From assembly GCF_036226525.1 (NCBI RefSeq), contig NZ_CP108487.1, positions 7,688,001-7,752,000 of the forward strand: a stretch of 64,000 nt of DNA, written 5' to 3'. This DNA comes from Kribbella sp. NBC_01245. GTDB lineage: Bacteria; Actinomycetota; Actinomycetes; Propionibacteriales; Kribbellaceae. The stretch's first letter is position 1; every line of letters starts with the position of its first letter. Shown here in pieces: positions 1 to 64,000 of the stretch. Position numbers and translations under genes: made by a program. The notes beneath the pieces were generated by a model that saw nothing but the letters and a program-made list of their open reading frames with translations, had not been told where the DNA came from and did not search any database.

Positions 1-108
1 CGCCATCGCGGCGGCCTCGGTGACCCGGACCAACTCGAGGGCCAGGTTGCGGTCGGGGGCATGCTCATCGACCTCGAGATGGGCAGGAGGCGTGGTGGGG
101 TCGCTCAT
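1..108 (-). CDS. glpX: Class II fructose-1,6-bisphosphatase, N-terminus only
   Basis: Only the first 36 codons are inside the window; the gene runs off the left edge. The reading from the ATG at 108 gives MSDPTTPPAHLEVDEHAP followed by DRNLALELVRVTEAAAMA, which matches the conserved start of GlpX (family pattern: R-x-L-A-x-E-x-x-R-V-T-E-x-A-A). GlpX hydrolyses fructose 1,6-bisphosphate in gluconeogenesis. It is divergent from the DUF4245 gene, a pairing common in actinobacteria. The fragment is short, so the call rests on this motif and the neighbourhood. Confidence 0.8.
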   Translation of the reverse strand, partial: MSDPTTPPAHLEVDEHAPDRNLALELVRVTEAAAMA

Positions 109-179
109 GCCGGGATCGTAACGAACGCCACCGACAGCCCCCGCGCTTTGGCCAAACGGGGACGAGAGAGACTTGTCTC

Positions 180-764
180 ATGACCAGTACCGACAACGAA
201 GCCGCGCGGGTCCGGGCCGAGGCCCTCGCCGCGCGAGCGCAGTCCAAGGCGGACCGGGCGAAGTTCCGCACGGTCCGGAACATGGTCTGGTCCCTGCTGG
301 CCTGTCTTGCCGTCGTCGGCTTCATCGCCGCGGTGACCTGGCGTCCGCACGAAGAGAAGATCACGGCGGTCGACTACAGCAACCACGTCGCCGAAGGCCG
401 CAAACTCGCGACCTGGCTGAAGGCGCCCGAGCCGATGCCCGCCGGCTGGACGGCGACGAGTGCCCAGCTGCGCGCCCCCGAGAACAGCCCGATCACCTGG
501 CACCTCGGCATCATCACGGACGGCAAGAGGTACGTCGGGCTCGAGCAGTCGGACATGGCCGCGCGCAAATTCCTCAGCGACGAGCTCGGCAAAACCACTG
601 ACGATGGCACCTCGACCATCAACGGTGTGACCTGGCAGCGCAAGGCCCTCACCGAGCGGGAGAACGAGCACGCCCTCGTCCTGGCCGGCGCCGGCGTCAC
701 CACCATCGTCGTCGGCAACGCCGGCTATCCCGCCCTGGAAACCCTCGCCACCACTCTCCGCTGA
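180..764 (+). CDS. DUF4245 membrane-anchored protein
   Basis: A 194-residue protein with an alanine- and arginine-rich cytoplasmic N-terminus (about 1-34), one transmembrane helix at about 35-53 (MVWSLLACLAVVGFIAAV) and an extracytoplasmic domain of about 140 residues. Length, single N-terminal helix and position beside glpX and near xseA/xseB fit the actinobacterial DUF4245 family, whose function is not known to me. The shine-dalgarno is weak. The 12 bases before and into the ATG form the palindrome-like GAGACTTGTCTC, which could be a protein binding site or chance. Confidence 0.82.
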   Translation: MTSTDNEAARVRAEALAARAQSKADRAKFRTVRNMVWSLLACLAVVGFIAAVTWRPHEEKITAVDYSNHVAEGRKLATWLKAPEPMPAGWTATSAQLRAPENSPITWHLGIITDGKRYVGLEQSDMAARKFLSDELGKTTDDGTSTINGVTWQRKALTERENEHALVLAGAGVTTIVVGNAGYPALETLATTLR

Positions 765-786
765 CGCTCGCCCTTTGTCGGCTTGC

Positions 787-1107
787 TCAGTCGGCGCCGG
801 CCAGGCGGAGGCCGACGACGCCCGCGACGATCAGGCCTACGCAGAGCACGCGGGTGAGCGTGATCGGCTCGTTGAAGTAGACGATGCCGAGGGTGACGAC
901 GCCGAGTGAGCCGAGGCCGGTCCAGACGGCGTACGCCGTACCGACGGGCAGGCGATCCAGCGTTTTCGAGAGCAGCACCACCGAGATCACGCCGAAGACC
1001 AGGACGCCGGCCGTCGGCCAGAGCCGCGTGAATCCCTCACTGGGCTTGAGGCTCAAGGCGAACGCGATCTCGAACGCGGCCGCCGCGAGCAACATCAACC
1101 ACGCCAT
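787..1107 (-). CDS. SMR family exporter, Gdx/SugE-like
   Basis: A 106-residue protein with four predicted transmembrane helices, the usual size for small multidrug resistance transporters that work as antiparallel dimers. The essential proton/substrate glutamate is at residue 13 (AAFEIAFALSLK) and the helix-3 signature GTAYAVWTG is at about 56-64. The stretch LSLKPSEGFTRLWP resembles the Gdx/SugE guanidinium exporter branch rather than EmrE, though substrate is inference. It starts three bases after the flavodoxin-like gene stops, so the two are co-transcribed and probably share the TetR-controlled promoter near 1750-1800. I saw no guanidine riboswitch. Confidence 0.88.
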   Translation of the reverse strand: MAWLMLLAAAAFEIAFALSLKPSEGFTRLWPTAGVLVFGVISVVLLSKTLDRLPVGTAYAVWTGLGSLGVVTLGIVYFNEPITLTRVLCVGLIVAGVVGLRLAGAD

Positions 1108-1110
1108 TCG

Positions 1111-1749
1111 CTAGGCCGCGTCGCTCTCGACTCGAGGTGCTGTCGCGCCGCGAAGATGGCGAAGCGTGACCGTGGCGACTCGCGCGCCAAGGGCCTCCGC
1201 CGTACGCAGATCGGTCGCGGGCGGAGCCTGCTCGGCGGACAGATCCGAGTCGGACTGCGCCATCGCGCCGAGCCAGCTGCCCAGGCGGTTCAGGTCCTCG
1301 ATACTCGCGGTCGACGAGGACCAGCCGGGATAGAGGTCGAGGCCGACCCAGATCATGCCGTGCTGGGCCGCCAGCATGGTGAAGTCGACCAGGCTGTTCA
1401 GCTTGTCGCCGGACATCGCCTTCGAATTGGTGAAGCCGGCGGCGATCTTGTCGCGCCAGCCCAGGTCGTCGGCCCAGACCTTGGCGCTGGCCTCCGCGAA
1501 CGTCTTGAAGACGGCACTCGGACTGCCCATGTACGTCGGTGCGCCGAAGACGATCGCGTCGGCCGCATCGAGTTCTGCCCAGACGTCATCGGTCAGCTCG
1601 TCCAGCGGGACCAGCCTGGCCTCGACTTCCAAGCCGGCCTCGACGTTCGAGACGGCGGCGGCGCCACGGGCGACGGCCTGCGCCTGCTTCGCGGTGTGGC
1701 CGTAGCCGGAGTGATAGGCGACCGCGATTCGGGCGGTGGTACTGCTCAT
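1111..1749 (-). CDS. Flavodoxin-fold NAD(P)H:quinone oxidoreductase, WrbA-like
   Basis: A 212-residue flavodoxin-like protein. The FMN phosphate loop is near the N-terminus (AVAYHSGYGHTAKQAQAVA), followed by a second flavin-loop motif IVFGAPTYMGSPSAVFKTF, as in WrbA-type quinone reductases. A longer frame extends to 1827, but the ATG at 1749 is preceded by a strong ribosome site (CAGGAGGAA) and begins directly with the flavodoxin domain, so I use it; the extension would run through the regulator's operator. It heads an operon with the SMR exporter and is divergent from a TetR regulator, suggesting response to a quinone or similar toxic compound. Confidence 0.87.
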   Translation of the reverse strand: MSSTTARIAVAYHSGYGHTAKQAQAVARGAAAVSNVEAGLEVEARLVPLDELTDDVWAELDAADAIVFGAPTYMGSPSAVFKTFAEASAKVWADDLGWRDKIAAGFTNSKAMSGDKLNSLVDFTMLAAQHGMIWVGLDLYPGWSSSTASIEDLNRLGSWLGAMAQSDSDLSAEQAPPATDLRTAEALGARVATVTLRHLRGATAPRVESDAA

Positions 1750-1772
1750 GTCGGGTTCCTCCTGAGGTCTTA

Positions 1773-1820
1773 ACGGACTACAGTCCGTCTTGTGAACGAC
1801 CGTACCGGACCACAGTCCGT
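1773..1820. promoter_or_regulatory. Two TetR-type operators, 32 bases apart
   Basis: Site 1 at 1773-1788 reads ACGGACTACAGTCCGT, two perfect 7-base inverted arms around AC. Site 2 at 1805-1820 reads CCGGACCACAGTCCGT, with one intact and one degenerate arm. The centres are 32 bases apart, about three helical turns, so both face the same side of the DNA. They lie between the divergent flavodoxin and TetR genes. Site 2 falls inside the TetR frame if its GTG at 1792 is the start. Binding by the adjacent TetR is inference from position and symmetry. Confidence 0.75.
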
Positions 1821-2466
1821 TTCTCAACGCCCTTCACAGGACCCCTCACAGCGCCCTCCGCAGGGCCCTTCGCAGCGCCGGGATCTGCCGTTGGTCGATG
1901 AGGCACGTCCCGAACGCGCCGACGCGCGCCGAAACCGCCTCAAGGTCCTCGAAGCCGCCGACCGCCTCTTCACCCAGTACGGCGTGAAAAACGTGTCGCT
2001 GGACGCCATCGCCGCCGAGGCCGGAGTCGGCAAGGGAACGGTCTTCCGCCGCTTCGGCGACCGAGCCGGGCTAGCCGTCGCGCTACTAGACGAACGCGAG
2101 CAGGAACTCCAAGCCAAAATGCTGACCGGCCCGCCTCCACTAGGCCCGGGCGCTCCGCCGGCCGAACGCGCCGTCGCCTTCCTGGAGGCCTACCTGGACC
2201 TGCTCGACCGCCACGCAGAGCTATTCGCAGACAGCGAAAACGCCTCCGAAGGCGCCCGCTACCGCATCGGCTCCTACCACCTCTGGCACCGCCACCTAGT
2301 CCTCCTCATCGAGGAAGCCAAGCCGTCCCTCGACGCCGCCTACACCGCCCACGCCCTCCTGGCCCCCCTGGCCGCCGACCTCCACCAGGCCCTCCGCTCA
2401 GACGCCTACGACCTGAACCGCCTAAAAGCCGGCCTCCGCACCCTCACCACAACCGTCCTCACCTAG
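1792..2466 (+). CDS. TetR family regulator
   Basis: Up to 224 residues from GTG 1792. The helix-turn-helix sits at about 50-95, with the family pattern SLDAIAAEAGVGKGTVFRRF, followed by an all-helical ligand domain. Residues 8-30 are a low-complexity Q/P/S/R stretch encoded by short DNA repeats, unusual before a TetR domain. Because the second operator lies at 1805-1820, the real start may be downstream (for example the TTG near 1890). It is divergent from the flavodoxin/SMR operon and most likely represses it and itself. The ligand is not predictable from sequence. Confidence 0.85.
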   Translation: MNDRTGPQSVSQRPSQDPSQRPPQGPSQRRDLPLVDEARPERADARRNRLKVLEAADRLFTQYGVKNVSLDAIAAEAGVGKGTVFRRFGDRAGLAVALLDEREQELQAKMLTGPPPLGPGAPPAERAVAFLEAYLDLLDRHAELFADSENASEGARYRIGSYHLWHRHLVLLIEEAKPSLDAAYTAHALLAPLAADLHQALRSDAYDLNRLKAGLRTLTTTVLT

Positions 2467-2534
2467 CCCGTGTGAGTGCGCGTCTGGACCTAGCCCGGAC
2501 GGTATGAGCGCGCGTCTAGACCTAGCCCGGACGG
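2461..2534. repeat. Short tandem repeat after TetR gene
   Basis: ACCTAGCCCG occurs at 2461, 2488 and 2520. The last two belong to a longer unit: 2476-2502 and 2508-2534 match at about 25 of 27 bases (core GTCTGGACCTAGCCCGGACGG versus GTCTAGACCTAGCCCGGACGG, each spanning the stop region motif). The first copy overlaps the TetR stop codon. The rest of the gap up to xseB shows nothing else. Confidence 0.7.
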
Positions 2535-2595
2535 GTGAGGGTGCCCCTCGGTCGAACCGGCCGACTTGGGCAGGGCAATCGTGGTTCGGTAGGCG

Positions 2596-2919
2596 CTAGT
2601 TGCTGGGTTTTTCGTGGGCGGCTTGGGCCTCGGCGAGGCGTTTGCGGGCGCCGTCGAGCCACTGCTGGCAGGTGGCGGCCAGCTCTTCGCCGCGTTCCCA
2701 GAGGGCAAGGGATTCCTCCAGCGTCGTACCCCCTGCTTCGAGCCTGCGCACAACGTCGACCAGCTCCTCGCGGGCCTGCTCGTACGAGAGCTCAGGCCGC
2801 GCCGGAGTGCCCGCCGCCGAGCCCGCACCGCTCGCCTTCGAGTCCGCACCGCCTGCCTTCGGGCCAGTGCTGGCTGATCCGGCCTCGGCCGCTGCGTCCG
2901 CGCCTGCCTGCTTGCTCAC
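2596..2919 (-). CDS. xseB: Exodeoxyribonuclease VII small subunit
   Basis: A 107-residue protein. The conserved XseB domain covers about 43-100 ([20 protein letters not shown], then [15 protein letters not shown]), a helical hairpin that binds the large subunit. The first 40 residues are an Ala/Gly/Ser-rich extension common in actinobacterial XseB. The start overlaps the xseA stop by four bases (ATGA), so translation is coupled and stoichiometry is probably set this way. Exonuclease VII degrades single-stranded DNA from both ends and acts in mismatch repair and damage processing. Confidence 0.95.
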
Positions 2920-4139
2920 TTGCTCTCCTCGATCGAACTCACCTGGACGTCGAACCGTCCGTCACTGACCCGTGCCTGCAGCGTCTCGCCCGCGCTGACC
3001 TGTCCGACCTCCCGAACGGCACTTCCGTCCGCACGCTGAAGCACCGAGTACCCCCGGTCCAACGTGGCCTTCGGCGACAGGGCTCGCACGCTGGCCAACC
3101 TGTGGGACAGATCGTCTCCGGCTCGGTCCAGCCGATGTGTCAACGTACGACGGCTCCGCTCCACCAGCGCGACAACCTCATCGGAACGCCGTTGCAGGTC
3201 GGACGTCGGCGCCGCGAGCGAAGGTCTGCTCCGGATCGCCGCCAACGCGTGCGCCTCGCGATCCAGCCAGGCGCGGATGGCCCGGTTACCGCGGTCCCGC
3301 AGCTGCCGTACGCCATCGAGCTCCTCGCGCACGTCCGGCACGATCCGCTTGGCCGCGTCTGTCGGGGTGGAGGCGCGTAGGTCCGCCACCAGGTCCAGCA
3401 GGGGCGAATCCGGCTCGTGCCCGATCGCGCTCACCACCGGCTTCTTGCAGGCCGACACGGCGCGGATCAGGCCCTCGTCCGAGAACGGCAGCAGGTCTTC
3501 CAGCGAACCACCGCCGCGCGCGATCACGATCACCTCGACCGAGGCGTCCGCCTCCAGCCGGCGCAACGCGAGCATCACCTCGCCCGCAGCGGACGGCCCC
3601 TGAACCGACGCGTACTCCACCCGGAAAGCGACCGCCGGCCATCGGCGCTTCGCGTTCTCCAGGACGTCGCGCTCGGCCGCGGAATCGCGTCCACAAACCA
3701 GACCGATCGTGTGCGGCAGGAACGGCAGGGCGCGTTTGCGATGAGCCGCGAACAGGCCCTCCGCCGCGAGCAGCTGTTTGAGCCGCTCGATCCGGGCCAG
3801 CAGCTCGCCGATGCCGACATGCCGGATCTCGCTCACGGCCAGCGCGAGAGTGCCACGCCGGGCGAAGAAGTTGGGCTTGGCGTTGACCAGCACCCGCGAC
3901 CCGTCGGTCACCGGTGGATCGACCGCCTCGAAGATCCGCCGGTTGCAGGTGAAGCGCAGCGAGATATCGGCGTCGGTATCCCGCAGCGTGCCGAACACGG
4001 TGCTGGTGCCACGCCCGATCGACACGTCGGTCAGCTGCCCCTCGACCCAGACCGCGCCGAGCTGGTTGATCCAGCTGGCAATACCGTTCGCAATCGTGCG
4101 AACGGCTGCTGGTGCGTCCGGTGAGGTCTCCAATGCCAC
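2916..4139 (-). CDS. xseA: Exodeoxyribonuclease VII large subunit
   Basis: A 407-residue protein. Order of domains: N-terminal OB-fold for single-stranded DNA (about 20-105), catalytic domain (about 120-300) with [17 protein letters not shown] and [20 protein letters not shown], then a long coiled-coil-like arm (about 300-370) and a C-terminal barrel ([16 protein letters not shown]). The aspartates in the catalytic motifs are present, so it looks active. It is the first gene of the xseA-xseB operon and slightly shorter than the enterobacterial protein, as usual in actinobacteria. Confidence 0.95.
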
Positions 4140-4410
4140 GCCGAGACTCTACGGCGCCCCACCGACATTCCCCGACCACGCCACGACCCCGCCCCCGCCG
4201 CGCCCCTCCTCCACCCCGAACCGGCACCCAATCAAGGGACGCGCAATCAAAGGAACACCCGGCCGTCGCCGAGGCGACCGTGGTGCCGTCGCCCGACCCG
4301 ACCCGATCCGACCCGGTCCGTGGCCACATATACCCGCTACGAGCGGACACGCGCCGTGAGGCGCCGCGTCCGCAGACGACTCGGCCGGGAACTGGGGGGT
4401 GGTGGTGGCG

Positions 4411-4557
4411 ATGATCCACAAGGGTTTCCGGGCAGTGCTGGTTGTGTTGATCCTGCTCGGGCCGCCGGCCTGTAGTGGATCTGGAAGCGGGCCGGTATGC
4501 GAGGCAACCACGCTGGGTGCCGCAACACCGGCGCCGACCAGTGACGCTGACTGCTGA
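4411..4557 (+). CDS. Possible 48-residue secreted or lipoprotein-like peptide
   Basis: An ATG at 4411 follows a G-rich possible ribosome site (GGGGGGTGGTGG) and opens a 48-codon frame: a charged start (MIHKGFR), a hydrophobic run AVLVVLILLGPPAC, then a Ser/Gly/Pro/Thr-rich tail ending in Cys. The cysteine at 21 after a hydrophobic segment suggests a lipobox, but the -2 and -3 prolines are not canonical. It has no recognisable homologue. It lies alone between divergently placed xseA and a convergent TetR gene. The 270 bases upstream (4140-4410) hold no gene, only a C-rich tract and two AATCAA..GGA repeats near 4230-4260. Confidence 0.35.
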   Translation: MIHKGFRAVLVVLILLGPPACSGSGSGPVCEATTLGAATPAPTSDADC

Positions 4558-4569
4558 CCTGCGACGCGA

Positions 4570-5244
4570 TCACGACCGCTCCTCCGGGGGCGACCCCGCC
4601 CCTGGAGACTGCCCCGCCTGAGACCGCCCCGCCGCCGGGGTCCGTTCCGCTGCCGGGGTCCGGTCTGACGGGTTGGTGGAGTCTGACTGGCCGATGACGT
4701 GGCGCACGACGGTTCCGATCAGTTCGTCGATCGGCTCATCGTCGAGGACGTCGGGCAGGGTGAGGTGCTCGACCATCAAGCCGCCGATGGCCAGGTAGAG
4801 GACCAGGGCGGTGGTGCGGTCGCCGGGTAGGCCGGCTGCTTGGTGGAGATCGAGATTCTCCTGCAGGTTGGCCCGGACCCGGCGGGTCAATGACTGTTGC
4901 AGCTCGGGTCTTCGGGTCGCCTCCAAGCGCAGCTCGAGCAGGGCGAGATAGCCGGTGCGATCCTCGGTCAGGCGGCGCCGCAGGAACCGAATCAGCTTGG
5001 TCAGGAACTCCCGGGAAGGCGGCTGGTCCAGATGGGCCGGATCGGGCCCGAGGCGATCGTGGATCCGCAAACTCGCCTGGCCGAGCAGGTCGTCCCGATT
5101 CGCGAAGTAGTTCGTCGCCGTTCCGATCGGCACCCCGGCCGCCTCATCGACGGCGCGATACGTCAGACCGCGAGCGCCGTCGCGGGCCAGCACCTCGATC
5201 GCCGCGTCCACCAGGGCGACGCGTCGTTCGGGATTGCTCCTCAT
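4570..5244 (-). CDS. TetR family regulator
   Basis: A 224-residue protein. The helix-turn-helix is at about 10-55 (RGLTYRAVDEAAGVPIGTAT, then NYFANRDDLL), with a TetR C-terminal domain to about 185 and a Pro/Ala/Ser-rich low-complexity tail of about 38 residues with repeated R-T-P-A-A units. The ribosome site GGAGGTTCCG precedes ATG 5244. It is divergent from a dihydrofolate-reductase-like gene with a nested palindrome between them, so it probably represses that gene and itself. Confidence 0.9.
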   Translation of the reverse strand: MRSNPERRVALVDAAIEVLARDGARGLTYRAVDEAAGVPIGTATNYFANRDDLLGQASLRIHDRLGPDPAHLDQPPSREFLTKLIRFLRRRLTEDRTGYLALLELRLEATRRPELQQSLTRRVRANLQENLDLHQAAGLPGDRTTALVLYLAIGGLMVEHLTLPDVLDDEPIDELIGTVVRHVIGQSDSTNPSDRTPAAERTPAAGRSQAGQSPGAGSPPEERS

Positions 5245-5260
5245 CGGAACCTCCTTGGGT

Positions 5261-5296
5261 AACCACTGAGCTCAGAGTACTCTGCTCGTAGTGGTT
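5261..5296. promoter_or_regulatory. Nested palindrome, candidate TetR operator
   Basis: Outer arms AACCACT (5261-5267) and AGTGGTT (5290-5296) enclose a perfect 12-base palindrome CAGAGTACTCTG (5273-5284). It occupies the whole space between the divergent TetR gene and the reductase gene, directly upstream of the latter's ribosome site (AAGGAGG, 5301-5307). Occupancy would block both promoters. Binding by the neighbouring TetR is inference. Confidence 0.7.
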
Positions 5297-5315
5297 TACT
5301 AAGGAGGCGAGCTTC

Positions 5316-5903
5316 ATGCGAGAACTGACTTACTTCACCGCGTCGACACTCGACGGTTTCGTGGCCGATCCCTCGGGCGGGGATCCAACCGATACGAGCC
5401 CGGGCGGGTTCTTCCTCAGTCAGGGTGATCACTCCGAGCCGCTGATCACCGCCTACCCGGAGACGTTGCCGGGCGTCGTCCGGGAGCATCTCGGTCTCGA
5501 CGCGGAGAACAAGGTTTTCGACACGGTCCTGATGGGCCGCAAGACCTGGGAGCTCGGCGTGCGGATGGGCTCGGCGAATCCCTATCCCCGGTTGCGAACC
5601 GTCGTTTTCTCCCGGCAGGGCAGGCAAAGTCCGGAGGTCGAGTTCGTTGCGCGCGATCCAGTGGAGGCCGTGCGAGAGCTCAAGCAGGGCAGCGGTCTGG
5701 GCATCTGGTTATGCGGCGGCGGCGGTTTGGCTGAGTCACTGTGGTCCGAGATCGACGTGCTGGTGGTGAAAGTGAATCCGGTGCTGATCGGTGCCGGGAT
5801 CAAGCTTTTCGATGGCGGCGGGTTCGACATTCGCCGGCTGCACTTGATCGACCATCAGGTGTACGACAGCGGAGTGGCGGTGATGACCTATCGCAAGGCG
5901 TGA
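5316..5903 (+). CDS. Dihydrofolate reductase family protein (RibD C-terminal domain)
   Basis: A 195-residue single-domain protein of the RibD-C/DHFR-like fold. Visible motifs are RELTYFTASTLDGFVADPSG at the N-terminus, VLMGRKTWELG around 72 and the NADPH-binding IWLCGGGGLAESL around 130. Such stand-alone proteins are predicted NADPH-dependent reductases of unknown substrate; they are usually neither FolA nor the riboflavin enzyme. AAGGAGG lies eight bases before ATG. It is divergent from, and likely controlled by, the TetR at 4570-5244. Confidence 0.88.
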   Translation: MRELTYFTASTLDGFVADPSGGDPTDTSPGGFFLSQGDHSEPLITAYPETLPGVVREHLGLDAENKVFDTVLMGRKTWELGVRMGSANPYPRLRTVVFSRQGRQSPEVEFVARDPVEAVRELKQGSGLGIWLCGGGGLAESLWSEIDVLVVKVNPVLIGAGIKLFDGGGFDIRRLHLIDHQVYDSGVAVMTYRKA

Positions 5904-5959
5904 AAACCCTTTGTCGACAAGGGAATCGGCCTGTCACTCTGGGGTTGTGATCACCTCCT

Positions 5960-5992
5960 GAGAGGTCGCTCGGACAGGGCGGGCGACCTCTC
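5960..5992 (+). terminator. Hairpin terminator after reductase gene
   Basis: GAGAGGTCGC (5960-5969) pairs perfectly with GCGACCTCTC (5983-5992) across a 13-base loop, 57 bases after the reductase stop codon. There is no long T-run, which is common for terminators in high-GC actinobacteria. A regulatory role for the downstream ispH leader is also possible. Confidence 0.6.
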
Positions 5993-6069
5993 GTCCATGC
6001 CACGGAGTGCTCGGCGGGCGTGACCTCGCTCACGCCTGCCGAGCGTGCTCGCAGCTTGGTCAGCAGCGC

Positions 6070-6194
6070 AGACCGCAATGTGGGAACGACGCGGACCGCA
6101 GTCTGGCAACAGCGTGGACCGCAGTGTGGCAACAGCGTGGACCGCAGTGGCAACAGCGTGGACTGCAGTGCGGCAACAGGGTGGAGTGCAGCGT
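6070..6194 (+). repeat. 23-base tandem repeat array in the ispH leader
   Basis: Five units plus a partial one: AGACCGCAATGTGGGAACG.. at 6070, GGACCGCAGTCTGGCAACAG.. at 6093, GGACCGCAGTGTGGCAACAG.. at 6116, a 21-base unit at 6139, and GGACTGCAGTGCGGCAACAG.. at 6160, fading after 6183. The period is 23 bases with one two-base deletion. The array ends about 45 bases before the ispH start. There are no spacers, so this is not a CRISPR array; it looks like a minisatellite whose copy number could vary. Confidence 0.85.
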
Positions 6195-6241
6195 GGACGA
6201 CGGATGCGGCGCGGGTTTCACCGCCACGTAGGATGGGGGTC

Positions 6242-7267
6242 GTGACTGCCCAGCCTGAGACCACCGTTTCGACGACGACCGCGCCTACGGGGAAGCGGGT
6301 TCTGCTCGCGGCTCCGCGTGGATACTGCGCCGGCGTCGACCGGGCCGTGGTGGCGGTCGAGAAGGCCCTGGATCTGTACGGTCCGCCGGTCTACGTGCGC
6401 AAGGAGATCGTGCACAACAAGCATGTCGTGCAGACACTCGAGCGTCGCGGCGCGATCTTCGTCGAGGAGACCGACGAGGTGCCCGAGGGCGAGACCGTGA
6501 TCTTCTCCGCCCATGGTGTCGCCCCGGTGGTGCACCAGGAGGCGGCGGCCCGGCAGCTCAAGACGATCGACGCGACCTGCCCGCTGGTGACCAAGGTTCA
6601 CATCGAGGCGAAGCGGTTCGCGGCCGACGACTTCGACATCCTGCTGATCGGTCACGACGGCCACGAAGAGGTCATCGGGACCAGCGGCGAGGCCCCGGAG
6701 CACGTCACGCTCGTCGACGGCCCGGCCGACGTGCCGAATGTGGTGGTGCGCGATCCGGAGAAGGTCGTCTGGCTGTCGCAGACCACCCTGTCGGTCGACG
6801 AGACGATGGAGACGGTGCGACGCCTGCGCGAGCGCTTCCCGTCGCTGCAGGACCCGCCCAGCGACGACATCTGCTACGCCACCCAGAACCGGCAGGTCGC
6901 AGTCAAGAAGCTCGCGCCGGAGGTCGAGCTGATGCTCGTCGTCGGCTCGCGCAACTCGTCGAACTCGGTCCGCCTGGTCGAGGTCGCCATCGAGCACGGC
7001 GCGAACGCCGGCTACCTGGTCGACTACGCCGACGAGATCGACGAAGCCTGGCTCGAGGGCGTTCAGTCGGTCGGCCTGACCAGTGGCGCGAGCGTTCCCG
7101 AGGTGCTGGTCCGCGACGTGCTGAGCTGGCTGGCCGAGCGCGGCTACGGCGAGGTGCAAGAGGTCACCACCGCCGAGGAGAGCCTGGTCTTCTCCCTCCC
7201 TCGCGAACTCCGCTCCGAACTCAAAGCCCGCGGCCTAGCCACCACCGGCGTCTCCGACCGCGCCTAA
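6242..7267 (+). CDS. ispH: 4-hydroxy-3-methylbut-2-enyl diphosphate reductase
   Basis: A 341-residue protein from GTG 6242, which has GGATGGGGG just upstream; an in-frame ATG at 6233 lacks a ribosome site. The frame continues open upstream through the repeat array, but that part is not protein-like. The three cysteines that hold the iron-sulfur cluster are in [22 protein letters not shown] and ICYATQNRQ, and the catalytic glutamate/histidine motifs ([19 protein letters not shown]) are present. It catalyses the last step of the non-mevalonate isoprenoid pathway. It is monocistronic here, ending in a repeat-rich gap. Confidence 0.96.
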
Positions 7268-7272
7268 CCCCA

Positions 7273-7650
7273 ACCGCGCCTGACGGCCTCCACCCTGGGC
7301 CGCCTGACGGACCTGACCCAGCCCGCCTGCGGGCGTAAGCGGCACCGCCCAACCCGGGCCGGCCGGCCGCCTCAGGGACCTGCCCCGGCTGCCCGCGGGT
7401 GTAATGAGGCGGCCTGAGGGGCCCAACCCGCCCGCCTGATGTACCGAACCCGGGTTTGCCTGCGCGGTCCAATCCGGCCGCCCGATGGACCTGACGCGGC
7501 TGTCTGCGTGGGTGAGTCCGCAGCCCGCCGGGCTTAACCCGGCAGCCCGACCGGCCAATCCGGCGGTCTGACGGGCCAATCCGGCGGTCTGACGGGCCAA
7601 ACCTGGCTGTCCGACGGGTCGACCCGGTTGTCTGTTGGCATTGGGTGGCC
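7273..7650. repeat. Degenerate about 21-base satellite-like repeats
   Basis: This gap between two converging genes is filled with variants of a unit of the form AA(C/T)CCGGC(G/C)G(T/C)C(T/C)GACGGGCC. Two exact copies of CCAATCCGGCGGTCTGACGG lie near 7554-7594; weaker copies occur near 7280, 7305, 7470, 7535 and 7600. Minus-strand frames through it give Q-T-A-G-L-A repeats that look like read-through of the DNA repeat, not a protein. No gene is supported. Confidence 0.65.
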
Positions 7651-7670
7651 GCATGGCGGGGGTGTCCGGT

Positions 7671-8312
7671 CTAGGGGGCGTGCACGGTGGTTGTTTGGGT
7701 TGCGGTGACGGGGTTGTCGTTTGGGCCGCAGAAGGTTGCCTTGTAGGTGATCGTGTAGGTCCCGGGCCTGGCGTAGGTGTGGGCGGGCAGGCTGTAGGTC
7801 TGCGATCCGGTGATCTGTTGCTTGGCGCCTTTGCAGATGATGGCGCCGGCGTCCGAGCCGCTGTCCTCTTCGATCTTGTCGCCGAAGTGGTACTCCGTGC
7901 CGCCGGTGGCGAAGTTCAGGAATTCGTCCTTCCTGGACAAGGGATTCCCCACCTCGTCCAACGGCAGCATCACCGTGCCGGCCACCTTGATCGTCAGGGT
8001 CATCGTGCGCCCGGTCAGCTTTGGCGTCAGTGTCGCGGTCACCCCGATCTTGGGCGGTGCCGGCGTCGGCGTCGAACTCTGTACGGAACTAGGCGGTGGT
8101 CCGATCAACGGCGGCTCCGAGCGGATGTCGGTAACGTTGCTTAGGGCAACCACTGCCGCGACCGCGACGGCGGCCGCCACTGCGGACACTCCCGCCGTAC
8201 GGCGTCGCTTGGCCTTCCGGATTCGGCCGAAGACCGCGTCCCGGGGCGTCGTACTCGGGGGCGGCGGGTCCGCGATCAGCTGCTGGAACCGGTGCTTCAG
8301 CTCGTCGGTCAT
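7671..8312 (-). CDS. Membrane protein co-transcribed with SigE-family sigma factor, putative anti-sigma factor
   Basis: A 213-residue protein with a cytoplasmic N-terminus of about 38 residues (MTDELKHRFQQLIADPPPPS..), one transmembrane helix at about 40-58 preceded by KAKRRR, a Pro/Ser/Thr-rich linker and an extracytoplasmic beta-rich domain with two cysteines (about 160 and 195). The start overlaps the sigma factor's stop by four bases. This architecture and coupling suggest an anti-sigma factor or a sensor acting on it, but there is no recognisable zinc-binding anti-sigma motif (HxxxCxxC), so the role is inferred only from position. Confidence 0.72.
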   Translation of the reverse strand: MTDELKHRFQQLIADPPPPSTTPRDAVFGRIRKAKRRRTAGVSAVAAAVAVAAVVALSNVTDIRSEPPLIGPPPSSVQSSTPTPAPPKIGVTATLTPKLTGRTMTLTIKVAGTVMLPLDEVGNPLSRKDEFLNFATGGTEYHFGDKIEEDSGSDAGAIICKGAKQQITGSQTYSLPAHTYARPGTYTITYKATFCGPNDNPVTATQTTTVHAP

Positions 8313-8839
8313 CGGTCAGCCCTCCTGTCGGCGGTCAGTGGCAACGGCTCATCGGTGAGCAGATCGAGTTCGCGCAGTTTCGCCAGACCGCGCGAGATCG
8401 TGCTCTTCACCGTGCTGGCCGAACAGCCCATCACCGCGGCGATTTCGGCATCCGGCAGATCCTCGAAGTAGCGCAACACGAGCGCGGCGCGGGTCCGCCG
8501 TGGCAGGGTCGCGAGCGCCCGCAGCAGGCGGTCTCGCTCATCCACCGAGCTGTACGCCGAGGAGGTACTCGCCTCCGGGAGCGTCTCGGTCGGAGTCTCG
8601 CCCTTCCACTTGCGGCGCCACCATTGCGTACTGGTGTTGACCATCACAGTGCGGGTATAGCTCTCCAGCGCGTTCCCGTCGCGCAGAGATCGCCGGTGGA
8701 ACCACACCTTGGTCAACGAGGTCTGCACCAGGTCCTCGGCCAGATGCCATTCGCCGGTCAGCAGATAGCCGAACCGCTGCAACGCGCCGAACCGCCCATC
8801 CACGAACTCGGCGAACTCCTCATCCAGCCCCGGGTCCAT
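8309..8839 (-). CDS. SigE-family RNA polymerase sigma factor (ECF-type)
   Basis: A 176-residue sigma-70 family protein. Region 2 covers about 10-80 (FGALQRFGYLLTGEWHLAED, LVQTSLTKVWFHRRSL), and region 4 about 105-165 (LPRRTRAALVLRYFEDLPD, then CSASTVKSTISRGLAKLREL). The spacing and the YLLTGEWHLAEDLVQ motif are typical of the actinobacterial 'SigE family' group. It is followed by a one-helix membrane protein overlapping by four bases. The promoter region lies in the adjacent gene-free stretch. Confidence 0.92.
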   Translation of the reverse strand: MDPGLDEEFAEFVDGRFGALQRFGYLLTGEWHLAEDLVQTSLTKVWFHRRSLRDGNALESYTRTVMVNTSTQWWRRKWKGETPTETLPEASTSSAYSSVDERDRLLRALATLPRRTRAALVLRYFEDLPDAEIAAVMGCSASTVKSTISRGLAKLRELDLLTDEPLPLTADRRADR

Positions 8840-9484
8840 TCCGCTCCCTCTCGGTCACCACACGCTCCTGCCCACAAGCACTCGCTCGGCAATGTTCAGC
8901 AGTGTGATGACCCAGAGGGCCCAAAAGGTTGAGCGTGATCCACCCGAAACTCAACCGAGCCACTCACCCACAAGTCGACGACTCCCGCGCGGCCAGCGCG
9001 TGAAGCGGTTGGGCCGACGTCCCAGCCCTGGTCGTGTCCGGGGGCCAGCCGTCGCAGTACGTCATCGCTGGGCCGGGAGAGGACCCACCGCGTGGTGAGC
9101 GAACTCCACCTGTACTCCGGTCGACGCGTCAGGCTGACCGAACCGGGCGAGACCGGGTACGTGGTGCCGTGACGGTGAGGTCCGCCGAGTACCCGCGTCA
9201 GGTCCGTACGTCGTCGCCGACGGCCTCACGGTGCTGCAGGTCGACCACTCAGCAGACACCGGCACGTGCCAAGAACCCAACAGCGAACAGTCGACGGGAG
9301 TACGACAACCCGCCGCATTGGATGGTGCTGGATGCGCCACAGATGGCCGTCTTGGGTCTGTGTGCCGGCTGCGCTGGGTGGCCGTACCAGTACTCGAATG
9401 GTCTTGTATCACTAGCGATTCCCGTGCACAGTCCTTCAGTAAGGGTCGCGGGCAATGGTGCCCGCGAGGGGGAGGGGAAACACC
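8840..9484. other. 645-base stretch without a supported gene
   Basis: Frames on both strands are open but have no family signature and no good start. Two short plus-strand runs (around 9100-9170 and 9205-9250) read like pieces of one protein in different frames, which might be a very old gene fragment; I cannot name it. A small inverted repeat GGTTGAG..CTCAACC lies at about 8929-8957. The last 100 bases are the leader of the next gene, with a possible -10 element in TTGTATCAC near 9402-9410. Confidence 0.5.
9447..9466 (+). promoter_or_regulatory. Stem-loop just before the ribosome site of a secreted-protein gene
   Basis: CGCGGGCA (9447-9454) pairs perfectly with TGCCCGCG (9459-9466) around the loop ATGG. 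It ends only a few bases before the purine-rich ribosome site GAGGGGGAGGGG. A GC-only stem at this place could stabilise the mRNA or limit access to the ribosome site. Confidence 0.5.
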
Positions 9485-9868
9485 ATGAACGGTTTGCTTC
9501 GCCGTGCGCTCGTGACAGGAGTCGGCTCGATCGCGATCGTGGGAGTCGCCGCGCTACCGGCCAACGCGCACTTCTGCTTCAAGACTCACCTGAACGCCAT
9601 GGCGGCACAGGGAATGGCCGGTTCGTCGAACTGGGTGTCGTTCGGTGATCTGGCAGCTCAGTTCATGCCGGATCTGTGTTCGGCGGGAATCGAGCACCTC
9701 GCCACGGCAGCCGGCGTGACGACGTCCACGCTGATCAACACCCACGGCACGATGGCCGGAGGCACGTTGAAGAAGGGCGCGGACGCGGGTACGAAGTCGA
9801 TCTCGTACCTCAACTTCGAAGCACTCGACGCCGCGGTCCCGGCCGCGGAAGCACTCTGCGCCGGCTGA
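9485..9868 (+). CDS. Small secreted protein of unknown function
   Basis: 127 residues from ATG 9485, which follows a very strong ribosome site. The N-terminus is a classic signal peptide: MNGLLRRALV, a hydrophobic core, and the cleavage motif ALPANA-HF after residue 28. The mature part is about 99 residues with three cysteines (31, in PDLCSAG, and near the C-terminus in ALCAG). I recognise no domain. It is monocistronic, with its own leader stem-loop and terminator, suggesting a well-expressed exported protein. Confidence 0.8.
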   Translation: MNGLLRRALVTGVGSIAIVGVAALPANAHFCFKTHLNAMAAQGMAGSSNWVSFGDLAAQFMPDLCSAGIEHLATAAGVTTSTLINTHGTMAGGTLKKGADAGTKSISYLNFEALDAAVPAAEALCAG

Positions 9869-9887
9869 TCTCCAGCAATACGCACGC

Positions 9888-9920
9888 AGCCCCGGCCCGT
9901 TGTCCACGAGCCGGGGCTTT
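9888..9920 (+). terminator. Rho-independent terminator
   Basis: AGCCCCGGC (9888-9896) pairs with GCCGGGGCT (9910-9918), followed by TTT. It lies 20 bases after the stop of the secreted-protein gene. Confidence 0.85.
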
Positions 9921-10058
9921 CGTGGCTCAGAACAGAGGGCGAAGACTGGCAGAGCGACGTCCCGGCCGTGGTCGTGTCGGCGCGTGAAGCGGCCGAGATG
10001 GCATCGCGGGCGGAGTGTTGGGGAGAACGGCGGAGACGGGCGGCGTGGGTGGGTGGTC

Positions 10059-10499
10059 TTACGGGGTGAAGCGGGCAAGGACCATGTCCCAGCCGCGGTC
10101 GTAGCCCTTACGCGCGCGAGGTCCGTCGGGGCGGCGTTCCCAGCCGGTGTGGGTGAGCTCGACCTCGGTGCCATCGTCGACCTTGGAGAAGCGGACGGTG
10201 ACCTGGGTCGCCTGGGTCGGATCGCTGCCGGGGTGCCAGGTGAAGCTGACCAGCGACGGCGGGTCCCAATCGGAGACGGTGCCCCAAGTGGCGATCGGAC
10301 CGTCCTCGCCGTACTCGACGATCTTGCCGCCGACGGCGCCCTCGAACCGCACCTCGCGGGCCGCTTCGGCACCGACCGAGTGCGTGTCGAGCGGCCACCA
10401 CACGGACATCTCGTCGGTGAATGCCCGAAAGGCCCAATCCGGCGCCGCCGCGACGACTACGGTCTTCACGAGCGGCGCGAGCTGCTGGTTGACGGTCAT
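10059..10499 (-). CDS. SRPBCC/AHSA1-like domain protein
   Basis: A 146-residue START-like protein (activator of Hsp90 ATPase homologue 1-like). Motifs: VKTVVVAAAPDWAFRAFTDE at the start, WWPLDTHSVG, VEYGEDGPIATWGTVSDWDP and the C-terminal helix GYDRGWDMVLARF. These proteins bind hydrophobic ligands. The start overlaps the stop of the ArsR gene by four bases; ArsR plus SRPBCC two-gene operons are frequent in actinobacteria, but the ligand is usually unknown. Confidence 0.9.
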   Translation of the reverse strand: MTVNQQLAPLVKTVVVAAAPDWAFRAFTDEMSVWWPLDTHSVGAEAAREVRFEGAVGGKIVEYGEDGPIATWGTVSDWDPPSLVSFTWHPGSDPTQATQVTVRFSKVDDGTEVELTHTGWERRPDGPRARKGYDRGWDMVLARFTP

Positions 10500-10843
10500 G
10501 GCTGCTCTCCTTCACGAACCCGGCCGGTTTCCGGCCCGGGGGAGGTGCGGCGGACGTGGTCGGCGAACGCGTCCAGGGCGTCGGTCCAGAACTGGTCGAG
10601 CCACAACCGCAGACTCTCCAGACCGTCCTGGTCGACGCGGTAGATGTTGCGGGTGCCCTGCGGTTCGTGGTCCACCAGGCCCGCGGCGCCGAGCACCTTC
10701 AGGTGTTGCGAGATGGCAGGGCGGCTGACAGCGACGTACTCGGTCAGGTCGGTGACCGAACGAGGTCCACGGCGCAGCGTCTCGAGGATCGCCCGCCGGG
10801 TCGGATCCCCGAGCGCGTCCAGCACTGCTTCGTAAGTGGCCAC
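10496..10843 (-). CDS. ArsR family winged-helix regulator
   Basis: 115 residues from GTG 10843 (VATYEAVLDALGDPTRRAIL). The frame extends upstream to 10915 but that would overlap rmuC, and family members start at this point. The winged helix covers about 5-85 with the recognition segment VSRPAISQHLKVLGAAGLVD. No cysteine metal-binding motif is visible, so it probably does not sense metal. It is coupled to the SRPBCC gene. A short inverted element around 10850-10868 (AAGTTGCCACTAACC) may be its binding site. Confidence 0.9.
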   Translation of the reverse strand: MATYEAVLDALGDPTRRAILETLRRGPRSVTDLTEYVAVSRPAISQHLKVLGAAGLVDHEPQGTRNIYRVDQDGLESLRLWLDQFWTDALDAFADHVRRTSPGPETGRVREGEQP

Positions 10844-10859
10844 GAACGGTAAGTTGCCA

Positions 10860-12104
10860 CTAACCAATCTGCGTGTCAAGGCCTGGCCAGCCGGTTTCGG
10901 GCTCCTCGGCGTCACCCCCAGCCCCTGAATCCGCGTCAGTGAGCGACTGGTTGAGCCAACGGCGGGTGTCGACCTCGCCTTCGGCCGCGAGCAGCTCGGC
11001 CGCGGTGATCGGACGGACGGACGCCTCGATCACCTCCATCGCGGCCAGCTCGGACTCCGTGACGTGCAGATCGCGCAGTTTGCGGGCGGTGACGAAGACC
11101 CGGCTCTCCAGCGAACCGACGGACCGGTTGTACGCGTCGACGGCCGACGTGAGCGAACGGCCGACCCGGTCGAAGTGCTCGCCCATCACCCCGAGCCGCT
11201 CGTACAGCTCGCGGCCGAGTTGGAAGACCTGCTGGGCCGATTCGGTCAGGGCCGACTGGTTCCACGCGTAGGCGGCCGCGCGCAGCGTCGCGATCAACGT
11301 CGTCGGGGTGGCGAGGATGACCCGGCGCTCAGCGGCGTACTCCAGAAGGGTGGGCTCGACGTCGAGCGCGGCCGACAGGAACGACTCGCCCGGCACGAAC
11401 AGGATCACGAACTCGGGTGTCGAGGGCAGCCGGGACCAGTAGGCCTTTGCGGAGAGCTGGTCGACGTGCGTCCGCAAGTGGCGCGCGTGGGCGCGGAGGC
11501 GCTCGGCCTGGAACTCCTCATCCTGGCTCTCGGCCGCTTCGAGGAAGGCGGCGAGTGGCACCTTCGAGTCGACGATCAGGCTCTTGCCCTCCGCGAGGCG
11601 GACCACCATGTCCGGCCGGAGCAGGCCGTCATCGGTCACGGTCGAGGTCTGCTCGGTGAAATCGCAATGCGCGACCATGCCGGCCAGCTCGACCGTACGG
11701 CGCAGGTGCATCTCGCCCCAGCGGCCACGGACCTGGGGTTTTCGCAGCGCCATCGACAGCGAGGCGGTCTCCCGGCGCAGCGCCTCGCCGCTCAGACGCA
11801 CCTCGTTGACCTGTTGGTGGAGCTGGCTCTGCCAGGCGGCCCGGCTCTGCTCCAGCTGCCGGAGCTGGGCGTGCAGCCGGTCCAGGCTCTCCTTGACGAC
11901 GGCCTGGCCACCAGCCTGCTCGTTCATCGAGCGTTTCTCCTGGGTGATCTCGAGCAGCCGGTCCTCGGCCGAGTCACGCTCGGCGGTGGTCCGGGCCAGC
12001 TCGGCCCCATCCCGCCCGCGAGCCCACAGCACGCCGACTCCCGCCCCGAGCGCGAGCCCGATCAGGAGCACCACGAGCAACATCAGAAACGTCGTACCGG
12101 TCAT
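10860..12104 (-). CDS. rmuC: DNA recombination protein RmuC
   Basis: 414 residues from ATG 12104 (MTGTTFLMLLVVLLIG); an in-frame ATG eight codons upstream is less likely. There is one N-terminal membrane helix (about 4-24), then a coiled-coil region (about 35-125) and the RmuC nuclease-like domain (about 135-380) with VRGRWGEMHLRRTVELAGM, LIVDSKVPLAAFLEA and VILFVPGESFLSAALD. RmuC limits DNA inversions at short repeats in E. coli. The acidic C-terminal tail is non-conserved. Confidence 0.93.
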   Translation of the reverse strand: MTGTTFLMLLVVLLIGLALGAGVGVLWARGRDGAELARTTAERDSAEDRLLEITQEKRSMNEQAGGQAVVKESLDRLHAQLRQLEQSRAAWQSQLHQQVNEVRLSGEALRRETASLSMALRKPQVRGRWGEMHLRRTVELAGMVAHCDFTEQTSTVTDDGLLRPDMVVRLAEGKSLIVDSKVPLAAFLEAAESQDEEFQAERLRAHARHLRTHVDQLSAKAYWSRLPSTPEFVILFVPGESFLSAALDVEPTLLEYAAERRVILATPTTLIATLRAAAYAWNQSALTESAQQVFQLGRELYERLGVMGEHFDRVGRSLTSAVDAYNRSVGSLESRVFVTARKLRDLHVTESELAAMEVIEASVRPITAAELLAAEGEVDTRRWLNQSLTDADSGAGGDAEEPETGWPGLDTQIG

Positions 12105-12168
12105 GACACGAATGGTGACGGACGCCACCGACAGTTTCCGGCAACCGGGACAAAACGAGCGAAAACAG

Positions 12169-12209
12169 GAGTGACCCCGAGCCGGGCTCCCCTCCGGCCG
12201 GGGTCACTC
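12169..12209 (-). terminator. Hairpin terminator of deacetylase gene
   Basis: GAGTGACCCCG (12169-12179) pairs perfectly with CGGGGTCACTC (12199-12209). It lies 41 bases beyond the stop of the minus-strand deacetylase gene and upstream of rmuC. Confidence 0.8.
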
Positions 12210-12249
12210 GATTCCTCGCCGATAGTTGCCACCAACAACTTTTGGTCGG

Positions 12250-13005
12250 TCAGCAGTTCATGGCGAGGAAGCCGTAGCCCTTGGCCTTGAGCTTCTGCAG
12301 CATCGTGTCCAAGGCGGCGACGGTCTCGCTCCGGTTGCCGCCACCGTCGTGCATCAGGATGACCGCGCCCGGGTGGACGTTGTTCATCACGTTCTGCACG
12401 ATGGCCGACTTGCCTGGCTTGGCCCAGTCGCGGGGGTCGATGTCCCAGAGGATCTGCTTCATACCCGCGGCCCGGATGTCGGCGCGCACCTTCGAATTCG
12501 TCGCGCCGTACGGCGGGCGGAAGCAGCGGGACTTCGGTCCGTCGAAGATCTCGTGGTGCCGTTTCTGCGCCCCGACCGCGGTCAGTTGAGCGTGCGAGAT
12601 CGAGTGGTTGCCGATCGCGTGGCCCGCCGCGCGGATCTGCTCCTGCAGACCCGGGTGCTGCGCGACCATGCTGCCGAGCTGGAAGAAGGTTGCCTTGGCG
12701 TCGTATTTCGCCAACGTGGCAAGGACTTCCGGCGTCCAGGTCGGGTCCGGTCCGTCGTCGAAGGTGAGATACACGACCTTGCCGGCACCGGCAATGGTGC
12801 CCGCGGCACCGATCGGCGTACTCGGGGTGTTCGATGGTGTCGGTTCCGTCGGCGGCGGCGTTCCGACCGGGGTCGTGGCCGAGGCGGAGGTGGTGCGGGG
12901 CGATTTCGCACTCGACTGATGCACCAGGGCGAACGCGCCGATCGCGCCGACGACAAGTATGGCGGCGACAGCCGTGGTGATGAGTGTGACCAACTTGCGG
13001 GGCAT
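12250..13005 (-). CDS. NodB-domain polysaccharide deacetylase, membrane-anchored
   Basis: 251 residues from ATG 13005 (MPRKLVTLITTAVAAILVVG), preceded by AAGGGAG. An N-terminal helix (about 5-26) anchors or exports it; a Thr/Pro/Ser-rich linker (about 30-70) follows. The NodB domain has all motifs: TFDDGPDPTW (metal Asp pair), HAIGNHSISH (metal His pair), CFRPPYGATN, WDIDPRDW and VILMHDGGG. It probably removes N-acetyl groups from peptidoglycan or another wall polysaccharide. It is followed by its own terminator, and a paralogue lies directly upstream. Confidence 0.92.
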   Translation of the reverse strand: MPRKLVTLITTAVAAILVVGAIGAFALVHQSSAKSPRTTSASATTPVGTPPPTEPTPSNTPSTPIGAAGTIAGAGKVVYLTFDDGPDPTWTPEVLATLAKYDAKATFFQLGSMVAQHPGLQEQIRAAGHAIGNHSISHAQLTAVGAQKRHHEIFDGPKSRCFRPPYGATNSKVRADIRAAGMKQILWDIDPRDWAKPGKSAIVQNVMNNVHPGAVILMHDGGGNRSETVAALDTMLQKLKAKGYGFLAMNC

Positions 13006-13148
13006 GATGCTCCCTTGCGGATCGGGCGGTTTGTCCTCGGTAGATTGACGCGGCGCAACCGGATTGGGTTGGCGGCGGAGCATTGCGGGCACGTTGCAGA
13101 TCTGCCTCGGCCTTGCGTACAAGGCTTTGGCGGCTCAGCGAAGAGGTG

Positions 13149-13829
13149 TCAGCAGCTCAGCGAACGGAAGACGTAGCCGCGGGCCTTCAGCGTGCGGATG
13201 ACCTTGTCGAGCGCGATGACGGTCTGGGCGCGGTTACCGCCGGCGTCGTGCATGAGGACGACGGCGCCGGGCCGCACGTTCGCCAGCACGCGCTGGGCGA
13301 TCTTGGTGGCACCCGGCCGGGCCCAGTCCTGCGGGTCGACCGACCACAGCACCTGACGCATCCCGGCGGCCTTGATCTCGGCACGGACTCGCGCGTTCGT
13401 CGCGCCGTACGGCGGGCGGAAGCACTTCGAGCGGACGCCACCGCGGATCTCCTGGCGCAACCGCGTGCGGGAGAGCCTGGTGAGGTTCGGATGCGAGACG
13501 GAGTGGTTGCCGATGGTGTGACCGGCGGCCCGCTCCTTGCGCAACAACGTGGGCTGCGCCTTCGCGTTGCGCCCGAGCACGAAGAACGTGCCCTTCACCT
13601 TGTGCTTGGCGAGCACGCCGAGGATCTTCGGCGTCCAGGTCTTGTCCGGCCCGTCGTCGAAGGTCAGATAAACCACCTTTGGCGCGGACGCGGACGCCGG
13701 TGCTGCAACGGGTGGCGGAGCTGCGGTCGCCTTGGTCTTCGACGCCGAATCGGCGGCCGCGGTAAGTCCCCCGAAGGCAACGGCGGCCGTGGCGGTCAGT
13801 GCGATCAGACCGACTAGTGCTTTCCTCAT
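13149..13829 (-). CDS. NodB-domain polysaccharide deacetylase, secreted
   Basis: 226 residues from ATG 13829 (MRKALVGLIALTATAAVAFG), with GGGGGAGAG upstream. The signal peptide is about 1-30, and the NodB motifs are complete: TFDDGPDKTWTP, HTIGNHSVSHPN, CFRPPYGATNA, WSVDPQDW and VVLMHDAGG. It is clearly paralogous to the gene at 12250-13005 (same order, many shared motifs), so the pair arose by tandem duplication. The 143-base gap between them holds no gene. Confidence 0.92.
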   Translation of the reverse strand: MRKALVGLIALTATAAVAFGGLTAAADSASKTKATAAPPPVAAPASASAPKVVYLTFDDGPDKTWTPKILGVLAKHKVKGTFFVLGRNAKAQPTLLRKERAAGHTIGNHSVSHPNLTRLSRTRLRQEIRGGVRSKCFRPPYGATNARVRAEIKAAGMRQVLWSVDPQDWARPGATKIAQRVLANVRPGAVVLMHDAGGNRAQTVIALDKVIRTLKARGYVFRSLSC

Positions 13830-13859
13830 ACTGCTCTCCCCCAAGAGTTTGCGTTCTAC

Positions 13860-14708
13860 TCAGTGGTGGACGCCGTCCGGGCGGACTTTGTTGGTGGGCA
13901 GCGATGACGAATCGATCACGGTGGCAGCCGGAGTCGTGACCGACGCCGCCGTACCACGATGGTAGAGCTTTCCCTCCAGGGCCTTGACGCTCGCGACGAG
14001 CACGAAACTCATGCTCACCAGCAGGGCCCACGCGCCGAACTTCGCCGGGTGCACGAGCCGCCAGACGTTGACCTGGTCCGGGTAGTTCCAGGCGTCCAGG
14101 AAGGTGCCCGCGTTCTCCGCGATCCAGAGGAAGAACCCGATCAGCACGAACGACAGCGCCAGCGGCATCCGGTAGCGCTTCGGCCCGACCGTGTAGAAGA
14201 CCCAGGCCTTACGCAGTACGACGAGCAGCAGTACGGCGATGGGGATGCGTAGATCCACGATCCAGTGGTGGGTGAAGAAGTTCGCGTAGATCGCCACCGC
14301 GAGCAGCGTCGTCGCTATCGGCCGGTAACCGCTGACGCGCAGGTCGAACCGCCGCCAGGCCTGACAGATATAGCTGCCGACAGCGGCGTACATGAAGCCG
14401 GCGAACAACGGCACGCCCGCCACCTTCGTGTACGCATCCCCCGGGTACGTCCACGAGCCGACTTTCACCTTGTACAACTCGAGGCCCAGACCGACCAGGT
14501 GGAACCCGAAGATGACGGCGACCTCGCGCCACGTCTCCAGCCCGATCGCCCAGAAACCGAGGGTCAGCGCGATACAGAAGACCAGCAGCGCGTCGTACCG
14601 GGGGATGGGCAACGGCGCCACCTGGGACAGTGCGAGCGCCGCGAACAACAGGATCGGGAACAGGCACGCGACCGCCTCGTTCCACCCGAACCGCAGCAGC
14701 TGCCTCAT
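13860..14708 (-). CDS. DUF817 family integral membrane protein
   Basis: 282 residues from ATG 14708 (MRQLLRFGWNEAVACLFP). About eight hydrophobic segments run through the protein. Family-like motifs include FHLVGLGLELYKVKVGSWTY, PGDAYTKVAGVPLFAGFMY and FFTHHWIVDLR; charged and aromatic residues inside membrane segments suggest a transporter or enzyme, but DUF817 has no known function that I can state. It lies upstream of, and on the same strand as, the two deacetylases. Confidence 0.88.
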   Translation of the reverse strand: MRQLLRFGWNEAVACLFPILLFAALALSQVAPLPIPRYDALLVFCIALTLGFWAIGLETWREVAVIFGFHLVGLGLELYKVKVGSWTYPGDAYTKVAGVPLFAGFMYAAVGSYICQAWRRFDLRVSGYRPIATTLLAVAIYANFFTHHWIVDLRIPIAVLLLVVLRKAWVFYTVGPKRYRMPLALSFVLIGFFLWIAENAGTFLDAWNYPDQVNVWRLVHPAKFGAWALLVSMSFVLVASVKALEGKLYHRGTAASVTTPAATVIDSSSLPTNKVRPDGVHH

Positions 14709-14753
14709 CGAAAGCACCCTAATCGGCAGGACAGATCATCGGCGTACCGGCGT

Positions 14754-14788
14754 GGAAATCCCGTCCTTCTGGGCGGGGAGGAAACGCC
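14754..14788 (+). repeat. Right-end-like hairpin of an IS200/IS605 family element, upstream copy
   Basis: GGAAATCCCGTCCTTCTGGG continuing into CGGGGAGGAAACGCC forms the short hairpin plus GGGGAGG tail that normally lies after the tnpB stop. Here it lies 50 bases before the tnpB relic. It resembles the genuine downstream copy at 15877-15911 base for base in most positions, so it may be what is left of an earlier insertion. Confidence 0.6.
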
Positions 14789-14837
14789 GGTCCCTCCCTT
14801 CAGGAAAGTGTCGGTGGCAGCCGCCACCATTGGTGGG

Positions 14838-15870
14838 GTGTCCCGGTACCGGCTTGTCCCAACCCCCGCGCAGGAGACCGCGCTGCTGGGACACTGCGGC
14901 CACGCCCGGTACGTGTGGAACCTCGGACTCGAACAACGGCTGATGTGGCGACCCGGACGGCCACCCACGCCAGGCCGACGTGGCGCAGGGCCGGCCAGCA
15001 TGAGGGGTTCCGGATCGTCGGGCCACAAGCCCAACGGGTCGAGCGGCTGAACCGCAAGTGGGGCCGGGTGCTGGTGCCGAAAGCCGGCTGGATCAAATTC
15101 CGCTGGTCGCGCAAGATACCCGACGCCAAGTCGTACCGGATCACCCGCGACTCGGCGGCGCGGTGGCACATCGCCTTCGCCGCCATCCCCGACCCGATCC
15201 CGGCGCCCGGGACCGGTGAGGTGGTCGGGATTGACCGGGGTGTTGCCGTATCGGCGGCACTGTCCACGGGCGTGCTGCTCGCGTGTCCCGGGCTGCGTGC
15301 CAACGAACAGGCCCGGCTGAAGCGCCTCCAACGCCAACTCGCGCGGTGCCGACCAGGGTCGAACCGGCGCACCCGGATCAAGACAGCCATCGCCCGACTG
15401 AAGGCCCGGGAGACGGCTCGGCGCAAGGACTGGATCGAAAAGATCAGCACCTACATCGCTGAACGGTTCGATGTGATCCGGGTCGAGGCCCTCCGCATTC
15501 GGAACATGACCCGCTCGGCGCGCGGCACAAGCGAACTACCCGGCCGCAACGTGCGGCAGAAGGCCGGGTTGAACCGGGGCATCCTCGCTCAGGGCTGGGG
15601 ACTGCTCGTCACTCGGTTGGAGCAGAAAGCACCCGGCAGGGTCGAGAAGGTCAACCCGGCTACACGAGTCAGACGTGCGCAGAATGCGGGCATTGCGCGT
15701 CGGAGAACCGCGAGAACCAAGCGGTGTTCCGATGCCACGCCTGCGGCCACACCGCAAACGCCGACGTCAACGCAGCACGCAACATCGCGGCCGGACGGGC
15801 CGTGACCGCACGCCGAGGCACGAGGTCTGTGCCGCTGAAGCGTGAACCACATCTCGCTACCTCCGCGTAG
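14838..15870 (+). pseudogene. tnpB: Decayed TnpB transposon nuclease (IS200/IS605, IS1341-like)
   Basis: The protein is readable in three pieces. Piece 1 from GTG 14838 gives SRYRLVPTPAQETALLGHCG and NLGLEQRLMWRPG. Near 14970 the frame changes and about 45 residues of the usual N-terminal region are missing. Piece 2 (about 14975-15660) has FRIVGPQAQRVERLNRKWG, VVGIDRGVAVSAAL (RuvC aspartate) and a conserved central region with ARETARRKDWIEKIS. A second, one-base shift near 15661 moves to the frame with the zinc-finger cysteines (QTCAECGHCASENREN, FRCHACGHTANADVNAA) and the last RuvC aspartate, stopping at 15870. No tnpA is visible. At least two frame breaks plus a deletion make it non-functional as a protein. 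Confidence 0.88.
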
Positions 15871-15876
15871 TGGGCT

Positions 15877-15911
15877 GGAATCCCCGTCGTTCACGGCGGG
15901 GAGGACGTCAA
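15877..15911 (+). repeat. Right end of the TnpB element / omega-RNA 3' hairpin
   Basis: GGAATCCCCGTCGTTCACGG followed by CGGGGAGGACGTCAA lies seven bases after the tnpB stop. CCCCGTC and GGCGGGG form the hairpin typical of the right end of such elements, where the omega-RNA scaffold ends. Sequence from about 15912 (CACAGGTTGG..) would be the guide position. The family role of this hairpin is established; its use here is inference. Confidence 0.7.
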
Positions 15912-15981
15912 CACAGGTTGGCCGAATCGCTTGCCCCGGGGTGATTCGGGCGGATAGACATCGTGCAGGGAGGAACGTGTG

Positions 15982-16494
15982 ATGGTGGCGAAGGTGATGT
16001 ACGAGACAGAGCGGCTGGTCGTTCGTGACTGGCTGGAATCCGACGGTGACCGGGTGTTCGACATCTACCGGCGCTGGGAGGTGTCACGCTGGCTCGGCGC
16101 CGAACCGCGCGTGATGACCGACCGCGAAAGCGCCTCCCGCTCGATCGAACGCTGGAACCAGCGCAACACCGATCCGACGTACGGCGTCTGGGCCGTCGAG
16201 GAACAGGCGAGTGGTGTGGTCGCCGGGACCGTACTGCTGGTGCCGTTGCCGGGGGAGTCGGGCGAGATCGAGGTCGGCTGGCACTTCCACCCGGACGCCT
16301 GGGGCCGCGGCCTGGCCACCGAGGCAGCATTCGGGGCGATCGTGCACGGCCGCAAGGCGGGTCTGGCCGATATCTACGCGGTGGTCCGGCCGGACAACAC
16401 CGCCTCGATCGCGGTCTGCGGCCGGCTCGGGATGAAACCGCTCGGACTGACCAATCGCTGGTACGACGCGGAGCTGGAGCACTTCGTCATTTAG
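15982..16494 (+). CDS. GNAT family N-acetyltransferase (RimJ/RimL type)
   Basis: 170 residues; ATG 15982 is eight bases from GGGAGGA, and an in-frame GTG lies one codon upstream. The GNAT fold covers about 5-160: ETERLVVRDWLESDGDRVFD at the start, the acetyl-CoA loop WHFHPDAWGRGLATEA, and the late motif NTASIAVCGRLGMKPLG. Members acetylate amino groups of proteins or small molecules; the substrate is unknown. It stands alone between the tnpB relic and ychF. Confidence 0.9.
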   Translation: MVAKVMYETERLVVRDWLESDGDRVFDIYRRWEVSRWLGAEPRVMTDRESASRSIERWNQRNTDPTYGVWAVEEQASGVVAGTVLLVPLPGESGEIEVGWHFHPDAWGRGLATEAAFGAIVHGRKAGLADIYAVVRPDNTASIAVCGRLGMKPLGLTNRWYDAELEHFVI

Positions 16495-16528
16495 GGTCTG
16501 GCGGGGTGGCCGCGTAGGCTTGTCGCCC

Positions 16529-17605
16529 GTGGCACTCACCATCGGAATCGTCGGGCTCCCCAATGCGGGCAAGTCCACGCTCTTCAACGCGCTGACCAAG
16601 AACAACGTGCTCGCGGCGAACTACCCGTTCGCGACGATCGAGCCCAACGTCGGCGTGGTCGGTGTGCCCGATGCCCGGCTCGGGAAGCTGGCCGAGTTGT
16701 TCGGCTCCCAGAAGCAGCTGCCGGCGACGGTCCAGTTCGTCGACATCGCCGGCATCGTCCGCGGCGCCTCGGAGGGTGAGGGCCTCGGCAACAAGTTCCT
16801 CAGCCACATCCGCGAGTCCGACGCGATCTGCCAGGTCACCCGGGTCTTTGTGGACGACGACGTCACGCACGTCGACGGCAAGGTCTCGCCCGCCGACGAC
16901 ATCTCCACGATCCAGACCGAGCTGATCCTGGCCGACCTGCAGACCGTCGAGAAGGCGATCCCGCGGCTGGAGAAGGAGGCGCGGCTGAAGAAGGAGAACG
17001 CCGTCATCCTCGAAGCCACCCGCGAGGCGCAGAAGCACCTCGAGGCCGGTACGCCGATCATCGCCACCTCGGTCGACCGGGACGCGATCCGCGAGCTGAT
17101 GCTGATGACGGCCAAGCCGTACATCTTCGTCTTCAACTGCGACGCCGACGAGCTGGCCGACGACGACCTCAAGAACCGGATGCGCGAGCTGGTCGCACCG
17201 GCCGAGGCGATCTTCCTGGACGCCAAGTTCGAGGCGGAGCTGGTCGAGCTCGGCGACGAGGACGAGGCCCGCGAGATGCTCGCCGAGATGGGTGTCACCG
17301 AGCCCGGCCTGGACGTACTGGCCCGCGTCGGTTTCGAGACCCTCGGCCTGCAGACCTACCTCACGGCCGGCCCGAAGGAATCCCGCGCCTGGACGATCAA
17401 GAAGGGCGCCACCGCCCCCGAGGCCGCCGGCGTCATCCACACCGACTTCCAGCGCGGCTTCATCAAGGCCGAGATCGTCTCCTTCGACGACCTGGTCGAA
17501 GCCGGCTCCATGAACGCCGCCAAATCCGCCGGCAAGGTCCGCATGGAAGGCAAGGACTACATCATGACCGACGGCGACGTAGTCGAATTCCGCTTCAATG
17601 TGTAG
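16529..17605 (+). CDS. ychF: Redox-regulated ATPase / GTPase-like YchF (Obg family)
   Basis: 358 residues from GTG 16529. G-domain motifs: GLPNAGKSTLFNALTK (P-loop), DIAGIVRGAS (switch II) and FNCDADELAD in place of the NKxD motif, as expected for YchF, which prefers ATP. A coiled-coil insertion covers about 130-200 and the C-terminal TGS domain about 275-355. It ends in EFRFNV. YchF binds ribosomes and acts in translation and stress response. Its last 24 bases (17582-17605) recur twice downstream (18155-18178 and 18869-18892), making the gene's 3' end a candidate integration site. Confidence 0.96.
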   Translation: MALTIGIVGLPNAGKSTLFNALTKNNVLAANYPFATIEPNVGVVGVPDARLGKLAELFGSQKQLPATVQFVDIAGIVRGASEGEGLGNKFLSHIRESDAICQVTRVFVDDDVTHVDGKVSPADDISTIQTELILADLQTVEKAIPRLEKEARLKKENAVILEATREAQKHLEAGTPIIATSVDRDAIRELMLMTAKPYIFVFNCDADELADDDLKNRMRELVAPAEAIFLDAKFEAELVELGDEDEAREMLAEMGVTEPGLDVLARVGFETLGLQTYLTAGPKESRAWTIKKGATAPEAAGVIHTDFQRGFIKAEIVSFDDLVEAGSMNAAKSAGKVRMEGKDYIMTDGDVVEFRFNV

Positions 17606-17675
17606 CCGATTCCCATCGAACCTCTAGGCCTCTCTGTATGCGCTGAGTGGTGGAGGGGTGGGCAGCGCTGGGACC

Positions 17676-18056
17676 ATGTCAGGCGTGGACGACATCTACC
17701 CCTGCCCCTGTTGTGGATACCTCGTGTTCTTAGAGCCCACCGGGTCGCACGAGATCTGCTCGATCTGCCACTGGGAAGACGACGCAGTACAACTTCGCTG
17801 GCCTGACTGGGCCGGCGGCGCCAATCGCCCGTCCCTCCGAGAATCTCAGCGAAACTTCGTGCGGTTCGGAGCGAAGGAGGAGCGCTGCGTTAGCCACATG
17901 CGTAGTCCTGAGGTTGGCGTTCGTGTCGACGAGGGTTGGCGTCCGATCGACATGGAACGGGATCACTTCGAATCGCGAGGTGTTCAGGAGCGCCCATGGC
18001 CGGACGACCGCACGGTCCTCTATTGGTGGCGATCAACGTTCTGGAGACACAAATAA
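17676..18056 (+). CDS. CPCC family cysteine-rich protein
   Basis: 126 residues from ATG 17676; a GTG at 17658 in frame is possible. The N-terminal CPCC domain carries PCPCCGYLVFLE and EICSICHWEDD, two cysteine pairs that probably hold a metal, followed by WPDWAGGANRPSLRESQRNF. The family is often found near toxin or immunity genes but has no firm function. It fills the first module between the ychF 3' end and its first repeated copy, on the same strand. GC content is a little below its neighbours. Confidence 0.85.
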   Translation: MSGVDDIYPCPCCGYLVFLEPTGSHEICSICHWEDDAVQLRWPDWAGGANRPSLRESQRNFVRFGAKEERCVSHMRSPEVGVRVDEGWRPIDMERDHFESRGVQERPWPDDRTVLYWWRSTFWRHK

Positions 18057-18154
18057 CCGCCTGAGGCGAGGCCGCGCGGACGCGCCGGTCGGGCCGACCA
18101 CACGCCGACACGACGGTCGCGAGGCGTTCATACGTTGTTCCAGCGCGCAACCTG

Positions 18155-18178
18155 GTCGAGTTCCGCTTCAACGTCTGA
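18155..18178 (+). repeat. Copy 2 of the ychF 3' end
   Basis: GTCGAGTTCCGCTTCAACGT plus CTGA encodes the VEFRFNV-stop ending of YchF but lies 573 bases after the true gene end. It matches the resident ychF end (17582-17605) at 19 of 24 bases and copy 3 (18869-18892) at 22 of 24. Sequence on its 5' side is unrelated to ychF, so only this short segment was repeated, as in attachment-site cores. Confidence 0.8.
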
Positions 18179-18266
18179 CGGCGGCCGCCCTGCTTATCTC
18201 GTCGCTGGACCGTGGGGCTCGGAGGCGGGAGGATGAGCCGGGGAGACGAGGCGCTAGGAGAGGCGG

Positions 18267-18806
18267 ATGCTCAACGGGGACAAGATCGTTTTGCGTCCGG
18301 TCCGAGAGCGCGACCTCACGGCCTTCATCGACGCTCATGTGGAAGTTGCCAACCGGGGAGAGTTCTTCCCGCTAGGGGTCCTGCCTGAGCCGGTTCTTCG
18401 GCGGCGGTACGCCGAGAATGGTTTCTGGGAGCGCGACGAGGGCACCCTCCTGATCTGGAGCCGGGACGACGCCATGGTCGGGCACATCGAGTTCTTCCGG
18501 CCGATCAACTACTGGGACGCCTACGAGCTCTCTTACCAGTTGTACGACCAAACGCACGCCGGCCACGGCTACACGACCGAAGCGGTCTGCCTGCTAGTGG
18601 ACTACCTGTTCGGCGCGAAGAAGGTCAACCGCATTCAGCTGGTGATCGTGCCTGAGAACACCGCGAGCCTGCGAGTCGCCGATAAGTGTGGATTCCAACT
18701 CGAGGGCACAGCGCGCGGCGCGTTCTTCAATGGCGGCCGCAGCGTCGACGTACACATCTACTCACTGCTCCGCGACGACCCCCGCCCTTGGCACAGCCCC
18801 GCCTGA
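18267..18806 (+). CDS. GNAT family N-acetyltransferase (RimJ/RimL type)
   Basis: 179 residues, ATG 18267 after GGAGAGGCGG. It begins with the typical LNGDKIVLRPVRERDLTAFI, has an aromatic central strand, the acetyl-CoA loop QTHAGHGYTTEAV and the late motif PENTASLRVADKCGFQLEG. Substrate is unknown. It is not a close copy of the GNAT gene at 15982. It is the only gene of the second module bounded by ychF 3'-end copies. Confidence 0.9.
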   Translation: MLNGDKIVLRPVRERDLTAFIDAHVEVANRGEFFPLGVLPEPVLRRRYAENGFWERDEGTLLIWSRDDAMVGHIEFFRPINYWDAYELSYQLYDQTHAGHGYTTEAVCLLVDYLFGAKKVNRIQLVIVPENTASLRVADKCGFQLEGTARGAFFNGGRSVDVHIYSLLRDDPRPWHSPA

Positions 18807-18868
18807 CACGCCGATCCAGGGGGCTCGACCATTCTCCTCGTGATCACCCGCCAGTCGTTGCTTGGCTC

Positions 18869-18892
18869 CTCGAGTTCAGCTTCAACGTCTGA
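18869..18892 (+). repeat. Copy 3 of the ychF 3' end
   Basis: CTCGAGTTCAGCTTCAACGT plus CTGA, 22 of 24 bases as in copy 2, and the following CGGC is shared as well. It lies 714 bases after copy 2 and 1287 bases after the end of ychF. It bounds the GNAT module on its right side and precedes the VapBC module. Confidence 0.8.
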
Positions 18893-18930
18893 CGGCTGGC
18901 CCTGCCAAGTTGCTGTGGCGGAGAGATGTC

Positions 18931-19323
18931 TCAGGCAGGCATGTCGACGGTCAGTCCGGCTGCCTGGGCGGCATCGGCTAGTCGTTTGTCGTAGGTGACG
19001 AATGAGGTGAGCTGCGAGCGGATGCGGAGAGCCGTTGCCAGGTGAATGGCGTCCAGGCTCCGCACGGTCGCTGGTTTCACGGTCTGGGCCAGAATGCGAA
19101 TGCCGGCATCCAGTTCCACCAACTCGATCAGGTCGAGGACTGGGTGAAGTCGGGCAATGGCTTCTGGGGCGTGACGTGCCAGCGCCCGCGATGACTCGAT
19201 CTCCGCCAGAACCGAACTCGTCCACCCGGTCTCCGCGCGTTCGTCGAGCCAGTCGCGCAATGCCTGCGTCTCGGCCTCGGCGTGGACGAGTTTCACCACG
19301 GCGGCCGATTCGAGATAGATCAT
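18931..19323 (-). CDS. vapC: VapC-type PIN domain toxin
   Basis: A 130-residue PIN-domain ribonuclease of a type II toxin-antitoxin module. Acidic-site segments are MIYLESAAVVKL, SSVLAEIESSRALAR, SLDAIHLATAL and VTYDKRLADAA. The first active-site aspartate, usual at the start of strand 1, is a glutamate here (residue 5), a conservative change that may be tolerated. The start overlaps the stop of the antitoxin gene by four bases. VapC toxins cut tRNA or rRNA; the target cannot be told from sequence. Confidence 0.9.
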   Translation of the reverse strand: MIYLESAAVVKLVHAEAETQALRDWLDERAETGWTSSVLAEIESSRALARHAPEAIARLHPVLDLIELVELDAGIRILAQTVKPATVRSLDAIHLATALRIRSQLTSFVTYDKRLADAAQAAGLTVDMPA

Positions 19324-19556
19324 CGGCCGTCGTCCTCGCGGTTGCGGGCGATCTCAGCGGCGATGTCGATGCCATCCGGTTCGCCGAGCGGCATCCGCAG
19401 AACAGCGCGACGCATCGCCGCGGCCCGCTCCTTGCGCAGTGCGGCTTCAAGTACGGCTTGGCGGATGGCCGCCGAGCGGGAGCTGCCGTCCTGGGTCAGA
19501 ACATCCAGGGCGTGCTCGGTCTCCGCATCGCTGCGGATCGTGATGGTGTCAGCCAT
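19320..19556 (-). CDS. vapB: VapB-type ribbon-helix-helix antitoxin
   Basis: A 78-residue protein with an N-terminal ribbon-helix-helix DNA-binding part (TITIRSDAETEHALDVL, RSAAIRQAVLEAAL, about 4-45) and a charged C-terminal tail (AAEIARNREDD) that would wrap the toxin. It is the first gene of the operon and overlaps vapC by four bases. A palindrome sits directly upstream of its start codon. Confidence 0.9.
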   Translation of the reverse strand: MADTITIRSDAETEHALDVLTQDGSSRSAAIRQAVLEAALRKERAAAMRRAVLRMPLGEPDGIDIAAEIARNREDDGR

Positions 19557-19564
19557 GCAGCCAA

Positions 19565-19585
19565 CGTAAGACGTTGTGTCTTACG
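19565..19585. promoter_or_regulatory. Palindromic operator of the vapBC promoter
   Basis: CGTAAGAC (19565-19572) and GTCTTACG (19578-19585) are perfect 8-base arms around GTTGT, starting nine bases from the vapB start codon. Ribbon-helix-helix antitoxins normally autoregulate through such sites. The site also abuts the divergent VOC-protein gene. Confidence 0.75.
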
Positions 19586-19651
19586 CGACAAGTCCTGCGG
19601 CAGGCACGATGGAGGCATTGGGCCACCATCCACGTCGGAGGCGGACTGTCG

Positions 19652-20266
19652 GTGTTGATCGACCACCTCATTTACGCGCAACCTGACCTCGACGCTGCAG
19701 TCGCCGAGATCGAGGACAGCTTCGGCGTGCGGGCTGCCGGGGGTGGCCAGCATCCAGGCAGAGGTACCCACAACAAGGTGCTCGGGCTGGGGCCGCGCAC
19801 TTACCTCGAAATCATCGCGCCCGATCCACGGCAACCCGAGCCCTCGGGGCCACGTCCGTATGGCGTTGAGGGCATCACTCGTGGGCAGCTGGTGGGCTGG
19901 GCAGTCGCCTGTGACGACATCGAGGGTGCGGTGGAACGCGCCCGCTCCATGGGATTCGACCCCGGAGAGGTCGTGGACGGCCAGAGAGTCAGCGCCACGG
20001 GGACGTTGTTGCGCTGGCGGGTGACCCGCAATGCGAATACCGCCGGCCTGGTTCCGTTCCTGATCAACTGGGGCGACACCCCTCACCCTGCGGTCGATGC
20101 AACTCCCGGCCTCGTCCTGTCCTCCGTGCACGTGGAGCATCCTGAACCACGATCGCTCGCCACAGCCCTGGCCGCCGTGGGCGCGGATGTCGAGGTGCGC
20201 CAGGCACCGGAACCCGCGCTGGTTGCCCGCATCAATGGACCGCACGGCGAGCAGGAACTGCGGTAA
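19652..20266 (+). CDS. VOC / glyoxalase-like domain protein
   Basis: 204 residues from GTG 19652, with GGAGGCGG upstream; the open frame reaches 19574 but its first part is not protein-like. The fold is a glyoxalase_3-like VOC protein: LIDHLIYAQPDLDAAVAEIE, GGGQHPGRGTHNKVLGLG (metal-site His), YLEIIAPDP and a second half-module near GLVLSSVHVEHPEP. It may be a dioxygenase or isomerase-like enzyme; no substrate is suggested by the context. Confidence 0.85.
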   Translation: MLIDHLIYAQPDLDAAVAEIEDSFGVRAAGGGQHPGRGTHNKVLGLGPRTYLEIIAPDPRQPEPSGPRPYGVEGITRGQLVGWAVACDDIEGAVERARSMGFDPGEVVDGQRVSATGTLLRWRVTRNANTAGLVPFLINWGDTPHPAVDATPGLVLSSVHVEHPEPRSLATALAAVGADVEVRQAPEPALVARINGPHGEQELR

Positions 20267-20358
20267 CTGGCCGGCATGTCGCCTGTCGACCACCCAGTGT
20301 CCGCAGCCACCTGCTCGACCAGTCGGATCCCGGGCGACGTTGAGGGCTTTGGAGGTGG

Positions 20359-20766
20359 TTAGGTGGTGAGTTGGCGCATTAGGGAGGCGTCGTCGCGGAC
20401 GGCCCAGTGTTCTACGCCTTTGCCGTCGTCGAGGCGGATCATGTGCATCTGGTTGTACGAGAACGGACGTCCCGTGGCCGGCAGGCCGAAGAAGGTGCCG
20501 GTGTGGCGGCCGCTGTGGGTGCATCGCAGGGCGACCATGTCGCCATCGGCGACCACGTCGTGGATCTCCCACCTCTGGTCGCTGAACGCCTCGTTGAGAA
20601 GCCGCATGAACATCGTGATCCCGCCGAGACCAGGAGGCGTGCCGGGAGGAGCCTCGTGGTTGACGAACTGGTCGCTGACCACCTCGCGCAAGGCGGCCTC
20701 GTCGTTCGCCGGAAAGATCTCCTCCAGCACTTTGCGAGCGATCGCCTCGTTGTCGGTTCCAGTCAT
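20359..20766 (-). CDS. SnoaL-like ester cyclase family protein
   Basis: 135 residues from ATG 20766, eight bases after AAGGAG; a GTG at 20775 overlaps that ribosome site and is unlikely. The NTF2/SnoaL fold shows NEAIARKVLEEIF, VVSDQFVNHEAPPGTPPGL, FSDQRWEIHDVVADGDMVAL and GRPFSYNQMHMIRL, HWAVRDDASLMRQL. It is divergent from a TetR gene with palindromes in between, so it is probably the TetR target. Substrate is unknown. Confidence 0.88.
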   Translation of the reverse strand: MTGTDNEAIARKVLEEIFPANDEAALREVVSDQFVNHEAPPGTPPGLGGITMFMRLLNEAFSDQRWEIHDVVADGDMVALRCTHSGRHTGTFFGLPATGRPFSYNQMHMIRLDDGKGVEHWAVRDDASLMRQLTT

Positions 20767-20794
20767 GGTCTCCACTCCTTCCGGCGTGTTATCC

Positions 20795-20843
20795 CGCTCT
20801 CACATATTGATGGTAGTAGCATTCTACTTAATGTCTGAGAGCG
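20795..20843. promoter_or_regulatory. Candidate TetR operator(s) between divergent genes
   Basis: Two nested symmetries: CGCTCTCA (20795-20802) with TGAGAGCG (20836-20843), and the tight AGTAG-CATT-CTACT at 20815-20828. The inner site ends two bases before the TetR start codon. The space is unusually AT-rich for this genome, as expected for two promoters facing away from each other. Confidence 0.6.
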
Positions 20844-21484
20844 CAAGACCCCGACGCAAGTACGACGGAGCGAGGCGACGCCAGCAAGCGCAGGAGACGC
20901 GAGCGCGGATCGTCGCGGCAGCGACGCGGGTGTTCCTCGAGCACGGCTACACCGGCGCGACCATCCCGCTGATCGCGACCGAGGCCGGAGTCGCGCTGCA
21001 GACCGTCTACCGCGCGGCTCCGAGCAAGGCCGACCTACTCCAAGCAGCCGTCCTCGCGGCCGTCGCCGGTGGCTCGGGTCGGTCGGAGGTGCCTGTGGAG
21101 GACCGGCCTGCCGTCCGTGCGGTCATCGACGAGCCGGACCCACGTCGCCAACTCGCGCTCTACGCTCGTACGCAGCCCGGCATCTGGTCTCGCGTGGGGG
21201 CGCTGATGCGGGTGCTCGACGCGGCGGCTTCCTCCGAGCCCGCGCTCGCGCAGTTCAGGGACGCCCAAGACGAGCAGCGACTCGCCGGTCTAAGCCGGTT
21301 CGCCGGCCTGCTGGAGGAGCGCGGCGTCCTGAAGGAGGGACTAACGCCGCACCATGCGGCCGACATCATCTGGACGGTCTGCTCGCGCGGGACCTACGAC
21401 AGCCTTGTCCTGGCTCGCGGATGGTCGCACGAGGAGTACGAACGGTGGGTGCGGGAGACGCTCCAGGCGGCGCTGCTCCCGTGA
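20831..21484 (+). CDS. TetR family regulator
   Basis: 217 residues from ATG 20831 (MSESARPRRKYDGARRRQQA). The open frame extends far upstream but there it is the antisense of the SnoaL gene. The helix-turn-helix is at about 25-70 (ATIPLIATEAGVALQTVYR), followed by a helical effector domain. The leader peptide is very basic. No leader or ribosome site of note precedes the ATG; a leaderless transcript is possible. Confidence 0.9.
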   Translation: MSESARPRRKYDGARRRQQAQETRARIVAAATRVFLEHGYTGATIPLIATEAGVALQTVYRAAPSKADLLQAAVLAAVAGGSGRSEVPVEDRPAVRAVIDEPDPRRQLALYARTQPGIWSRVGALMRVLDAAASSEPALAQFRDAQDEQRLAGLSRFAGLLEERGVLKEGLTPHHAADIIWTVCSRGTYDSLVLARGWSHEEYERWVRETLQAALLP

Positions 21485-21497
21485 CAAGTTCAGGTGG

Positions 21498-22214
21498 TTA
21501 GATGCCGGCGGCAAGGCGGGCGGTGTAGCCGACCATGACGGCCCAGAAGAGGCCGGTGTAGCCGCGTTCGCCGATGAGTCGGTTGAGTCGTCGGCCGAGC
21601 ATCGTGGCGGCGAACATCAGTGGGACGCAGACAAGCGCGAGCAGGTATCCGTCCGAGGAGATGAGCGAGGCCTCGGTCCAGATCGCTGTTTTCGTGGCGT
21701 CGCCGACCAGTGAGATCAGCGCGAGCGCGCCGACGAGGTGGAGACGGTCGAGCTCGAGGTTCCGTACCGCGAGTCCTTTGAGTGGTCCCGAAGTGCCGCT
21801 GAAACCCGAGGTGCCGCCGGCTCCGAGCGCAAGTACGGGCGCACCGACTCGACGCAATCGGCTGAGGTCGAACCGTTCGGCGAGGAATGCGGCCACGAAG
21901 CTGACGATGACGGCGATAGCGACAACCTTTTCGGAGGCGGCGACGAAGAAGATCGCGCCAATCGCCGTACCAATCGCCACCAAGACGATGACCAGTGCAG
22001 CCTTCTTGAACGGCAGCGTCTTACGGTAGGCCCAGACCTTGAAGATGTTGTTCCCAGCCAGGATGAGAGCGGCCAGCGCCGTACCGGTCTTCGCGCCAAG
22101 CAACAACGCCAGCGCTGGTACCAGGATGAGACTGCCGCCATACCCCGCAGACGCCGACACCAGGCACGCCACGGCAACGGCGATGAGCACAAGCGGCACA
22201 ACAGCTGGATCCAT
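21498..22214 (-). CDS. TauE/SafE family anion exporter
   Basis: 238 residues from ATG 22214, with GGGGGGAAG upstream; an upstream open frame is not protein-like. Seven or eight transmembrane helices and the family repeats SASAGYGGSLILVPALALLL and GAGGTSGFSGTSGPLKGL (second-half GG-S-G-G motif) are clear. Members export sulfite, sulfoacetate or similar anions. It converges on the TetR gene, only 13 bases apart. Confidence 0.88.
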   Translation of the reverse strand: MDPAVVPLVLIAVAVACLVSASAGYGGSLILVPALALLLGAKTGTALAALILAGNNIFKVWAYRKTLPFKKAALVIVLVAIGTAIGAIFFVAASEKVVAIAVIVSFVAAFLAERFDLSRLRRVGAPVLALGAGGTSGFSGTSGPLKGLAVRNLELDRLHLVGALALISLVGDATKTAIWTEASLISSDGYLLALVCVPLMFAATMLGRRLNRLIGERGYTGLFWAVMVGYTARLAAGI

Positions 22215-22423
22215 GGACTTCCCCCCACTACTTGTGAAGCAGGGCCCGGCTCGGAACACTGCGACATCGCCCCTGCCCCCAAACCAGCCCGGACCTGCCA
22301 CTGTGCCACCGCCAGTAAGAACCGGCCACACGAAGGCGTGGCCGGACGTTGTGGGCACAGAGTTGTTCGGGAGGTGCGAGCACGCGCCCTGGACTGCGGG
22401 GAAGGCATGTCTACAGTCGTCGA

Positions 22424-22966
22424 ATGGATGCATTGAGGGGCGCTATCAGCCTGCGGCTGGCGATGAGTCTGGACGGCTATATCGCTGACGATAAGGGTGG
22501 CTACGACTGGATCGAGCCGGTGCCGAGCCCGAGCTTGGACACAGCTCACCAGTTGCCTTTCGACGAGTTCCTCGATGATGTCGATGTCGTCGTCATGGGT
22601 CGACGCTGCTACGACCAGGGGCAGCACCGCGACTACGGTCCACTCGGCAAACGGGTCATCGTTGCTACGTCGAGGCCACCGCTAAGCGTGGATGGTGAGG
22701 AGTACGTCGAGTTCAGCCGAGACGTGGTCGGTGTGGTGCGAGCCGCGCGGGACCAGGGGCAGCACTGCTTCCTGTTCGGAGGCGGCCTTCTCGTCAGGTC
22801 CTTCCTCGAGGCGGACGCTGTTGACCGGCTCACCGTCGGAGTCGTGCCCATCTTGCTGGGCGGCGGCCGACGGTTGTTCGACGGCCGGCACCCCCGGCTG
22901 GGCCTCCGGCTCGTCGACTACGCCGTCCTGGATGGCAAGGCCCGCCTCGTCTACGAACGCCGCTGA
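22424..22966 (+). CDS. Dihydrofolate reductase family protein (RibD C-terminal domain)
   Basis: 180 residues from ATG 22424. Motifs LRLAMSLDGYIADDKGGYDW, VVVMGRRCYDQG and CFLFGGGLLVRSFLEADAVD match RibD-C/DHFR-like reductases. It is a distant relative of the protein at 5316-5903. The ribosome site is weak. The short gap to the next gene (15 bases) suggests they are co-transcribed. Confidence 0.88.
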   Translation: MDALRGAISLRLAMSLDGYIADDKGGYDWIEPVPSPSLDTAHQLPFDEFLDDVDVVVMGRRCYDQGQHRDYGPLGKRVIVATSRPPLSVDGEEYVEFSRDVVGVVRAARDQGQHCFLFGGGLLVRSFLEADAVDRLTVGVVPILLGGGRRLFDGRHPRLGLRLVDYAVLDGKARLVYERR

Positions 22967-22981
22967 AGCTAGATTCCGTGC

Positions 22982-23383
22982 GTGAGTGATCTAGGCATGG
23001 CAGTGGCTTGCCGGCGGTGTGGGCGAGAGGTCGCCAATCAGGCGGATTTCGAGATGTTCGAGCGGATGCACTACGTGTGTTTCCACTACGAGTTCGAGCA
23101 TCAGGCTGACGCCGATGTCACTTGTGGTCTGGGCGGCTGCCCGTCGGCCGCGGCCGAGACGCATCGGGACCAATTGGTGGCGGTGATTCGAGAACTCGCC
23201 GTCGACTGGCAGGTCGGTACGCCCGCCAACTGGGGAAACACCGACCTCGGTGACTATCTGAGCGCGGTTGCCGAGCATCTTGAGCGAGGTGTTGGCGAGT
23301 TCGGTCTAGGCGACGGACGACCATGGAGCAGTTGGCAGCAGATGGCCGACGCCCTTCGACGCGCCGCAGCCGTACAGTTCTGA
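22982..23383 (+). CDS. Unknown protein with N-terminal cysteine motif and DUF7660-like domain
   Basis: 133 residues from GTG 22982. The first 55 residues have CRRCGREVANQ and later CGLGGC, a possible zinc ribbon. The C-terminal half (about 65-131: VIRELAVDWQ, WGNTDLGDYLSAVAEHL, WSSWQQMADALRRAA) resembles the small DUF7660 domain (W-x-N-x-x-L-x-x-Y-L pattern), a family without known role. The fusion of the two parts is not one I recognise. The domain call is from memory of the pattern. Confidence 0.6.
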   Translation: MSDLGMAVACRRCGREVANQADFEMFERMHYVCFHYEFEHQADADVTCGLGGCPSAAAETHRDQLVAVIRELAVDWQVGTPANWGNTDLGDYLSAVAEHLERGVGEFGLGDGRPWSSWQQMADALRRAAAVQF

Positions 23384-23417
23384 ACTGGAATCCGAAAGAG
23401 TCGACGCTGACGGGGTG

Positions 23418-24698
23418 CTACTTCGGGTTCGTGAGGTACTTCTCGCACTTCTTGACCCGGGCTAACACCAGGTCAGTCATGCGCCCCGGAAGTGAGCTCT
23501 CGAGACTCTGTACCGCTGGATCTGCGGCGGCGGTCGCAAATGCGTCGGGCGTGGCGGCGAGGACGCCGGCCGCGCGAGATCGGACTTCGTCTTCAGGCAG
23601 ATCCAGATCGGCTGCGAGGCGCTGCCAGGGGCTGCTGCCTGGATTGCTCCTGTAGTCGCTCCCGAATTTCATCGCGAGGCGCATCTTCTGCTGTGGAATG
23701 CCGTACGGCAGCGCGGATGCGACGTCATAGAAGGGCGCGAGCCTGACCTGTCTGTCCAGTAGCAGCAGTGAATAGTTCTTGGCGTGTGCGTCGGTGCCGG
23801 CGATCGCCCAGTTCCAGACGAGTGCATCCAGGAAGGCGCAAATGGCATCGTGCGATGCGGCGCGAGACATCGCCAGGCGGAACAAGCCGGCGACATCGGA
23901 CGGCCCAGGACCACCTTCATTCTGGTACTTCCGCGCTGGGTGGATCCCGAGCGCCTGGCACAGGTCCTCCTGGTGCAGGCGACGCTGGTGTCCATCCCGC
24001 AGAGCACGGTCATAGCGGGCGACCACGATCGCGGTCTGGTCCTCGAACCGTTCGATGCTGGTGTGTACAGCCCGCAGTCCGGCGGCACGCATCGCCGACA
24101 GGCATAGGTGTTCATTCAAGTCGTGGTTGTCGAAGCCCTCGATGGCCGGCTTCAGAATGTGCGAGGTGGCCGCGCTCCCGTGCGGTTCACCCCACCGATC
24201 GCCGTCGCGCAGAAGCGCGGTCTTCGCCTGAGCTCCGGCCAGACTGAAGCGCCCGCTGTGGTTTGCCCCTAGCCATGCGGTGCTGTCCTCTTTGAGGTCG
24301 CGCAGGCGCTGCGCCACCATGGCCTCGGTTAGCCACTCGACCCCGGCCGGATCGGAGGTTGTCTTGATGGCTGCTGCGCGATCTGGTGAAAGGAGCCGAA
24401 CGGCGCCTGGGCAGTCTTCGCCCAGGGGGGTGGATAGCAGTGAGAACGGCGATCCGGGGGAGACGTGGAAATCTCGTGACCATCGACTCAACACGGCATC
24501 GTTGTCCGGGAGAAGTCCCCACAGCCACGGTGTGATCTGAGCGTCGGCGTGCTGGCGGATCTGAGTCGGCATGGACACCGACACCGGTGTTGCCGAGTAG
24601 GCCGAGTCATATTCGAAGGCCAGTTTTCCGCCAGCCAGCCGAGTCACTGTCCCGGCGATGTCATCGCCCATCAGCAGGATGAGTTCCTTCGTGCTCAT
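23418..24698 (-). CDS. hipA: HipA-type serine/threonine kinase toxin
   Basis: A 426-residue protein with the HipA N-terminal domain (about 1-110), the phosphorylation/ejecting loop RFSLAGAQAKTALL (serine at the position of S150 in E. coli), ATP-site HILKPAIEGFDNHD, the catalytic GTDAHAKNYSLLLL and the magnesium motif LAPFYDVASALPYG. All key residues are present, so it is probably active. E. coli HipA phosphorylates GltX and causes dormancy. The start overlaps the hipB stop by four bases. Confidence 0.93.
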   Translation of the reverse strand: MSTKELILLMGDDIAGTVTRLAGGKLAFEYDSAYSATPVSVSMPTQIRQHADAQITPWLWGLLPDNDAVLSRWSRDFHVSPGSPFSLLSTPLGEDCPGAVRLLSPDRAAAIKTTSDPAGVEWLTEAMVAQRLRDLKEDSTAWLGANHSGRFSLAGAQAKTALLRDGDRWGEPHGSAATSHILKPAIEGFDNHDLNEHLCLSAMRAAGLRAVHTSIERFEDQTAIVVARYDRALRDGHQRRLHQEDLCQALGIHPARKYQNEGGPGPSDVAGLFRLAMSRAASHDAICAFLDALVWNWAIAGTDAHAKNYSLLLLDRQVRLAPFYDVASALPYGIPQQKMRLAMKFGSDYRSNPGSSPWQRLAADLDLPEDEVRSRAAGVLAATPDAFATAAADPAVQSLESSLPGRMTDLVLARVKKCEKYLTNPK

Positions 24699-24994
24699 GG
24701 CTGTCCCCGGTCGTACTCCTCGATCAGAGCATCCAGGTCGACGACTGGCCCTGTGTCAGGTTTGGGACTCGGCGCCGATCCCGTGTCGGGAGATGCCAGG
24801 TCCAGGACGAGGCCGAGGGCTTCGAGGACAGACAGGACGCGCCCCACCTCAACCGTGGGTTTGCCTGCTTCGAAGTCGGCGAGCCACTGTCGGGAAACGC
24901 CTGCCCTTTTGCCGACGGAGGTCTGCGACAGTTTGAGCCTCTGGCGGCGGCCACGCGCTGTCGCACCTAGATCATGCGTGGTGTGGATCTGCAT
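24695..24994 (-). CDS. hipB: HipB-type helix-turn-helix antitoxin
   Basis: 99 residues from ATG 24994 (MQIHTTHDLGATARGRRQRL), preceded by GGAGGGCGG; an upstream in-frame ATG would place the start inside the operator. The Cro/C1-type helix-turn-helix is at about 8-65 (KLSQTSVGKRAGVSRQWLAD, then FEAGKPTVEVGRVL), and the acidic C-terminal tail ends in DLDALIEEYDRGQP. It is the first gene of hipBA and overlaps hipA by four bases. Confidence 0.9.
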   Translation of the reverse strand: MQIHTTHDLGATARGRRQRLKLSQTSVGKRAGVSRQWLADFEAGKPTVEVGRVLSVLEALGLVLDLASPDTGSAPSPKPDTGPVVDLDALIEEYDRGQP

Positions 24995-25013
24995 CTGCGT
25001 CCGCCCTCCATGT

Positions 25014-25104
25014 CGCCGTACGGCAACATTTGTCACATGTAAGCGTACGCGTACAAATGACGATTGTCACCGTACGTTTACATATGGCGGATGTAACCGT
25101 ACGG
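25014..25104. promoter_or_regulatory. Palindrome array in the hipBA promoter
   Basis: Site 1 (25038-25055) is TGTAAGCGTACGCGTACA, an almost perfect 18-base palindrome. Site 2 (25070-25104) has 14-base arms CCGTACGTTTACAT and ATGTAACCGTACGG with one mismatch around a 7-base centre. CATTTGT (25028-25034) and ACAAATG (25053-25059) give a further symmetry around site 1, and CCGTACGGC occurs again at 25015. The array ends near the stop of the lysE-like gene. E. coli HipB also uses several operators. Confidence 0.75.
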
Positions 25105-25118
25105 CGACATTCGGAGGG

Positions 25119-25766
25119 CTAGGGGAGGGCGGTGGCGCGGGTGCGGTCGGTGGCTAGTTTTAGGGCGAAGGTGGTTAGGGCGGTGGCGGTTAGGTAGCGG
25201 TGGATGCGGGACCAGGTGGGGCGGGCGGCTAGGAAGGTGGCGAGGGAGCCGGCGGTGAGGACGAAGACGGCGTTCATGGTGATGCCGACGGCGATCTGGG
25301 CCAGGCCGAGGAGGAAGCTCTGCAGGCCGACGTGTCCGCGGGGCGGGTCGACGAACTGGGGGAGTAGCGAGACGTAGAGGATCGCGATCTTCGGGTTGAG
25401 CAGGCAGGTCAACAGGCCCATTCCGAACAGCTTGCGCGGGCCGTCTGGCGCCATCGGCAGTGGGGTGAAGAGGGTCGAGCCCGGGCGGAGGGCGGTCCAG
25501 GCGAGCCAGAGCAGGTACGCCGCCCCCGCGAGCTTCAGGGCGAGGTAGATCTGGGGGACCAGCGCGAAGACTGTGGCGATTCCGGCGGCCGCTGCCAGCA
25601 GGTAGATGAGGAAGCCGACGCTGACGCCCATGAGCGAGATGAGGCCGGCGCGGCGGCCCTGGGAGATCGAGCGGCTGACCAGGTAGATCATGTTCGGCCC
25701 AGGGGTGACCACCATGCCGAAGGCGATGATGGCGATCGCCGCAAGGGCACTGAAGCTGACCAGCAC
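25119..25766 (-). CDS. LysE family amino acid / threonine exporter
   Basis: A 215-residue protein with six hydrophobic segments. Family motifs are GMVVTPGPNMIYLVSRSISQ near the N-terminus, GAAYLLWLAWTALRPG in the middle and GLLTCLLNPKIAILYVSLLP. This fits the RhtB/LeuE branch of LysE-type exporters. Substrate is unknown. It is divergent from a P-loop kinase-like gene. Confidence 0.9.
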   Translation of the reverse strand: MLVSFSALAAIAIIAFGMVVTPGPNMIYLVSRSISQGRRAGLISLMGVSVGFLIYLLAAAAGIATVFALVPQIYLALKLAGAAYLLWLAWTALRPGSTLFTPLPMAPDGPRKLFGMGLLTCLLNPKIAILYVSLLPQFVDPPRGHVGLQSFLLGLAQIAVGITMNAVFVLTAGSLATFLAARPTWSRIHRYLTATALTTFALKLATDRTRATALP

Positions 25767-25845
25767 GTTTGCTCCTCAAGTCGGTGTCGTCGACGCTAGG
25801 CGGTCTACGGCTGGGCAGTCGGCATTTATCTAGGAGTGAGACAGC

Positions 25846-26343
25846 ATGGTCGAGCGAGTGGTGGTGATCGGCAACAGTGGCGCCGGGAAGACTCGGTTCA
25901 GCCGACTACTGGCGCAGAGGTTCGACCTGCCGGTTGTGCATCTGGATACGCACTTCTGGCGCCCAGGATGGGTGCAGCCGGGTAGAGACGAGTGGCGGGC
26001 TCAGGTCGCGGAACTCGTCAAGAGTGACCGATGGATCCTGGACGGGAACTACACCAGCAGTCTGGATCTCAGGCTCCCACGGGCCGATCTGGTCGTGTGG
26101 TTGGACCTAGACCGCGTCACGTGCGAGTACCAGGCTGTACGACGTTGGTGGACCAATAGAGGCAAGGAGCGGGTCGACCGCGCCGAAGGTTGTCATGAGG
26201 CCATTGACTGGGAGTTCCTGACGTATGTGTGGCGCTTCCGGCGAGACGTGGTGCCGCGGATTGAGGTGGCTCTTGGCGACTTCCGGCCGGTGGTGCGGCT
26301 TAGGAGCCGCAGGGAGGTTCGGCAGTACCTGGCTAGGCTGTGA
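25846..26343 (+). CDS. P-loop kinase, DNA topology modulation protein FlaR-like
   Basis: A 165-residue nucleotide kinase-like protein with Walker A GNSGAGKTRFSRLLAQ at about 8-23, LDTHFWRPGWVQPGRDEWRA, DRWILDGNYTSSLDLRLPRA and the lid-like arginine-rich RWWTNRGKERVDR. This matches the adenylate-kinase-like 'topology modulation' (FlaR) group; the name is historical and the actual substrate is unknown. The ribosome site is AGGAGTGAG. Confidence 0.87.
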   Translation: MVERVVVIGNSGAGKTRFSRLLAQRFDLPVVHLDTHFWRPGWVQPGRDEWRAQVAELVKSDRWILDGNYTSSLDLRLPRADLVVWLDLDRVTCEYQAVRRWWTNRGKERVDRAEGCHEAIDWEFLTYVWRFRRDVVPRIEVALGDFRPVVRLRSRREVRQYLARL

Positions 26344-26436
26344 GTACCCCGGGGATATTGGCTGGCGCTAGGCCGGTCACACTTGGTTAAGTAGACCCGA
26401 GTTTTCGTACGCCGAGCGGTTTGTGAAGGAGACGGT

Positions 26437-26619
26437 ATGAGCGACAAGCCCAGCAAGCCGGCAGCGGAAGACGATCTGCAGAAGAAGTTCCGCGAGGCCC
26501 TCGCCAAGAAGAACGCGCACCACGAGTCGCGACCCGGCAACGGGCCCCGGCACGAGGGTGTCGGCGAGGCGCACAACGACAAGCAGACCCGTCAGTTCCG
26601 GCGCAAGTCCGGCGGCTGA
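26437..26619 (+). CDS. DUF5302 family small protein
   Basis: 60 residues: MSDKPSKPAAEDDLQKKFRE, ALAKKNAHHESRPGN and the ending TRQFRRKSGG. This small, charged, probably disordered protein matches the actinobacterial DUF5302 pattern (KFREALxRK ... FRRKSG). The function is unknown. AAGGAGACGGT precedes the ATG and a strong terminator follows the stop. Confidence 0.85.
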   Translation: MSDKPSKPAAEDDLQKKFREALAKKNAHHESRPGNGPRHEGVGEAHNDKQTRQFRRKSGG

Positions 26620-26635
26620 TCCGCCACCTCGCCCA

Positions 26636-26676
26636 CGAGCCCCGGGCCGCCCGCACCACGGCGGCCTCGGGGCTCG
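26636..26676 (+). terminator. Strong hairpin terminator
   Basis: CGAGCCCCG continuing GGCCGC (26636-26650) pairs with GCGGCC and TCGGGGCTCG (26661-26676), with one interruption. It lies 17 bases after the DUF5302 gene. Confidence 0.8.
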
Positions 26677-26707
26677 CTTATTGTCGGCGGGTGACTATTG
26701 TCGGCGA

Positions 26708-27430
26708 GTGACCGAAAAGCCCGGGCCCGCCGCCGTACCGCTGCACTTCGTGGTCAAGACGCGGCTGATCGAACTGCTGGACCGCCTCGGCGAGGGTGCC
26801 GCGCTGCCGCCCGAGCGGTCGCTGGCCAAGGACTTCGGCGTATCCCGCTGGACCATGCGCCAGGCCATCCGCGAACTCACCGCCGACGGCCGCCTGCGCG
26901 CGCGGCAGGGGCAGGGCACGTTCGTCGCGACGCCGAAGCTGATCCAGCCGCTCGCGCTGGTGAGTTATACCGAGGCGCTGCGGGCGCAGGGGCATGAGCC
27001 GAGCCGCGAGGTGGTCGGTTTCGACCAGATCCCCGCGGACGCCGTACTCGCGAGCCAACTCGGTATCGCCGAGGGTGACGCCATCCACCGGCTCGAGCGC
27101 GTTCTGCTCGCCGATGGCCAGCCGATCGGGTTGGAGACGACGTACCTGGCGGTGGCGCGATTCCCCACGCTCAAGCAGGTGCTGCGGCCGACGGGATCGC
27201 TGTACCGGTGCCTGACGGATGACCTGGGCGTGCGGTTCGGGGAGGGGGAGGAGGTCGTGGAGACGGTCATCGCGACACCCCGCGAGGCCGAGTTGCTCAA
27301 GGCCACTCAGTCGCTGCCGATGCTGTTGCTCAACCGGATCAGCCGCGATACCGACGGCCAGACGATCGAGGCGGTCCGCTCCCTCTTCCGCGGCGACCGC
27401 GTCGGCTTCAGGGCCACGCTCCGACCCTGA
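26708..27430 (+). CDS. GntR/HutC family regulator with UTRA domain, phosphonate cluster
   Basis: 240 residues from GTG 26708. The winged helix is at about 10-75 (LPPERSLAKDFGVSRWTMRQ, AIRELTADGRLRARQGQGTF) and a UTRA ligand domain follows (about 90-235, with GIAEGDAIHRLERVLLADGQ and LETTYLAVARFP). The HutC-type ligand domain binds small carboxylates, sugar phosphates or phosphonates. It precedes a phosphonate uptake and degradation operon, with a perfect palindrome between, so it is likely the local repressor. Confidence 0.92.
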   Translation: MTEKPGPAAVPLHFVVKTRLIELLDRLGEGAALPPERSLAKDFGVSRWTMRQAIRELTADGRLRARQGQGTFVATPKLIQPLALVSYTEALRAQGHEPSREVVGFDQIPADAVLASQLGIAEGDAIHRLERVLLADGQPIGLETTYLAVARFPTLKQVLRPTGSLYRCLTDDLGVRFGEGEEVVETVIATPREAELLKATQSLPMLLLNRISRDTDGQTIEAVRSLFRGDRVGFRATLRP

Positions 27431-27523
27431 AGGCAGCCGCGCTTCGACCGTTAGCAGCCACGCTCCGACCGCAAAGTTCGGCCGCCATTCACCCGTACGT
27501 CACGCGCCGACCCGCAGAATGAC

Positions 27524-27539
27524 ATTGGTCCGGACCAAT
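27524..27539. promoter_or_regulatory. Perfect 16-base palindrome, GntR/HutC operator
   Basis: ATTGGTCCGGACCAAT is fully self-complementary, 29 bases before the first gene of the phosphonate operon. HutC-type regulators recognise sites of the form TGGTNNANACCA, for example TGGTCTAGACCA, which this closely resembles. The adjacent regulator at 26708-27430 is the obvious candidate to bind it. Confidence 0.85.
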
Positions 27540-27567
27540 CTGAGGTCCAGAGCGATGGGAGATGCGG

Positions 27568-28662
27568 ATGCGGGTGGTTGTGGTCGGCGGCGGCGTGCTC
27601 GGCACGTGGCATGCCTGGGAGGCGGTACGGCGCGGCCATCAGGTGGTCCAGCTGGAACGCGAACAAGAAGGCCGAGGCGCCAGCGTGCGCAACTTCGGCC
27701 TCGTCTGGGTCAGCGGCCGTTCATCCGGCCCTGAGCTGGACGCCGCGCTGAGAGCACGCCAACGATGGGGCCAACTCGACGTCCCTGGTATCGGCTTCCG
27801 CCCGGACGGCTCGCTCACGGTCTGCCGTACCGACGAGGAGCTCGCCGTCGCCAAAGAGGCGGCCAACCACGCAGACGCCACGAAGCGCGGTTTCGAGCTC
27901 CTCGACGCCGAGCAGACGCGACAGAAAAACCCTGCCCTGCAAGGCGATCTCCTCGGTTCGCTATGGTGCGAGCGCGACGCGATCGTCGAACCGCGCAAGG
28001 TCCTGCCAGCGCTCCGAGCCCAACTAGACCAGGCCAACTACCGCTTCCTCAGCGGCCGTGAAGTACGAGAAGTTGCCGAGGGCAAGGTTCGCGACGACCA
28101 CGGTGATACGCACGAGGCCGACGCCGTCTTCGTCTGCACCGGCGCCTGGCACAGCGGCTTGATCCGCGAGCTCGTGCCGAACCTGCCCGCCCGCCGCGTT
28201 CGCCTGCAGATGATGCAGACGGCCCCACTCGACTTACGCCTCACAACGGCCGTCGCGGACGCCGACAGCTTCCGCTACTACCCGGCCTACCAGGGCTGGC
28301 AGTGGCAAACCCCGCAGGCCGCAACAGCGCGGGACCACGCGATGCAGCTGCTGATGGTCCAGCGCGAGGATGGCGGTCTGACCATCGGGGACACCCACGA
28401 GTACGTCGAGCCGTTCGGATTCGACGTGCAGACCGAGCCGTACGACTACCTCCGGCAGGTCGTCGAGCAACTACTGGGCCGTCCGATGCCTCCAGTGGTA
28501 CGACGCTGGGCCGGCGTCTACTCGCAGGCCGCCAACCCCGACGACCTGGTCGTACGACGTGAGGTGCTGCCCGGCGTGCGAGTGGTGACCGGTCCTGGTG
28601 GTCGGGGGATGACGTTGTCGCCCGCCATCGCGGAGACGAGTATCGAGGAGGCGGGCCTGTGA
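27568..28662 (+). CDS. FAD-dependent amine oxidase of phosphonate catabolism (TIGR03364-type)
   Basis: 364 residues; ATG 27568 has GGGAG six bases upstream, better than ATG 27562. The N-terminal dinucleotide fold reads VVVVGGGVLGTWHAWEAVRR, then ASVRNFGLVWVSGR near the flavin, AVFVCTGAWHSGLI, and a C-terminal GPGGRGMTLSPAIAE. This is the DAO-family oxidase that is found beside phosphonatase-like HAD proteins and is proposed to oxidatively deaminate 2-aminoethylphosphonate derivatives to an aldehyde. It overlaps the next gene by four bases. Confidence 0.88.
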   Translation: MRVVVVGGGVLGTWHAWEAVRRGHQVVQLEREQEGRGASVRNFGLVWVSGRSSGPELDAALRARQRWGQLDVPGIGFRPDGSLTVCRTDEELAVAKEAANHADATKRGFELLDAEQTRQKNPALQGDLLGSLWCERDAIVEPRKVLPALRAQLDQANYRFLSGREVREVAEGKVRDDHGDTHEADAVFVCTGAWHSGLIRELVPNLPARRVRLQMMQTAPLDLRLTTAVADADSFRYYPAYQGWQWQTPQAATARDHAMQLLMVQREDGGLTIGDTHEYVEPFGFDVQTEPYDYLRQVVEQLLGRPMPPVVRRWAGVYSQAANPDDLVVRREVLPGVRVVTGPGGRGMTLSPAIAETSIEEAGL

Positions 28663-29321
28663 GGATCCAGCTGGCGGTACTCGACATGGCGGGTACAACC
28701 GTCGCGGATGACGGCCTGGTCGAGAAGGCCTTCACGTCGGCGATTGTTGCCCAAGGCATGGACGCAGAACCAATGCTCGATCACGTTCGCAAGACCATGG
28801 GCGAGTCGAAGATCACCGTCTTCCGGCATTTGCTGCCCAGCGAAACCCAAGCCCAGCAAGCGAATCAGGCCTTCGAGGTGGCGTACGCGCGGCTTGTCGA
28901 CGAGGGGCATTGCCGGCCGATCGACGGCGCCGAGAAGGCGATTCGCCGGCTGAAGGACGAAGGCGTCAAGGTGTGCCTCACCACTGGGTTCGCCGAGATC
29001 ACCCAGCGCCGGATCCTCGACGCGCTGGGGTGGGGCGACCTCGCGAATCTCACCCTCTGCCCGGCGCAGGCGGGGCGCGGCCGACCGTACCCGGATCTGG
29101 TTCTGACCGCGTTGTTGCGGCTCGGCGCCGATGACGTCCGGGCCGTGGCCGTCGCGGGTGACACCGCGTCCGATATCGCCGCGGGGACGAGTGCCGGTGC
29201 GGCCATCGTGGCCGGCGTCCTGACCGGTGCCCATAGCAACGATCAACTCGTCGCCGCCGGAGCGACGCACGTTCTCTCCTCGGTCCGGGATCTGCCGGAC
29301 CTGGTCCTCAACCAGGAGTAA
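28659..29321 (+). CDS. Phosphonatase-like HAD hydrolase (TIGR03351-type)
   Basis: 220 residues from GTG 28659. The HAD nucleophile motif is VLDMAGTTV (D-x-A-G-T as in phosphonoacetaldehyde hydrolase instead of the usual DxDx). The cap domain has TMGESKITVFRHLLP, with the lysine that in PhnX forms a Schiff base with the aldehyde. TTGFAEITQRRI and GRPYPDLV, VAGDTASDIAAG supply the remaining motifs, with Arg in place of the usual HAD lysine. It likely cleaves the C-P bond of phosphonoacetaldehyde or a hydroxylated analogue made by the preceding oxidase. PhnW is absent, as expected for this clade. Confidence 0.9.
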   Translation: MRIQLAVLDMAGTTVADDGLVEKAFTSAIVAQGMDAEPMLDHVRKTMGESKITVFRHLLPSETQAQQANQAFEVAYARLVDEGHCRPIDGAEKAIRRLKDEGVKVCLTTGFAEITQRRILDALGWGDLANLTLCPAQAGRGRPYPDLVLTALLRLGADDVRAVAVAGDTASDIAAGTSAGAAIVAGVLTGAHSNDQLVAAGATHVLSSVRDLPDLVLNQE

Positions 29322-29323
29322 TG

Positions 29324-30343
29324 ATGTTCCGAAAGCTCGTTCTGCCCGTCGTTCTGCTTGCGATTCTGGCCGCCTGTGGCGGTACCAGTGCCGCCTCGCC
29401 GACCACCGTCACCGTCTACAGCGCGGACGGCCTGGCCGATTGGTATCAGGCCCGCTTCGAGGCCTTCACGAAACAGACCGGGATCAAGGTCCAGCTGGTC
29501 GAGGCCGGCTCGGGTGAGGTGGTCTCCCGCTTGCAGAAGGAGAAGTCGAACCCGCAGGCCGATGTCGTCGTCACCCTGCCGCCGTTCATCCAGAAGGCGG
29601 CCGCGGAGGGGCTGCTCACGCCGTACCAGGTGGCCGGGCGGGATCAGGTCAAGGGGCTCAAGGATGCCGAGGGCAACTATGTCGCGGTGGTCGAGAACTA
29701 CCTCAGCTTCATCGTGAATCCGGCCCGTGCCGGGCAGGTGCCGAAGAGCTTCGACGATCTGCTCGACCCGCGCTACAAGGGCAAGATCCAGTACTCGACC
29801 CCGGGGCAGGCCGGCGACGGCACCGCCGTACTCCTCCTGCTGCAACTCCAACGAGGCAAGCAAGGCGCGCTGGACTACCTGAGCAAGCTGGAGGCGAACA
29901 ACGTCGGCCCGTCGGCGTCGACTGGGAAGCTCCAGCCGAAGGTGAGCAAGGGCGAGATCTGGGTCGCGAATGGCGATGTCCAGATGAACCTGGCCTCGAT
30001 CGCGAACGACAAGTCGGCCTTCCGCCTGTTCTTCCCGGCGCAGCCCGACGGCAAGCGCTCGACCCTGTCGATCCCGTACACGATGGGCCTTGGCGCCGAC
30101 GCTCCGAACTCCGAGGGCGGTCGTAAGTTGATGGACTATCTGCTTTCGAACGAAGCCCAGCAGACCGTCTCGGCCGAGGCGTTCGGGCTGCCGGCAAGGG
30201 CTGACGTCACCCCGAGCGACGCGAACTTCACAGCGGTGCGCGAGGCCACCAAGGGTGTCGAGGTGATCCAGGCCGACTGGACCAAGGTGCTCGCGGACCT
30301 CGACGCGGACGTCGAGGCGTATAACAAAGCGGTCGCCGGATGA
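29324..30343 (+). CDS. Phosphonate ABC transporter substrate-binding lipoprotein (PhnS-like)
   Basis: 339 residues from the second of two adjacent ATGs (29321 and 29324); AGGAG favours the second. A lipoprotein signal (LVLPVVLLAILAACGG) puts the cysteine at about 18. The rest is a family 1 extracellular solute-binding protein (VTVYSADGLADWYQARFEAF, PPFIQKAAAEGLL, LDPRYKGKIQYSTPGQAGDG), like the 2-aminoethylphosphonate binding protein PhnS and iron-binding proteins. It follows the HAD gene directly and is the receptor of the downstream ABC genes. Confidence 0.9.
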   Translation: MFRKLVLPVVLLAILAACGGTSAASPTTVTVYSADGLADWYQARFEAFTKQTGIKVQLVEAGSGEVVSRLQKEKSNPQADVVVTLPPFIQKAAAEGLLTPYQVAGRDQVKGLKDAEGNYVAVVENYLSFIVNPARAGQVPKSFDDLLDPRYKGKIQYSTPGQAGDGTAVLLLLQLQRGKQGALDYLSKLEANNVGPSASTGKLQPKVSKGEIWVANGDVQMNLASIANDKSAFRLFFPAQPDGKRSTLSIPYTMGLGADAPNSEGGRKLMDYLLSNEAQQTVSAEAFGLPARADVTPSDANFTAVREATKGVEVIQADWTKVLADLDADVEAYNKAVAG

Positions 30344-31374
30344 CAGTCGAGCTCGAGGGCGTCACTGTCGACTTCGGTCGGACCCGCGCGCTGGACGCGT
30401 TCGACCTGACCGTGGCCGCGGGGGAGACCGTCGCGCTGCTCGGGCCGTCCGGCTCGGGCAAGTCGACCGCGCTGAAGGCCGTCGCCGGGTTCGTCCGGCC
30501 GAGCGCCGGCCGGATCCGGTTGGCGGGCAAGGACGTGACCGACGTACCGCCGAGCCGCCGGGGGATCGGCGTCGTCGTCCAGCAGTACGCGCTGTTCCCG
30601 CACATGCGCGTCGAGGACAACGTCGCCTTCGGCCTCAAAGCCCAGAAGAGCAAAAACGTCCGCGAGCGAGTCCAAGAGATGCTGACGATGGTCGGCATGA
30701 CGGCGTACGCCAGGCGCTACCCACGCGAGTTGTCCGGCGGTCAGCAGCAGCGCGTCGCGATCGCGCGAGCACTGGCGATCCGGCCGCCAGTACTCCTATT
30801 GGACGAACCACTCGCGGCCCTCGACGCGCAACTGCGGGCAGACATGCTCGGCGAACTCCAGCGGCTGCGCCGGGAGGTGCCCGACGTCGCGATCCTGTAC
30901 GTCACGCACGACCAATCCGAGGCCCTCGCCCTGGCCGACCGGATCGCCGTCATGCGAGATGCGCGACTTGTCGACATTGCCGCCGCGACCGAGTTGTACG
31001 CCGCGCCGCCGTCGGCCTTCACCGCGTCATTCCTGGGTGGCGCGAACCTGCTGCCGGTCTCGATGGTCGATGGCCGAGTCGAACTGGCGGGCCACACCCT
31101 GCCAGGCGTCGCCGCGGTTGCCCAGGGCAACCAGTTGCTCTGTATCAGACCGCACACGGTGAGGCTGGCGAGCGACGGCGGGTTGCCGGCGAGGCTGGTC
31201 GCGGCGCAGTGGAGAGGCGCGTCGAGTCGGTTGACGTGCGCCCTCGACGGCCTGGACGACGTACCGCTGCAGGTGGATGTGCCCGCGGACGGGGTCCTGC
31301 CGGAGGTTGGATCGCGGGTATCGGTGCTGTTCCCGCCCGAGGCCTGCAGGTTGGTGCCCGCCGATGGCCGCTGA
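30340..31374 (+). CDS. Phosphonate ABC transporter ATP-binding protein (PhnT-like)
   Basis: 344 residues, overlapping the receptor gene by four bases. ABC motifs: Walker A LLGPSGSGKSTALKAVAGF, Q-loop VVVQQYALFPHM, signature LSGGQQQRVAIARALA, Walker B VLLLDEPLAALDAQLRA and H-loop YVTHDQSEALALADR. A C-terminal TOBE-like domain (about 245-340) is as in PotA/FbpC-type importers. Confidence 0.93.
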   Translation: MTVELEGVTVDFGRTRALDAFDLTVAAGETVALLGPSGSGKSTALKAVAGFVRPSAGRIRLAGKDVTDVPPSRRGIGVVVQQYALFPHMRVEDNVAFGLKAQKSKNVRERVQEMLTMVGMTAYARRYPRELSGGQQQRVAIARALAIRPPVLLLDEPLAALDAQLRADMLGELQRLRREVPDVAILYVTHDQSEALALADRIAVMRDARLVDIAAATELYAAPPSAFTASFLGGANLLPVSMVDGRVELAGHTLPGVAAVAQGNQLLCIRPHTVRLASDGGLPARLVAAQWRGASSRLTCALDGLDDVPLQVDVPADGVLPEVGSRVSVLFPPEACRLVPADGR

Positions 31375-32215
31375 GGTGCTGATCAGACCTGTTGCCCTCA
31401 GCACGCCAGCGCGCTCCAAAAGAGGCTGGCTTACCGTCCCACTGCTGGTCTTGGCCGGCCTGGTCGTCTACCCACTGTTGCTAGTGGCAACGGAGTCGTT
31501 CAGCGACGGCCTGACCACTTGGCGGGAGGTCGTCGGGTCGGTCGAGTTCCGCGACGCGCTGCTGCGGACGATCCAGATCGCGGTGTGCTCGACGATCGGC
31601 TGCCTGGTGGTCGGAACGTTCCTGGCCGTCGTGATCAGCTTCGTCCCGTTCCCCGGCGCGCGCTTCGTCTCGGGACTCGTCGACGCGATGCTGGCGTTGC
31701 CGTCGTTCCTCGTCGCGTTGTCGTTCACCTTCCTGTACGGCTCCGCCGGCGTGGTCGGGTCGTTGCTCGGGACAACGGGATTTCTAACCGCGCCTTGGGC
31801 CGTAGTACTTGCCGAAATCACCTTCTACACGCCGTTCGTGATGCGACCGTTGCTGGGGGCAATGGCCCAGATCCCGCGCGCACAACTCGACATCGCCGCG
31901 AGCCTCGGCGCCGGACCCTGGCGAGTGCTTCGGCAGGTGCTGTTGCCCGAGGTCCGACCAGCGCTGGTCGCCGGCGGCAGTCTCACGTTGCTGCTCACGC
32001 TGAACGAGTTCGGCATCGTGCTGTTCCTCGGCGCCCGCGATACGACCACCCTGCCGATGCTGGTGCACGCCAAAGGCATCGTCATGTTCGACTACCCGGC
32101 CGCGTGCGTGATCGCGATGGTCCAGGTGATGCTGTCGATCGGCCTGCACGTCGTACTGCGCGGGCTGTTCGCGAAAGGCGAGACGAAAGGGGAGAGCCGT
32201 GCTCGTCTGGACTAG
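31364..32215 (+). CDS. Phosphonate ABC transporter permease (PhnU-like)
   Basis: 283 residues from ATG 31364, overlapping the ATPase gene by 11 bases. Six transmembrane helices; the EAA loop is MAQIPRAQLDIAASLGAGPW followed by RVLRQVLLPEVRPALVAGG, which docks onto the ATPase. The N-terminus is cytoplasmic and basic (RSKRGW). It pairs with the next permease. Confidence 0.9.
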   Translation: MAAEVLIRPVALSTPARSKRGWLTVPLLVLAGLVVYPLLLVATESFSDGLTTWREVVGSVEFRDALLRTIQIAVCSTIGCLVVGTFLAVVISFVPFPGARFVSGLVDAMLALPSFLVALSFTFLYGSAGVVGSLLGTTGFLTAPWAVVLAEITFYTPFVMRPLLGAMAQIPRAQLDIAASLGAGPWRVLRQVLLPEVRPALVAGGSLTLLLTLNEFGIVLFLGARDTTTLPMLVHAKGIVMFDYPAACVIAMVQVMLSIGLHVVLRGLFAKGETKGESRARLD

Positions 32216-32996
32216 GCCCGGGCGGTTCGTCGTCTGGTCGATCTTCGCCGTCGTCTTCGCAGTGCTGGTACTCGCGCCCTTCGTGGTCATCGCCGCGGCC
32301 GCATTCGCCAGCAGTTGGAACGGCGTACTGCCATCGGATCCGACCGCGGGCCACTTGCGCGAGGCGCTGTCCGGCGACCAACTGGCGAGCCTCGCGGTGA
32401 GCCTGCAGACGGCCTTCGTGGGCGGGCTGCTCGCGGTGGGGCTCGGCTCCTGGGCCGCGATCGCCCGGCAGACCGCGCCCGCGCCGCTCGGGCGGTTGGC
32501 CGACGCGCTGCACCACCTGCCGATCGCCGTACCGTCGGTGGTGATCGGGCTCGGTCTGCTGGTCGCGTTCAGCCGGCCGCCGCTGGTGCTCAACGGCACC
32601 CGATGGATCGTGGTGATCGCGCACTTGGTGCTGATGATCGCCTTCAGCTATGGCACGGTCTCGGCCGCGCTGTCGCGGATCGACGGTTCGTTCGCGCAGG
32701 TCGCCGCCTCGCTCGGCGCTTCGCCCGCCCGGGTGCTGCTGAGGGTCCGGCTGCCGATGCTGCTGCCCTCGATCATCTCGGCGGCGAGCCTGTCCATCGC
32801 GCTCTCGATGGGTGAGGTCGGCGCGACGATCATGGTCTACCCCGCGTCGTGGCGCACCCTGCCGGTGAGCGTTTTCGCCCTGACCGACCGGGGGCAAACC
32901 TTTGTCGCAGCAGCCGAATCGTTTGTCCTGCTGGTCGTGACCGTGGCCCTGGTCGTTGGTCTGGACCGGTCGCGCGGCCGCTCGGTCGAACGCTGA
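32199..32996 (+). CDS. Phosphonate ABC transporter permease (PhnV-like)
   Basis: 265 residues from GTG 32199, overlapping the preceding permease gene by 17 bases. Six transmembrane helices and EAA loop AALSRIDGSFAQVAASLGAS plus PARVLLRVRLPMLLPSIISA. It completes the four-gene importer and ends the operon; about 117 bases without a gene follow. Confidence 0.9.
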   Translation: MLVWTRPGRFVVWSIFAVVFAVLVLAPFVVIAAAAFASSWNGVLPSDPTAGHLREALSGDQLASLAVSLQTAFVGGLLAVGLGSWAAIARQTAPAPLGRLADALHHLPIAVPSVVIGLGLLVAFSRPPLVLNGTRWIVVIAHLVLMIAFSYGTVSAALSRIDGSFAQVAASLGASPARVLLRVRLPMLLPSIISAASLSIALSMGEVGATIMVYPASWRTLPVSVFALTDRGQTFVAAAESFVLLVVTVALVVGLDRSRGRSVER

Positions 32997-33113
32997 GGGT
33001 TGTGGTTCGATCAACAGAGAGTATGGTCACGCGGAGGTAACGATAGACGGGTGGTTCTGAGGTCTCGCGTGTCCCACCCGAACTCGAACCGGCGCCCGTG
33101 CGTCAGTAGGTAG

Positions 33114-34247
33114 GTGGTGGGGCTGATCAGCAAACGCAAAGCAGTGGCCGGTGTCGTTGTCGCGGCCGCGCTGCTGGCCGGGTGCAGTGACGTTGATCCC
33201 GACAGCGCGGGTGATCCATCGGCGAAGACGCCGGGCCAGCCGACCGCTGATCCGTCGACCACGCTCACGCCGTCCCAGAAGCCGCCCGCCGCCGCTCCGG
33301 TGACGAGGACCTTCCCGGCCCGGCTGAAGAACGGCAAACCGCCGCTGTTCATCGTCGTCTCGTTCGACGGCGCGGGCGATCTGCCGCTATGGACGCACTG
33401 GCGCAGCGTGGCCAAGGAGGTCAACGCGCGGATGACGTTCTTCCTGTCCGGGCCGTTCCTCTATCCCGAGTCGCGCCGCAAGGACTACAAGCCGCCGTAC
33501 AAGAAACTCGGTGCGTCCGACGTAGGCTTCGGCGACGCCGCGAAAGTGGTGCCGCGCGCGGTGGCGCTACGGCAGGCGATCGGCGAGGGCCACGAGATCG
33601 GCACGCACGCGAATGGGCACTTCTGCGGGCCCAAGGGCATCAACAAGTGGACCGCGCAGATGTGGGACTACGAGCTGCGCGCGTTCGACCTGATGGTGCG
33701 GAACGGGCCGGGCATCGCCGCCGGCAAGCGACTGGCCGCGCCTTTCGATCCGACCACCGTCAAGGGCATGCGAACCCCTTGTCTGGAAGGCAATCGCGCC
33801 GCGTACCGCCAGGTGATGCGCAAACGCGGCATGCTGTACGACGCGTCCGACGCCGGGCTGATCGCGTGGCCGAAGCGCGAGGACGGCCTGTGGGACTTCC
33901 CGCTGCAGTCGGTCCACCTCGCGGGGACGGGCCGCAATACGCTGACGATGGACTACAACCTGTGGTTCACGCAGAGCAAGGCGAAGCCCGTGCCGATCGC
34001 GCACGCGCCGCGGCTCAAGGGCCAGGTCCTCGCGACCTACCGCAACGCGCTGGCCCGGTCGCGAGGCGCGGGGAATCCGCCGCTGTTCCTCGGCAACCAC
34101 TTCAACCGGTGGAACAACAGCGTGTACTCCGAGGCGCTCACGACGTTCGTCAAGGAGACGTGCAAGCAGCCCGACGTGCGGTGTGTCAGCAACGTCGAGC
34201 TGATCCGATGGCTGGAGAAGAACGGCATCCCTAAACCGAAGGCCTAG
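33114..34247 (+). CDS. Lipoprotein with divergent NodB-like deacetylase domain
   Basis: 377 residues from GTG 33114. The lipobox is AAALLAGCSD (cysteine about 24), followed by a Pro/Thr/Ser linker to about 65. The domain keeps the first NodB motif as VVSFDGAGDLPLW, in which the usual second, metal-binding aspartate (TFDDGP) is glycine; the histidine motif is HEIGTHANGHFCGP. Further motifs include MTFFLSGPFL, RTPCLEGNRAAY and FLGNHFNRWNN. It may be a deacetylase with altered metal chemistry or an inactive binding protein. Its TAG stop is part of the CTAG end of the adjacent MITE-like element. Confidence 0.85.
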   Translation: MVGLISKRKAVAGVVVAAALLAGCSDVDPDSAGDPSAKTPGQPTADPSTTLTPSQKPPAAAPVTRTFPARLKNGKPPLFIVVSFDGAGDLPLWTHWRSVAKEVNARMTFFLSGPFLYPESRRKDYKPPYKKLGASDVGFGDAAKVVPRAVALRQAIGEGHEIGTHANGHFCGPKGINKWTAQMWDYELRAFDLMVRNGPGIAAGKRLAAPFDPTTVKGMRTPCLEGNRAAYRQVMRKRGMLYDASDAGLIAWPKREDGLWDFPLQSVHLAGTGRNTLTMDYNLWFTQSKAKPVPIAHAPRLKGQVLATYRNALARSRGAGNPPLFLGNHFNRWNNSVYSEALTTFVKETCKQPDVRCVSNVELIRWLEKNGIPKPKA

Positions 34248-34410
34248 TGTCCTGAGTCAGAAGTTCGTGCCTCATCTCCGGCGCCCAGGCACGCACCTCG
34301 CTGCGTTGTCGTCGGGTCACAATCGAAAAAGATTGCTCCCCTCCTCCGCCTTGCGATGCACGCACCTGGACACCGGAGCTAAGGCACGAACTTCTGACTC
34401 AGGACACTAG
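34244..34410. mobile_element. 167-base MITE-like palindromic element
   Basis: CTAGTGTCCTGAGTCAGAAG continuing TTCGTGCCT (34244-34272) is repeated exactly in inverted orientation at 34382-34410: perfect 29-base terminal inverted repeats. Beyond these, about 35 more bases pair imperfectly (CTCCGGCGCCCAGG against CTCCGGTGTCCAGG), and the centre has CAATC-GAAAAA-GATTG. The whole element can fold into one long hairpin. The CTAG at each end could be the target duplication; IS630-type transposases use such targets. There is no coding frame inside. The TAG in each CTAG serves as the stop codon of the flanking, converging genes. Confidence 0.8.
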
Positions 34411-35216
34411 AGCTTGAGGTAGCCGAGGGCGTTCTGCCAGGTGCCGCCGGCGGCGATGCGGTCGAGGATCAGCCGCTGCAGGGCCGTGTCGCGGGGCAGC
34501 TTGTCCAGGTGGTCGAGATCGCGCGTGCGGAAGGTGAAGTACACCGCCGACTCCTGGTTGTCGCGCGGTTCGCCGTACGGCGTGAAGCGGCGGCCGAAGC
34601 GGACCATGTTCGACTCGGGCGGCAGCTGATCCAGCAGGTACGGGTCGAGCAGCCAGGAACTGAGGTTCGCCGTACGCACCGGGCGCTCGGGGAAGTGCTT
34701 CGCGAAGAACGCCCGGGCCAGGTCGAGGCTCTCGTCGATCGCGGCAGGCATCAGCGGGCCGGACTCCGGGATGTGCACGCCGATGATCCACTCGCCGGGC
34801 TCGACACCCGGTACGTCGTGGTCCGGCTGGTGCAGCAGGTACTGCAGGCGTCCGAGCTGGTAGAGCACGCCCGTCCACGAGGTGGTGATCCACCAGTGCG
34901 TCTCCAGGCCGAACTCGCCATGGGTCCGGCGGTGGACGTCGAGCTGCCTGCCGAGATCGGCCAGTGATGCCCAGCTCACCTCGTCGCTGATACCCCGGCT
35001 GCGGTGGAACGCGCGCACATCGTCGACCGTCGCCAGGTAGGCGGCGATCGAGATGTGCGGGTCGTCGGGCAGCGTCAGCTCGTCGTCGCCCGGGAACGTG
35101 CCGATCACCCGGCGCAGATCCGCCGCGAGGGCCTCGACCGCGGCCGGATCCGGATCAAGTCCTTCGATGGCCTCGCGGTCGGCGTCGGTGATGCCCAGCA
35201 GGCGGTATTCAGTCAC
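34407..35216 (-). CDS. GNAT-like acyltransferase (NAT_N plus GNAT_C domains)
   Basis: A 269-residue protein. The C-terminal half has YQLGRLQYLLHQPDHDVPGV, IGVHIPESGPLMPAAIDESL, ARAFFAKHFPE and TANLSSWLLDPYLLDQLPPE with SNMVRFGRRF, matching the two-domain 'acyltransferase' family common in actinobacteria. The N-terminal part is helical. Substrate is unknown. Its stop codon is supplied by the terminal CTAG of the adjacent palindromic element. Confidence 0.8.
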   Translation of the reverse strand: MTEYRLLGITDADREAIEGLDPDPAAVEALAADLRRVIGTFPGDDELTLPDDPHISIAAYLATVDDVRAFHRSRGISDEVSWASLADLGRQLDVHRRTHGEFGLETHWWITTSWTGVLYQLGRLQYLLHQPDHDVPGVEPGEWIIGVHIPESGPLMPAAIDESLDLARAFFAKHFPERPVRTANLSSWLLDPYLLDQLPPESNMVRFGRRFTPYGEPRDNQESAVYFTFRTRDLDHLDKLPRDTALQRLILDRIAAGGTWQNALGYLKL

Positions 35217-35258
35217 TGCCTCACGTTAGCCGACCGGTCCTGTGCCCCAAGAACGGTT

Positions 35259-35546
35259 TTAACCCGCCGCGGTGTCGATGTGGCGGGCGAGCACCAGGTC
35301 GTTGTCGGTGATTCCGCCGGCCACGTGCGTCCAGACCCGGAAGGTGATCGTGGTCCAGCGGATGTCGATATCCGGGTGGTGATCCATCGACTCAGCGAGC
35401 TGGGCGACGGTCGCGACCAGGCGGATGCCGTCCATGAAGGTCGCCTTCTTGACGCTCCGCACCAGCGCCTTGTCCTCGACCTTCCACTGGGGGAGGTGGT
35501 CGCGCAGGGCAAGATCGATCTGGTCGTCCGTCAGCAGCTCAGGCAT
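35259..35546 (-). CDS. Pterin-4a-carbinolamine dehydratase
   Basis: A 95-residue protein of normal length for the PCD/DCoH family. The active-site region is AESMDHHPDIDIRWTTITFR followed by VWTHVAGGITDNDLVLA: two adjacent histidines, the tryptophan/histidine partner and the late aspartate are all present. It dehydrates 4a-hydroxytetrahydropterin after aromatic amino acid hydroxylation, although no hydroxylase is nearby. Confidence 0.93.
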   Translation of the reverse strand: MPELLTDDQIDLALRDHLPQWKVEDKALVRSVKKATFMDGIRLVATVAQLAESMDHHPDIDIRWTTITFRVWTHVAGGITDNDLVLARHIDTAAG

Positions 35547-35617
35547 GCTCCCAGCTTAGGCCCTGCCGGACCGCTCGGCTGTGCTCGGCCGCCTAGTTCA
35601 CCGCAAGGCCGCCTGGT

Positions 35618-37582
35618 TCACCGCAAGGGGATGGTCGTCGGGCGGAAGATGAGGACCAGGACCCGGAGGGCCAGGACGCCGCAGATGATGAGCAGGTTGT
35701 AGCCGAGCAGTTGGAAGAGGCTGACCTGAGGTGTGACGGTCGGCCCGCCGTCGATCCCGATCAGGAGGACCGCCATCACCCCCGCCGTGGCCGCGAGGAT
35801 GGTGAGCAGGACCTGGTGCAGGAGGGCCGTCACGTGGCGGCGGTCGCGCTCGTCGGCCAAGAGGCGCACGTTCAGACCGAGACGGCCAGTCTCAGCCGCG
35901 GCGGCGATGCGGTCGATGCGCCGAGGGAGTCGCCGCAGCATCGGGAGCAACGTCGCGAGCTCCTCGGTCGCCGTACGGCGTAGTGCGTCCGGGGCGAGCC
36001 GATCGGTCACATGGGCGGACGCGTACGCCCGCGACGCCGCGACCAGGTCGAACCCGGGGGAGATGCGCGAGATGGTCCCCTCGATCGTGGCCAGTGCGCG
36101 GAACACCGCCGCGACCTCAGGTGGTACGCCGAGATCGTGCTGGGTGATGATCCGGAACAAGTCGTTGAACATCGCCGGCCCGAGTGCGGCGCCCGCGCCG
36201 AGATGACGCGCCATGAACTGTCCGACAGCGCGTTCGAGAGCCTGCTCGTCGACCGCATCCGGGCGATACACGATCTCGAGCAGCGCGTCGGTCGCCGCCA
36301 CCGGATCGCCGTGGTCGATGGCCAGCAGGAATCGCTGCAGGGCCTCGCGCGTACTCGGATCGAGGCGCCCGACCGAGCCGAGGTCGAGCATGCCGATCCG
36401 GCCGTCGGTCAGCAACAGGAAATTGCCGGGATGCGGGTCCGCGTGGAAGACCCCGTCGATCGCGACCTGCCCGAGCAGGCAATCGAACAACGTTGACGCC
36501 AACTCACCGGCGTCCAGCCCTCGCTCGGCGATGGCGCTCGCGGCGCCGCCGAGTGGGATGCCGTCCAGCCTCTCCATCGTCAGGACGCGCCGGGTGCAGA
36601 GCTCCTTGTACAGCCGAGGTACGACGACGCTGCCCGCCGCGACCGCTTGCCCGGCCGATACCGCGGTCATGTTGCCGGCCTCGACGGTGAAGTCGAGCTC
36701 CTCGCGCATGGCGTCGGAGAAGCCCTCGGCCAAGGCGCTCAGGCCCATCGAACGACCCCAGTCGGTGTTGCGTTCGAGCATCCGGGCGAAGCGCCGCACG
36801 ATGTCCAGATCGCGCTCGACGATCGGGGCGATACCGGGGCGCTGGACCTTGACGACGACTTCACCGCCTTCGGCCAGCGTGGCGACGTACACCTGGGCGA
36901 TCGAGGCGGCGGCGAGCGGTTCGGTGGCGATATCGGCAAAGGCGAGAGCACCGAGCTCGTCCGAGAGCACTGCTCTCACTTCGTCCCAGGGCGCCGGGGT
37001 GACCTGGTCCTGGAGGCGGCTCAACTCCTCCGCGACGGAGGCCGGAATGACGTCGGATCGCGTCGAGAGGACCTGGCCGAGTTTGACAAAGGTCACACCC
37101 GCTTCGTCCAGAGCGAGCCGGAAGGACCGGGCCAGCTCGGCCTGGCTGGCGGCATCCTCCCGGCCCGGGCGACGCCGTCCGCGCAGATAAGGCCCGAGGC
37201 CGCGGCGGATGACGATGCGCAGGATCTGCAGATAGCGCCGCGTCCGCGCAATCCGGCCGCCGATGTCCCGGCGAAGATCGCGCACGCGCGGCAACGAACC
37301 GGTAGGCACCAGCGCCTCGGACAAGACCAGGAAGACCAGCCCGGCCAGGACCGACAACAACGTGGAGAGGGCAAGGAACCAGAAGGCCGTCGCGTTGCTG
37401 TACGGCCAGGGCGGTTCACCGGCAATCGCGCGCAGGATCGGGCTGAAGACGGCCAGCGTGATGATCGTCGCGATCGCGAGCCGGAGCAGCCCGAAGCGCA
37501 CGCCGAGCAGACGTTGCGAGACCGGGACGAAAAGGACCATGAACAGGGCGAGATTGATCAGCCCCGTGATTCCCACCAACAT
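35618..37582 (-). CDS. ABC1/UbiB family atypical protein kinase
   Basis: A 654-residue protein. Three N-terminal hydrophobic segments (to about 95) precede the kinase-like domain: GVTFVKLGQVLSTRSDVIP (KxGQ motif), PLAAASIAQVYVATL (alanine-rich loop), EVVVKVQRPGI (lysine), DGVFHADPHPGNFLLL (catalytic) and IGMLDLGSVGRL (metal). Two further helices lie at the C-terminus (about 590-650). UbiB-like proteins support quinone or lipid metabolism as ATPases. Actinobacteria use menaquinone, so the exact role is uncertain. Confidence 0.9.
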   Translation of the reverse strand: MLVGITGLINLALFMVLFVPVSQRLLGVRFGLLRLAIATIITLAVFSPILRAIAGEPPWPYSNATAFWFLALSTLLSVLAGLVFLVLSEALVPTGSLPRVRDLRRDIGGRIARTRRYLQILRIVIRRGLGPYLRGRRRPGREDAASQAELARSFRLALDEAGVTFVKLGQVLSTRSDVIPASVAEELSRLQDQVTPAPWDEVRAVLSDELGALAFADIATEPLAAASIAQVYVATLAEGGEVVVKVQRPGIAPIVERDLDIVRRFARMLERNTDWGRSMGLSALAEGFSDAMREELDFTVEAGNMTAVSAGQAVAAGSVVVPRLYKELCTRRVLTMERLDGIPLGGAASAIAERGLDAGELASTLFDCLLGQVAIDGVFHADPHPGNFLLLTDGRIGMLDLGSVGRLDPSTREALQRFLLAIDHGDPVAATDALLEIVYRPDAVDEQALERAVGQFMARHLGAGAALGPAMFNDLFRIITQHDLGVPPEVAAVFRALATIEGTISRISPGFDLVAASRAYASAHVTDRLAPDALRRTATEELATLLPMLRRLPRRIDRIAAAAETGRLGLNVRLLADERDRRHVTALLHQVLLTILAATAGVMAVLLIGIDGGPTVTPQVSLFQLLGYNLLIICGVLALRVLVLIFRPTTIPLR

Positions 37583-37654
37583 GCGAACGACCCTAGACGT
37601 ACCACCGGCCCGATTCGTCCCTCTGCAGGGTGAACCGGGCCGGTGAAAACGGAA

Positions 37655-38410
37655 TCAGGCGCGGCGGCGGATCTTGTTGCCGAGCCAGACGACCGGGTCG
37701 TACTTGCGGTCGGCCACGCGCTCCTTCATCGGAATCAGCGCGTTGTCGGTGATCTTGATGTGCTCAGGGCACACCTCGGTGCAGCACTTGGTGATGTTGC
37801 AGAAACCGAGGCCGTGCTGGTCCTGGGCCTCCATCTGCCGGTCGGCCGCGTCGAGCGGGTGCATGTCCAGCTCGGCGATGCGCATCAGGAAGCGGGGACC
37901 GGAGAACGACTCCTTGTTCTCCTCGTGGTCCCGGATCACGTGACAGGTGTCCTGGCACAGGAAGCACTCGATGCACTTGCGGAACTCCTGCGAGCGCTCC
38001 ACGTCGATCTGCTGCATCCGGTACTCGCCCGGCTTGAGGTCCACCGGCGGTGCGAAGGCCGGCACCTCCCGCGCCTTCTGGTAGTTGTACGACACGTCGG
38101 TGACCAGGTCGCGCATCACCGGGAACGCGCGCAGCGGCGTCACCGAGATGACCTCGTCCTCGGTGAACGTGCTCATCCGGGTCATGCACAGCAGCTTCGG
38201 CTTGCCGTTGATCTCGGCGCTGCATGAGCCGCACTTGCCGGCTTTGCAGTTCCACCGGACGGCCAGGTCCGGGGCCTGCGTCGCCTGCAGCCGGTGGATG
38301 ATGTCCAGCACGACCTCGCCCTCGTTCACCTCGATGGTGAAGTCGTGCAGCTCGCCACCCTCGTCATCCCCACGCCAAACCCGGAACTTCCCTTGATAGG
38401 TCATCAGCAA
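37655..38410 (-). CDS. sdhB: Succinate dehydrogenase iron-sulfur subunit
   Basis: A 251-residue protein. Cluster ligands: [2Fe-2S] in WNCKAGKCGSCSAEI, [4Fe-4S] in KCIECFLCQDTCHVI and [3Fe-4S] in CNITKCCTEVCPEHIKI. All are complete. It is the last gene of the operon membrane subunit / flavoprotein / iron-sulfur, the order of the mycobacterial sdh1 locus (Rv0249c-Rv0247c). It transfers electrons from succinate oxidation to menaquinone. Confidence 0.94.
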   Translation of the reverse strand: MLMTYQGKFRVWRGDDEGGELHDFTIEVNEGEVVLDIIHRLQATQAPDLAVRWNCKAGKCGSCSAEINGKPKLLCMTRMSTFTEDEVISVTPLRAFPVMRDLVTDVSYNYQKAREVPAFAPPVDLKPGEYRMQQIDVERSQEFRKCIECFLCQDTCHVIRDHEENKESFSGPRFLMRIAELDMHPLDAADRQMEAQDQHGLGFCNITKCCTEVCPEHIKITDNALIPMKERVADRKYDPVVWLGNKIRRRA

Positions 38411-38477
38411 CCACGCTTCGCTCTGGTAGCCGATGACGTGACGTCGCTGTATTTATTGGTTTCCACGCTACGCGCGA

Positions 38478-40358
38478 TCACGCCGGCAGCTCCTCTTCCG
38501 TGAGGTACTTCTTCAGCTCGTCGACCTCGAACAGCTCGAGCAGGTCCTCGCGCATCGAGGGCTGCTCCTTGCGCTCCACGGTGACCCGGCTCTCAGCGGT
38601 ATCCAGCGAGCAGACCAGCAGCAGCTTGCGCCACTCCGAGTCCATGCCCGGGTGGTCGTCGCGGGTGTGGCCGCCACGCGACTCGGTCCGCTCCAGCGCC
38701 GCCTTGGCCACGCACTCCGACACGGTCAGCATGTTGCGCAGGTCCAGCGCGAGGTGCCAACCCGGGTTGAACTGCCGGTGCCCCTCGACCGTCATCTTCG
38801 CGATCCGGGCCCGGAAGTCGGCCAGCCGGCTGAGCGCCTGCTCCATCTCCTCGGCCTTGCGGATGATGCCGACCAGGTCGTTCATCGACTGCTGCAGTTC
38901 CTGGTGGATGGTGTACGGGTTCTCACCACCCTCCAGCTCGAACGGCGCCAGCGCCTCGGCGGCCGCGCGGGTCACGTCGGCCTCGTCGATCTTCGGCCGG
39001 TTGTTGCCCAGGGCATCGATGTACGACGCGGCGCCCGCGCCCGACCGTCGTCCGAAGACCAGCAGGTCGGACAGCGAGTTACCACCCAGCCGGTTCGAAC
39101 CGTGCATACCGCCGGCCACCTCGCCGGCGGCGAAGAGACCCGGCACCCGCGACTGCGCGGAGTCCGGATCGACCTCGACACCACCCATCACGTAGTGACA
39201 GGTCGGGCCGACCTCCATCGGCTCGGCCGTGATGTCGACATCCGCCAGCTCCTTGAACTGGTGGTACATCGACGGCAGCCGGCGCCTGATCTCCTCGGCG
39301 GGCAGCCGGGAGGAGACGTCCAGGAAGACCCCGCCATGCGGCGTACCGCGGCCGGCCTTGACCTCGGAGTTGATCGCGCGGGCGACCTCGTCACGCGGCA
39401 GCAGCTCCGGTGGACGCCGGTTGTTGTCCGCGTCCTTGTACCAGCGGTCGGCCTCTTCCTCGGTGTCCGCGTACTGCGCGCGGAACACGTCCGGCACGTA
39501 GTCGAACATGAACCGCTTGCCCTCGGAGTTCTTCAGCACACCACCGTCACCACGGACCGACTCGGTGACGAGAATGCCCTTCACCGACGGCGGCCAGACC
39601 ATACCGGTCGGGTGGAACTGGATGAACTCCATGTTGATCAAAGTCGCGCCGGCCCGCATCGCGAGGGCGTGCCCGTCACCCGTGTACTCCCACGAGTTCG
39701 AGGTGACCTTGAACGACTTGCCGACCCCACCGGTGGCCAGGATGACCGCGGGCGCGTCGAACAGGATGAACCGGCCCGACTCACGCCAGTAGCCGAAGGC
39801 GCCGGAGATCGCGTCGCCATCTTTCAGCAACTCGGTCACCGTGCACTCGGCGTACACCTTGAGGTTGGCCTCGTAGTCGCCGGTCTCCTTGAAGTCCTCC
39901 TGCTGCAGCGAAACGATCTTCTGCTGCAGGGTCCGGATCAGCTCGAGGCCGGTGCGGTCACCGACGTGCGCGAGCCGCGGATAGCTGTGACCGCCGAAGT
40001 TGCGCTGGCTGATCCGGCCGTCGGGCGTGCGGTCGAACAGCGCGCCGTACGTCTCCAGCTCCCAAACCCGGTCGGGGGCTTCCTGCGCGTGCAGTTCGGC
40101 CATCCGCCAGTTGTTCAGGAACTTGCCGCCGCGCATCGTGTCGCGGAAGTGGACCTGCCAGTTGTCGTTGGAGTTCGCGTTGCCCATGGCCGCGGCGCAA
40201 CCGCCCTCGGCCATCACGGTGTGCGCCTTGCCGAACAGGGACTTGCACACGATCGCCGTGCGCTTGCCCTGCTCGCGGGCCTCGATCGCCGCGCGCAGAC
40301 CGGCGCCGCCGGCCCCGATCACGACGACGTCGTAGGAGTGTCGTTCCAGCTCAGTCAT
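38478..40358 (-). CDS. sdhA: Succinate dehydrogenase/fumarate reductase flavoprotein subunit
   Basis: A 626-residue protein with the FAD fold at the N-terminus (YDVVVIGAGGAGLRAAIEAR), the covalent-FAD histidine region KAHTVMAEGGCAAAMGNAN, the catalytic arginine region in the middle (GGVEVDPDSAQSRVPGLFAA) and GGNSLSDLLVFGRRSG. Length is typical. The gap to sdhB is 67 bases, to the membrane subunit 19 bases. Confidence 0.95.
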   Translation of the reverse strand: MTELERHSYDVVVIGAGGAGLRAAIEAREQGKRTAIVCKSLFGKAHTVMAEGGCAAAMGNANSNDNWQVHFRDTMRGGKFLNNWRMAELHAQEAPDRVWELETYGALFDRTPDGRISQRNFGGHSYPRLAHVGDRTGLELIRTLQQKIVSLQQEDFKETGDYEANLKVYAECTVTELLKDGDAISGAFGYWRESGRFILFDAPAVILATGGVGKSFKVTSNSWEYTGDGHALAMRAGATLINMEFIQFHPTGMVWPPSVKGILVTESVRGDGGVLKNSEGKRFMFDYVPDVFRAQYADTEEEADRWYKDADNNRRPPELLPRDEVARAINSEVKAGRGTPHGGVFLDVSSRLPAEEIRRRLPSMYHQFKELADVDITAEPMEVGPTCHYVMGGVEVDPDSAQSRVPGLFAAGEVAGGMHGSNRLGGNSLSDLLVFGRRSGAGAASYIDALGNNRPKIDEADVTRAAAEALAPFELEGGENPYTIHQELQQSMNDLVGIIRKAEEMEQALSRLADFRARIAKMTVEGHRQFNPGWHLALDLRNMLTVSECVAKAALERTESRGGHTRDDHPGMDSEWRKLLLVCSLDTAESRVTVERKEQPSMREDLLELFEVDELKKYLTEEELPA

Positions 40359-40377
40359 TTGAGGTGCGAGTCCTGAT

Positions 40378-41178
40378 TCAGTTGAAGAAGCGCAGATCGG
40401 AGAACCAGCCGGCCGAGACCGACATGATGTAGGCGTCGGTCAGGATCACGGTGAACAACGAGATCATCGCGAAGGTGCCGTGCTTGGGATTCAGCTTCGA
40501 TACGAAAGTCCAGTACCGGTAGCGCAACGGGTGCTTGGAGAAGTTCTTCAGCCGCCCGCCGACGATGTGCCGGCACGCGTGGCAGGACAGCGTGTACAGC
40601 CAGAGCATCACCAGGTTGATCCAGATGATCAACGTGCCCAGCCCGATACCGAAGCCGCCGTCCTTGCCGTGGAAGGCCAGCACGCCGTCGTACACGTTGA
40701 GCAGACCGAAGACCAGCGCACCGTAGAAGAAGTAGCGGTGCAGGTTCAGCGCGACCAGCGGGAACTTCCGCTCACCGGTGTAGCTCTTGTGCGGCTCCGG
40801 CACGGCGCAGGCGGCCGGTGCGAAGAACAGCGAGCGGTAGCCGGCCTTGCGGTAGTAGTAGCAAGTGCCCCGGAAGCCGGCCAGCACCGCGAACGTGATG
40901 ATGCTCAGCGGCAGGAAGACCGGGAACTTCGGGAACCACGTCCCGAGGTGGCTCGAACCCTCCACACAACTAGCGCTCACACAAGGCGAGTACAGCGGCG
41001 TCAGGTATTCGTACTCGTTGACCCAGTACCACTTGTTCATGAAGATCCGGACCGTCGCGTAGACGACGAAGAAGGCCAGGATCACACCGATCCGCAGCGG
41101 CGCGAGCCACCAGCGATCCGTGCGCAGCGTTTTCTGCCCGATCGAAGCGCGACCGGGTGCGTCAATACCTGTCGTCAT
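40378..41178 (-). CDS. sdhC: Succinate dehydrogenase membrane anchor subunit (Sdh1-type)
   Basis: A 266-residue protein with five predicted transmembrane helices, as in the fused cytochrome b-type anchor of actinobacterial Sdh1. Histidines in membrane-adjacent segments (LNLHRYFFYGALVFGL, LYTLSCHACRHIVGG) are candidate heme ligands. The periplasmic loop has SPCVSASCVEG with two cysteines. It overlaps the upstream small gene by one base and leads the sdh genes. Confidence 0.88.
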   Translation of the reverse strand: MTTGIDAPGRASIGQKTLRTDRWWLAPLRIGVILAFFVVYATVRIFMNKWYWVNEYEYLTPLYSPCVSASCVEGSSHLGTWFPKFPVFLPLSIITFAVLAGFRGTCYYYRKAGYRSLFFAPAACAVPEPHKSYTGERKFPLVALNLHRYFFYGALVFGLLNVYDGVLAFHGKDGGFGIGLGTLIIWINLVMLWLYTLSCHACRHIVGGRLKNFSKHPLRYRYWTFVSKLNPKHGTFAMISLFTVILTDAYIMSVSAGWFSDLRFFN

Positions 41179-41471
41179 CAGGGTGCGTGCCGGTCCGGTG
41201 CGCCGAAGCCTTCATGCTCCGCGTCGGTCCACATGGACGCGTCGTATTCCACGTCGGGGATCTCCTCGAGTTCCTCCGGAACAGGTCCGGGTCTGCGGCG
41301 GGGGTCGGGTGGGCCGAGTTCGGCCAAGTCATCGCTCAGCCGGGCCACGTCCGAGACCAGCCGGCGTACGCCGAGGGTGTCGCCGTACTCCTGGCTGAGT
41401 TTTCCGACGCTGGTGTGCAGGGCCTCGAGAGCGCGCTGCACAGCTGCCACGGTGGTGTTGCCGTCGCCCAT
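41178..41471 (-). CDS. Small conserved protein upstream of sdh operon
   Basis: 97 residues: a helical N-terminal half (VAAVQRALEALHTSVGKLSQ, EYGDTLGVRRLVSDVARLSD), then a Pro-rich and acidic tail. Size and position match the small conserved gene before the mycobacterial sdh1 genes (Rv0250c), so it probably belongs to the operon, but I know no function. It overlaps sdhC by one base, so the two are translationally coupled. Confidence 0.75.
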   Translation of the reverse strand: MGDGNTTVAAVQRALEALHTSVGKLSQEYGDTLGVRRLVSDVARLSDDLAELGPPDPRRRPGPVPEELEEIPDVEYDASMWTDAEHEGFGAPDRHAP

Positions 41472-41567
41472 GCCGACTCCAGTAAGGAAAGTGTTGCTGT
41501 GAGTATCTGGACACTCTGCCGTGGCCAGGCGTCTTTCGGAAGACTTCTCGGCACGGCGTGTTTCTAG

Positions 41568-41581
41568 TTAGGTAGACCTAA
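41568..41581. promoter_or_regulatory. Iron-box-like palindrome upstream of the sdh operon
   Basis: TTAGGTAGACCTAA is two perfect TTAGGT half-sites in inverted orientation, 97 bases before the start of the first sdh-operon gene and overlapping the stop of the gene upstream. The half-site is that of IdeR/DtxR boxes (TTAGGTTAGSCTAACCTAA), but the spacing is five bases shorter than in the consensus. Iron regulation of an iron-rich enzyme would be sensible; binding is inference. Confidence 0.45.
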
Positions 41582-42206
41582 TTTGCGCCATTGCAGTTGG
41601 GTGGAGTAATGGCACATATCCAGCCTGTAATACGGCCCGATTAGCGGCCGGCGTCAGTACGTCGACCAGGGTCCCCGCCGCGATCGCCCGAGCCGGGCCG
41701 TATCCCTGCCAGGACCAGTCGAGCAGTTCGCCGCCGAGCACCAGCGCGGGCCTGCCGTCGTACCGGACCATAGCCCCGTCCGGAAGTTCACCGACGGTCC
41801 CGGTCGTGATGCGCTGCCGCCGGGTACGCCGGTCGACGCGCTCGTCGTGCAGCCGGGCGTCCATCGCGGCGGCCCGTGGTCGCTCGGGAAGACCGGCAGC
41901 GGCGGCCCAGCAAGCGCCGTACCGGTTGAAATCGGCGCGCCGGCAGTACGCGCACGGGCGGTGTCCGGCGGCGAGCGCGGTCGCCTCGTCGAGGAAGAAC
42001 AACGCGGTCCATCGCCCGGGCGGCATGGGGTCTCGCTGGACACCTTTCCATTTCAGGACACAGGTGATCCACGCTTTCGACCGCCAACGCGTCACGCCGA
42101 GGGTTCGATCCGGGCCATGCAAGGTGCCGCGATTACCCATCAACAGGCCCCGGCCGGTATCGGCGACGATGTCCTGAGTAGGCAGTACGCGATTCTGCAG
42201 CGGCAT
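41568..42206 (-). CDS. Unknown protein with CxxC motif
   Basis: 212 residues from ATG 42206 (MPLQNRVLPTQDIVAD); the frame is open upstream to 42281 but that part overlaps the promoter of the divergent gene. Visible features are GLLMGNRGTLHGPDRTLG, RWRSKAWITCVLKWKG, the cysteine motif GHRPCAYCRRADFNRYG and a C-terminal beta-rich domain (DGAMVRYDGRPALVLGGELL). It looks like a conserved actinobacterial protein with one metal-binding CxxC, but I cannot name the family. It is divergent from the MutT-type gene. Confidence 0.7.
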   Translation of the reverse strand: MPLQNRVLPTQDIVADTGRGLLMGNRGTLHGPDRTLGVTRWRSKAWITCVLKWKGVQRDPMPPGRWTALFFLDEATALAAGHRPCAYCRRADFNRYGACWAAAAGLPERPRAAAMDARLHDERVDRRTRRQRITTGTVGELPDGAMVRYDGRPALVLGGELLDWSWQGYGPARAIAAGTLVDVLTPAANRAVLQAGYVPLLHPTAMAQIRST

Positions 42207-42314
42207 AGGCGCATTCTGGGCCACGGGGCATTCTGGTGCCACTGACACTTTTCGACCGGGGAAAATCGTGGCGGGAGGCAACTATTTCGTATTCGTCTGG
42301 CAGAGTTGCCTTTC

Positions 42315-42725
42315 GTGAATTCGTCGTACGGCGACCGCGAGGTCGTGGTGGGTGTCGCGCTGTTCCGCGACGGAAGGGTGCTCGCGGCCCATCGCCCGGG
42401 CAGTGCCGGTCGCGATGGCGGCTGGGAGTTCCCCGGTGGCAAGGTCGAGAGTGGCGAGAGTGACCAGGCGGCTGCGGTGCGTGAGATCCGCGAGGAGCTC
42501 GGAATCGACATCGAGGTAGGTGATCCGCTCGGTGCGGAAGAGCCGATCGATGACCGTTTCGTGCTGCGGATTTATTCCGCCCGGGTGGTGGCCGGGGAAC
42601 CCGTTTCGACGGAGCATACTGAATTGCGCTGGCTGGCTCCGGAAGAGCTCGATCAGGTGCCTTGGTTACTGCCTGACCAGCCCTTCTTACCGCCCGTGCG
42701 CGGAGTGATACTGACTGAAATCTGA
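42315..42725 (+). CDS. NUDIX hydrolase, MutT / 8-oxo-dGTP diphosphatase type
   Basis: 136 residues from GTG 42315; a TTG three codons upstream is an alternative, and neither has a good ribosome site. The Nudix box is at about 44-66: GGKVESGESDQAAAVREI followed by REELGI, with all metal-binding glutamates. VVVGVALFRDGRVLAAHRPG precedes it and WEFPGGK is the usual MutT entry. It would remove oxidised nucleotides from the pool. Confidence 0.9.
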   Translation: MNSSYGDREVVVGVALFRDGRVLAAHRPGSAGRDGGWEFPGGKVESGESDQAAAVREIREELGIDIEVGDPLGAEEPIDDRFVLRIYSARVVAGEPVSTEHTELRWLAPEELDQVPWLLPDQPFLPPVRGVILTEI

Positions 42726-42853
42726 TCCGTCACGATTCGGCTTCGACAAGGCCGCGAAGTGGCGTCCACAGTGCGAGATACGTAAGGTGCCCGATGGTCC
42801 GCTGCGACGAGGCAGAGGCCATTCGAACTGATCCGGAAGGACTGGCGAATCAC

Positions 42854-43900
42854 ATGACCTTGGGGGCAACTGAAGCCCAGTCGCCAGATGGTGGTCTGCC
42901 GTCTGATCACATCGCGGAGACCGCTGAGGCCAAGCAGATCGAGGGCCGCTCACTCGGCCAGATCGCCTGGGCCCGGCTGAAGAAGGACAAGCTCGCGGTC
43001 ATCAGCGCGATCATCATCATCGTGGTGATCGCGGTGGCCATCTTCGCGGGCCTGATCGTCAAGCTCAGTGGTTACGGGCCGAACGAGTTCAACCAGTTGG
43101 ACGCGAACGGCAAGTCACTGCTTGACACCAGGAACGGTGGCATCCCGAACAGCGGCCTCTTCGGCAGCGGGATGAGCCGCGAGCACTGGCTCGGCATCGA
43201 GCCGCAGACCGGTCGCGACATCTTCGCCCGGCTGGTCTATGGCACCCGGACCTCGCTGCTGGTGGCCCTCGGTGGCACCGTTCTGGCGGTCCTGATCGGC
43301 ACCATCATCGGCATGGTCGCCGGTTACTTCCGCGGCTGGGTCGACACCCTGCTCGGCCGGCTGATGGACATCATGCTGAGCTTCCCGTCGCTGCTGCTGA
43401 TCATGGCGCTGACGCCGGTGGTCGCCGATCGCGCGAAGGAGACGTTCGGCGTCGAGGACACGAACACGCTGCGCATGGGCGTGCTGATGTTCGTGCTCGG
43501 ATTCTTCGGCTGGGCTTATCTCGCCCGAATCGTCCGAGGGCAGACGCTGTCGATCCGCGAGCGCGAGTTCGTCGATGCGGCGCGCTCGCTCGGTGCGGGC
43601 CCTGGGTATGTGATCTTCAAACAGATCCTCCCGAACCTGCTGCCGACGCTGCTGGTCTACACGACGCTGCTCATCCCGTCGTACATCACCGCTGAAGCGG
43701 CGCTGTCGTTCCTCGGTGTCGGCGTCAAGGAGCCCACTGCCTCCTGGGGCAAGATGATCGCCGACGCGTCCAACTGGTACGAGCCGGATCCGCTCTACCT
43801 CTTCTTCCCCGGCCTGGCGCTGTTCATCGTCGTGCTGGCCTTCAACCTCCTGGGCGACTCGGTTCGTGACGCCCTCGACCCGCGTGCAGGGAGAAGCTGA
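42854..43900 (+). CDS. Oligopeptide ABC transporter permease (DppC/OppC-like)
   Basis: 348 residues from ATG 42854 (MTLGATEAQSPDGG), with GGAAGGA upstream; an ATG at 42794 would add 20 residues. A cytoplasmic N-terminus (about 1-45), a first helix IIIIVVIAVAIFAGLIV, a large external loop, then five helices. The EAA loop reads EREFVDAARSLGAGPGYVIF. TYR-type OppC proteins insert near DppB. It is the first gene of a permease, permease, ATPase, ATPase, receptor operon. Confidence 0.9.
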   Translation: MTLGATEAQSPDGGLPSDHIAETAEAKQIEGRSLGQIAWARLKKDKLAVISAIIIIVVIAVAIFAGLIVKLSGYGPNEFNQLDANGKSLLDTRNGGIPNSGLFGSGMSREHWLGIEPQTGRDIFARLVYGTRTSLLVALGGTVLAVLIGTIIGMVAGYFRGWVDTLLGRLMDIMLSFPSLLLIMALTPVVADRAKETFGVEDTNTLRMGVLMFVLGFFGWAYLARIVRGQTLSIREREFVDAARSLGAGPGYVIFKQILPNLLPTLLVYTTLLIPSYITAEAALSFLGVGVKEPTASWGKMIADASNWYEPDPLYLFFPGLALFIVVLAFNLLGDSVRDALDPRAGRS

Positions 43901-43903
43901 CCG

Positions 43904-44908
43904 ATGTTCCGGTACACCGTTCGGCGGTTACTGCAGATGGTGCTCATCCTCTGGGTGATCAGCGTCATCACGTTCTTCCTCTTCTGGGCCACGCCGGCCA
44001 ACCCCGCTCTGCTGATCTGTGGCAAGGACTGCACGGTCGAGCGGATCGCCCAGGTCAACAAGGACTACGGCTTCGAAGACCCGCTGGTCGTCCAGTACGG
44101 CCGGTACATGGGTGGTCTGGTCAACCCCAACGGCCGCGAGCTCGGTAACGAGGGCTCGCAGATCCACTGCGCGTGGCCGTGCTTCGACCGCTCGCTGCAG
44201 AACAGCCTGCCGGTCTGGGATTCCATGAAGCAGTCGCTGGCTCCCACCGTGTGGCTCGCCACCGGGGCCGCCGTCCTGTGGTTGTTCTTCGGCGTGCTGC
44301 TCGGACTGATGGCGGCATTACGCAAGGGCAAGTGGCTGGACAAGTTCAGCGTCGGGTTGGCCTTGTTCGGGGTCTCGTTCCCGTCCCTGGTCTTCGGCTA
44401 TCTGCTCATCTTCATCTTCATCGTGAAGCTGCAGGTCGTGCCGTTCCCCGATAATGCGAACTCCAGCCTGCTGCAGTCGAACCCGATCGACTTCCTGAAG
44501 TTCTACATCCTGCCCTGGTGCACGCTGGCGCTGGTTTTCGCGGCGCTGTACACCCGGCTGACGCGGGCGAACATGATCGACACGATGAACGAGGACTTCA
44601 TCCGCACGGCGCGGGCCAAGGGCCTGACCGAGCGCAAGGTCGTCTTCAAGCACGGCCTGCGCGCGGCGCTGACGCCGATCGTCACCATCTTCGGTCTGGA
44701 CCTCGGTGGTCTGCTGGGTGGTGCGGTCATCACGGAGCAGATCTTCAGCATCGAGGGACTCGGCAAATTGTCGATCAACGCCGTCCTGGGTAATGACCTG
44801 CCGGTGATCATGGGGGTCGTCATGCTCGCCGCCTTCTTCGTCGTCTTCGCCAACATCATCGTCGACCTTCTCTATGCCCTGATCGATCCTCGTGTCCGGC
44901 TGTCCTGA
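43904..44908 (+). CDS. Oligopeptide ABC transporter permease (DppB/OppB-like)
   Basis: 334 residues, three bases after the preceding gene. It starts MFRYTVRRLLQMVLILWVIS and has six helices, with the EAA-type loop NEDFIRTARAKGLTERKVVF. The external loop after helix 1 (about 30-105) is enlarged and has two cysteine pairs (ICGKDC, HCAWPC) that may form disulfides, a feature of some actinobacterial members. Confidence 0.9.
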   Translation: MFRYTVRRLLQMVLILWVISVITFFLFWATPANPALLICGKDCTVERIAQVNKDYGFEDPLVVQYGRYMGGLVNPNGRELGNEGSQIHCAWPCFDRSLQNSLPVWDSMKQSLAPTVWLATGAAVLWLFFGVLLGLMAALRKGKWLDKFSVGLALFGVSFPSLVFGYLLIFIFIVKLQVVPFPDNANSSLLQSNPIDFLKFYILPWCTLALVFAALYTRLTRANMIDTMNEDFIRTARAKGLTERKVVFKHGLRAALTPIVTIFGLDLGGLLGGAVITEQIFSIEGLGKLSINAVLGNDLPVIMGVVMLAAFFVVFANIIVDLLYALIDPRVRLS

Positions 44909-44950
44909 CCGAGCTCGTCGATATTTCCGTACGGACGGAGCAGAACCACA

Positions 44951-46018
44951 GTGAGCAACACGGCAGTCGAAGCGGTCCCGCCGAACAAGGCGACCGGGCG
45001 CGCGTTCCTGGAGGTGGACAACCTTCAGGTCCGCTTCCCTACCGATGACGGAGTGGTCCGCGCGGTCAACGGGCTGAGCTTCAAGCTCGAGCGCGGTAAG
45101 ACGATGGGCATCGTGGGTGAGTCGGGCTCGGGTAAGAGCGTGACCAGCCTGGCGATCATGGGCCTGCACAAGGGCACCCGCGCGCAGATCGAGGGCGAGA
45201 TCTGGCTGGACGGCAACGAGCTGGTCTCGATGCGGGCCGAGGAGATGCGGCGCCTGCGTGGCTCCGAGGTCTCGATGATCTTCCAGGACCCGTTGTCCGC
45301 GATGCACCCGTTCTACCGGATCGGCGACCAGCTGGTCGAGGCGTACCTGGTGCACAACGACGTGTCCAAGGCAGTCGCGCGCAAGCGGGCCGTGGACATG
45401 CTGGACCGGGTCGGAATTCCCTCGCCGGACAAGCGCTACAGCGATTACCCGCACCAGTTCTCCGGCGGTATGCGCCAGCGCGCGATGATCGCGATGTCGC
45501 TGATGTGTGACCCCAAGCTGCTGATCGCCGACGAGCCGACCACGGCCCTCGACGTCACGGTGCAGGCGCAGATCCTGGACCTGATGAACGATCTGCAGAA
45601 GGAGTTCAACTCCGCGATCATCATCATCACGCACGACCTCGGCGTGGTGGCCCAGATGGCCGAGGATCTGGTCGTGATGTACGGCGGCCGAGTGGTCGAG
45701 TCCGGATCGGTGCGGGACATCTTCTACCGGCCTGAGCACCCCTACACCTGGGGTCTGCTGGGCTCGATCCCGCGGATCACCGGTGGCGGTGGCCGGCTGA
45801 AGTCGATCAAGGGGGCGCCGCCCTCACTGATCAACCTGCCGACCGGCTGCTCGTTCCACCCGCGGTGCGACTACCGGGAGTTCGCCACCAACGGCTCCTG
45901 CACCGCGGATGTGCCCGAATTGCTCCAGATCGGAGCCGAGGCGCACAGCTCTCGCTGTCACATCGACAGCGAGAAGCGCAAGCAGTTGTTCACCGAGCAG
46001 ATCAAGCCGAACCTGTGA
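44951..46018 (+). CDS. Oligopeptide ABC transporter ATP-binding protein (DppD/OppD-like)
   Basis: 355 residues from GTG 44951. Walker A GIVGESGSGKSVTSLAIMGL, signature FSGGMRQRAMIAMSLM, Walker B LLIADEPTTALDVTVQAQIL, H-loop IIITHDLGVVAQMAEDLV. The C-terminal OppD/F domain has PTGCSFHPRCDYREFATNGS with the cysteines typical of iron-sulfur-like clusters in this family. Confidence 0.93.
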   Translation: MSNTAVEAVPPNKATGRAFLEVDNLQVRFPTDDGVVRAVNGLSFKLERGKTMGIVGESGSGKSVTSLAIMGLHKGTRAQIEGEIWLDGNELVSMRAEEMRRLRGSEVSMIFQDPLSAMHPFYRIGDQLVEAYLVHNDVSKAVARKRAVDMLDRVGIPSPDKRYSDYPHQFSGGMRQRAMIAMSLMCDPKLLIADEPTTALDVTVQAQILDLMNDLQKEFNSAIIIITHDLGVVAQMAEDLVVMYGGRVVESGSVRDIFYRPEHPYTWGLLGSIPRITGGGGRLKSIKGAPPSLINLPTGCSFHPRCDYREFATNGSCTADVPELLQIGAEAHSSRCHIDSEKRKQLFTEQIKPNL

Positions 46019-46047
46019 CCTCCGGATCGGAAGCACGAGGAGATGTT

Positions 46048-47088
46048 GTGAGCACTTCCACGACGGTGGCGACTGAGCGGACCGGGCCCGTCAGGGGCGA
46101 CGTCCTGCTCGAGGTGAAGGACCTGAAGCGGCACTTCCCGGTGACGCAGGGCATCATCTTCCAGCGCCAGACCGGTGCGGTGAAGGCGGTCGACGGGATC
46201 GACTTCACCGTCAACGTCGGTGAGACCCTCGGCCTGGTTGGCGAGTCCGGCTGTGGCAAGTCCACCACCGGACGTTTGGTGACCCGGCTGGACGAGCCCA
46301 CAGCCGGCACGATCACCTTCCAGGGCACGGATATCACCCACCTGAGCCGGCAGAAGATGCGCCCGTTCCGGCGGGACGTGCAGATCATCTTCCAGGACCC
46401 GTTCTCCTCGCTGAACCCGCGTCAGACGATCGGTACGATCATCGCCGCGCCGTTCGACATCCAGGGCATCAAGACCGAGGGCGGCACCAAGAAAGCCGTC
46501 CAGGAACTGATGGCCCGCGTCGGTCTGAACCCGGAGCACTACAACCGTTACCCGCACGAGTTCTCCGGCGGTCAGCGGCAGCGCATCGGTATCGCCCGGG
46601 CACTCGCGCTCCGGCCGAAGCTGATCATCTGCGACGAGCCGGTATCCGCGCTGGACGTGTCGATCCAGGCCCAGGTGGTGAACCTGCTGGACGACCTGCA
46701 GGACGACTTCAACCTGGCCTACCTGTTCGTAGCGCACGACCTCTCGGTGATCCGGCACATCTCGGACCGCGTGGCCGTGATGTACCTCGGCAAGATCGTG
46801 GAGATCGCCGAGCGGGACGAGCTGTACAACCATGCCCGGCATCCCTACACGCATGCGCTGCTCTCAGCCGTGCCCGAGCCGGACCCGGACGCGGTCAAGC
46901 ACCGCGAGCGGATCCGCCTCACCGGGGACGTGCCGAGCCCCCTGAACCCGCCCAGTGGGTGCCGTTTCCGCACCCGTTGCTGGAAAGCGGAGGACATCTG
47001 CGCAGAGCAGGAGCCACCGCTGTTGCAGATCGGCGCGCCGGGCCATTTGGCGGCGTGTCATTTCCCGGAAGAACGCGATGTCATCTGA
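46048..47088 (+). CDS. Oligopeptide ABC transporter ATP-binding protein (DppF/OppF-like)
   Basis: 346 residues from GTG 46048, preceded by GAGGAGATGTT; the open frame upstream is antisense-like noise. Walker A GLVGESGCGKSTTGRLVTRL, signature FSGGQRQRIGIARALAL, Walker B LIICDEPVSALDVSIQAQVV, H-loop FVAHDLSVIRHISDRV. C-terminal domain SGCRFRTRCWKAEDIC with cysteines. It pairs with DppD. Confidence 0.93.
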   Translation: MSTSTTVATERTGPVRGDVLLEVKDLKRHFPVTQGIIFQRQTGAVKAVDGIDFTVNVGETLGLVGESGCGKSTTGRLVTRLDEPTAGTITFQGTDITHLSRQKMRPFRRDVQIIFQDPFSSLNPRQTIGTIIAAPFDIQGIKTEGGTKKAVQELMARVGLNPEHYNRYPHEFSGGQRQRIGIARALALRPKLIICDEPVSALDVSIQAQVVNLLDDLQDDFNLAYLFVAHDLSVIRHISDRVAVMYLGKIVEIAERDELYNHARHPYTHALLSAVPEPDPDAVKHRERIRLTGDVPSPLNPPSGCRFRTRCWKAEDICAEQEPPLLQIGAPGHLAACHFPEERDVI

Positions 47089-47261
47089 CCGCAACAGCGT
47101 GTAGCTGCTGAGGTGTAGATGTGACAAGGAAGCGATCACGATCCGGTCACTGGAACCGTACAGTCGTTGATCTGGCTCCCTGAACCGTGAGTAGATGACG
47201 GGCGTTCCACTCTCAGGCCGCCGTAATCCGGCGCCCGACGTACCAAGAAAGAAGGACAGGC

Positions 47262-48971
47262 ATGGCTCACGCCAAGCGAGTCGGACCGGCAATTGCCGCT
47301 GGTCTCGCGCTTACCCTCACGCTGGCGGCATGCGGCGGGGGAGATAACAACGGTGGCGGTGGCACTGACCCCGGCGCTGCAGGTTTCAAGGGTGGCACGC
47401 TGACGATCTACCACGTCAACGACGTCGAACACCTCGACCCGGTCCGCAACTTCGTCACCGACTCGAACGCCATCGGCAAGCTGCTGACCCGCACGCTGAC
47501 CGAGTTCAAGTACGACGGCAAGGCCAAGAAGACCGTCCTGGTGCCGGACCTGGCCAAGGAGTGGAAGTCGAACGACGCTCTTGACGAGTGGACGTTCACG
47601 CTCAAGGACGACCTGAAGTACGAGGACGGCACACCGGTCAAGGCCGCCGACATCAAGTACAACGTCGAGCGCGGTTTCTCCCCGGACCTGTCCGAGGGCT
47701 CGCCGTACCCGAAGGAAATGGTTGCCTGCCAGAAGGGCTACGCCGGCCCCTACACGGGCGGCAACAACGGCGGCAAGGGTTGTGAGGCCATCACGGCTCC
47801 CGACGACAAGACCATCGTCTTCAAGCTGCAGCGCCCGGTCGCCGAGTTCGACATGGTCGCCTCGATGAAGAACTTCTCGCCGGTGCCGCAGGCCAAGGAC
47901 ACCAAGACCCAGTACGACGCCCACCCGCTTGCGACGGGCCCGTACAAGATCCAGACCTACACCCGTAAGAAGGAACTGGTCCTGGTTCGCAACGACCAGT
48001 GGAAGCAGGAGAGCGACGAGCTCCGCACCGCGCGTCCGGACAAGTTCGTCTTCAAGTTCGGTGGCGACGAGTCCGTCGTCGACCAGCGCCTGATCGCGAA
48101 CGGTGTCGCTGACCAGAGCTCCTTCAGCTTCAGCGGCATTCAGCCGCAGAACCTGCCGAAGACGAACTCGGCCAACGTGAAGGACCGCGTTATCGAGGGT
48201 GAAGACATTTGCCGTCGCTACATCGCCTTCAACCAGCAGAAGCCGCTGTTGAAGAACCAGAAGCTGCGTGAGGCTCTCTACTACGGCCTCAACCGTGTCG
48301 AGTACCAGACCGCCCGTGGTGGCGAGCGTCTCGCGGCTGTTGTCGACTCGATCGTCCCGGAGACCCTTGACGGCTACGAGGCCGACACCGTCTTCCAGGC
48401 CCCGCCGACCGGTGATGCCGCCAAGGCGACGGCTCTCCTGAAGGAGGCCGGCTACAAGGGTGAGAAGCTGACCCTTGGTACCGCAGACTCGGGTCTGGCC
48501 ACCAAGGCCGCCGAGGCCGCGCAGGCGTCGTGGAAGAAGATCGGCATCAACGTCGACATCCGGAAGATCCCGGGCGACAACTACTACTCGACGCAGCAGA
48601 ACGACGCGTCGGCGACCGACCTGATCACCGCCGGCTGGTGCTTCGACTACCCGAGCATCGCCTCGGTCGTCGCGCCGGTCCTCGGCCCGGACACCACGTC
48701 CGCCACGCCGAAGGCAGCGCAGAACAACTACGGTCGTTCGCTGGTCGCCTACGACAAGTTCAAGGCCAACTCCCTGATCAAGGACAAGGGTGAGGCGACC
48801 AAGGCGTGGTCTGCGCTGTACAAGGAGCTCATGCAGACCGCTCCGCTGGTTCCGACCGTGAAGGACCTGAACGTGTACGTCATCGGCGGCAACGTCGACA
48901 ACGCGATTCCGGACCCGAACACCGGTGGTATCCCGGACCTCACCCAGATCGGCCTTAAGAAGGCCAACTGA
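47262..48971 (+). CDS. Oligopeptide ABC transporter substrate-binding lipoprotein (family 5)
   Basis: 569 residues. The lipobox LTLTLAACGGG puts the cysteine at about 24, followed by a Gly-rich linker. The family 5 domain shows HLDPVRNFVTDSNAIGKLLT, YEDGTPVKAADIKYNVER, and RRYIAFNQQKPLLKNQKLRE followed by ALYYGLNRV. It comes 173 bases after dppF, so it may have an own promoter, as receptors are needed in excess. Codon use includes more T-ending codons (GTT, GCT, CTT) than neighbours, which fits high expression or a different history. Confidence 0.92.
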   Translation: MAHAKRVGPAIAAGLALTLTLAACGGGDNNGGGGTDPGAAGFKGGTLTIYHVNDVEHLDPVRNFVTDSNAIGKLLTRTLTEFKYDGKAKKTVLVPDLAKEWKSNDALDEWTFTLKDDLKYEDGTPVKAADIKYNVERGFSPDLSEGSPYPKEMVACQKGYAGPYTGGNNGGKGCEAITAPDDKTIVFKLQRPVAEFDMVASMKNFSPVPQAKDTKTQYDAHPLATGPYKIQTYTRKKELVLVRNDQWKQESDELRTARPDKFVFKFGGDESVVDQRLIANGVADQSSFSFSGIQPQNLPKTNSANVKDRVIEGEDICRRYIAFNQQKPLLKNQKLREALYYGLNRVEYQTARGGERLAAVVDSIVPETLDGYEADTVFQAPPTGDAAKATALLKEAGYKGEKLTLGTADSGLATKAAEAAQASWKKIGINVDIRKIPGDNYYSTQQNDASATDLITAGWCFDYPSIASVVAPVLGPDTTSATPKAAQNNYGRSLVAYDKFKANSLIKDKGEATKAWSALYKELMQTAPLVPTVKDLNVYVIGGNVDNAIPDPNTGGIPDLTQIGLKKAN

Positions 48972-49003
48972 TCCGAGGTTCTAGCCACTAGCTAGACAAG
49001 CAA

Positions 49004-49035
49004 AGGGCGGTACCGGTTCTCCGGTACCGCCCTTC
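49004..49035 (+). terminator. Strong rho-independent-like terminator
   Basis: AAGGGCGGTACCGG (49004-49017) and CCGGTACCGCCCTT (49022-49035) form a perfect 14-base stem with a TTCT loop, 32 bases after the receptor gene and just before the stop of the converging pseudogene. It may act in both directions. Confidence 0.9.
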
Positions 49036-49039
49036 GCCG

Positions 49040-50415
49040 TTAGATCGAGGTCGGTAGCTTCTCCAGCTCTTCGGTCTGTGTGTATCCATGGTCGCCGAGT
49101 GCGGCACTGAGGTCATGCCAGAGCAGACTGGCGGCCCGCTGATCTGTGCCGATTGGCGCGAGCTCGATGGTCATCGACGTCAGACTGGCCCAGTCGATCC
49201 ACAGCCGTCGGCGGACGCAATGGCCATTGACGCCAACCACGATCCGGATCGCGAAGTATCGCTCGGACTCCGGGCCGGTGAGGATCTGGCGGATGGTCGA
49301 CGTGATCGCGAGCGGCTCGGCGTCCAGCCACTCGTGGACGTCCTCCTCGGTCGTCAGATCGGCAGCCTGGTGGTACCAGGCGGGATCCAGCCAGGCTTCG
49401 CGAGTCGGGTCCATGAACCCAGTAGCGATCGTTGAGCCGACTTGCCGGGCGGTGAGCTCGGGAAGTTCCAGCAGGCCGAGTAGCGCGAAAGCCTTGGCGG
49501 CGAGAACATCCAGGGCGTTGTCGCTCTCGGCCAGTTGGTCGATCGATAGGCCGAGGGAGGCGCGTACGCCGAGATGGCCGAGTTCGAGTCCGTCGAGACG
49601 ACGATGTACGTCGGCTAGGCGCTCGGCCAGATGGCTGACAGGCCATTGGGGTCGGGAGGCGAGCCTGGCGCCGGCGATGCGGATGGCGAGCGGGAGGCCG
49701 CCGCAATAGGTCACGACATCCGACCAGGCGGGATCCGTCGTCAGCGGACGCCTCGAGAGCTGGGCGAGCAGGTCGAGTGACTCGTCGACGGGTGGTACAT
49801 CGAGCTGGAGTTGCTCCGCGCCGGGGATCGACGTCAGGACCGAACGGCTGGTCAGGATGACCGCGCAGGTGGACGATCCGGGCAGCAACGGAGCGACTTG
49901 CGGTGCGTCGGCTCAGTTGTCGAGCAGGACCAACATGTTGCGCTTGGCAAGGATTGACCGATACAGGCCGGTGGCGGCGTCCACCTCATCCGGAAGGCTG
50001 GTGTCGGGAATGCCCAAGCTCGTCAGCAACTGCCGCAACCCGTCGAGCGGTTCGGTGGGCTTGGCCGGTCCGTGTCCGCGCAGGTCGACGTACAGCTGGC
50101 CATCTGGGAACTGGTCGAGCACCTGATCGGCGCCCTGGATCGCGAGTGCGGTCTTGCCGATTCCGCCCATGCCGGTGATGGCCAGCAAGGTGAGCCCAGG
50201 CCTGGCCGCCGATATGGTGAGCCGATCCACTAGCAGCGCCAGCTCGTCTTCGCGGCCGACGAAGTCGCTCGTTGCCAACGGCAACTGCCGAGGTCGCGAC
50301 GGCCTCGCTCGAGCCCGCTGATCGCCTGCGCACTCATCCCAGCCCGCTCCGCAAGCTCGACCTGCGATAAACCCGCCGCGGTTCGGTATCGGCGTAGCAG
50401 GTCGGCGAAGATCAT
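49040..50415 (-). pseudogene. Decayed fourth copy of the HTH/NB-ARC/TPR array
   Basis: The start is ATG 50415 (MIFADLLRRYRTAAGLSQVE), overlapping the preceding gene's stop as in the intact copies. Near 50300 the frame shifts and the end of the HTH region is lost; the ATPase part goes on in another frame (RPRQLPLATSDFVGREDELA, GMGGIGKTALAIQGADQV). An in-frame TGA at 49913-49915 interrupts the Walker B segment (LVLLDN-stop-ADAPQVAPLLPG). After the STAND core a stretch of about 100 residues (winged-helix part) is deleted (TARQVGSTIATGFMDP joins TREAWLDPAWY) and the TPR region is lost, ending ALGDHGYTQTEELEKLPTSI. Four separate defects make it non-functional. Confidence 0.85.
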
Positions 50416-52793
50416 ACTTCCGCCATCCCGAGCAGACCTTCGATGCTGCCCGTATCCGTGCCGTGTTCCTGACGGATGGCCAAGGCGGTCCGCCAATGAC
50501 GCCTCGCCTCGGCGGCGTTGCCTGCCGCGTGGAGTGCATGACCGATATCGACCTCGACCGCCGCCTGGCGAAGCCTGTCGTCCTCGCGCTCAGCCAACTC
50601 CAGTGCGCGGCCGAGGCGTTCGCCTGCCTCGCCGAGTCGCCCTTGTTCGATGGCGACGCGGCCAAGCTCGTGCCATGCCTCGCTCTCAAGCAGCACCCGG
50701 TCGTAGGTCCGGGAAAGGTCCGCACAAGCTGCCAGGGCGGATTCGGCCGCCTCGTAGTCGCCGATCTCGCGGCTTGCCAGGCCGTGGGTCATATGAATGA
50801 TGCACCGATACCACCCGTGCTCGGGATCTGCGAGGTGTGCAAGGCCCTCTTCGAATGCCGCTGAACCCAGGTCTTTGCGGCCGGTCTTCAGATGGAGCAT
50901 GCCCAAGGCCATACACGCGAAGGCGGCCCTGCGAGGGAGCTGAAGTTGGATGGCCATCTCGCGCGCCTTGGCCGCGTAGGGGATTGCCTCTTCGTAGCGG
51001 CCGAGCCGTTCCAGCAAATGTCCCAGCGTCAGTAGGCAAAGGGCTTGCATGCCGCCGACACCAGTGATGTCCGCACGGGTGAGTGCTTGCTGCATTGGCG
51101 AAACGGCTTCCTCGTACCGTTCGAGTTCGCCTAATGCCGCACCGAGATCGTGCAACACCATTCCCGCTCCGAGGTGGTCTCCCGAAGCGATGGCTATCTC
51201 CCTCACTGCAGTCATCGCAAACATCCAGTCGAGCCATCGGCGCCGCCGGGTGTAATAGGCGTTCAGGCCGACGGCCAACCGGATGGCCAGCTGTTGCTCA
51301 AAGGCGGTCCCGGTGGCACCCCGCCGCAGCGTCGGCACGATGAGGTCGCGCGCGTCATCGAGCCACTCCATCGCCTCTGGGAGGTTCAACTCCATTGCAG
51401 AAGCCCACCAGTCGGGACTCAGCCATGCCTCGCGGCTGTCGCCATGGCCAGCGTGGTCGGAAACCCTCCATGTGACGGCCGACAGGCGTTCTAGCCATCG
51501 CACCCGTGCCGCGACTTGCTCGTCTGGGGTCAGGACTTCGTGGACGTGTTCGGCCGCTGCGACCCGGAGGAGGTCATGCAGTCGGTAGCGCTCGGGCGCT
51601 GGGCTAGCGAGCAGGTGTACGTCGACCAGTCGTTCCAACGCGGCGGCCGCATCACGCTCTGACCAGTCGGCAAAGGCGGCGATTTGGCGCGCACTGATCA
51701 CTGGCGATTCGGCCAAGCCCAGCAGGGCGAACGCCTCTGCCGCCCGTACGTCGATCGGGTCGTCGCTCTCGCGGAGGTGGTCGATGGAGAGGTTGAGCGT
51801 CGCCCGGACGCCGATGCCGGCATCGACTTCCAGCTCGTCGAGACGGCGGCGTTCGTCCGCCAGCCGGCCGGCGAGGTGCGAGACGGGCCAGTTCGGGCGG
51901 GAGGCGAGTCTCGCGCCCGCGATCCGGATCGCCAACGGCAGACCGCCACAGTGCTCGACCACCTGCGTCCAGGCCGGGTCGTCCGACAGCGGCCGGCCGG
52001 CGACCGTGGCAAGGAGGCGAAGGGACTCGGCCAGTGGCGGCACTTCGAGAGGGACCCGGATGGTGCCGGCGATGGCGGGCAGATCCAGCCGGCTGGTCAC
52101 GATGACCGCGCACCTGGCCGAACCGGGCAGCAGCGGCAGCACCTGCTGCGCGTCCGCCGCGTTGTCGAGGATGACCAGCATGCGCCGCTCGGCCAGCAGC
52201 GTCCGGTACTTCGCGACCGCCTGGGTCTCGTCGGAGGCCAACTCGTCCGGCTGGACCCCGAAGACCGACAGCACTTCGCGGAGGGCGTCGATCGGAGCCG
52301 TAGCCGTACCAGGGCCGAAGCCGCGCAGGTCGACGTACAGCTGGCCATCGGGGAACTGCGCCACCGACTCGTGCGCGGCCTGAACGGCAAGGGCGGTCTT
52401 GCCGACGCCGCCCATCCCGGTGATGGTCAGTACGCTCAGCGCGGTCGCCTCAGCGGCACCGACCAGCGCCTGGCGAAGGGTGGCGAGCTCCGACTCTCGA
52501 CCGATGAAGTCCCGCGTGGCCAAGGGGAGTTGCCGGGGGATCGTCCGTTCCGGGGCAGGCGTTGAGACGGTGCCGGCCGTACGCGCGGACGTGGTGAGCA
52601 GGGTCGCCTGGTCGGCGGCGTTGAGGTCGAGCGCGTCGGCCAGGGCCAGCACGGTATCCCGGCGCGGATGACGACGAATGCCCCGCTCCAGTCCGCTGAT
52701 GGCGGCAACGCTGAGACCCGCCCGCTCGGCGAGTTCGGCCTGTGACAAGCCTGCCGTGGTCCGGTAGCGGCGGAGGAGGTCGGCGAAGGTCAT
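50412..52793 (-). CDS. HTH/NB-ARC/TPR STAND-type regulator, copy 3
   Basis: 793 residues from ATG 52793, overlapping the stop of copy 2 as ATGA. Order: XRE-type helix-turn-helix (about 1-60: RTTAGLSQAELAERAGLSVA), linker, NB-ARC ATPase (Walker A GMGGVGKTALAVQ at about 126-133, Walker B RRMLVILDNAADA, and the helical-domain GLPLAIRIAGARLASRP), winged-helix part with RLHDLLRVAAAEHV, and a TPR solenoid from about 560 to the end. Such proteins are thought to couple ligand sensing by TPRs to ATP-dependent regulation. Its NB-ARC segment is nearly the same as in copy 2, while TPRs differ. Confidence 0.88.
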   Translation of the reverse strand: MTFADLLRRYRTTAGLSQAELAERAGLSVAAISGLERGIRRHPRRDTVLALADALDLNAADQATLLTTSARTAGTVSTPAPERTIPRQLPLATRDFIGRESELATLRQALVGAAEATALSVLTITGMGGVGKTALAVQAAHESVAQFPDGQLYVDLRGFGPGTATAPIDALREVLSVFGVQPDELASDETQAVAKYRTLLAERRMLVILDNAADAQQVLPLLPGSARCAVIVTSRLDLPAIAGTIRVPLEVPPLAESLRLLATVAGRPLSDDPAWTQVVEHCGGLPLAIRIAGARLASRPNWPVSHLAGRLADERRRLDELEVDAGIGVRATLNLSIDHLRESDDPIDVRAAEAFALLGLAESPVISARQIAAFADWSERDAAAALERLVDVHLLASPAPERYRLHDLLRVAAAEHVHEVLTPDEQVAARVRWLERLSAVTWRVSDHAGHGDSREAWLSPDWWASAMELNLPEAMEWLDDARDLIVPTLRRGATGTAFEQQLAIRLAVGLNAYYTRRRRWLDWMFAMTAVREIAIASGDHLGAGMVLHDLGAALGELERYEEAVSPMQQALTRADITGVGGMQALCLLTLGHLLERLGRYEEAIPYAAKAREMAIQLQLPRRAAFACMALGMLHLKTGRKDLGSAAFEEGLAHLADPEHGWYRCIIHMTHGLASREIGDYEAAESALAACADLSRTYDRVLLESEAWHELGRVAIEQGRLGEAGERLGRALELAEREDDRLRQAAVEVDIGHALHAAGNAAEARRHWRTALAIRQEHGTDTGSIEGLLGMAEV

Positions 52794-55165
52794 GTGGCGG
52801 CCATTCCGAGGAGGGCTTCGATGGTGGTTGTGGGTGCGCCGTTCTCCTGGTGGATGGCCAAGGCGGTGCGCCAGTGGCGGCGGGCTTCGGTGGGCTGGTC
52901 GGTGGCATGCAGGGTATGGCCGATGTCGACCTCGATCGCCGCTTGCTGGAGCCAGTTCTTCTCGCGCTCGGCCACGGTCAGGGCGAGGCGGAAGTGATCG
53001 AGTGCGGCCGGGTAACGCTCTTGCGCGAGGGCAACGCGGCCCAACTCGTGCTGCGCCTCGCTCGCGATCAGGGCGAGGTCGGTGCCTTCGCAAACCGCGA
53101 TGCAGGATTCGAGGGCGGTGATCGCCTCGGCGTGGTCGCCGAGCTCGCGGCTGGTCACCGCGAGGTTCAGCAGGATCGAGGCCCGGAACCGCTGGTGTTC
53201 GGGATCCGCGAGCCACGCCAGGGCCTGGTCGAACTCCGCCAACCCCAGCTCCTTGCTGCCGACCTTCAGCTGCAAGATGCCCAGGCTCATACAGGCATAG
53301 GCGATTCGGCGGGGGAGTTGAAGCCGGAGATTCAGGTCTCGCGCTCTGATCGCATACGGGATCGCCTCTTGGTAGCGACCGACACGTTCCAGCAGGTGCC
53401 CCAGCATCAGCAGGCACAGACCCTGCAGACTTTCCTCCTCGCTCAGGTCAGCCTCATCCGCGCCTTGGACTACGAATGGGACGGCTTCCTCATAGCGTTC
53501 TTGTTCGCCGAGAGCCGCGCCGAGGTCATGCAGGACCAAGCCGGCCGCGATGTGATCACCGGAGGCGATGGCGATGTCCTTGACCTCGTTCATCGCGAGC
53601 GCCCAGTCGAACCAGCGGCGACGCTGCGTGTAATAAGAGTTGAGGCCGACGGCCAGGCGAATCGCCAACTCCTGCTCGAATGCCGTACCGGCGGCGCCTT
53701 GGTGGAGAGCCGGCACGATCAACTCCCGCTCATCGTCGAGCCATTCCAACGACTCCTCGTGGCCGAGGTTCATCGCGGAGGCCCACCAGTCGGGGCTCAG
53801 CCACGCCTCGCGGGTGGCGCCGTGACCCGCATGCTGAAGGGCTCGCCAAGCCACGGCCGACAGACGTTCCAGCCAACGCACCCGGGCGGCGGTCCGCTCG
53901 TCCGGGGTCAGGACGCGGTTGGCGTGTTCGACCGCCGCGACCCGGAGGAGGTCATGCATCCGATAGCGCTCGGGTGCTGGGCTGGCGAGCAGATGCACGT
54001 CGACCAGTCGTTCCAACGCGGTGGCGGCGTCCCGCTCCGAGCAGCCGGCGAGGGCCGCGACCTGCCGTGCACTGGCGTCCGGCGATTCCACCAGGCCCAG
54101 AAATGCGAACACCGCTGCCGCCCGTACGTCGATCGGGTCGTCGCTTTCGCGGAGATGGTCGATGGACAGATTGAGGGTCGTCCGCACCCCCGTACCGGCG
54201 TCGATCTCCAACTCGTCGAGCCGCCGACGTTCATCCGCCAGGCGTTCGGCCAGATGGGAGACCGGCCAGTTCGGCCGCGCGGCGAGCCTCGCGCCAGCGA
54301 TCCGGATGGCCAGCGGCAGACCGCCACAGTGCTCGACCACCTGCGTCCAGGCGGGGTCGTCCGTCAGCGTTCGGCGGGCCACCGTTGCCAGCAGGCGAAG
54401 CGATTCGGCGAGCGGCGGCACTTCCAGCGGCACCCGGATGGTGCCGGCGATCGCGGGCAGGTCCAGCCGGCTGGTCACGATGACCGCGCACCTGGCCGAA
54501 CCGGGCAGCAGCGGCAGCACCTGCTGCGCATCGGCCGCGTTGTCCAGCACGACCAGCATGCGCCGATCGGCGAGCAGCGTGCGGTACTTGGCCACCGCCT
54601 GTGCCTCGTCCGCGGCCAGCTCGTCCGGCTGGATGCCGAAGACCGACAACACCTCACGCAACGCGTCGAGCGGTGCCGTCGCCGTCCCCGGGCCGAAGCC
54701 GCGCAGGTCGACGTACACCTGACCGTCGGGGAACTGCGCCACCGACTCATGCGCGGCCTGGATCGCGAGCGCGGTCTTCCCGACCCCACCCATGCCCGTA
54801 ATGGTCAGCACTCTCAGCGCTTCAGCTGTGCCGGCCAACGCCTGCCGCAGCGTGCCCAGCTCGGCCTCCCGACCGATGAAGTCGCCCGCTGCCAATGGGA
54901 GCTGCCGGGGGACTACCGCCGCGGGGAACACCGCGACCTGTGCGCGCCTTTTCGCCGCAGTGAGCAGCTCTGCCTGGTCAGGAGCGTTGAGGTCGAGGAC
55001 ATCGGCCAAGGCCAGCACAGTCTCCCGACGCGGATAACGGCGAACGCCACGCTCCAACCCACTGACAGCGTCCACACTGAGCCCTGCGCGCTCCGCCAAA
55101 CCAGCTTGCGAAAGGCTGGCAGCACGCCGGTGTTGACGAAGAAGATTCGCGAAGGAAGACGGCAT
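52790..55165 (-). CDS. HTH/NB-ARC/TPR STAND-type regulator, copy 2
   Basis: 791 residues. HTH at about 1-60 (RRAASLSQAGLAERAGLSVD), NB-ARC with GMGGVGKTALAIQAAHES at about 124-141, RRMLVVLDNAADA and CGGLPLAIRIAGARLAARP, then RMHDLLRVAAVEHAN and a TPR region (about 560-791). It starts three bases after copy 1 stops and overlaps copy 3 by four bases, so the array is translated as a unit. A run of more than 50 bases in the ATPase segment (around 54478-54530) is identical to copy 3 (around 52098-52150). Confidence 0.88.
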   Translation of the reverse strand: MPSSFANLLRQHRRAASLSQAGLAERAGLSVDAVSGLERGVRRYPRRETVLALADVLDLNAPDQAELLTAAKRRAQVAVFPAAVVPRQLPLAAGDFIGREAELGTLRQALAGTAEALRVLTITGMGGVGKTALAIQAAHESVAQFPDGQVYVDLRGFGPGTATAPLDALREVLSVFGIQPDELAADEAQAVAKYRTLLADRRMLVVLDNAADAQQVLPLLPGSARCAVIVTSRLDLPAIAGTIRVPLEVPPLAESLRLLATVARRTLTDDPAWTQVVEHCGGLPLAIRIAGARLAARPNWPVSHLAERLADERRRLDELEIDAGTGVRTTLNLSIDHLRESDDPIDVRAAAVFAFLGLVESPDASARQVAALAGCSERDAATALERLVDVHLLASPAPERYRMHDLLRVAAVEHANRVLTPDERTAARVRWLERLSAVAWRALQHAGHGATREAWLSPDWWASAMNLGHEESLEWLDDERELIVPALHQGAAGTAFEQELAIRLAVGLNSYYTQRRRWFDWALAMNEVKDIAIASGDHIAAGLVLHDLGAALGEQERYEEAVPFVVQGADEADLSEEESLQGLCLLMLGHLLERVGRYQEAIPYAIRARDLNLRLQLPRRIAYACMSLGILQLKVGSKELGLAEFDQALAWLADPEHQRFRASILLNLAVTSRELGDHAEAITALESCIAVCEGTDLALIASEAQHELGRVALAQERYPAALDHFRLALTVAEREKNWLQQAAIEVDIGHTLHATDQPTEARRHWRTALAIHQENGAPTTTIEALLGMAAT

Positions 55166-55168
55166 GGG

Positions 55169-57568
55169 TCAGTGCTCTTCCAGGAGGGCCTTGAGGGTGG
55201 GGGTGGGGATGGCGTGGGAGTGGAGGATGGTCTGGGCCAGGCGCCATTCGCGGCGGGCGTCGGACTCGTGGCCTTGGGTCTGGTGGGCGTCGCCGAGGTG
55301 GCGGCGGATCGTTGCTTCGCGCAACCAGTCGCCGTGTTGGCCGGCGATGGCGAGGGCTTCGCTGTAGTGCAAGACGGCTTCGGAGTGGTTGCCGAGGGCA
55401 AACGCGAGTAGGCCGAGCTCGTCCAGGGCCTCGGCTTCGGCGAGGCTGCCGCCCTCCGCGCGGAAGAGCGCCAGGCTCTGCTCGAGGGCCTCGGCGGCGG
55501 TCTGGTATTCGCCGGCCTCGCGATAGGCCACGCCGACGTTCATGGCGATCATGCCCTGGCCGCCACGAGGTCCGGCGGCGGCGCCGAGTGCCAGGGCCTC
55601 GTTGAACCGGTCCCGCGCGCGGCCGTTGTCCCCGGTCTTCAGGTAGAGCATGCCGAGTGCGAGACAGGCGTAGGCGGTCCGGCCGGGGTGCCCGACGTGG
55701 AGGCCGAGGCGGCGCGCGCGTTCGGCGTACGGGATGCCTTCGGCGTACTGGCCGTTGCGTTCGAGGGCGTGGCTGAGGCTGCTCAGGCAGAGCACCTGGA
55801 GGATGCGGTCGTCGGTCCGCTCGGCAGCGGCCACAGCCTGGTGCAGGCGCTCGGCGGCGTGTGCGTACTGCCCGAGCTCGGCCTGGGCAGCGCCGAGATC
55901 ATGCAGTACGACGGCCTCGGCGATCGGGTCGTCGCCCTTGGCCACGAGGTCGACGACTGCCTGGTTGACGTGGAGCCAGTCGAGCCAGAGCTTCTGCTGC
56001 GCGTAGTACGCGTTGAGCCCGATAGCGAGCCGTATCGCGACCGCTGGAGCCGTCGAGGCCGTACGTCGTACCGTCGGGACCAGGGTCTGCCGCTCGGCGT
56101 CGAGCCATGCCACTACCTCGGCCTCGGTAGTGAGGTCCTCCGAGGGCTTGAGCCAGGCCGGATCCAGCCAGGCCTGCCGGGTGGCTCCGTGGGTGGCGAA
56201 CTCGCTTGCGCGCCATACGACGGCCAGTAGTCGCTCTAGCCACCTGTCGCGGGCTGCGGCCTGCTCGGATGGCGTGAGCACTTGCTCGGCGTACTCCATC
56301 GCAGAGACACGCAGTAGGTCGTGCAGACGGTACTGGTCGTTGCCCTGGCTAGTGAGCAGGTGTACGTCCACTAGCCGCTCAAGCCCGGTGACGGCCTCAC
56401 CCTCGCTGGAGTCGGCCAGAGCCGCCACCAACCGCACACTTAGGTCAGTGCCGTCGGCTAGCCCCAGGAGTGCGAAATACGCCGCAGCCTGTACGTCGAG
56501 GGGGTCGTCGCTACTGGCGAGCTGCTCGATCGACAGGGTCAGCGTGGCCCGCACGCCCGCGTGGTCGATCTCCAGCTCGTCTAGGCGCCGGCGCTCGTCA
56601 GCCAGGCGGTCTGCGAGGTGACTGACCGGCCAGTTCGGGCGGGAGGCCAACCGAGCCCCGGCCATCCGGACCGCGAGCGGCAGGCCACCGCACTGGTCGA
56701 CCACGTCGGCCGCGGCCGGGTCATCGCCCAGCTTCCGGCCCGCCACCGTGCCGAGGAGCTCGATCGACTCCGCGACCGGCGGTACGCCGAGCTCAAGATG
56801 ACTGGCGGTGAGACCGGTCAGGGAACGCCTGCTCGTCGCGATCACGGCACAACCCGGCGCCTGCGGCAGCAGCGGGAGGACCTGGTCGGCGTCTACAGCG
56901 TTGTCCACGAGCAGCAGGAGCCGTCGGCCCTCGACGAGGCTGCGGAAGCGCGAGGCGGCCGTTGGGAGGTCGGACGGGAGACCGTCTGTGGGCACACCGA
57001 GGGTGCTGAGGATGCTGGTCAGCGCGTCGAGCGGCTCCAGCGGGGGTCCGGGGCCGAATCCGCGCAGGTCGAGGTAGAGCTGGCCGTCGGCGAACAACCC
57101 GGCCACCTGGTGTGCCGCGTGGACTGCCAGCGTGGTCTTGCCGATCCCGCCCATCCCGGTCATGGCGATGACCGGCGCCCGCTCCGGCGTCTTGAGCTCC
57201 GAGGGCGCGTGCTCCGGCGTCGTACGGCTTAGGTGGTCGACCAGCTGGCGTAGCTCTGCGTCACGCCCGGTGAAGTCGCCGGCCGCGAGCGGGAGCTGCC
57301 GAGGCGGCACGAAGGCCGTCGGCGCGGTCGTGGCGGCTGGACGGCCGCGGCGGGAGGCGGCGGCTTCGAGGGCTGCGCGCTGGTCGGCGTCCAGGCCGAG
57401 GGCGTCGGCGAGGGCCGTCAAGGTGCTGCGCTGGGGGTAACGGCGGAAGCCGCGCTCGAGGGTGCTGATGGCCTCTGGGCTCAAACCGGAGCGCGTTGCC
57501 AGCTCGTCCTGGGTGAGGCCGCCGGCCTGCCGATGACGCCGCAACAGGGCCGCGAACTGGGAATCCAT
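55169..57568 (-). CDS. HTH/NB-ARC/TPR STAND-type regulator, copy 1
   Basis: 799 residues from ATG 57568 with GGAGGGGAGCGG upstream; further upstream codons in frame are part of the promoter. HTH about 1-60 (HRQAGGLTQDELATRSGLSP), NB-ARC with GMGGIGKTTLAVHAAHQV at about 138-155 and LLLLVDNAVDADQVLPLLPQ, helical domain CGGLPLAVRMAGARLASRP, then RLHDLLRVSAMEYAE and TPRs (about 570-799). It is the most diverged copy and the first gene of the array, divergent from a LuxR-type regulator. Confidence 0.9.
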   Translation of the reverse strand: MDSQFAALLRRHRQAGGLTQDELATRSGLSPEAISTLERGFRRYPQRSTLTALADALGLDADQRAALEAAASRRGRPAATTAPTAFVPPRQLPLAAGDFTGRDAELRQLVDHLSRTTPEHAPSELKTPERAPVIAMTGMGGIGKTTLAVHAAHQVAGLFADGQLYLDLRGFGPGPPLEPLDALTSILSTLGVPTDGLPSDLPTAASRFRSLVEGRRLLLLVDNAVDADQVLPLLPQAPGCAVIATSRRSLTGLTASHLELGVPPVAESIELLGTVAGRKLGDDPAAADVVDQCGGLPLAVRMAGARLASRPNWPVSHLADRLADERRRLDELEIDHAGVRATLTLSIEQLASSDDPLDVQAAAYFALLGLADGTDLSVRLVAALADSSEGEAVTGLERLVDVHLLTSQGNDQYRLHDLLRVSAMEYAEQVLTPSEQAAARDRWLERLLAVVWRASEFATHGATRQAWLDPAWLKPSEDLTTEAEVVAWLDAERQTLVPTVRRTASTAPAVAIRLAIGLNAYYAQQKLWLDWLHVNQAVVDLVAKGDDPIAEAVVLHDLGAAQAELGQYAHAAERLHQAVAAAERTDDRILQVLCLSSLSHALERNGQYAEGIPYAERARRLGLHVGHPGRTAYACLALGMLYLKTGDNGRARDRFNEALALGAAAGPRGGQGMIAMNVGVAYREAGEYQTAAEALEQSLALFRAEGGSLAEAEALDELGLLAFALGNHSEAVLHYSEALAIAGQHGDWLREATIRRHLGDAHQTQGHESDARREWRLAQTILHSHAIPTPTLKALLEEH

Positions 57569-57599
57569 CCGCTCCCCTCCGCAAAAGCCGCAATTGTAT

Positions 57600-57632
57600 G
57601 GGTGAACTGTACGAGTTGTACCTGTTACATCC
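57600..57632. promoter_or_regulatory. Divergent promoter region with TGTAC repeats
   Basis: Between the STAND array and the LuxR-type gene lies an AT-richer stretch with GTGAACTGTACGAGTTGTAC and CTGTTACAT. TGTAC occurs twice, ten bases apart, and GTAC is self-complementary, giving a possible binding site for one of the HTH proteins on either side. Promoter elements cannot be assigned with confidence. Confidence 0.4.
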
Positions 57633-57687
57633 CCTCCCGCTCTTCGAGACTTGTCCAGTCTGCTGACCGACTGGGGAGGAGAAGCGG

Positions 57688-58464
57688 ATGACACTGCACC
57701 AGATCGAGGTGCTCGACCGGCATCAGGGGAAGCAGCATCAGGCGAGACCGGCGGAGGACGGCATGCTCACGATGACGCCACGGGTTGCGACGGACGATCT
57801 GCTCGGGCTGGTCCGTCCGACCGCGGGGGAGCCGGTCAACGGCATCCGCTGGCTGGATGGACGGGCCGAGATCCGGGCCGAGCTGGACCTGCTGGACGCG
57901 GGTTGTGGCATCGAGCGGATGGCGATGGTCGCCGACCTGCCGCCGGTTCGGTCACACTCCGTGGTCGCCTGGCGGACCCGGGGTGTCCGGGCCCGGACGA
58001 TCCACCAAGTCGCGCCGCTGTCCGGCCGCGTGCTCGGGACGGATCCGGCCGAGGAGGAGGCCCGGGCGTTCCTGGCCGTCTCGGCGACGATGGTGATCGC
58101 GGACCGTTCGGCCGCGCTGGTCATCCAGCCGCCGGTGGAGACCGACGGCGCGCTGGCCTGGCGCGGGCTGATGATCCATGACGTCCGGCTGGTCGACCTG
58201 CTCTGCGAGATGTACGACGGAGTCTGGGAGTGCAGCCTGCCGATCGGGCTGGACGAGGGTGCCGAGCCGCGGTCGGAGGAGCTGACCGAGCGGCAGGAGT
58301 GCATCGGCCGCCTGCTCGCCACCGGCGCCAAGGACGAGGCGATCGCCCGCCGAATGGGGCTCTCGCTGCGGACGGTCCGCTCGGAGATCAGCAGGCTGAC
58401 CGAGGCGCTGGGCGCGCGCTCGCGGTTCCAGGCGGGTGTGCAGCTGGCCCGTCGCTACGGCTGA
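57688..58464 (+). CDS. LuxR-type helix-turn-helix regulator
   Basis: 258 residues, ATG 57688 after AGGAGAAGCGG. The C-terminal LuxR domain is at about 195-255 ([20 protein letters not shown] followed by [17 protein letters not shown]). The N-terminal 180 residues resemble the phospholipase-D-like/TrmB-type sensor part seen in many actinobacterial LuxR solo regulators, without a nameable ligand. It is divergent from the STAND array and 35 bases from mshB. Confidence 0.85.
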
Positions 58465-58499
58465 AAAATACTGTCGGAGCAGGGACGTACGCTGGCGAT

Positions 58500-59411
58500 A
58501 TGACTGCACTCCCTGACCGCAGGCTCCTGCTGGTACATGCCCATCCGGACGACGAGACCATCAACAACGGTGTGACGATGGCGCGCTACGTGGCCGAAGG
58601 CGCGCACGTCACGCTGGTCACCTGCACCCTCGGCGAGGAGGGCGAGGTGCTGGTGCCGGAGCTGGCGCACCTCGCCGCCGACCAGACCGATGGCCTCGGG
58701 CAGCACCGGATCGGCGAGCTGGACGCCGCGATGAAGGAGCTGGGCGTCACCGACCACCGGTTCCTCGGCGGGCCCGGCCGCTACCGCGACACCGGGATGA
58801 TCTACGACGACGAGGGCAACGCGGCCGTGCCGCTCGAGACCCGCGAGGACAGCTTCTGGCGGGCCGATCTGCTGACCGCGGCCGATGACCTGGTGAAGGT
58901 CATCCGGGAGGTCCAGCCGCAGGTTCTGCTGGCGTACGACGAATTCGGTGGTTACGGCCATCCCGACCACGTCCAGGCACACCGCGTCGCCATGTACGCC
59001 GCGGCGCTGGCCGCTGTCCCGTCGTACCGCGAGGATCTCGGGCCCGCCTGGGACATCGCGAAGATCTACTGGAACGCGATGGGTGAGAGCGGTCTGCGCG
59101 AGAGCCTGCGCAAGCTGCGCGAGTCCGGCGACACCACCACCTTCGAGGGTATGGATCCGGACGGGCCGCTGCCGCGTTTCGTCACGCCGGACCGGTTCAT
59201 CTCCTGCGTGATCTCCGGCGGGGCGTACGTCGACCAGAAGATGAGCGCGATGAAGGCGCACGCCACGCAGATCACGCTGGACGGGCCATTCTTCGCGTTG
59301 TCCAACAACAACGGCAACGAGGTCTGGGGCGACGAGGCGTATGTGCTGGCCAAGGGCACCGCGTCTCCCGGGCCGGACGGTTTGGAGCGTGACCTCTTCG
59401 CGGGCCTCTAA
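58500..59411 (+). CDS. mshB: N-acetyl-1-D-myo-inositol-2-amino-2-deoxy-glucopyranoside deacetylase
   Basis: 303 residues, ATG 58500. The zinc-site motifs of the PIG-L/LmbE fold are complete: [15 protein letters not shown] and [19 protein letters not shown]. Length and MshB-type segments ([34 protein letters not shown]) fit mycothiol biosynthesis, where it deacetylates GlcNAc-Ins. Mycothiol is the actinobacterial replacement of glutathione, supporting the taxonomic call. Confidence 0.93.
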
Positions 59412-59420
59412 ACTGCTTGG

Positions 59421-59918
59421 GTGACGGCACCCGGAGGTCTCGACCCCAAGGCATTCAAGTCGGTGCTTGGGCGATTCGCCACCGGGATCACGATCATGAG
59501 CACGCTGCAGGACGGTGTCGCGCATGCGATGACGGCCAACGCCTTCACGTCGGTATCGCTGGATCCGCCGTTGGTGCTGGTGTGCGTCGACAAAGGTGTG
59601 CGGATGCACGACGCCGTACTGGCCTGCGGTTCCTGGGCCGTCTCGATGCTCAGCGTAGGCCAATGCGAGCTGGCCGAGCGGTTCGCGCACTCAGGGCGCG
59701 ATCTGTACAGCCAGTTCGATGGTGTGCCGACTGTGCCCGGGCCGGCGACGGGCTGCCCGCTGATCGAAGGCGCGCTGTCCTGGCTCGAGTGCCGGACCTG
59801 GGCGACATATGAGGGCGGCGACCATACGATCGTGGTCGGCGAGGTGATCGCGCTGGGCGAGGGTGCTCAAGAGAGCGCGCTCACCTACTTCTCGGGCAAG
59901 TACCGGTCGGTGACCTGA
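59421..59918 (+). CDS. Flavin reductase family protein
   Basis: 165 residues from GTG 59421. Motifs FKSVLGRFATGITIMST, AMTANAFTSVSLDPPLVLVC and a late HTIVVGEVIALG are those of FMN-binding split-barrel flavin reductases that supply reduced flavin to monooxygenases. No partner monooxygenase is in the window. It starts nine bases after mshB stops and is probably co-transcribed. Confidence 0.9.
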   Translation: MTAPGGLDPKAFKSVLGRFATGITIMSTLQDGVAHAMTANAFTSVSLDPPLVLVCVDKGVRMHDAVLACGSWAVSMLSVGQCELAERFAHSGRDLYSQFDGVPTVPGPATGCPLIEGALSWLECRTWATYEGGDHTIVVGEVIALGEGAQESALTYFSGKYRSVT

Positions 59919-59985
59919 GCAGACCCCTCGCTACCGTACGATGGGGCGTTGCATCTATCACGTTCGAGCAGGAGGACTCTGTCCG

Positions 59986-61749
59986 GTGGGGAGAAAGCAG
60001 CTCGCGGGCATTATCGCCGCGGCGGGGCTGGGAGTTCTTGCGGTCGGCTATGGGGCGGCCTTCGCCTTCACCGGAGACAAGGTGCCAGGGGACACAACCG
60101 TTCTCGGTGTGTCTCTGGGTGGCCTGTCCGAGGCTGAGGCCAAGGCCAAGCTGACCGAAGCAGTCAAGGACAAACTGGACACGCCTCTCAAACTCAAGGC
60201 AGGCGAGAAGACGGTCACACTCAAACCGTCCGACGCAGGCTTACATCTAGACGTCGACGCCACGGTCGAGGCGGCCGGCGCGGGCCGCAGCGCGAACCCG
60301 GCACGAATGTGGCAGGTGATGACCGGCGGTGAGGCGGTCGCGCCAGTGGTCACCGCCGACAAGGCCAAGCTCGACGCCGCCGTCGCCCGGGTCGCCAAGC
60401 TGATCGACCAGCCGGCCACGGAGGGGTCGATCACGTTCGACGACCTCAAGCCGGTGCAGCACGAGCCGGCGCCTGGCATCACGGTCGACCGCGAAGGCGC
60501 CGGTGACGCGATCACGAAGGGTTACCCGTTCGCGGGCGAGCCCGTCGCGCTGCCCGCCGACGTGACCGAGCCGGGCGCGGGGAACCCGGCCATCGCCAAG
60601 GCCCTCAAGGAGTACGCCGAGCCCGCCATGTCGGGCCCGATCCGGCTCACTGTCGGGGACAAGTTCGTCGACCTGAAGCCGGCCGAGTTGGCGCCCGCGC
60701 TGAAGCTCACCGGGACCAAGGACGGCCAGGTCACGCCCACGCTGGATGCGGCCAAGCTCGAGCCGTTGTTCAAGGAGCGCTTCAAGAACCTCGAGACCGA
60801 GGCGAAGGACGCGACCTTCAAGATCGTCGGCGGCAAGCCTCAGGTGGAGCCCGCGGTCGACGGCCAGATCGTTGCCCGGGACAAGGTTGTGCCGGCCATC
60901 CTGGCGACGCTGCCGAAGCCGCCGGGTGAGCGCAAGGTCTCGATCGGCCTGGGCAAGAGCAAGGCCAAGCTCACCACCGAGCAGGCCGAGGCGCTGGGTG
61001 TGAAGGAAGTGATGGGTGCTTTCACCACCTATTTCCCGTACGCCGAGTACCGCAACGTCAACATCGGCACGGCTGCCCGCAAGATCAACGGCACCCTGCT
61101 CAAGCCGAACGAGATGTTCAGCCTGAACAAGATCGTTGGTGAGCGCACCCGGGAGAACGGCTTCACCGAGGGCAACATCATCAACGGCGGCAAGTTCGTG
61201 CTCGACCTCGGTGGCGGTGTCTCGCAGTCGGCCACGACGACCTTCAACGCGGCGTTCTTCGCCGGTCTGAAGGACGTCGAGCACAAGGCCCACAGCGTCT
61301 ACATCAGCCGCTACCCGGTCGGCCGCGAGGCGACCGTGGCCTGGCCGTCGGTGGACCTGCGCTTCCTGAACGACTCCGGTAACGGCATCTTCGTGGAGAC
61401 GATCTTCAGGAAGTCGACGCCCGGCAACCAGGGCATGCTGACGGTGAAGATCTGGGGCACCAAGGTCTGGGACATCACCGCCGGCGCCTCCGAGCGGTAC
61501 AACGGCCGTGCGCCCAAGACCGTCTACAACACCGAGCCGGGCTGCCGTCCGCAGGCGCCGACGGCCGGTTTCGACATCAAGATCTACCGCTACTTCGCGA
61601 AGAACGGCGCCCGGGTCAAGACCGAGTCGTTCACCACGAACTACAACGCGGCAGACCTGATCAAGTGCGAGCCGAAACCGACTCCGACGAAGCCGCCGAC
61701 AACACCCGGCCCACCGAACAACCGCAAGCCGGGCGGTTCGGACCGCTAG
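59986..61749 (+). CDS. VanW family protein with peptidoglycan-binding domains
   Basis: 587 residues from GTG 59986, nine bases after AGGAGG; an ATG at 59941 has no ribosome site. One N-terminal helix (about 6-27: IIAAAGLGVLAVGYGAAFAF), two or three putative PG-binding_4-like modules (about 40-330, with GVSLGGLSEAEAKAKL), then the VanW domain (about 345-500: FPYAEYRNVNIGTAARKING, LKPNEMFSLNKIVGERTREN) and GGGVSQSATTTFNAAF. The tail is Pro/Thr-rich. The role of VanW is unresolved; it acts at the cell wall. Confidence 0.9.
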   Translation: MGRKQLAGIIAAAGLGVLAVGYGAAFAFTGDKVPGDTTVLGVSLGGLSEAEAKAKLTEAVKDKLDTPLKLKAGEKTVTLKPSDAGLHLDVDATVEAAGAGRSANPARMWQVMTGGEAVAPVVTADKAKLDAAVARVAKLIDQPATEGSITFDDLKPVQHEPAPGITVDREGAGDAITKGYPFAGEPVALPADVTEPGAGNPAIAKALKEYAEPAMSGPIRLTVGDKFVDLKPAELAPALKLTGTKDGQVTPTLDAAKLEPLFKERFKNLETEAKDATFKIVGGKPQVEPAVDGQIVARDKVVPAILATLPKPPGERKVSIGLGKSKAKLTTEQAEALGVKEVMGAFTTYFPYAEYRNVNIGTAARKINGTLLKPNEMFSLNKIVGERTRENGFTEGNIINGGKFVLDLGGGVSQSATTTFNAAFFAGLKDVEHKAHSVYISRYPVGREATVAWPSVDLRFLNDSGNGIFVETIFRKSTPGNQGMLTVKIWGTKVWDITAGASERYNGRAPKTVYNTEPGCRPQAPTAGFDIKIYRYFAKNGARVKTESFTTNYNAADLIKCEPKPTPTKPPTTPGPPNNRKPGGSDR

Positions 61750-61754
61750 ACAGC

Positions 61755-61789
61755 ACTGAGGCCGTAGTCCCTGGGACTACGGCCTCAGT
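61755..61789 (+). terminator. Strong terminator after the VanW gene
   Basis: ACTGAGGCCGTAGTCC (61755-61770) and GGACTACGGCCTCAGT (61774-61789) form a perfect 16-base stem with a CTG loop, five bases after the VanW stop. It also lies 19 bases from the end of the converging PemK-like gene and could serve both. Confidence 0.9.
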
Positions 61790-61807
61790 CGGTTCGCGTG
61801 CGGTCCG

Positions 61808-62230
61808 CTAGTGGGGCGGCCGCAGGGCCTGCAGGCCTTCGGCCACTGCCCCGTACGTCGCCTCGTCGATGACCGCGCCTTCGCGACGGACGTCGTTCGC
61901 GTCGATCCGTAGCACCCGGTCCAGGCGCACCTCGCTCGGCCGGCCCTCCCGATCCCAGGCACCACTGCCGATGTCCTGCCAGACGCGCCCATGGCGGGCC
62001 TCGTCGGCGGCATCCCGGTCGTGGTCCTGACTGGTGAGGATCAGCGCGAGCAGCCAGTGACCGTCATGCCCGACCACCAGCACCGGCCGATCCTTACCCC
62101 GGCTGTGGTCATCCTCGAATGGCACCCAGGTCCAAACCACCTCACCCGGATCCGCCACCCCGTCATCCGGATGCGGCGCATACTCGAGCTTGACCCGACC
62201 CTCGAAATCCCCCACATACGAATCCGTCAT
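61808..62230 (-). CDS. PemK/MazF-like family protein
   Basis: 140 residues from ATG 62230. The core reads EYAPHPDDGVADPGEVVWTW, VPFEDDHSRGKDRPVLVVG, LLALILTSQDHDRDA and a C-terminal LDRVLRIDANDVRREG, matching the single-gene actinobacterial MazF-like group. No antitoxin gene is adjacent on either side. It may be a solitary MazF-like ribonuclease, or have lost that activity. A 99-base inverted repeat lies directly upstream. Confidence 0.8.
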   Translation of the reverse strand: MTDSYVGDFEGRVKLEYAPHPDDGVADPGEVVWTWVPFEDDHSRGKDRPVLVVGHDGHWLLALILTSQDHDRDAADEARHGRVWQDIGSGAWDREGRPSEVRLDRVLRIDANDVRREGAVIDEATYGAVAEGLQALRPPH

Positions 62231-62261
62231 ACGCCCGACCCTAACGGCGGCGTCCGCTTTT

Positions 62262-62360
62262 CCTTTGCATTCATTCGTCGGAAACCGTCCTCTTGGCCCT
62301 AGCCGGATCAGCACAGGTCGGCGGCGGGAGAGGACGGCTTCCGACGAATGAATGCAAAGG
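62262..62360. repeat. 99-base inverted repeat, MITE-like or terminator
   Basis: CCTTTGCATTCATTCGTCGG then AAACCGTCCTCT (62262-62293) is repeated in inverted orientation at 62329-62360 with one mismatch in 32 bases, around a 35-base centre. It lies between two minus-strand genes, starting five bases after the stop of the GNAT gene and ending 32 bases before the PemK-like start. It is not a terminator of normal size. No target duplication was obvious. Confidence 0.75.
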
Positions 62361-62364
62361 AGGG

Positions 62365-63306
62365 TCAGGGGAGCGTGCGGTAGCGGTAGCGGTAGGCCTC
62401 GGTGAAGCTCAGGGTGGTGTAGGTGGTTAGGGCGGGGGTGTTTTCCTCGACCACCTCCAGGTAGGTGCGGCGTGCGCCCAGCGAACCGGCCCAGCGGGCG
62501 AGGCCGCGGAGTACGGCGGTGCCGAGGCCGCGGCGGCGGTAGGCGTCGCGGACGTGGACGGTGTCGATGCCGAGCCAGTGCCCGGTCATGGCACCACGCC
62601 CAACGGCAGCGATCTGGCCGTCGATGCGGATCGAGGCGAACCCCACCGGCCCGGTAGGACCTTCGAGCATCTGGCGACCGATAGCGGGCACCACCTCGGC
62701 GGTCGCGTCGTACCACTCGTCGTCGGGTCTGTCGGTCACCTGGACCTCATAGCCCGGATCGGCGTTCACCAGGTCTATCGAGGTGTGCAGGATCAGTACG
62801 TCGGACTGGTGCGGACGCGCGTCCACCCAGCCCTCGTCGCGTAGTACCTCCTCCAACGGGCTCCCGAGCACGGTCAGCGCCAAGGGCGGCAGCCGCCGGG
62901 TGCGGTAGAAGTCGGCCACCTCCGCGAGGGCTTTCTCCACCGGCATACCTGGATCGCCGTACGGCAGCAGGGAGTTCCCTCGGCCGGTCCAGCCGCCGGA
63001 GGCGCGGAGTAGCCAGTCACCGAGCTGGATCGTCTCGGCCGCTGGACGGTTCAGGCCCGTCGCGAGCAGGAGCTGGTCCCGGTCGACCCGGCGCAGGGGG
63101 ATGGCCTGGATGGGCTTGGCCGCTTCCACCCGGTCGAGCGGAACGGCCTCCAGCGAGGCGTCAGCGCGCCGTACGACCAAGCCCTGACCGTCAAGCGCCT
63201 GCAGTACGCCGAGGACGTCCGTGCGGGTGTGGCCGTCTACGGGCTCCGGCAGGCGGTACCGGACCACGACACGGTGGCCGATATCACGGGCGGACAAGCC
63301 TGACAC
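62365..63306 (-). CDS. GNAT family acetyltransferase with N-terminal extra domain
   Basis: 313 residues from GTG 63306. The first 75 residues (IGHRVVVRYRLPEPVDGHTR, VLGVLQALDGQGLVV) look like a small beta-barrel as seen in acetyltransferases next to fdxA in actinobacteria. The GNAT domain follows, with FASIRIDGQIAAVGRGAM, VRDAYRRRGLGTAVLRGLAR (acetyl-CoA loop) and YLEVVEENTPALTTYTTLSF. Substrate is unknown. It is divergent from fdxA. Confidence 0.88.
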   Translation of the reverse strand: MSGLSARDIGHRVVVRYRLPEPVDGHTRTDVLGVLQALDGQGLVVRRADASLEAVPLDRVEAAKPIQAIPLRRVDRDQLLLATGLNRPAAETIQLGDWLLRASGGWTGRGNSLLPYGDPGMPVEKALAEVADFYRTRRLPPLALTVLGSPLEEVLRDEGWVDARPHQSDVLILHTSIDLVNADPGYEVQVTDRPDDEWYDATAEVVPAIGRQMLEGPTGPVGFASIRIDGQIAAVGRGAMTGHWLGIDTVHVRDAYRRRGLGTAVLRGLARWAGSLGARRTYLEVVEENTPALTTYTTLSFTEAYRYRYRTLP

Positions 63307-63436
63307 GATGCGGACTCCTGGCAGAGTGGGGCGAGTATTACCGTGATACTAAGACTGTCAGCACCACCCCAGTGACAGCTGTACCTGCGATCGCCGCCCG
63401 AACCCCGTGCGATCGCCGGCCATAGGAGGAGTACCA

Positions 63437-63763
63437 GTGACCTACGTCATCGCGCAGCCGTGTGTTGACCTCAAGGACCTCGCCTGCGTCGAGGAGTGTC
63501 CTGTCGACTGCATCTACGAAGGCAACCGGATGCTCTACATCCACCCGGACGAGTGTGTCGACTGCGGTGCGTGCGAGCCGGTCTGTCCGGTGGAGGCCAT
63601 CTACTACGAGGACGACACCCCGGAGCAGTGGAAGGACTTCTACACCGCGAACGTCGATTTCTTCAACGATCTCGGCAGCCCGGGCGGCGCGTCCAAGATG
63701 GGCAAGATCGACAAGGACCACCCGTTCGTCGCGGCCCTGCCCCCGCAGGAGCACGACGAGTAA
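63437..63763 (+). CDS. fdxA: Seven-iron ferredoxin
   Basis: 108 residues from GTG 63437, after TAGGAGGAG. Cluster ligands: [3Fe-4S] from CVDLKDLACVEECPVDCIYE and [4Fe-4S] from CVDCGACEPVCPVEAIYYED, the usual FdxA pattern, then the family tail EQWKDFYTANVDFFNDLGSP. It is an electron carrier, and in actinobacteria is expressed during growth or stress. The upstream gap of 130 bases holds its promoter. Confidence 0.96.
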   Translation: MTYVIAQPCVDLKDLACVEECPVDCIYEGNRMLYIHPDECVDCGACEPVCPVEAIYYEDDTPEQWKDFYTANVDFFNDLGSPGGASKMGKIDKDHPFVAALPPQEHDE

Positions 63764-63770
63764 GCAGTCC

Positions 63771-64000
63771 TCAGTCTTCGGCCACGTCCACATGGACGTG
63801 GTCCAAATGCCGCAGCGTGTCGTTGTTTCCGGCACGCTGCGGCGCTTTGTATTCCCGCCAGCCGGAGCTCGAGCGCGTGCCCGACGTCCAGATCTTGTCG
63901 CTGAAGATCACCGTGGTGATGCCCAGCTTCTCGGCATGCGCGACCAGGTAGTTCGCATAGACCCAGCCCTTGCGGGTGTTCGCCTTCGAGATCGGCCGCA
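63771..64000 (-). CDS. C-terminus of an ARB_07466-like domain protein (partial)
   Basis: The last 76 codons of a gene running off the right edge. Readable segments are SKANTRKGWVYANYLVAHAE, LGITTVIFSDKIWTSGT, SSGWREYKAPQRAG and TLRHLDHVHVDVAED. The conserved pattern (N-x-x-G-W-x-x-A, the IW core and a final H-x-D-H-V-H-V) is that of the secreted actinobacterial ARB_07466-like domain. Function is unclear, perhaps wall-related. It converges on fdxA with seven bases between. Confidence 0.75.
   Translation of the reverse strand, partial: RPISKANTRKGWVYANYLVAHAEKLGITTVIFSDKIWTSGTRSSSGWREYKAPQRAGNNDTLRHLDHVHVDVAED
63782..63843 (+). terminator. Two hairpins inside the 3' end of the converging gene, possible fdxA terminator
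   Basis: CCACGTCC-ACAT-GGACGTGG (63782-63801) and GCCGCAGCGTG (63809-63819) with CACGCTGCGGC (63833-63843) are perfect stems, the second followed by GCTTTGTATT. They follow fdxA by 18 and 45 bases but lie within the coding end of the converging gene, so the sequence serves two purposes. Confidence 0.5.

Follow-up and report, generated by a model that had tools for sequence, protein, structure and literature searches.

In AfsR, a large SARP of Streptomyces coelicolor (PDB 8jke, 8k60), DNA binding is held in check by the NOD and TPR parts, and ATP lifts this inhibition (PMC10936776). MalT and PH0952 are subject to double autoinhibition (PMC6468293); in both, contacts of the sensor and the arm keep the core closed until the inducer binds (PMC4381067, PMC6468293). 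A DGR-based repertoire of STAND sensors has been described in other multicellular bacteria, with a mechanism that differs from that of the locus presented here (PMC10907252).

The window analyzed, a stretch of 64,000 nucleotides from the 8.68 Mb single-contig genome of Kribbella sp. NBC_01245, contains four STAND genes arranged head to tail on the minus strand and transcribed in the order c1, c2, c3, c4 (Table 1). Many actinobacteria have regulators of HTH-NB-ARC-TPR architecture, most of them with no ligand known to us; our literature search found no paper joining Kribbella with NB-ARC. We think it likely that c1–c3 are locally expanded STAND transcriptional regulators, probably encoded by one operon, that act as ligand-gated switches.

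Table 1. Features of the array and its immediate surroundings, in window coordinates
Feature	Position	Strand	Description
c1	55169..57568	-	XRE HTH - NB-ARC - arm - TPR STAND regulator, 799 aa
c2	52790..55165	-	full-length paralogue, 791 aa
c3	50412..52793	-	full-length paralogue, 793 aa
c4	49040..50414	-	pseudogene, c2/c3 type
Candidate gene-conversion tract	c2 54462..54529, c3 52084-52151	-	68 bp, c2 = c3; longest exact run
c1/LuxR divergent intergenic region	57569..57687		presumed only promoter of the c1–c4 unit
Long hairpin	48999..49038		separates the array from the solute-binding-protein gene that converges on it; -37.2 kcal/mol, z -8.4
Solute-binding protein gene	47262..48971	+	family 5, oligopeptide ABC transporter; converges on the array; at 9 of 13 relatives' loci
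LuxR/GerE-type regulator gene	57688..58464	+	divergent; core neighbour in the genus
PIG-L family deacetylase gene	58512..59411	+	core neighbour; MshB-like by our reading

The tandem array of three full-length paralogues and a degenerate fourth had been described in an earlier note on this DNA, which proved right in coordinates, sizes and junctions: a three-base gap separates c1 from c2, and the c2/c3 and c3/c4 junctions are ATGA overlaps. Over their full length c2 and c3 are 74% identical and c1 and c2 51–52%. The note's remark that the NB-ARC parts are alike while the TPR parts differ holds for c2 and c3, whose identity is 91% over the core NB-ARC but 58% over the TPR part. Because the frames overlap or abut, a promoter scan found no convincing promoter within the array (the sole promoter-like site in the region is on the opposite strand) and the terminal hairpin is strong, the spacing and layout of c1–c4 suggest co-transcription, probably as one operon. 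Although the hairpin does not satisfy the scan's T-run rule, it probably terminates transcription from both directions.

The Pfam models HTH_31/HTH_3, NB-ARC and TPR_12 each score above their cut-offs in c1–c3, and the nucleotide-binding motifs are whole in all three (Walker A GMGGxGKT, Walker B hhhhDNA, TSR, GLPL and (M/L)HD), with the Walker A, Walker B, GLPL and MHD motifs of the STAND/NB-ARC (AP-ATPase) class lying inside the NB-ARC domain. Walker B reads DNA, as opposed to the DD of many NB-ARC proteins, and DNA is common to all the orthologues checked. In agreement with the note, Pfam finds no effector domain other than the HTH in c1–c3. The predicted structure of c2 (pLDDT 86, pTM 0.70) comprises an HTH, NB-ARC, arm and six regular TPRs at residues about 542–775. 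A fold search with this model returned PH0952, a STAND protein with a TPR sensor, first and ADP-bound Apaf-1 next, with TM-scores of 0.38–0.40 over the query; as these scores are modest, the match backs the architecture of c2 but not its fine detail. A STAND core with a helical-repeat sensor is thus shared with PH0952 and MalT, although sequence identity is low (14%) and the DNA-binding domain of MalT is C-terminal whereas the HTH of the array proteins is N-terminal.

The nearest solved protein in a profile search is the AfsR core (E about 1e-151), with the best stretch in the NB-ARC/arm region. The NB-ARC/NOD core, arm and TPR align with those of AfsR, and the two share the layout of a STAND core governing a DNA-binding output. 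However, AfsR carries OmpR-type and BTAD domains of the SARP type where c1–c3 have an N-terminal XRE HTH (HTH_31/HTH_3), and the NCBIfam AfsR model scores 310–340 bits against a cut-off of 1430. The top NCBIfam models for c1–c3, which are AfsR, HaaT and FxsT, all score far under their cut-offs. HaaT and FxsT (NF041717, NF040586), which are TPR proteins found in RiPP systems, resemble c1–c3 in the NB-ARC and TPR region (E 8e-84 to 6e-27), although the scores are 282 bits for HaaT (cut-off 1125) and 105 bits for FxsT (cut-off 300), and a family scan of the neighbours recognized no RiPP or secondary-metabolite genes adjoining the array.

By analogy with AfsR, MalT and PH0952 we propose a switch cycle for c1–c3. 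The resting state would be an ADP-bound, closed monomer in which the TPR sensor and the arm keep the NB-ARC core shut. Binding of a ligand, probably a peptide or protein, in the groove of the TPRs would release the core and permit exchange of ADP for ATP and oligomerization. The N-terminal XRE domains would thereby be brought together on DNA, with a change in transcription. The candidate targets that lie nearest are the divergent LuxR-type gene and the promoter of the array itself. Among c1 orthologues the recognition helix hardly varies, but it reads A[IV]SGLERG in c2–c4 as against AISTLERG in c1, so the copies may not have one common target.

The search for orthologues covered 37 other Kribbella genomes. 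The orthogroup of the array is present as a single copy in 13 of them, at the same locus each time, with the LuxR-type and PIG-L deacetylase genes as neighbours and often the oligopeptide permease at the other side. All 13 are nearer to c1 (55–60%) than to c2 or c3 (45–49%), and c1 is the syntenic orthologue of this single-copy gene; in one genome (G018) the orthologue is split into two frames. An orthologue at this level was not found in the remaining 24 genomes. For 11 of these the locus was compared gene by gene; the genes for LuxR, the deacetylase, flavin reductase and VanW are present there, and the site has no STAND gene. As these 11 species cluster in the flanking-gene tree (support 1.0), one loss or one gain could explain the absence. 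Four copies occur only in the window genome. In several species the same locus also houses other, more distant STAND genes (36–40%), which lie between the deacetylase and flavin reductase genes in G031, G029, G009 and G037 (and, in decayed form, in G010 and G018) or beside the solute-binding protein gene in G010 and G003. Given the 6–39 NB-ARC matches per Kribbella genome and at least 14 further tandem groups of the HTH-NB-ARC-TPR family elsewhere in the genus, of which that in G004 is the largest at five copies, the array is typical of a lively family.

From these counts (one copy in 13 congeners, none found in 24, four here) and from decay also in G018 and G010, the birth-and-death history that had been proposed is real. 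The array arose by duplication in place and by copying of sequence between its members. In trees c2, c3 and c4 form a clade, whereas c1 is placed with its orthologues by the full-length and TPR segments and with c2–c4 by NB-ARC. As AU tests reject neither position of c1 for any segment, we argue for conversion from silent sites and not from topology.

More than 50 identical bases had been noticed between copies 2 and 3 in the ATPase segment, and the longest exact run is indeed 68 bp, at the centre of a segment of high silent identity. Where c2 and c3 have the same residue, 65% of codons are identical within residues 88–432 compared with 48% outside (p = 0.0002, by permutation within amino-acid classes), although this p is somewhat generous because the block follows domain limits chosen after the sliding table had been seen. 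The run test is independent of that choice, and gives a longest run of 22 identical silent codons (p = 0.0006 against shuffles). Silent identity reaches its maximum of 0.83 around residues 184–248. No such excess is seen in the controls, which were seven orthologue-orthologue pairs and two pairs of c1 with an orthologue. The direction is not universal, as one pair in the G004 array has higher silent identity outside the block. The simplest reading of the silent-site pattern is gene conversion in the NB-ARC segment of c2 and c3, in agreement with what had been suggested. With a syntenic ancestral copy, an expansion that bears evidence of conversion, and relatives with a single copy or no gene, the locus offers a clean setting for study.

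Pairwise omega was estimated by NG86 and YN00, with many silent distances near saturation and no YN00 value for many pairs. For c2 and c3 it is 0.31–0.35 in the TPR part and 0.03–0.08 in NB-ARC. Between orthologues of other species the TPR value is 0.05–0.17, with one at 0.42, and for c1 against G010 it is 0.81 (NG86) at an oddly low silent distance; no TPR omega above 1 was obtained by either method among the pairs tested, and the c1 orthologues are under purifying selection. The constraint on the c2/c3 TPR part appears relaxed relative to most orthologue pairs. However, the ratio of TPR to NB-ARC omega (NG86), about 3.7 for c2/c3, lies inside the range of other pairs (roughly 1–4), so the low NB-ARC divergence makes part of the contrast.

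The usual concave, ligand-binding positions of a TPR are 2, 5, 9, 12 and 13. At these groove positions, assigned by sequence register on the predicted repeat, c2 and c3 differ at 8 of 30 (27%), compared with 84 of 162 (52%) of the other non-core TPR positions (p = 0.016, uncorrected, with 12 pairs examined), and pooled orthologues follow the same trend (14% against 27% differing). In the G004 and G029 arrays, unlike c2/c3, the groove is about as variable as the rest, and in none of the 12 pairs is it significantly more variable. This predicted groove points against hypervariable sensors; its conservation suggests that the ligands of c2 and c3 are alike and that the two copies would be variants for dosage or fine-tuning.

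Hypervariable sensors would have made the array a bacterial NLR-like repertoire, but the copies tested are not hypervariable. The recognition repertoire put forward in the earlier note would consist of NLR-like receptors whose diversifying TPRs detect phage or rival proteins and whose shared HTH output triggers a response. It draws on the variation in copy number, the tandem arrays and 6–39 NB-ARC genes per genome in the genus, the decaying copies, the faster change of TPR than of NB-ARC, and the G004 and G029 grooves, which are as variable as, though not significantly more variable than, their surroundings. Like the antiphage STANDs Avs and bNACHT, the array proteins place a STAND ATPase between an output and a sensor domain; in contrast to them, they carry a DNA-binding HTH only and no enzymatic effector by Pfam, and PADLOC returns just generic HTH, TPR and AAA models for c1–c3, with no specific match. 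A scan of 30 neighbouring proteins against defence models gave no strong match to a characterized system adjoining the array, and the neighbouring ABC ATPases match only generic models, contrary to the idea of co-located defence genes. With omega below 1, a conserved c2/c3 groove and an orthologue that is stable and single-copy in relatives, we hold a repertoire against phages or rivals to be very improbable. A broader version, in which birth and death supplies receptors, conversion keeps their switch uniform and the sensors diversify for non-self or peptide signals feeding one transcriptional output, seems to us very unlikely also.

The earlier interpretation is therefore largely supported in its evolutionary half and not supported in its recognition-repertoire half. 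The comparisons it had named as refuting give a mixed picture: copy number is not constant, one-to-one orthologues exist for c1 only, and purifying selection on the TPR part is stronger in most orthologue pairs than between c2 and c3.

A different possibility is that c1–c3 are peptide-pheromone receptors that work like the RRNPP sensors (Rap, PlcR, Rgg) and whose peptide enters the cell through the neighbouring oligopeptide permease. An XRE HTH and TPRs are found in both, the oligopeptide ABC transporter adjoins 10 of 14 loci including that in the window, and profile matches of the TPR part include the Rap phosphatase RapI and LGN, whose families bind peptides in the TPR groove, which in c2 and c3 is conserved. 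However, RRNPP proteins lack the NB-ARC switch present here, the abutting and overlapping genes leave no gap for a pheromone gene, of which none was found at the array, and the transporter is absent beside the orthologue in G009, G014, G018 and G037 and occurs without a STAND gene in G021, G022, G023 and G036. This makes the pheromone reading rather improbable. An obligatory link between STAND gene and permease is rejected, as each occurs without the other at several loci.

The fourth gene is a pseudogene. It has no counterpart of c3 residues about 41–86 and a frameshift there, an in-frame TGA just after Walker B, a second deletion of residues about 374–452 (c3 numbering) that removes the winged helix and MHD, and an end at about residue 556, with the C-terminus lost. 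The death of c4, the relaxed TPR constraint on c2 and c3 and the decay of orthologues or paralogues at the same locus in G018 and G010 would all fit a history in which c2–c4 are redundant duplicates drifting to loss and c1 alone keeps the ancestral work. We regard this as unlikely, given that c2 and c3 retain open frames, every nucleotide-binding motif, a low NB-ARC omega (0.03–0.08) and the conserved groove.

Several genes and sites in the surroundings deserve mention. A Pfam-less gene for a 237-aa protein (41568-42281) matches PDC-S40, one of PADLOC's candidate defence singletons, at 268 bits; as homologues (68–73%) are found in most STAND-bearing relatives' loci, it is possibly ordinary core biology. 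Distant from the array, the window also holds an RmuC-like gene and a gene (14915-15805) for a 296-aa TnpB/Cas12f-like protein that matches PADLOC Cas12f models and is probably an IS200/IS605-type transposon accessory gene. A defence island around the array is rejected, with nothing specific among the neighbours scanned.

The LuxR-type protein has 258 aa here, whereas the 37 other Kribbella have one of about 98 aa, although the start context of its gene is conserved; the extra N-terminal part resembles a paralogue in the same genome (G000:C1:7901352). About 60 bases upstream of this gene lies a 31-bp element (57594-57624), CAGGTACAACCCATACAGTTCACCCATACAA, which occurs with close variants at every Kribbella locus examined for it, whether or not a STAND gene is there. 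Three extra copies with 0–4 mismatches (G006, G029, G031) stand in the same orientation 40–75 bp upstream of genes for large secreted LamG/Rhs-like proteins. The element resembles an operator or promoter and may mark a regulon that has not been studied. As species without the STAND gene retain it beside LuxR, it belongs to the LuxR gene; for this reason, and because the extra copies precede secreted-protein genes, we reject it as the STAND operator. A short peptide gene (MGELYGLYLV) is rejected as the main reading, with a stop in G035 and the start lost at an extra G010 site.

The five-copy tandem array of another Kribbella (L069, G004:C166:29925-41484) has the same architecture, and one of its pairs combines a low TPR silent distance (about 0.4) with an omega of 0.52–0.58, among the fastest TPR change in the comparison.
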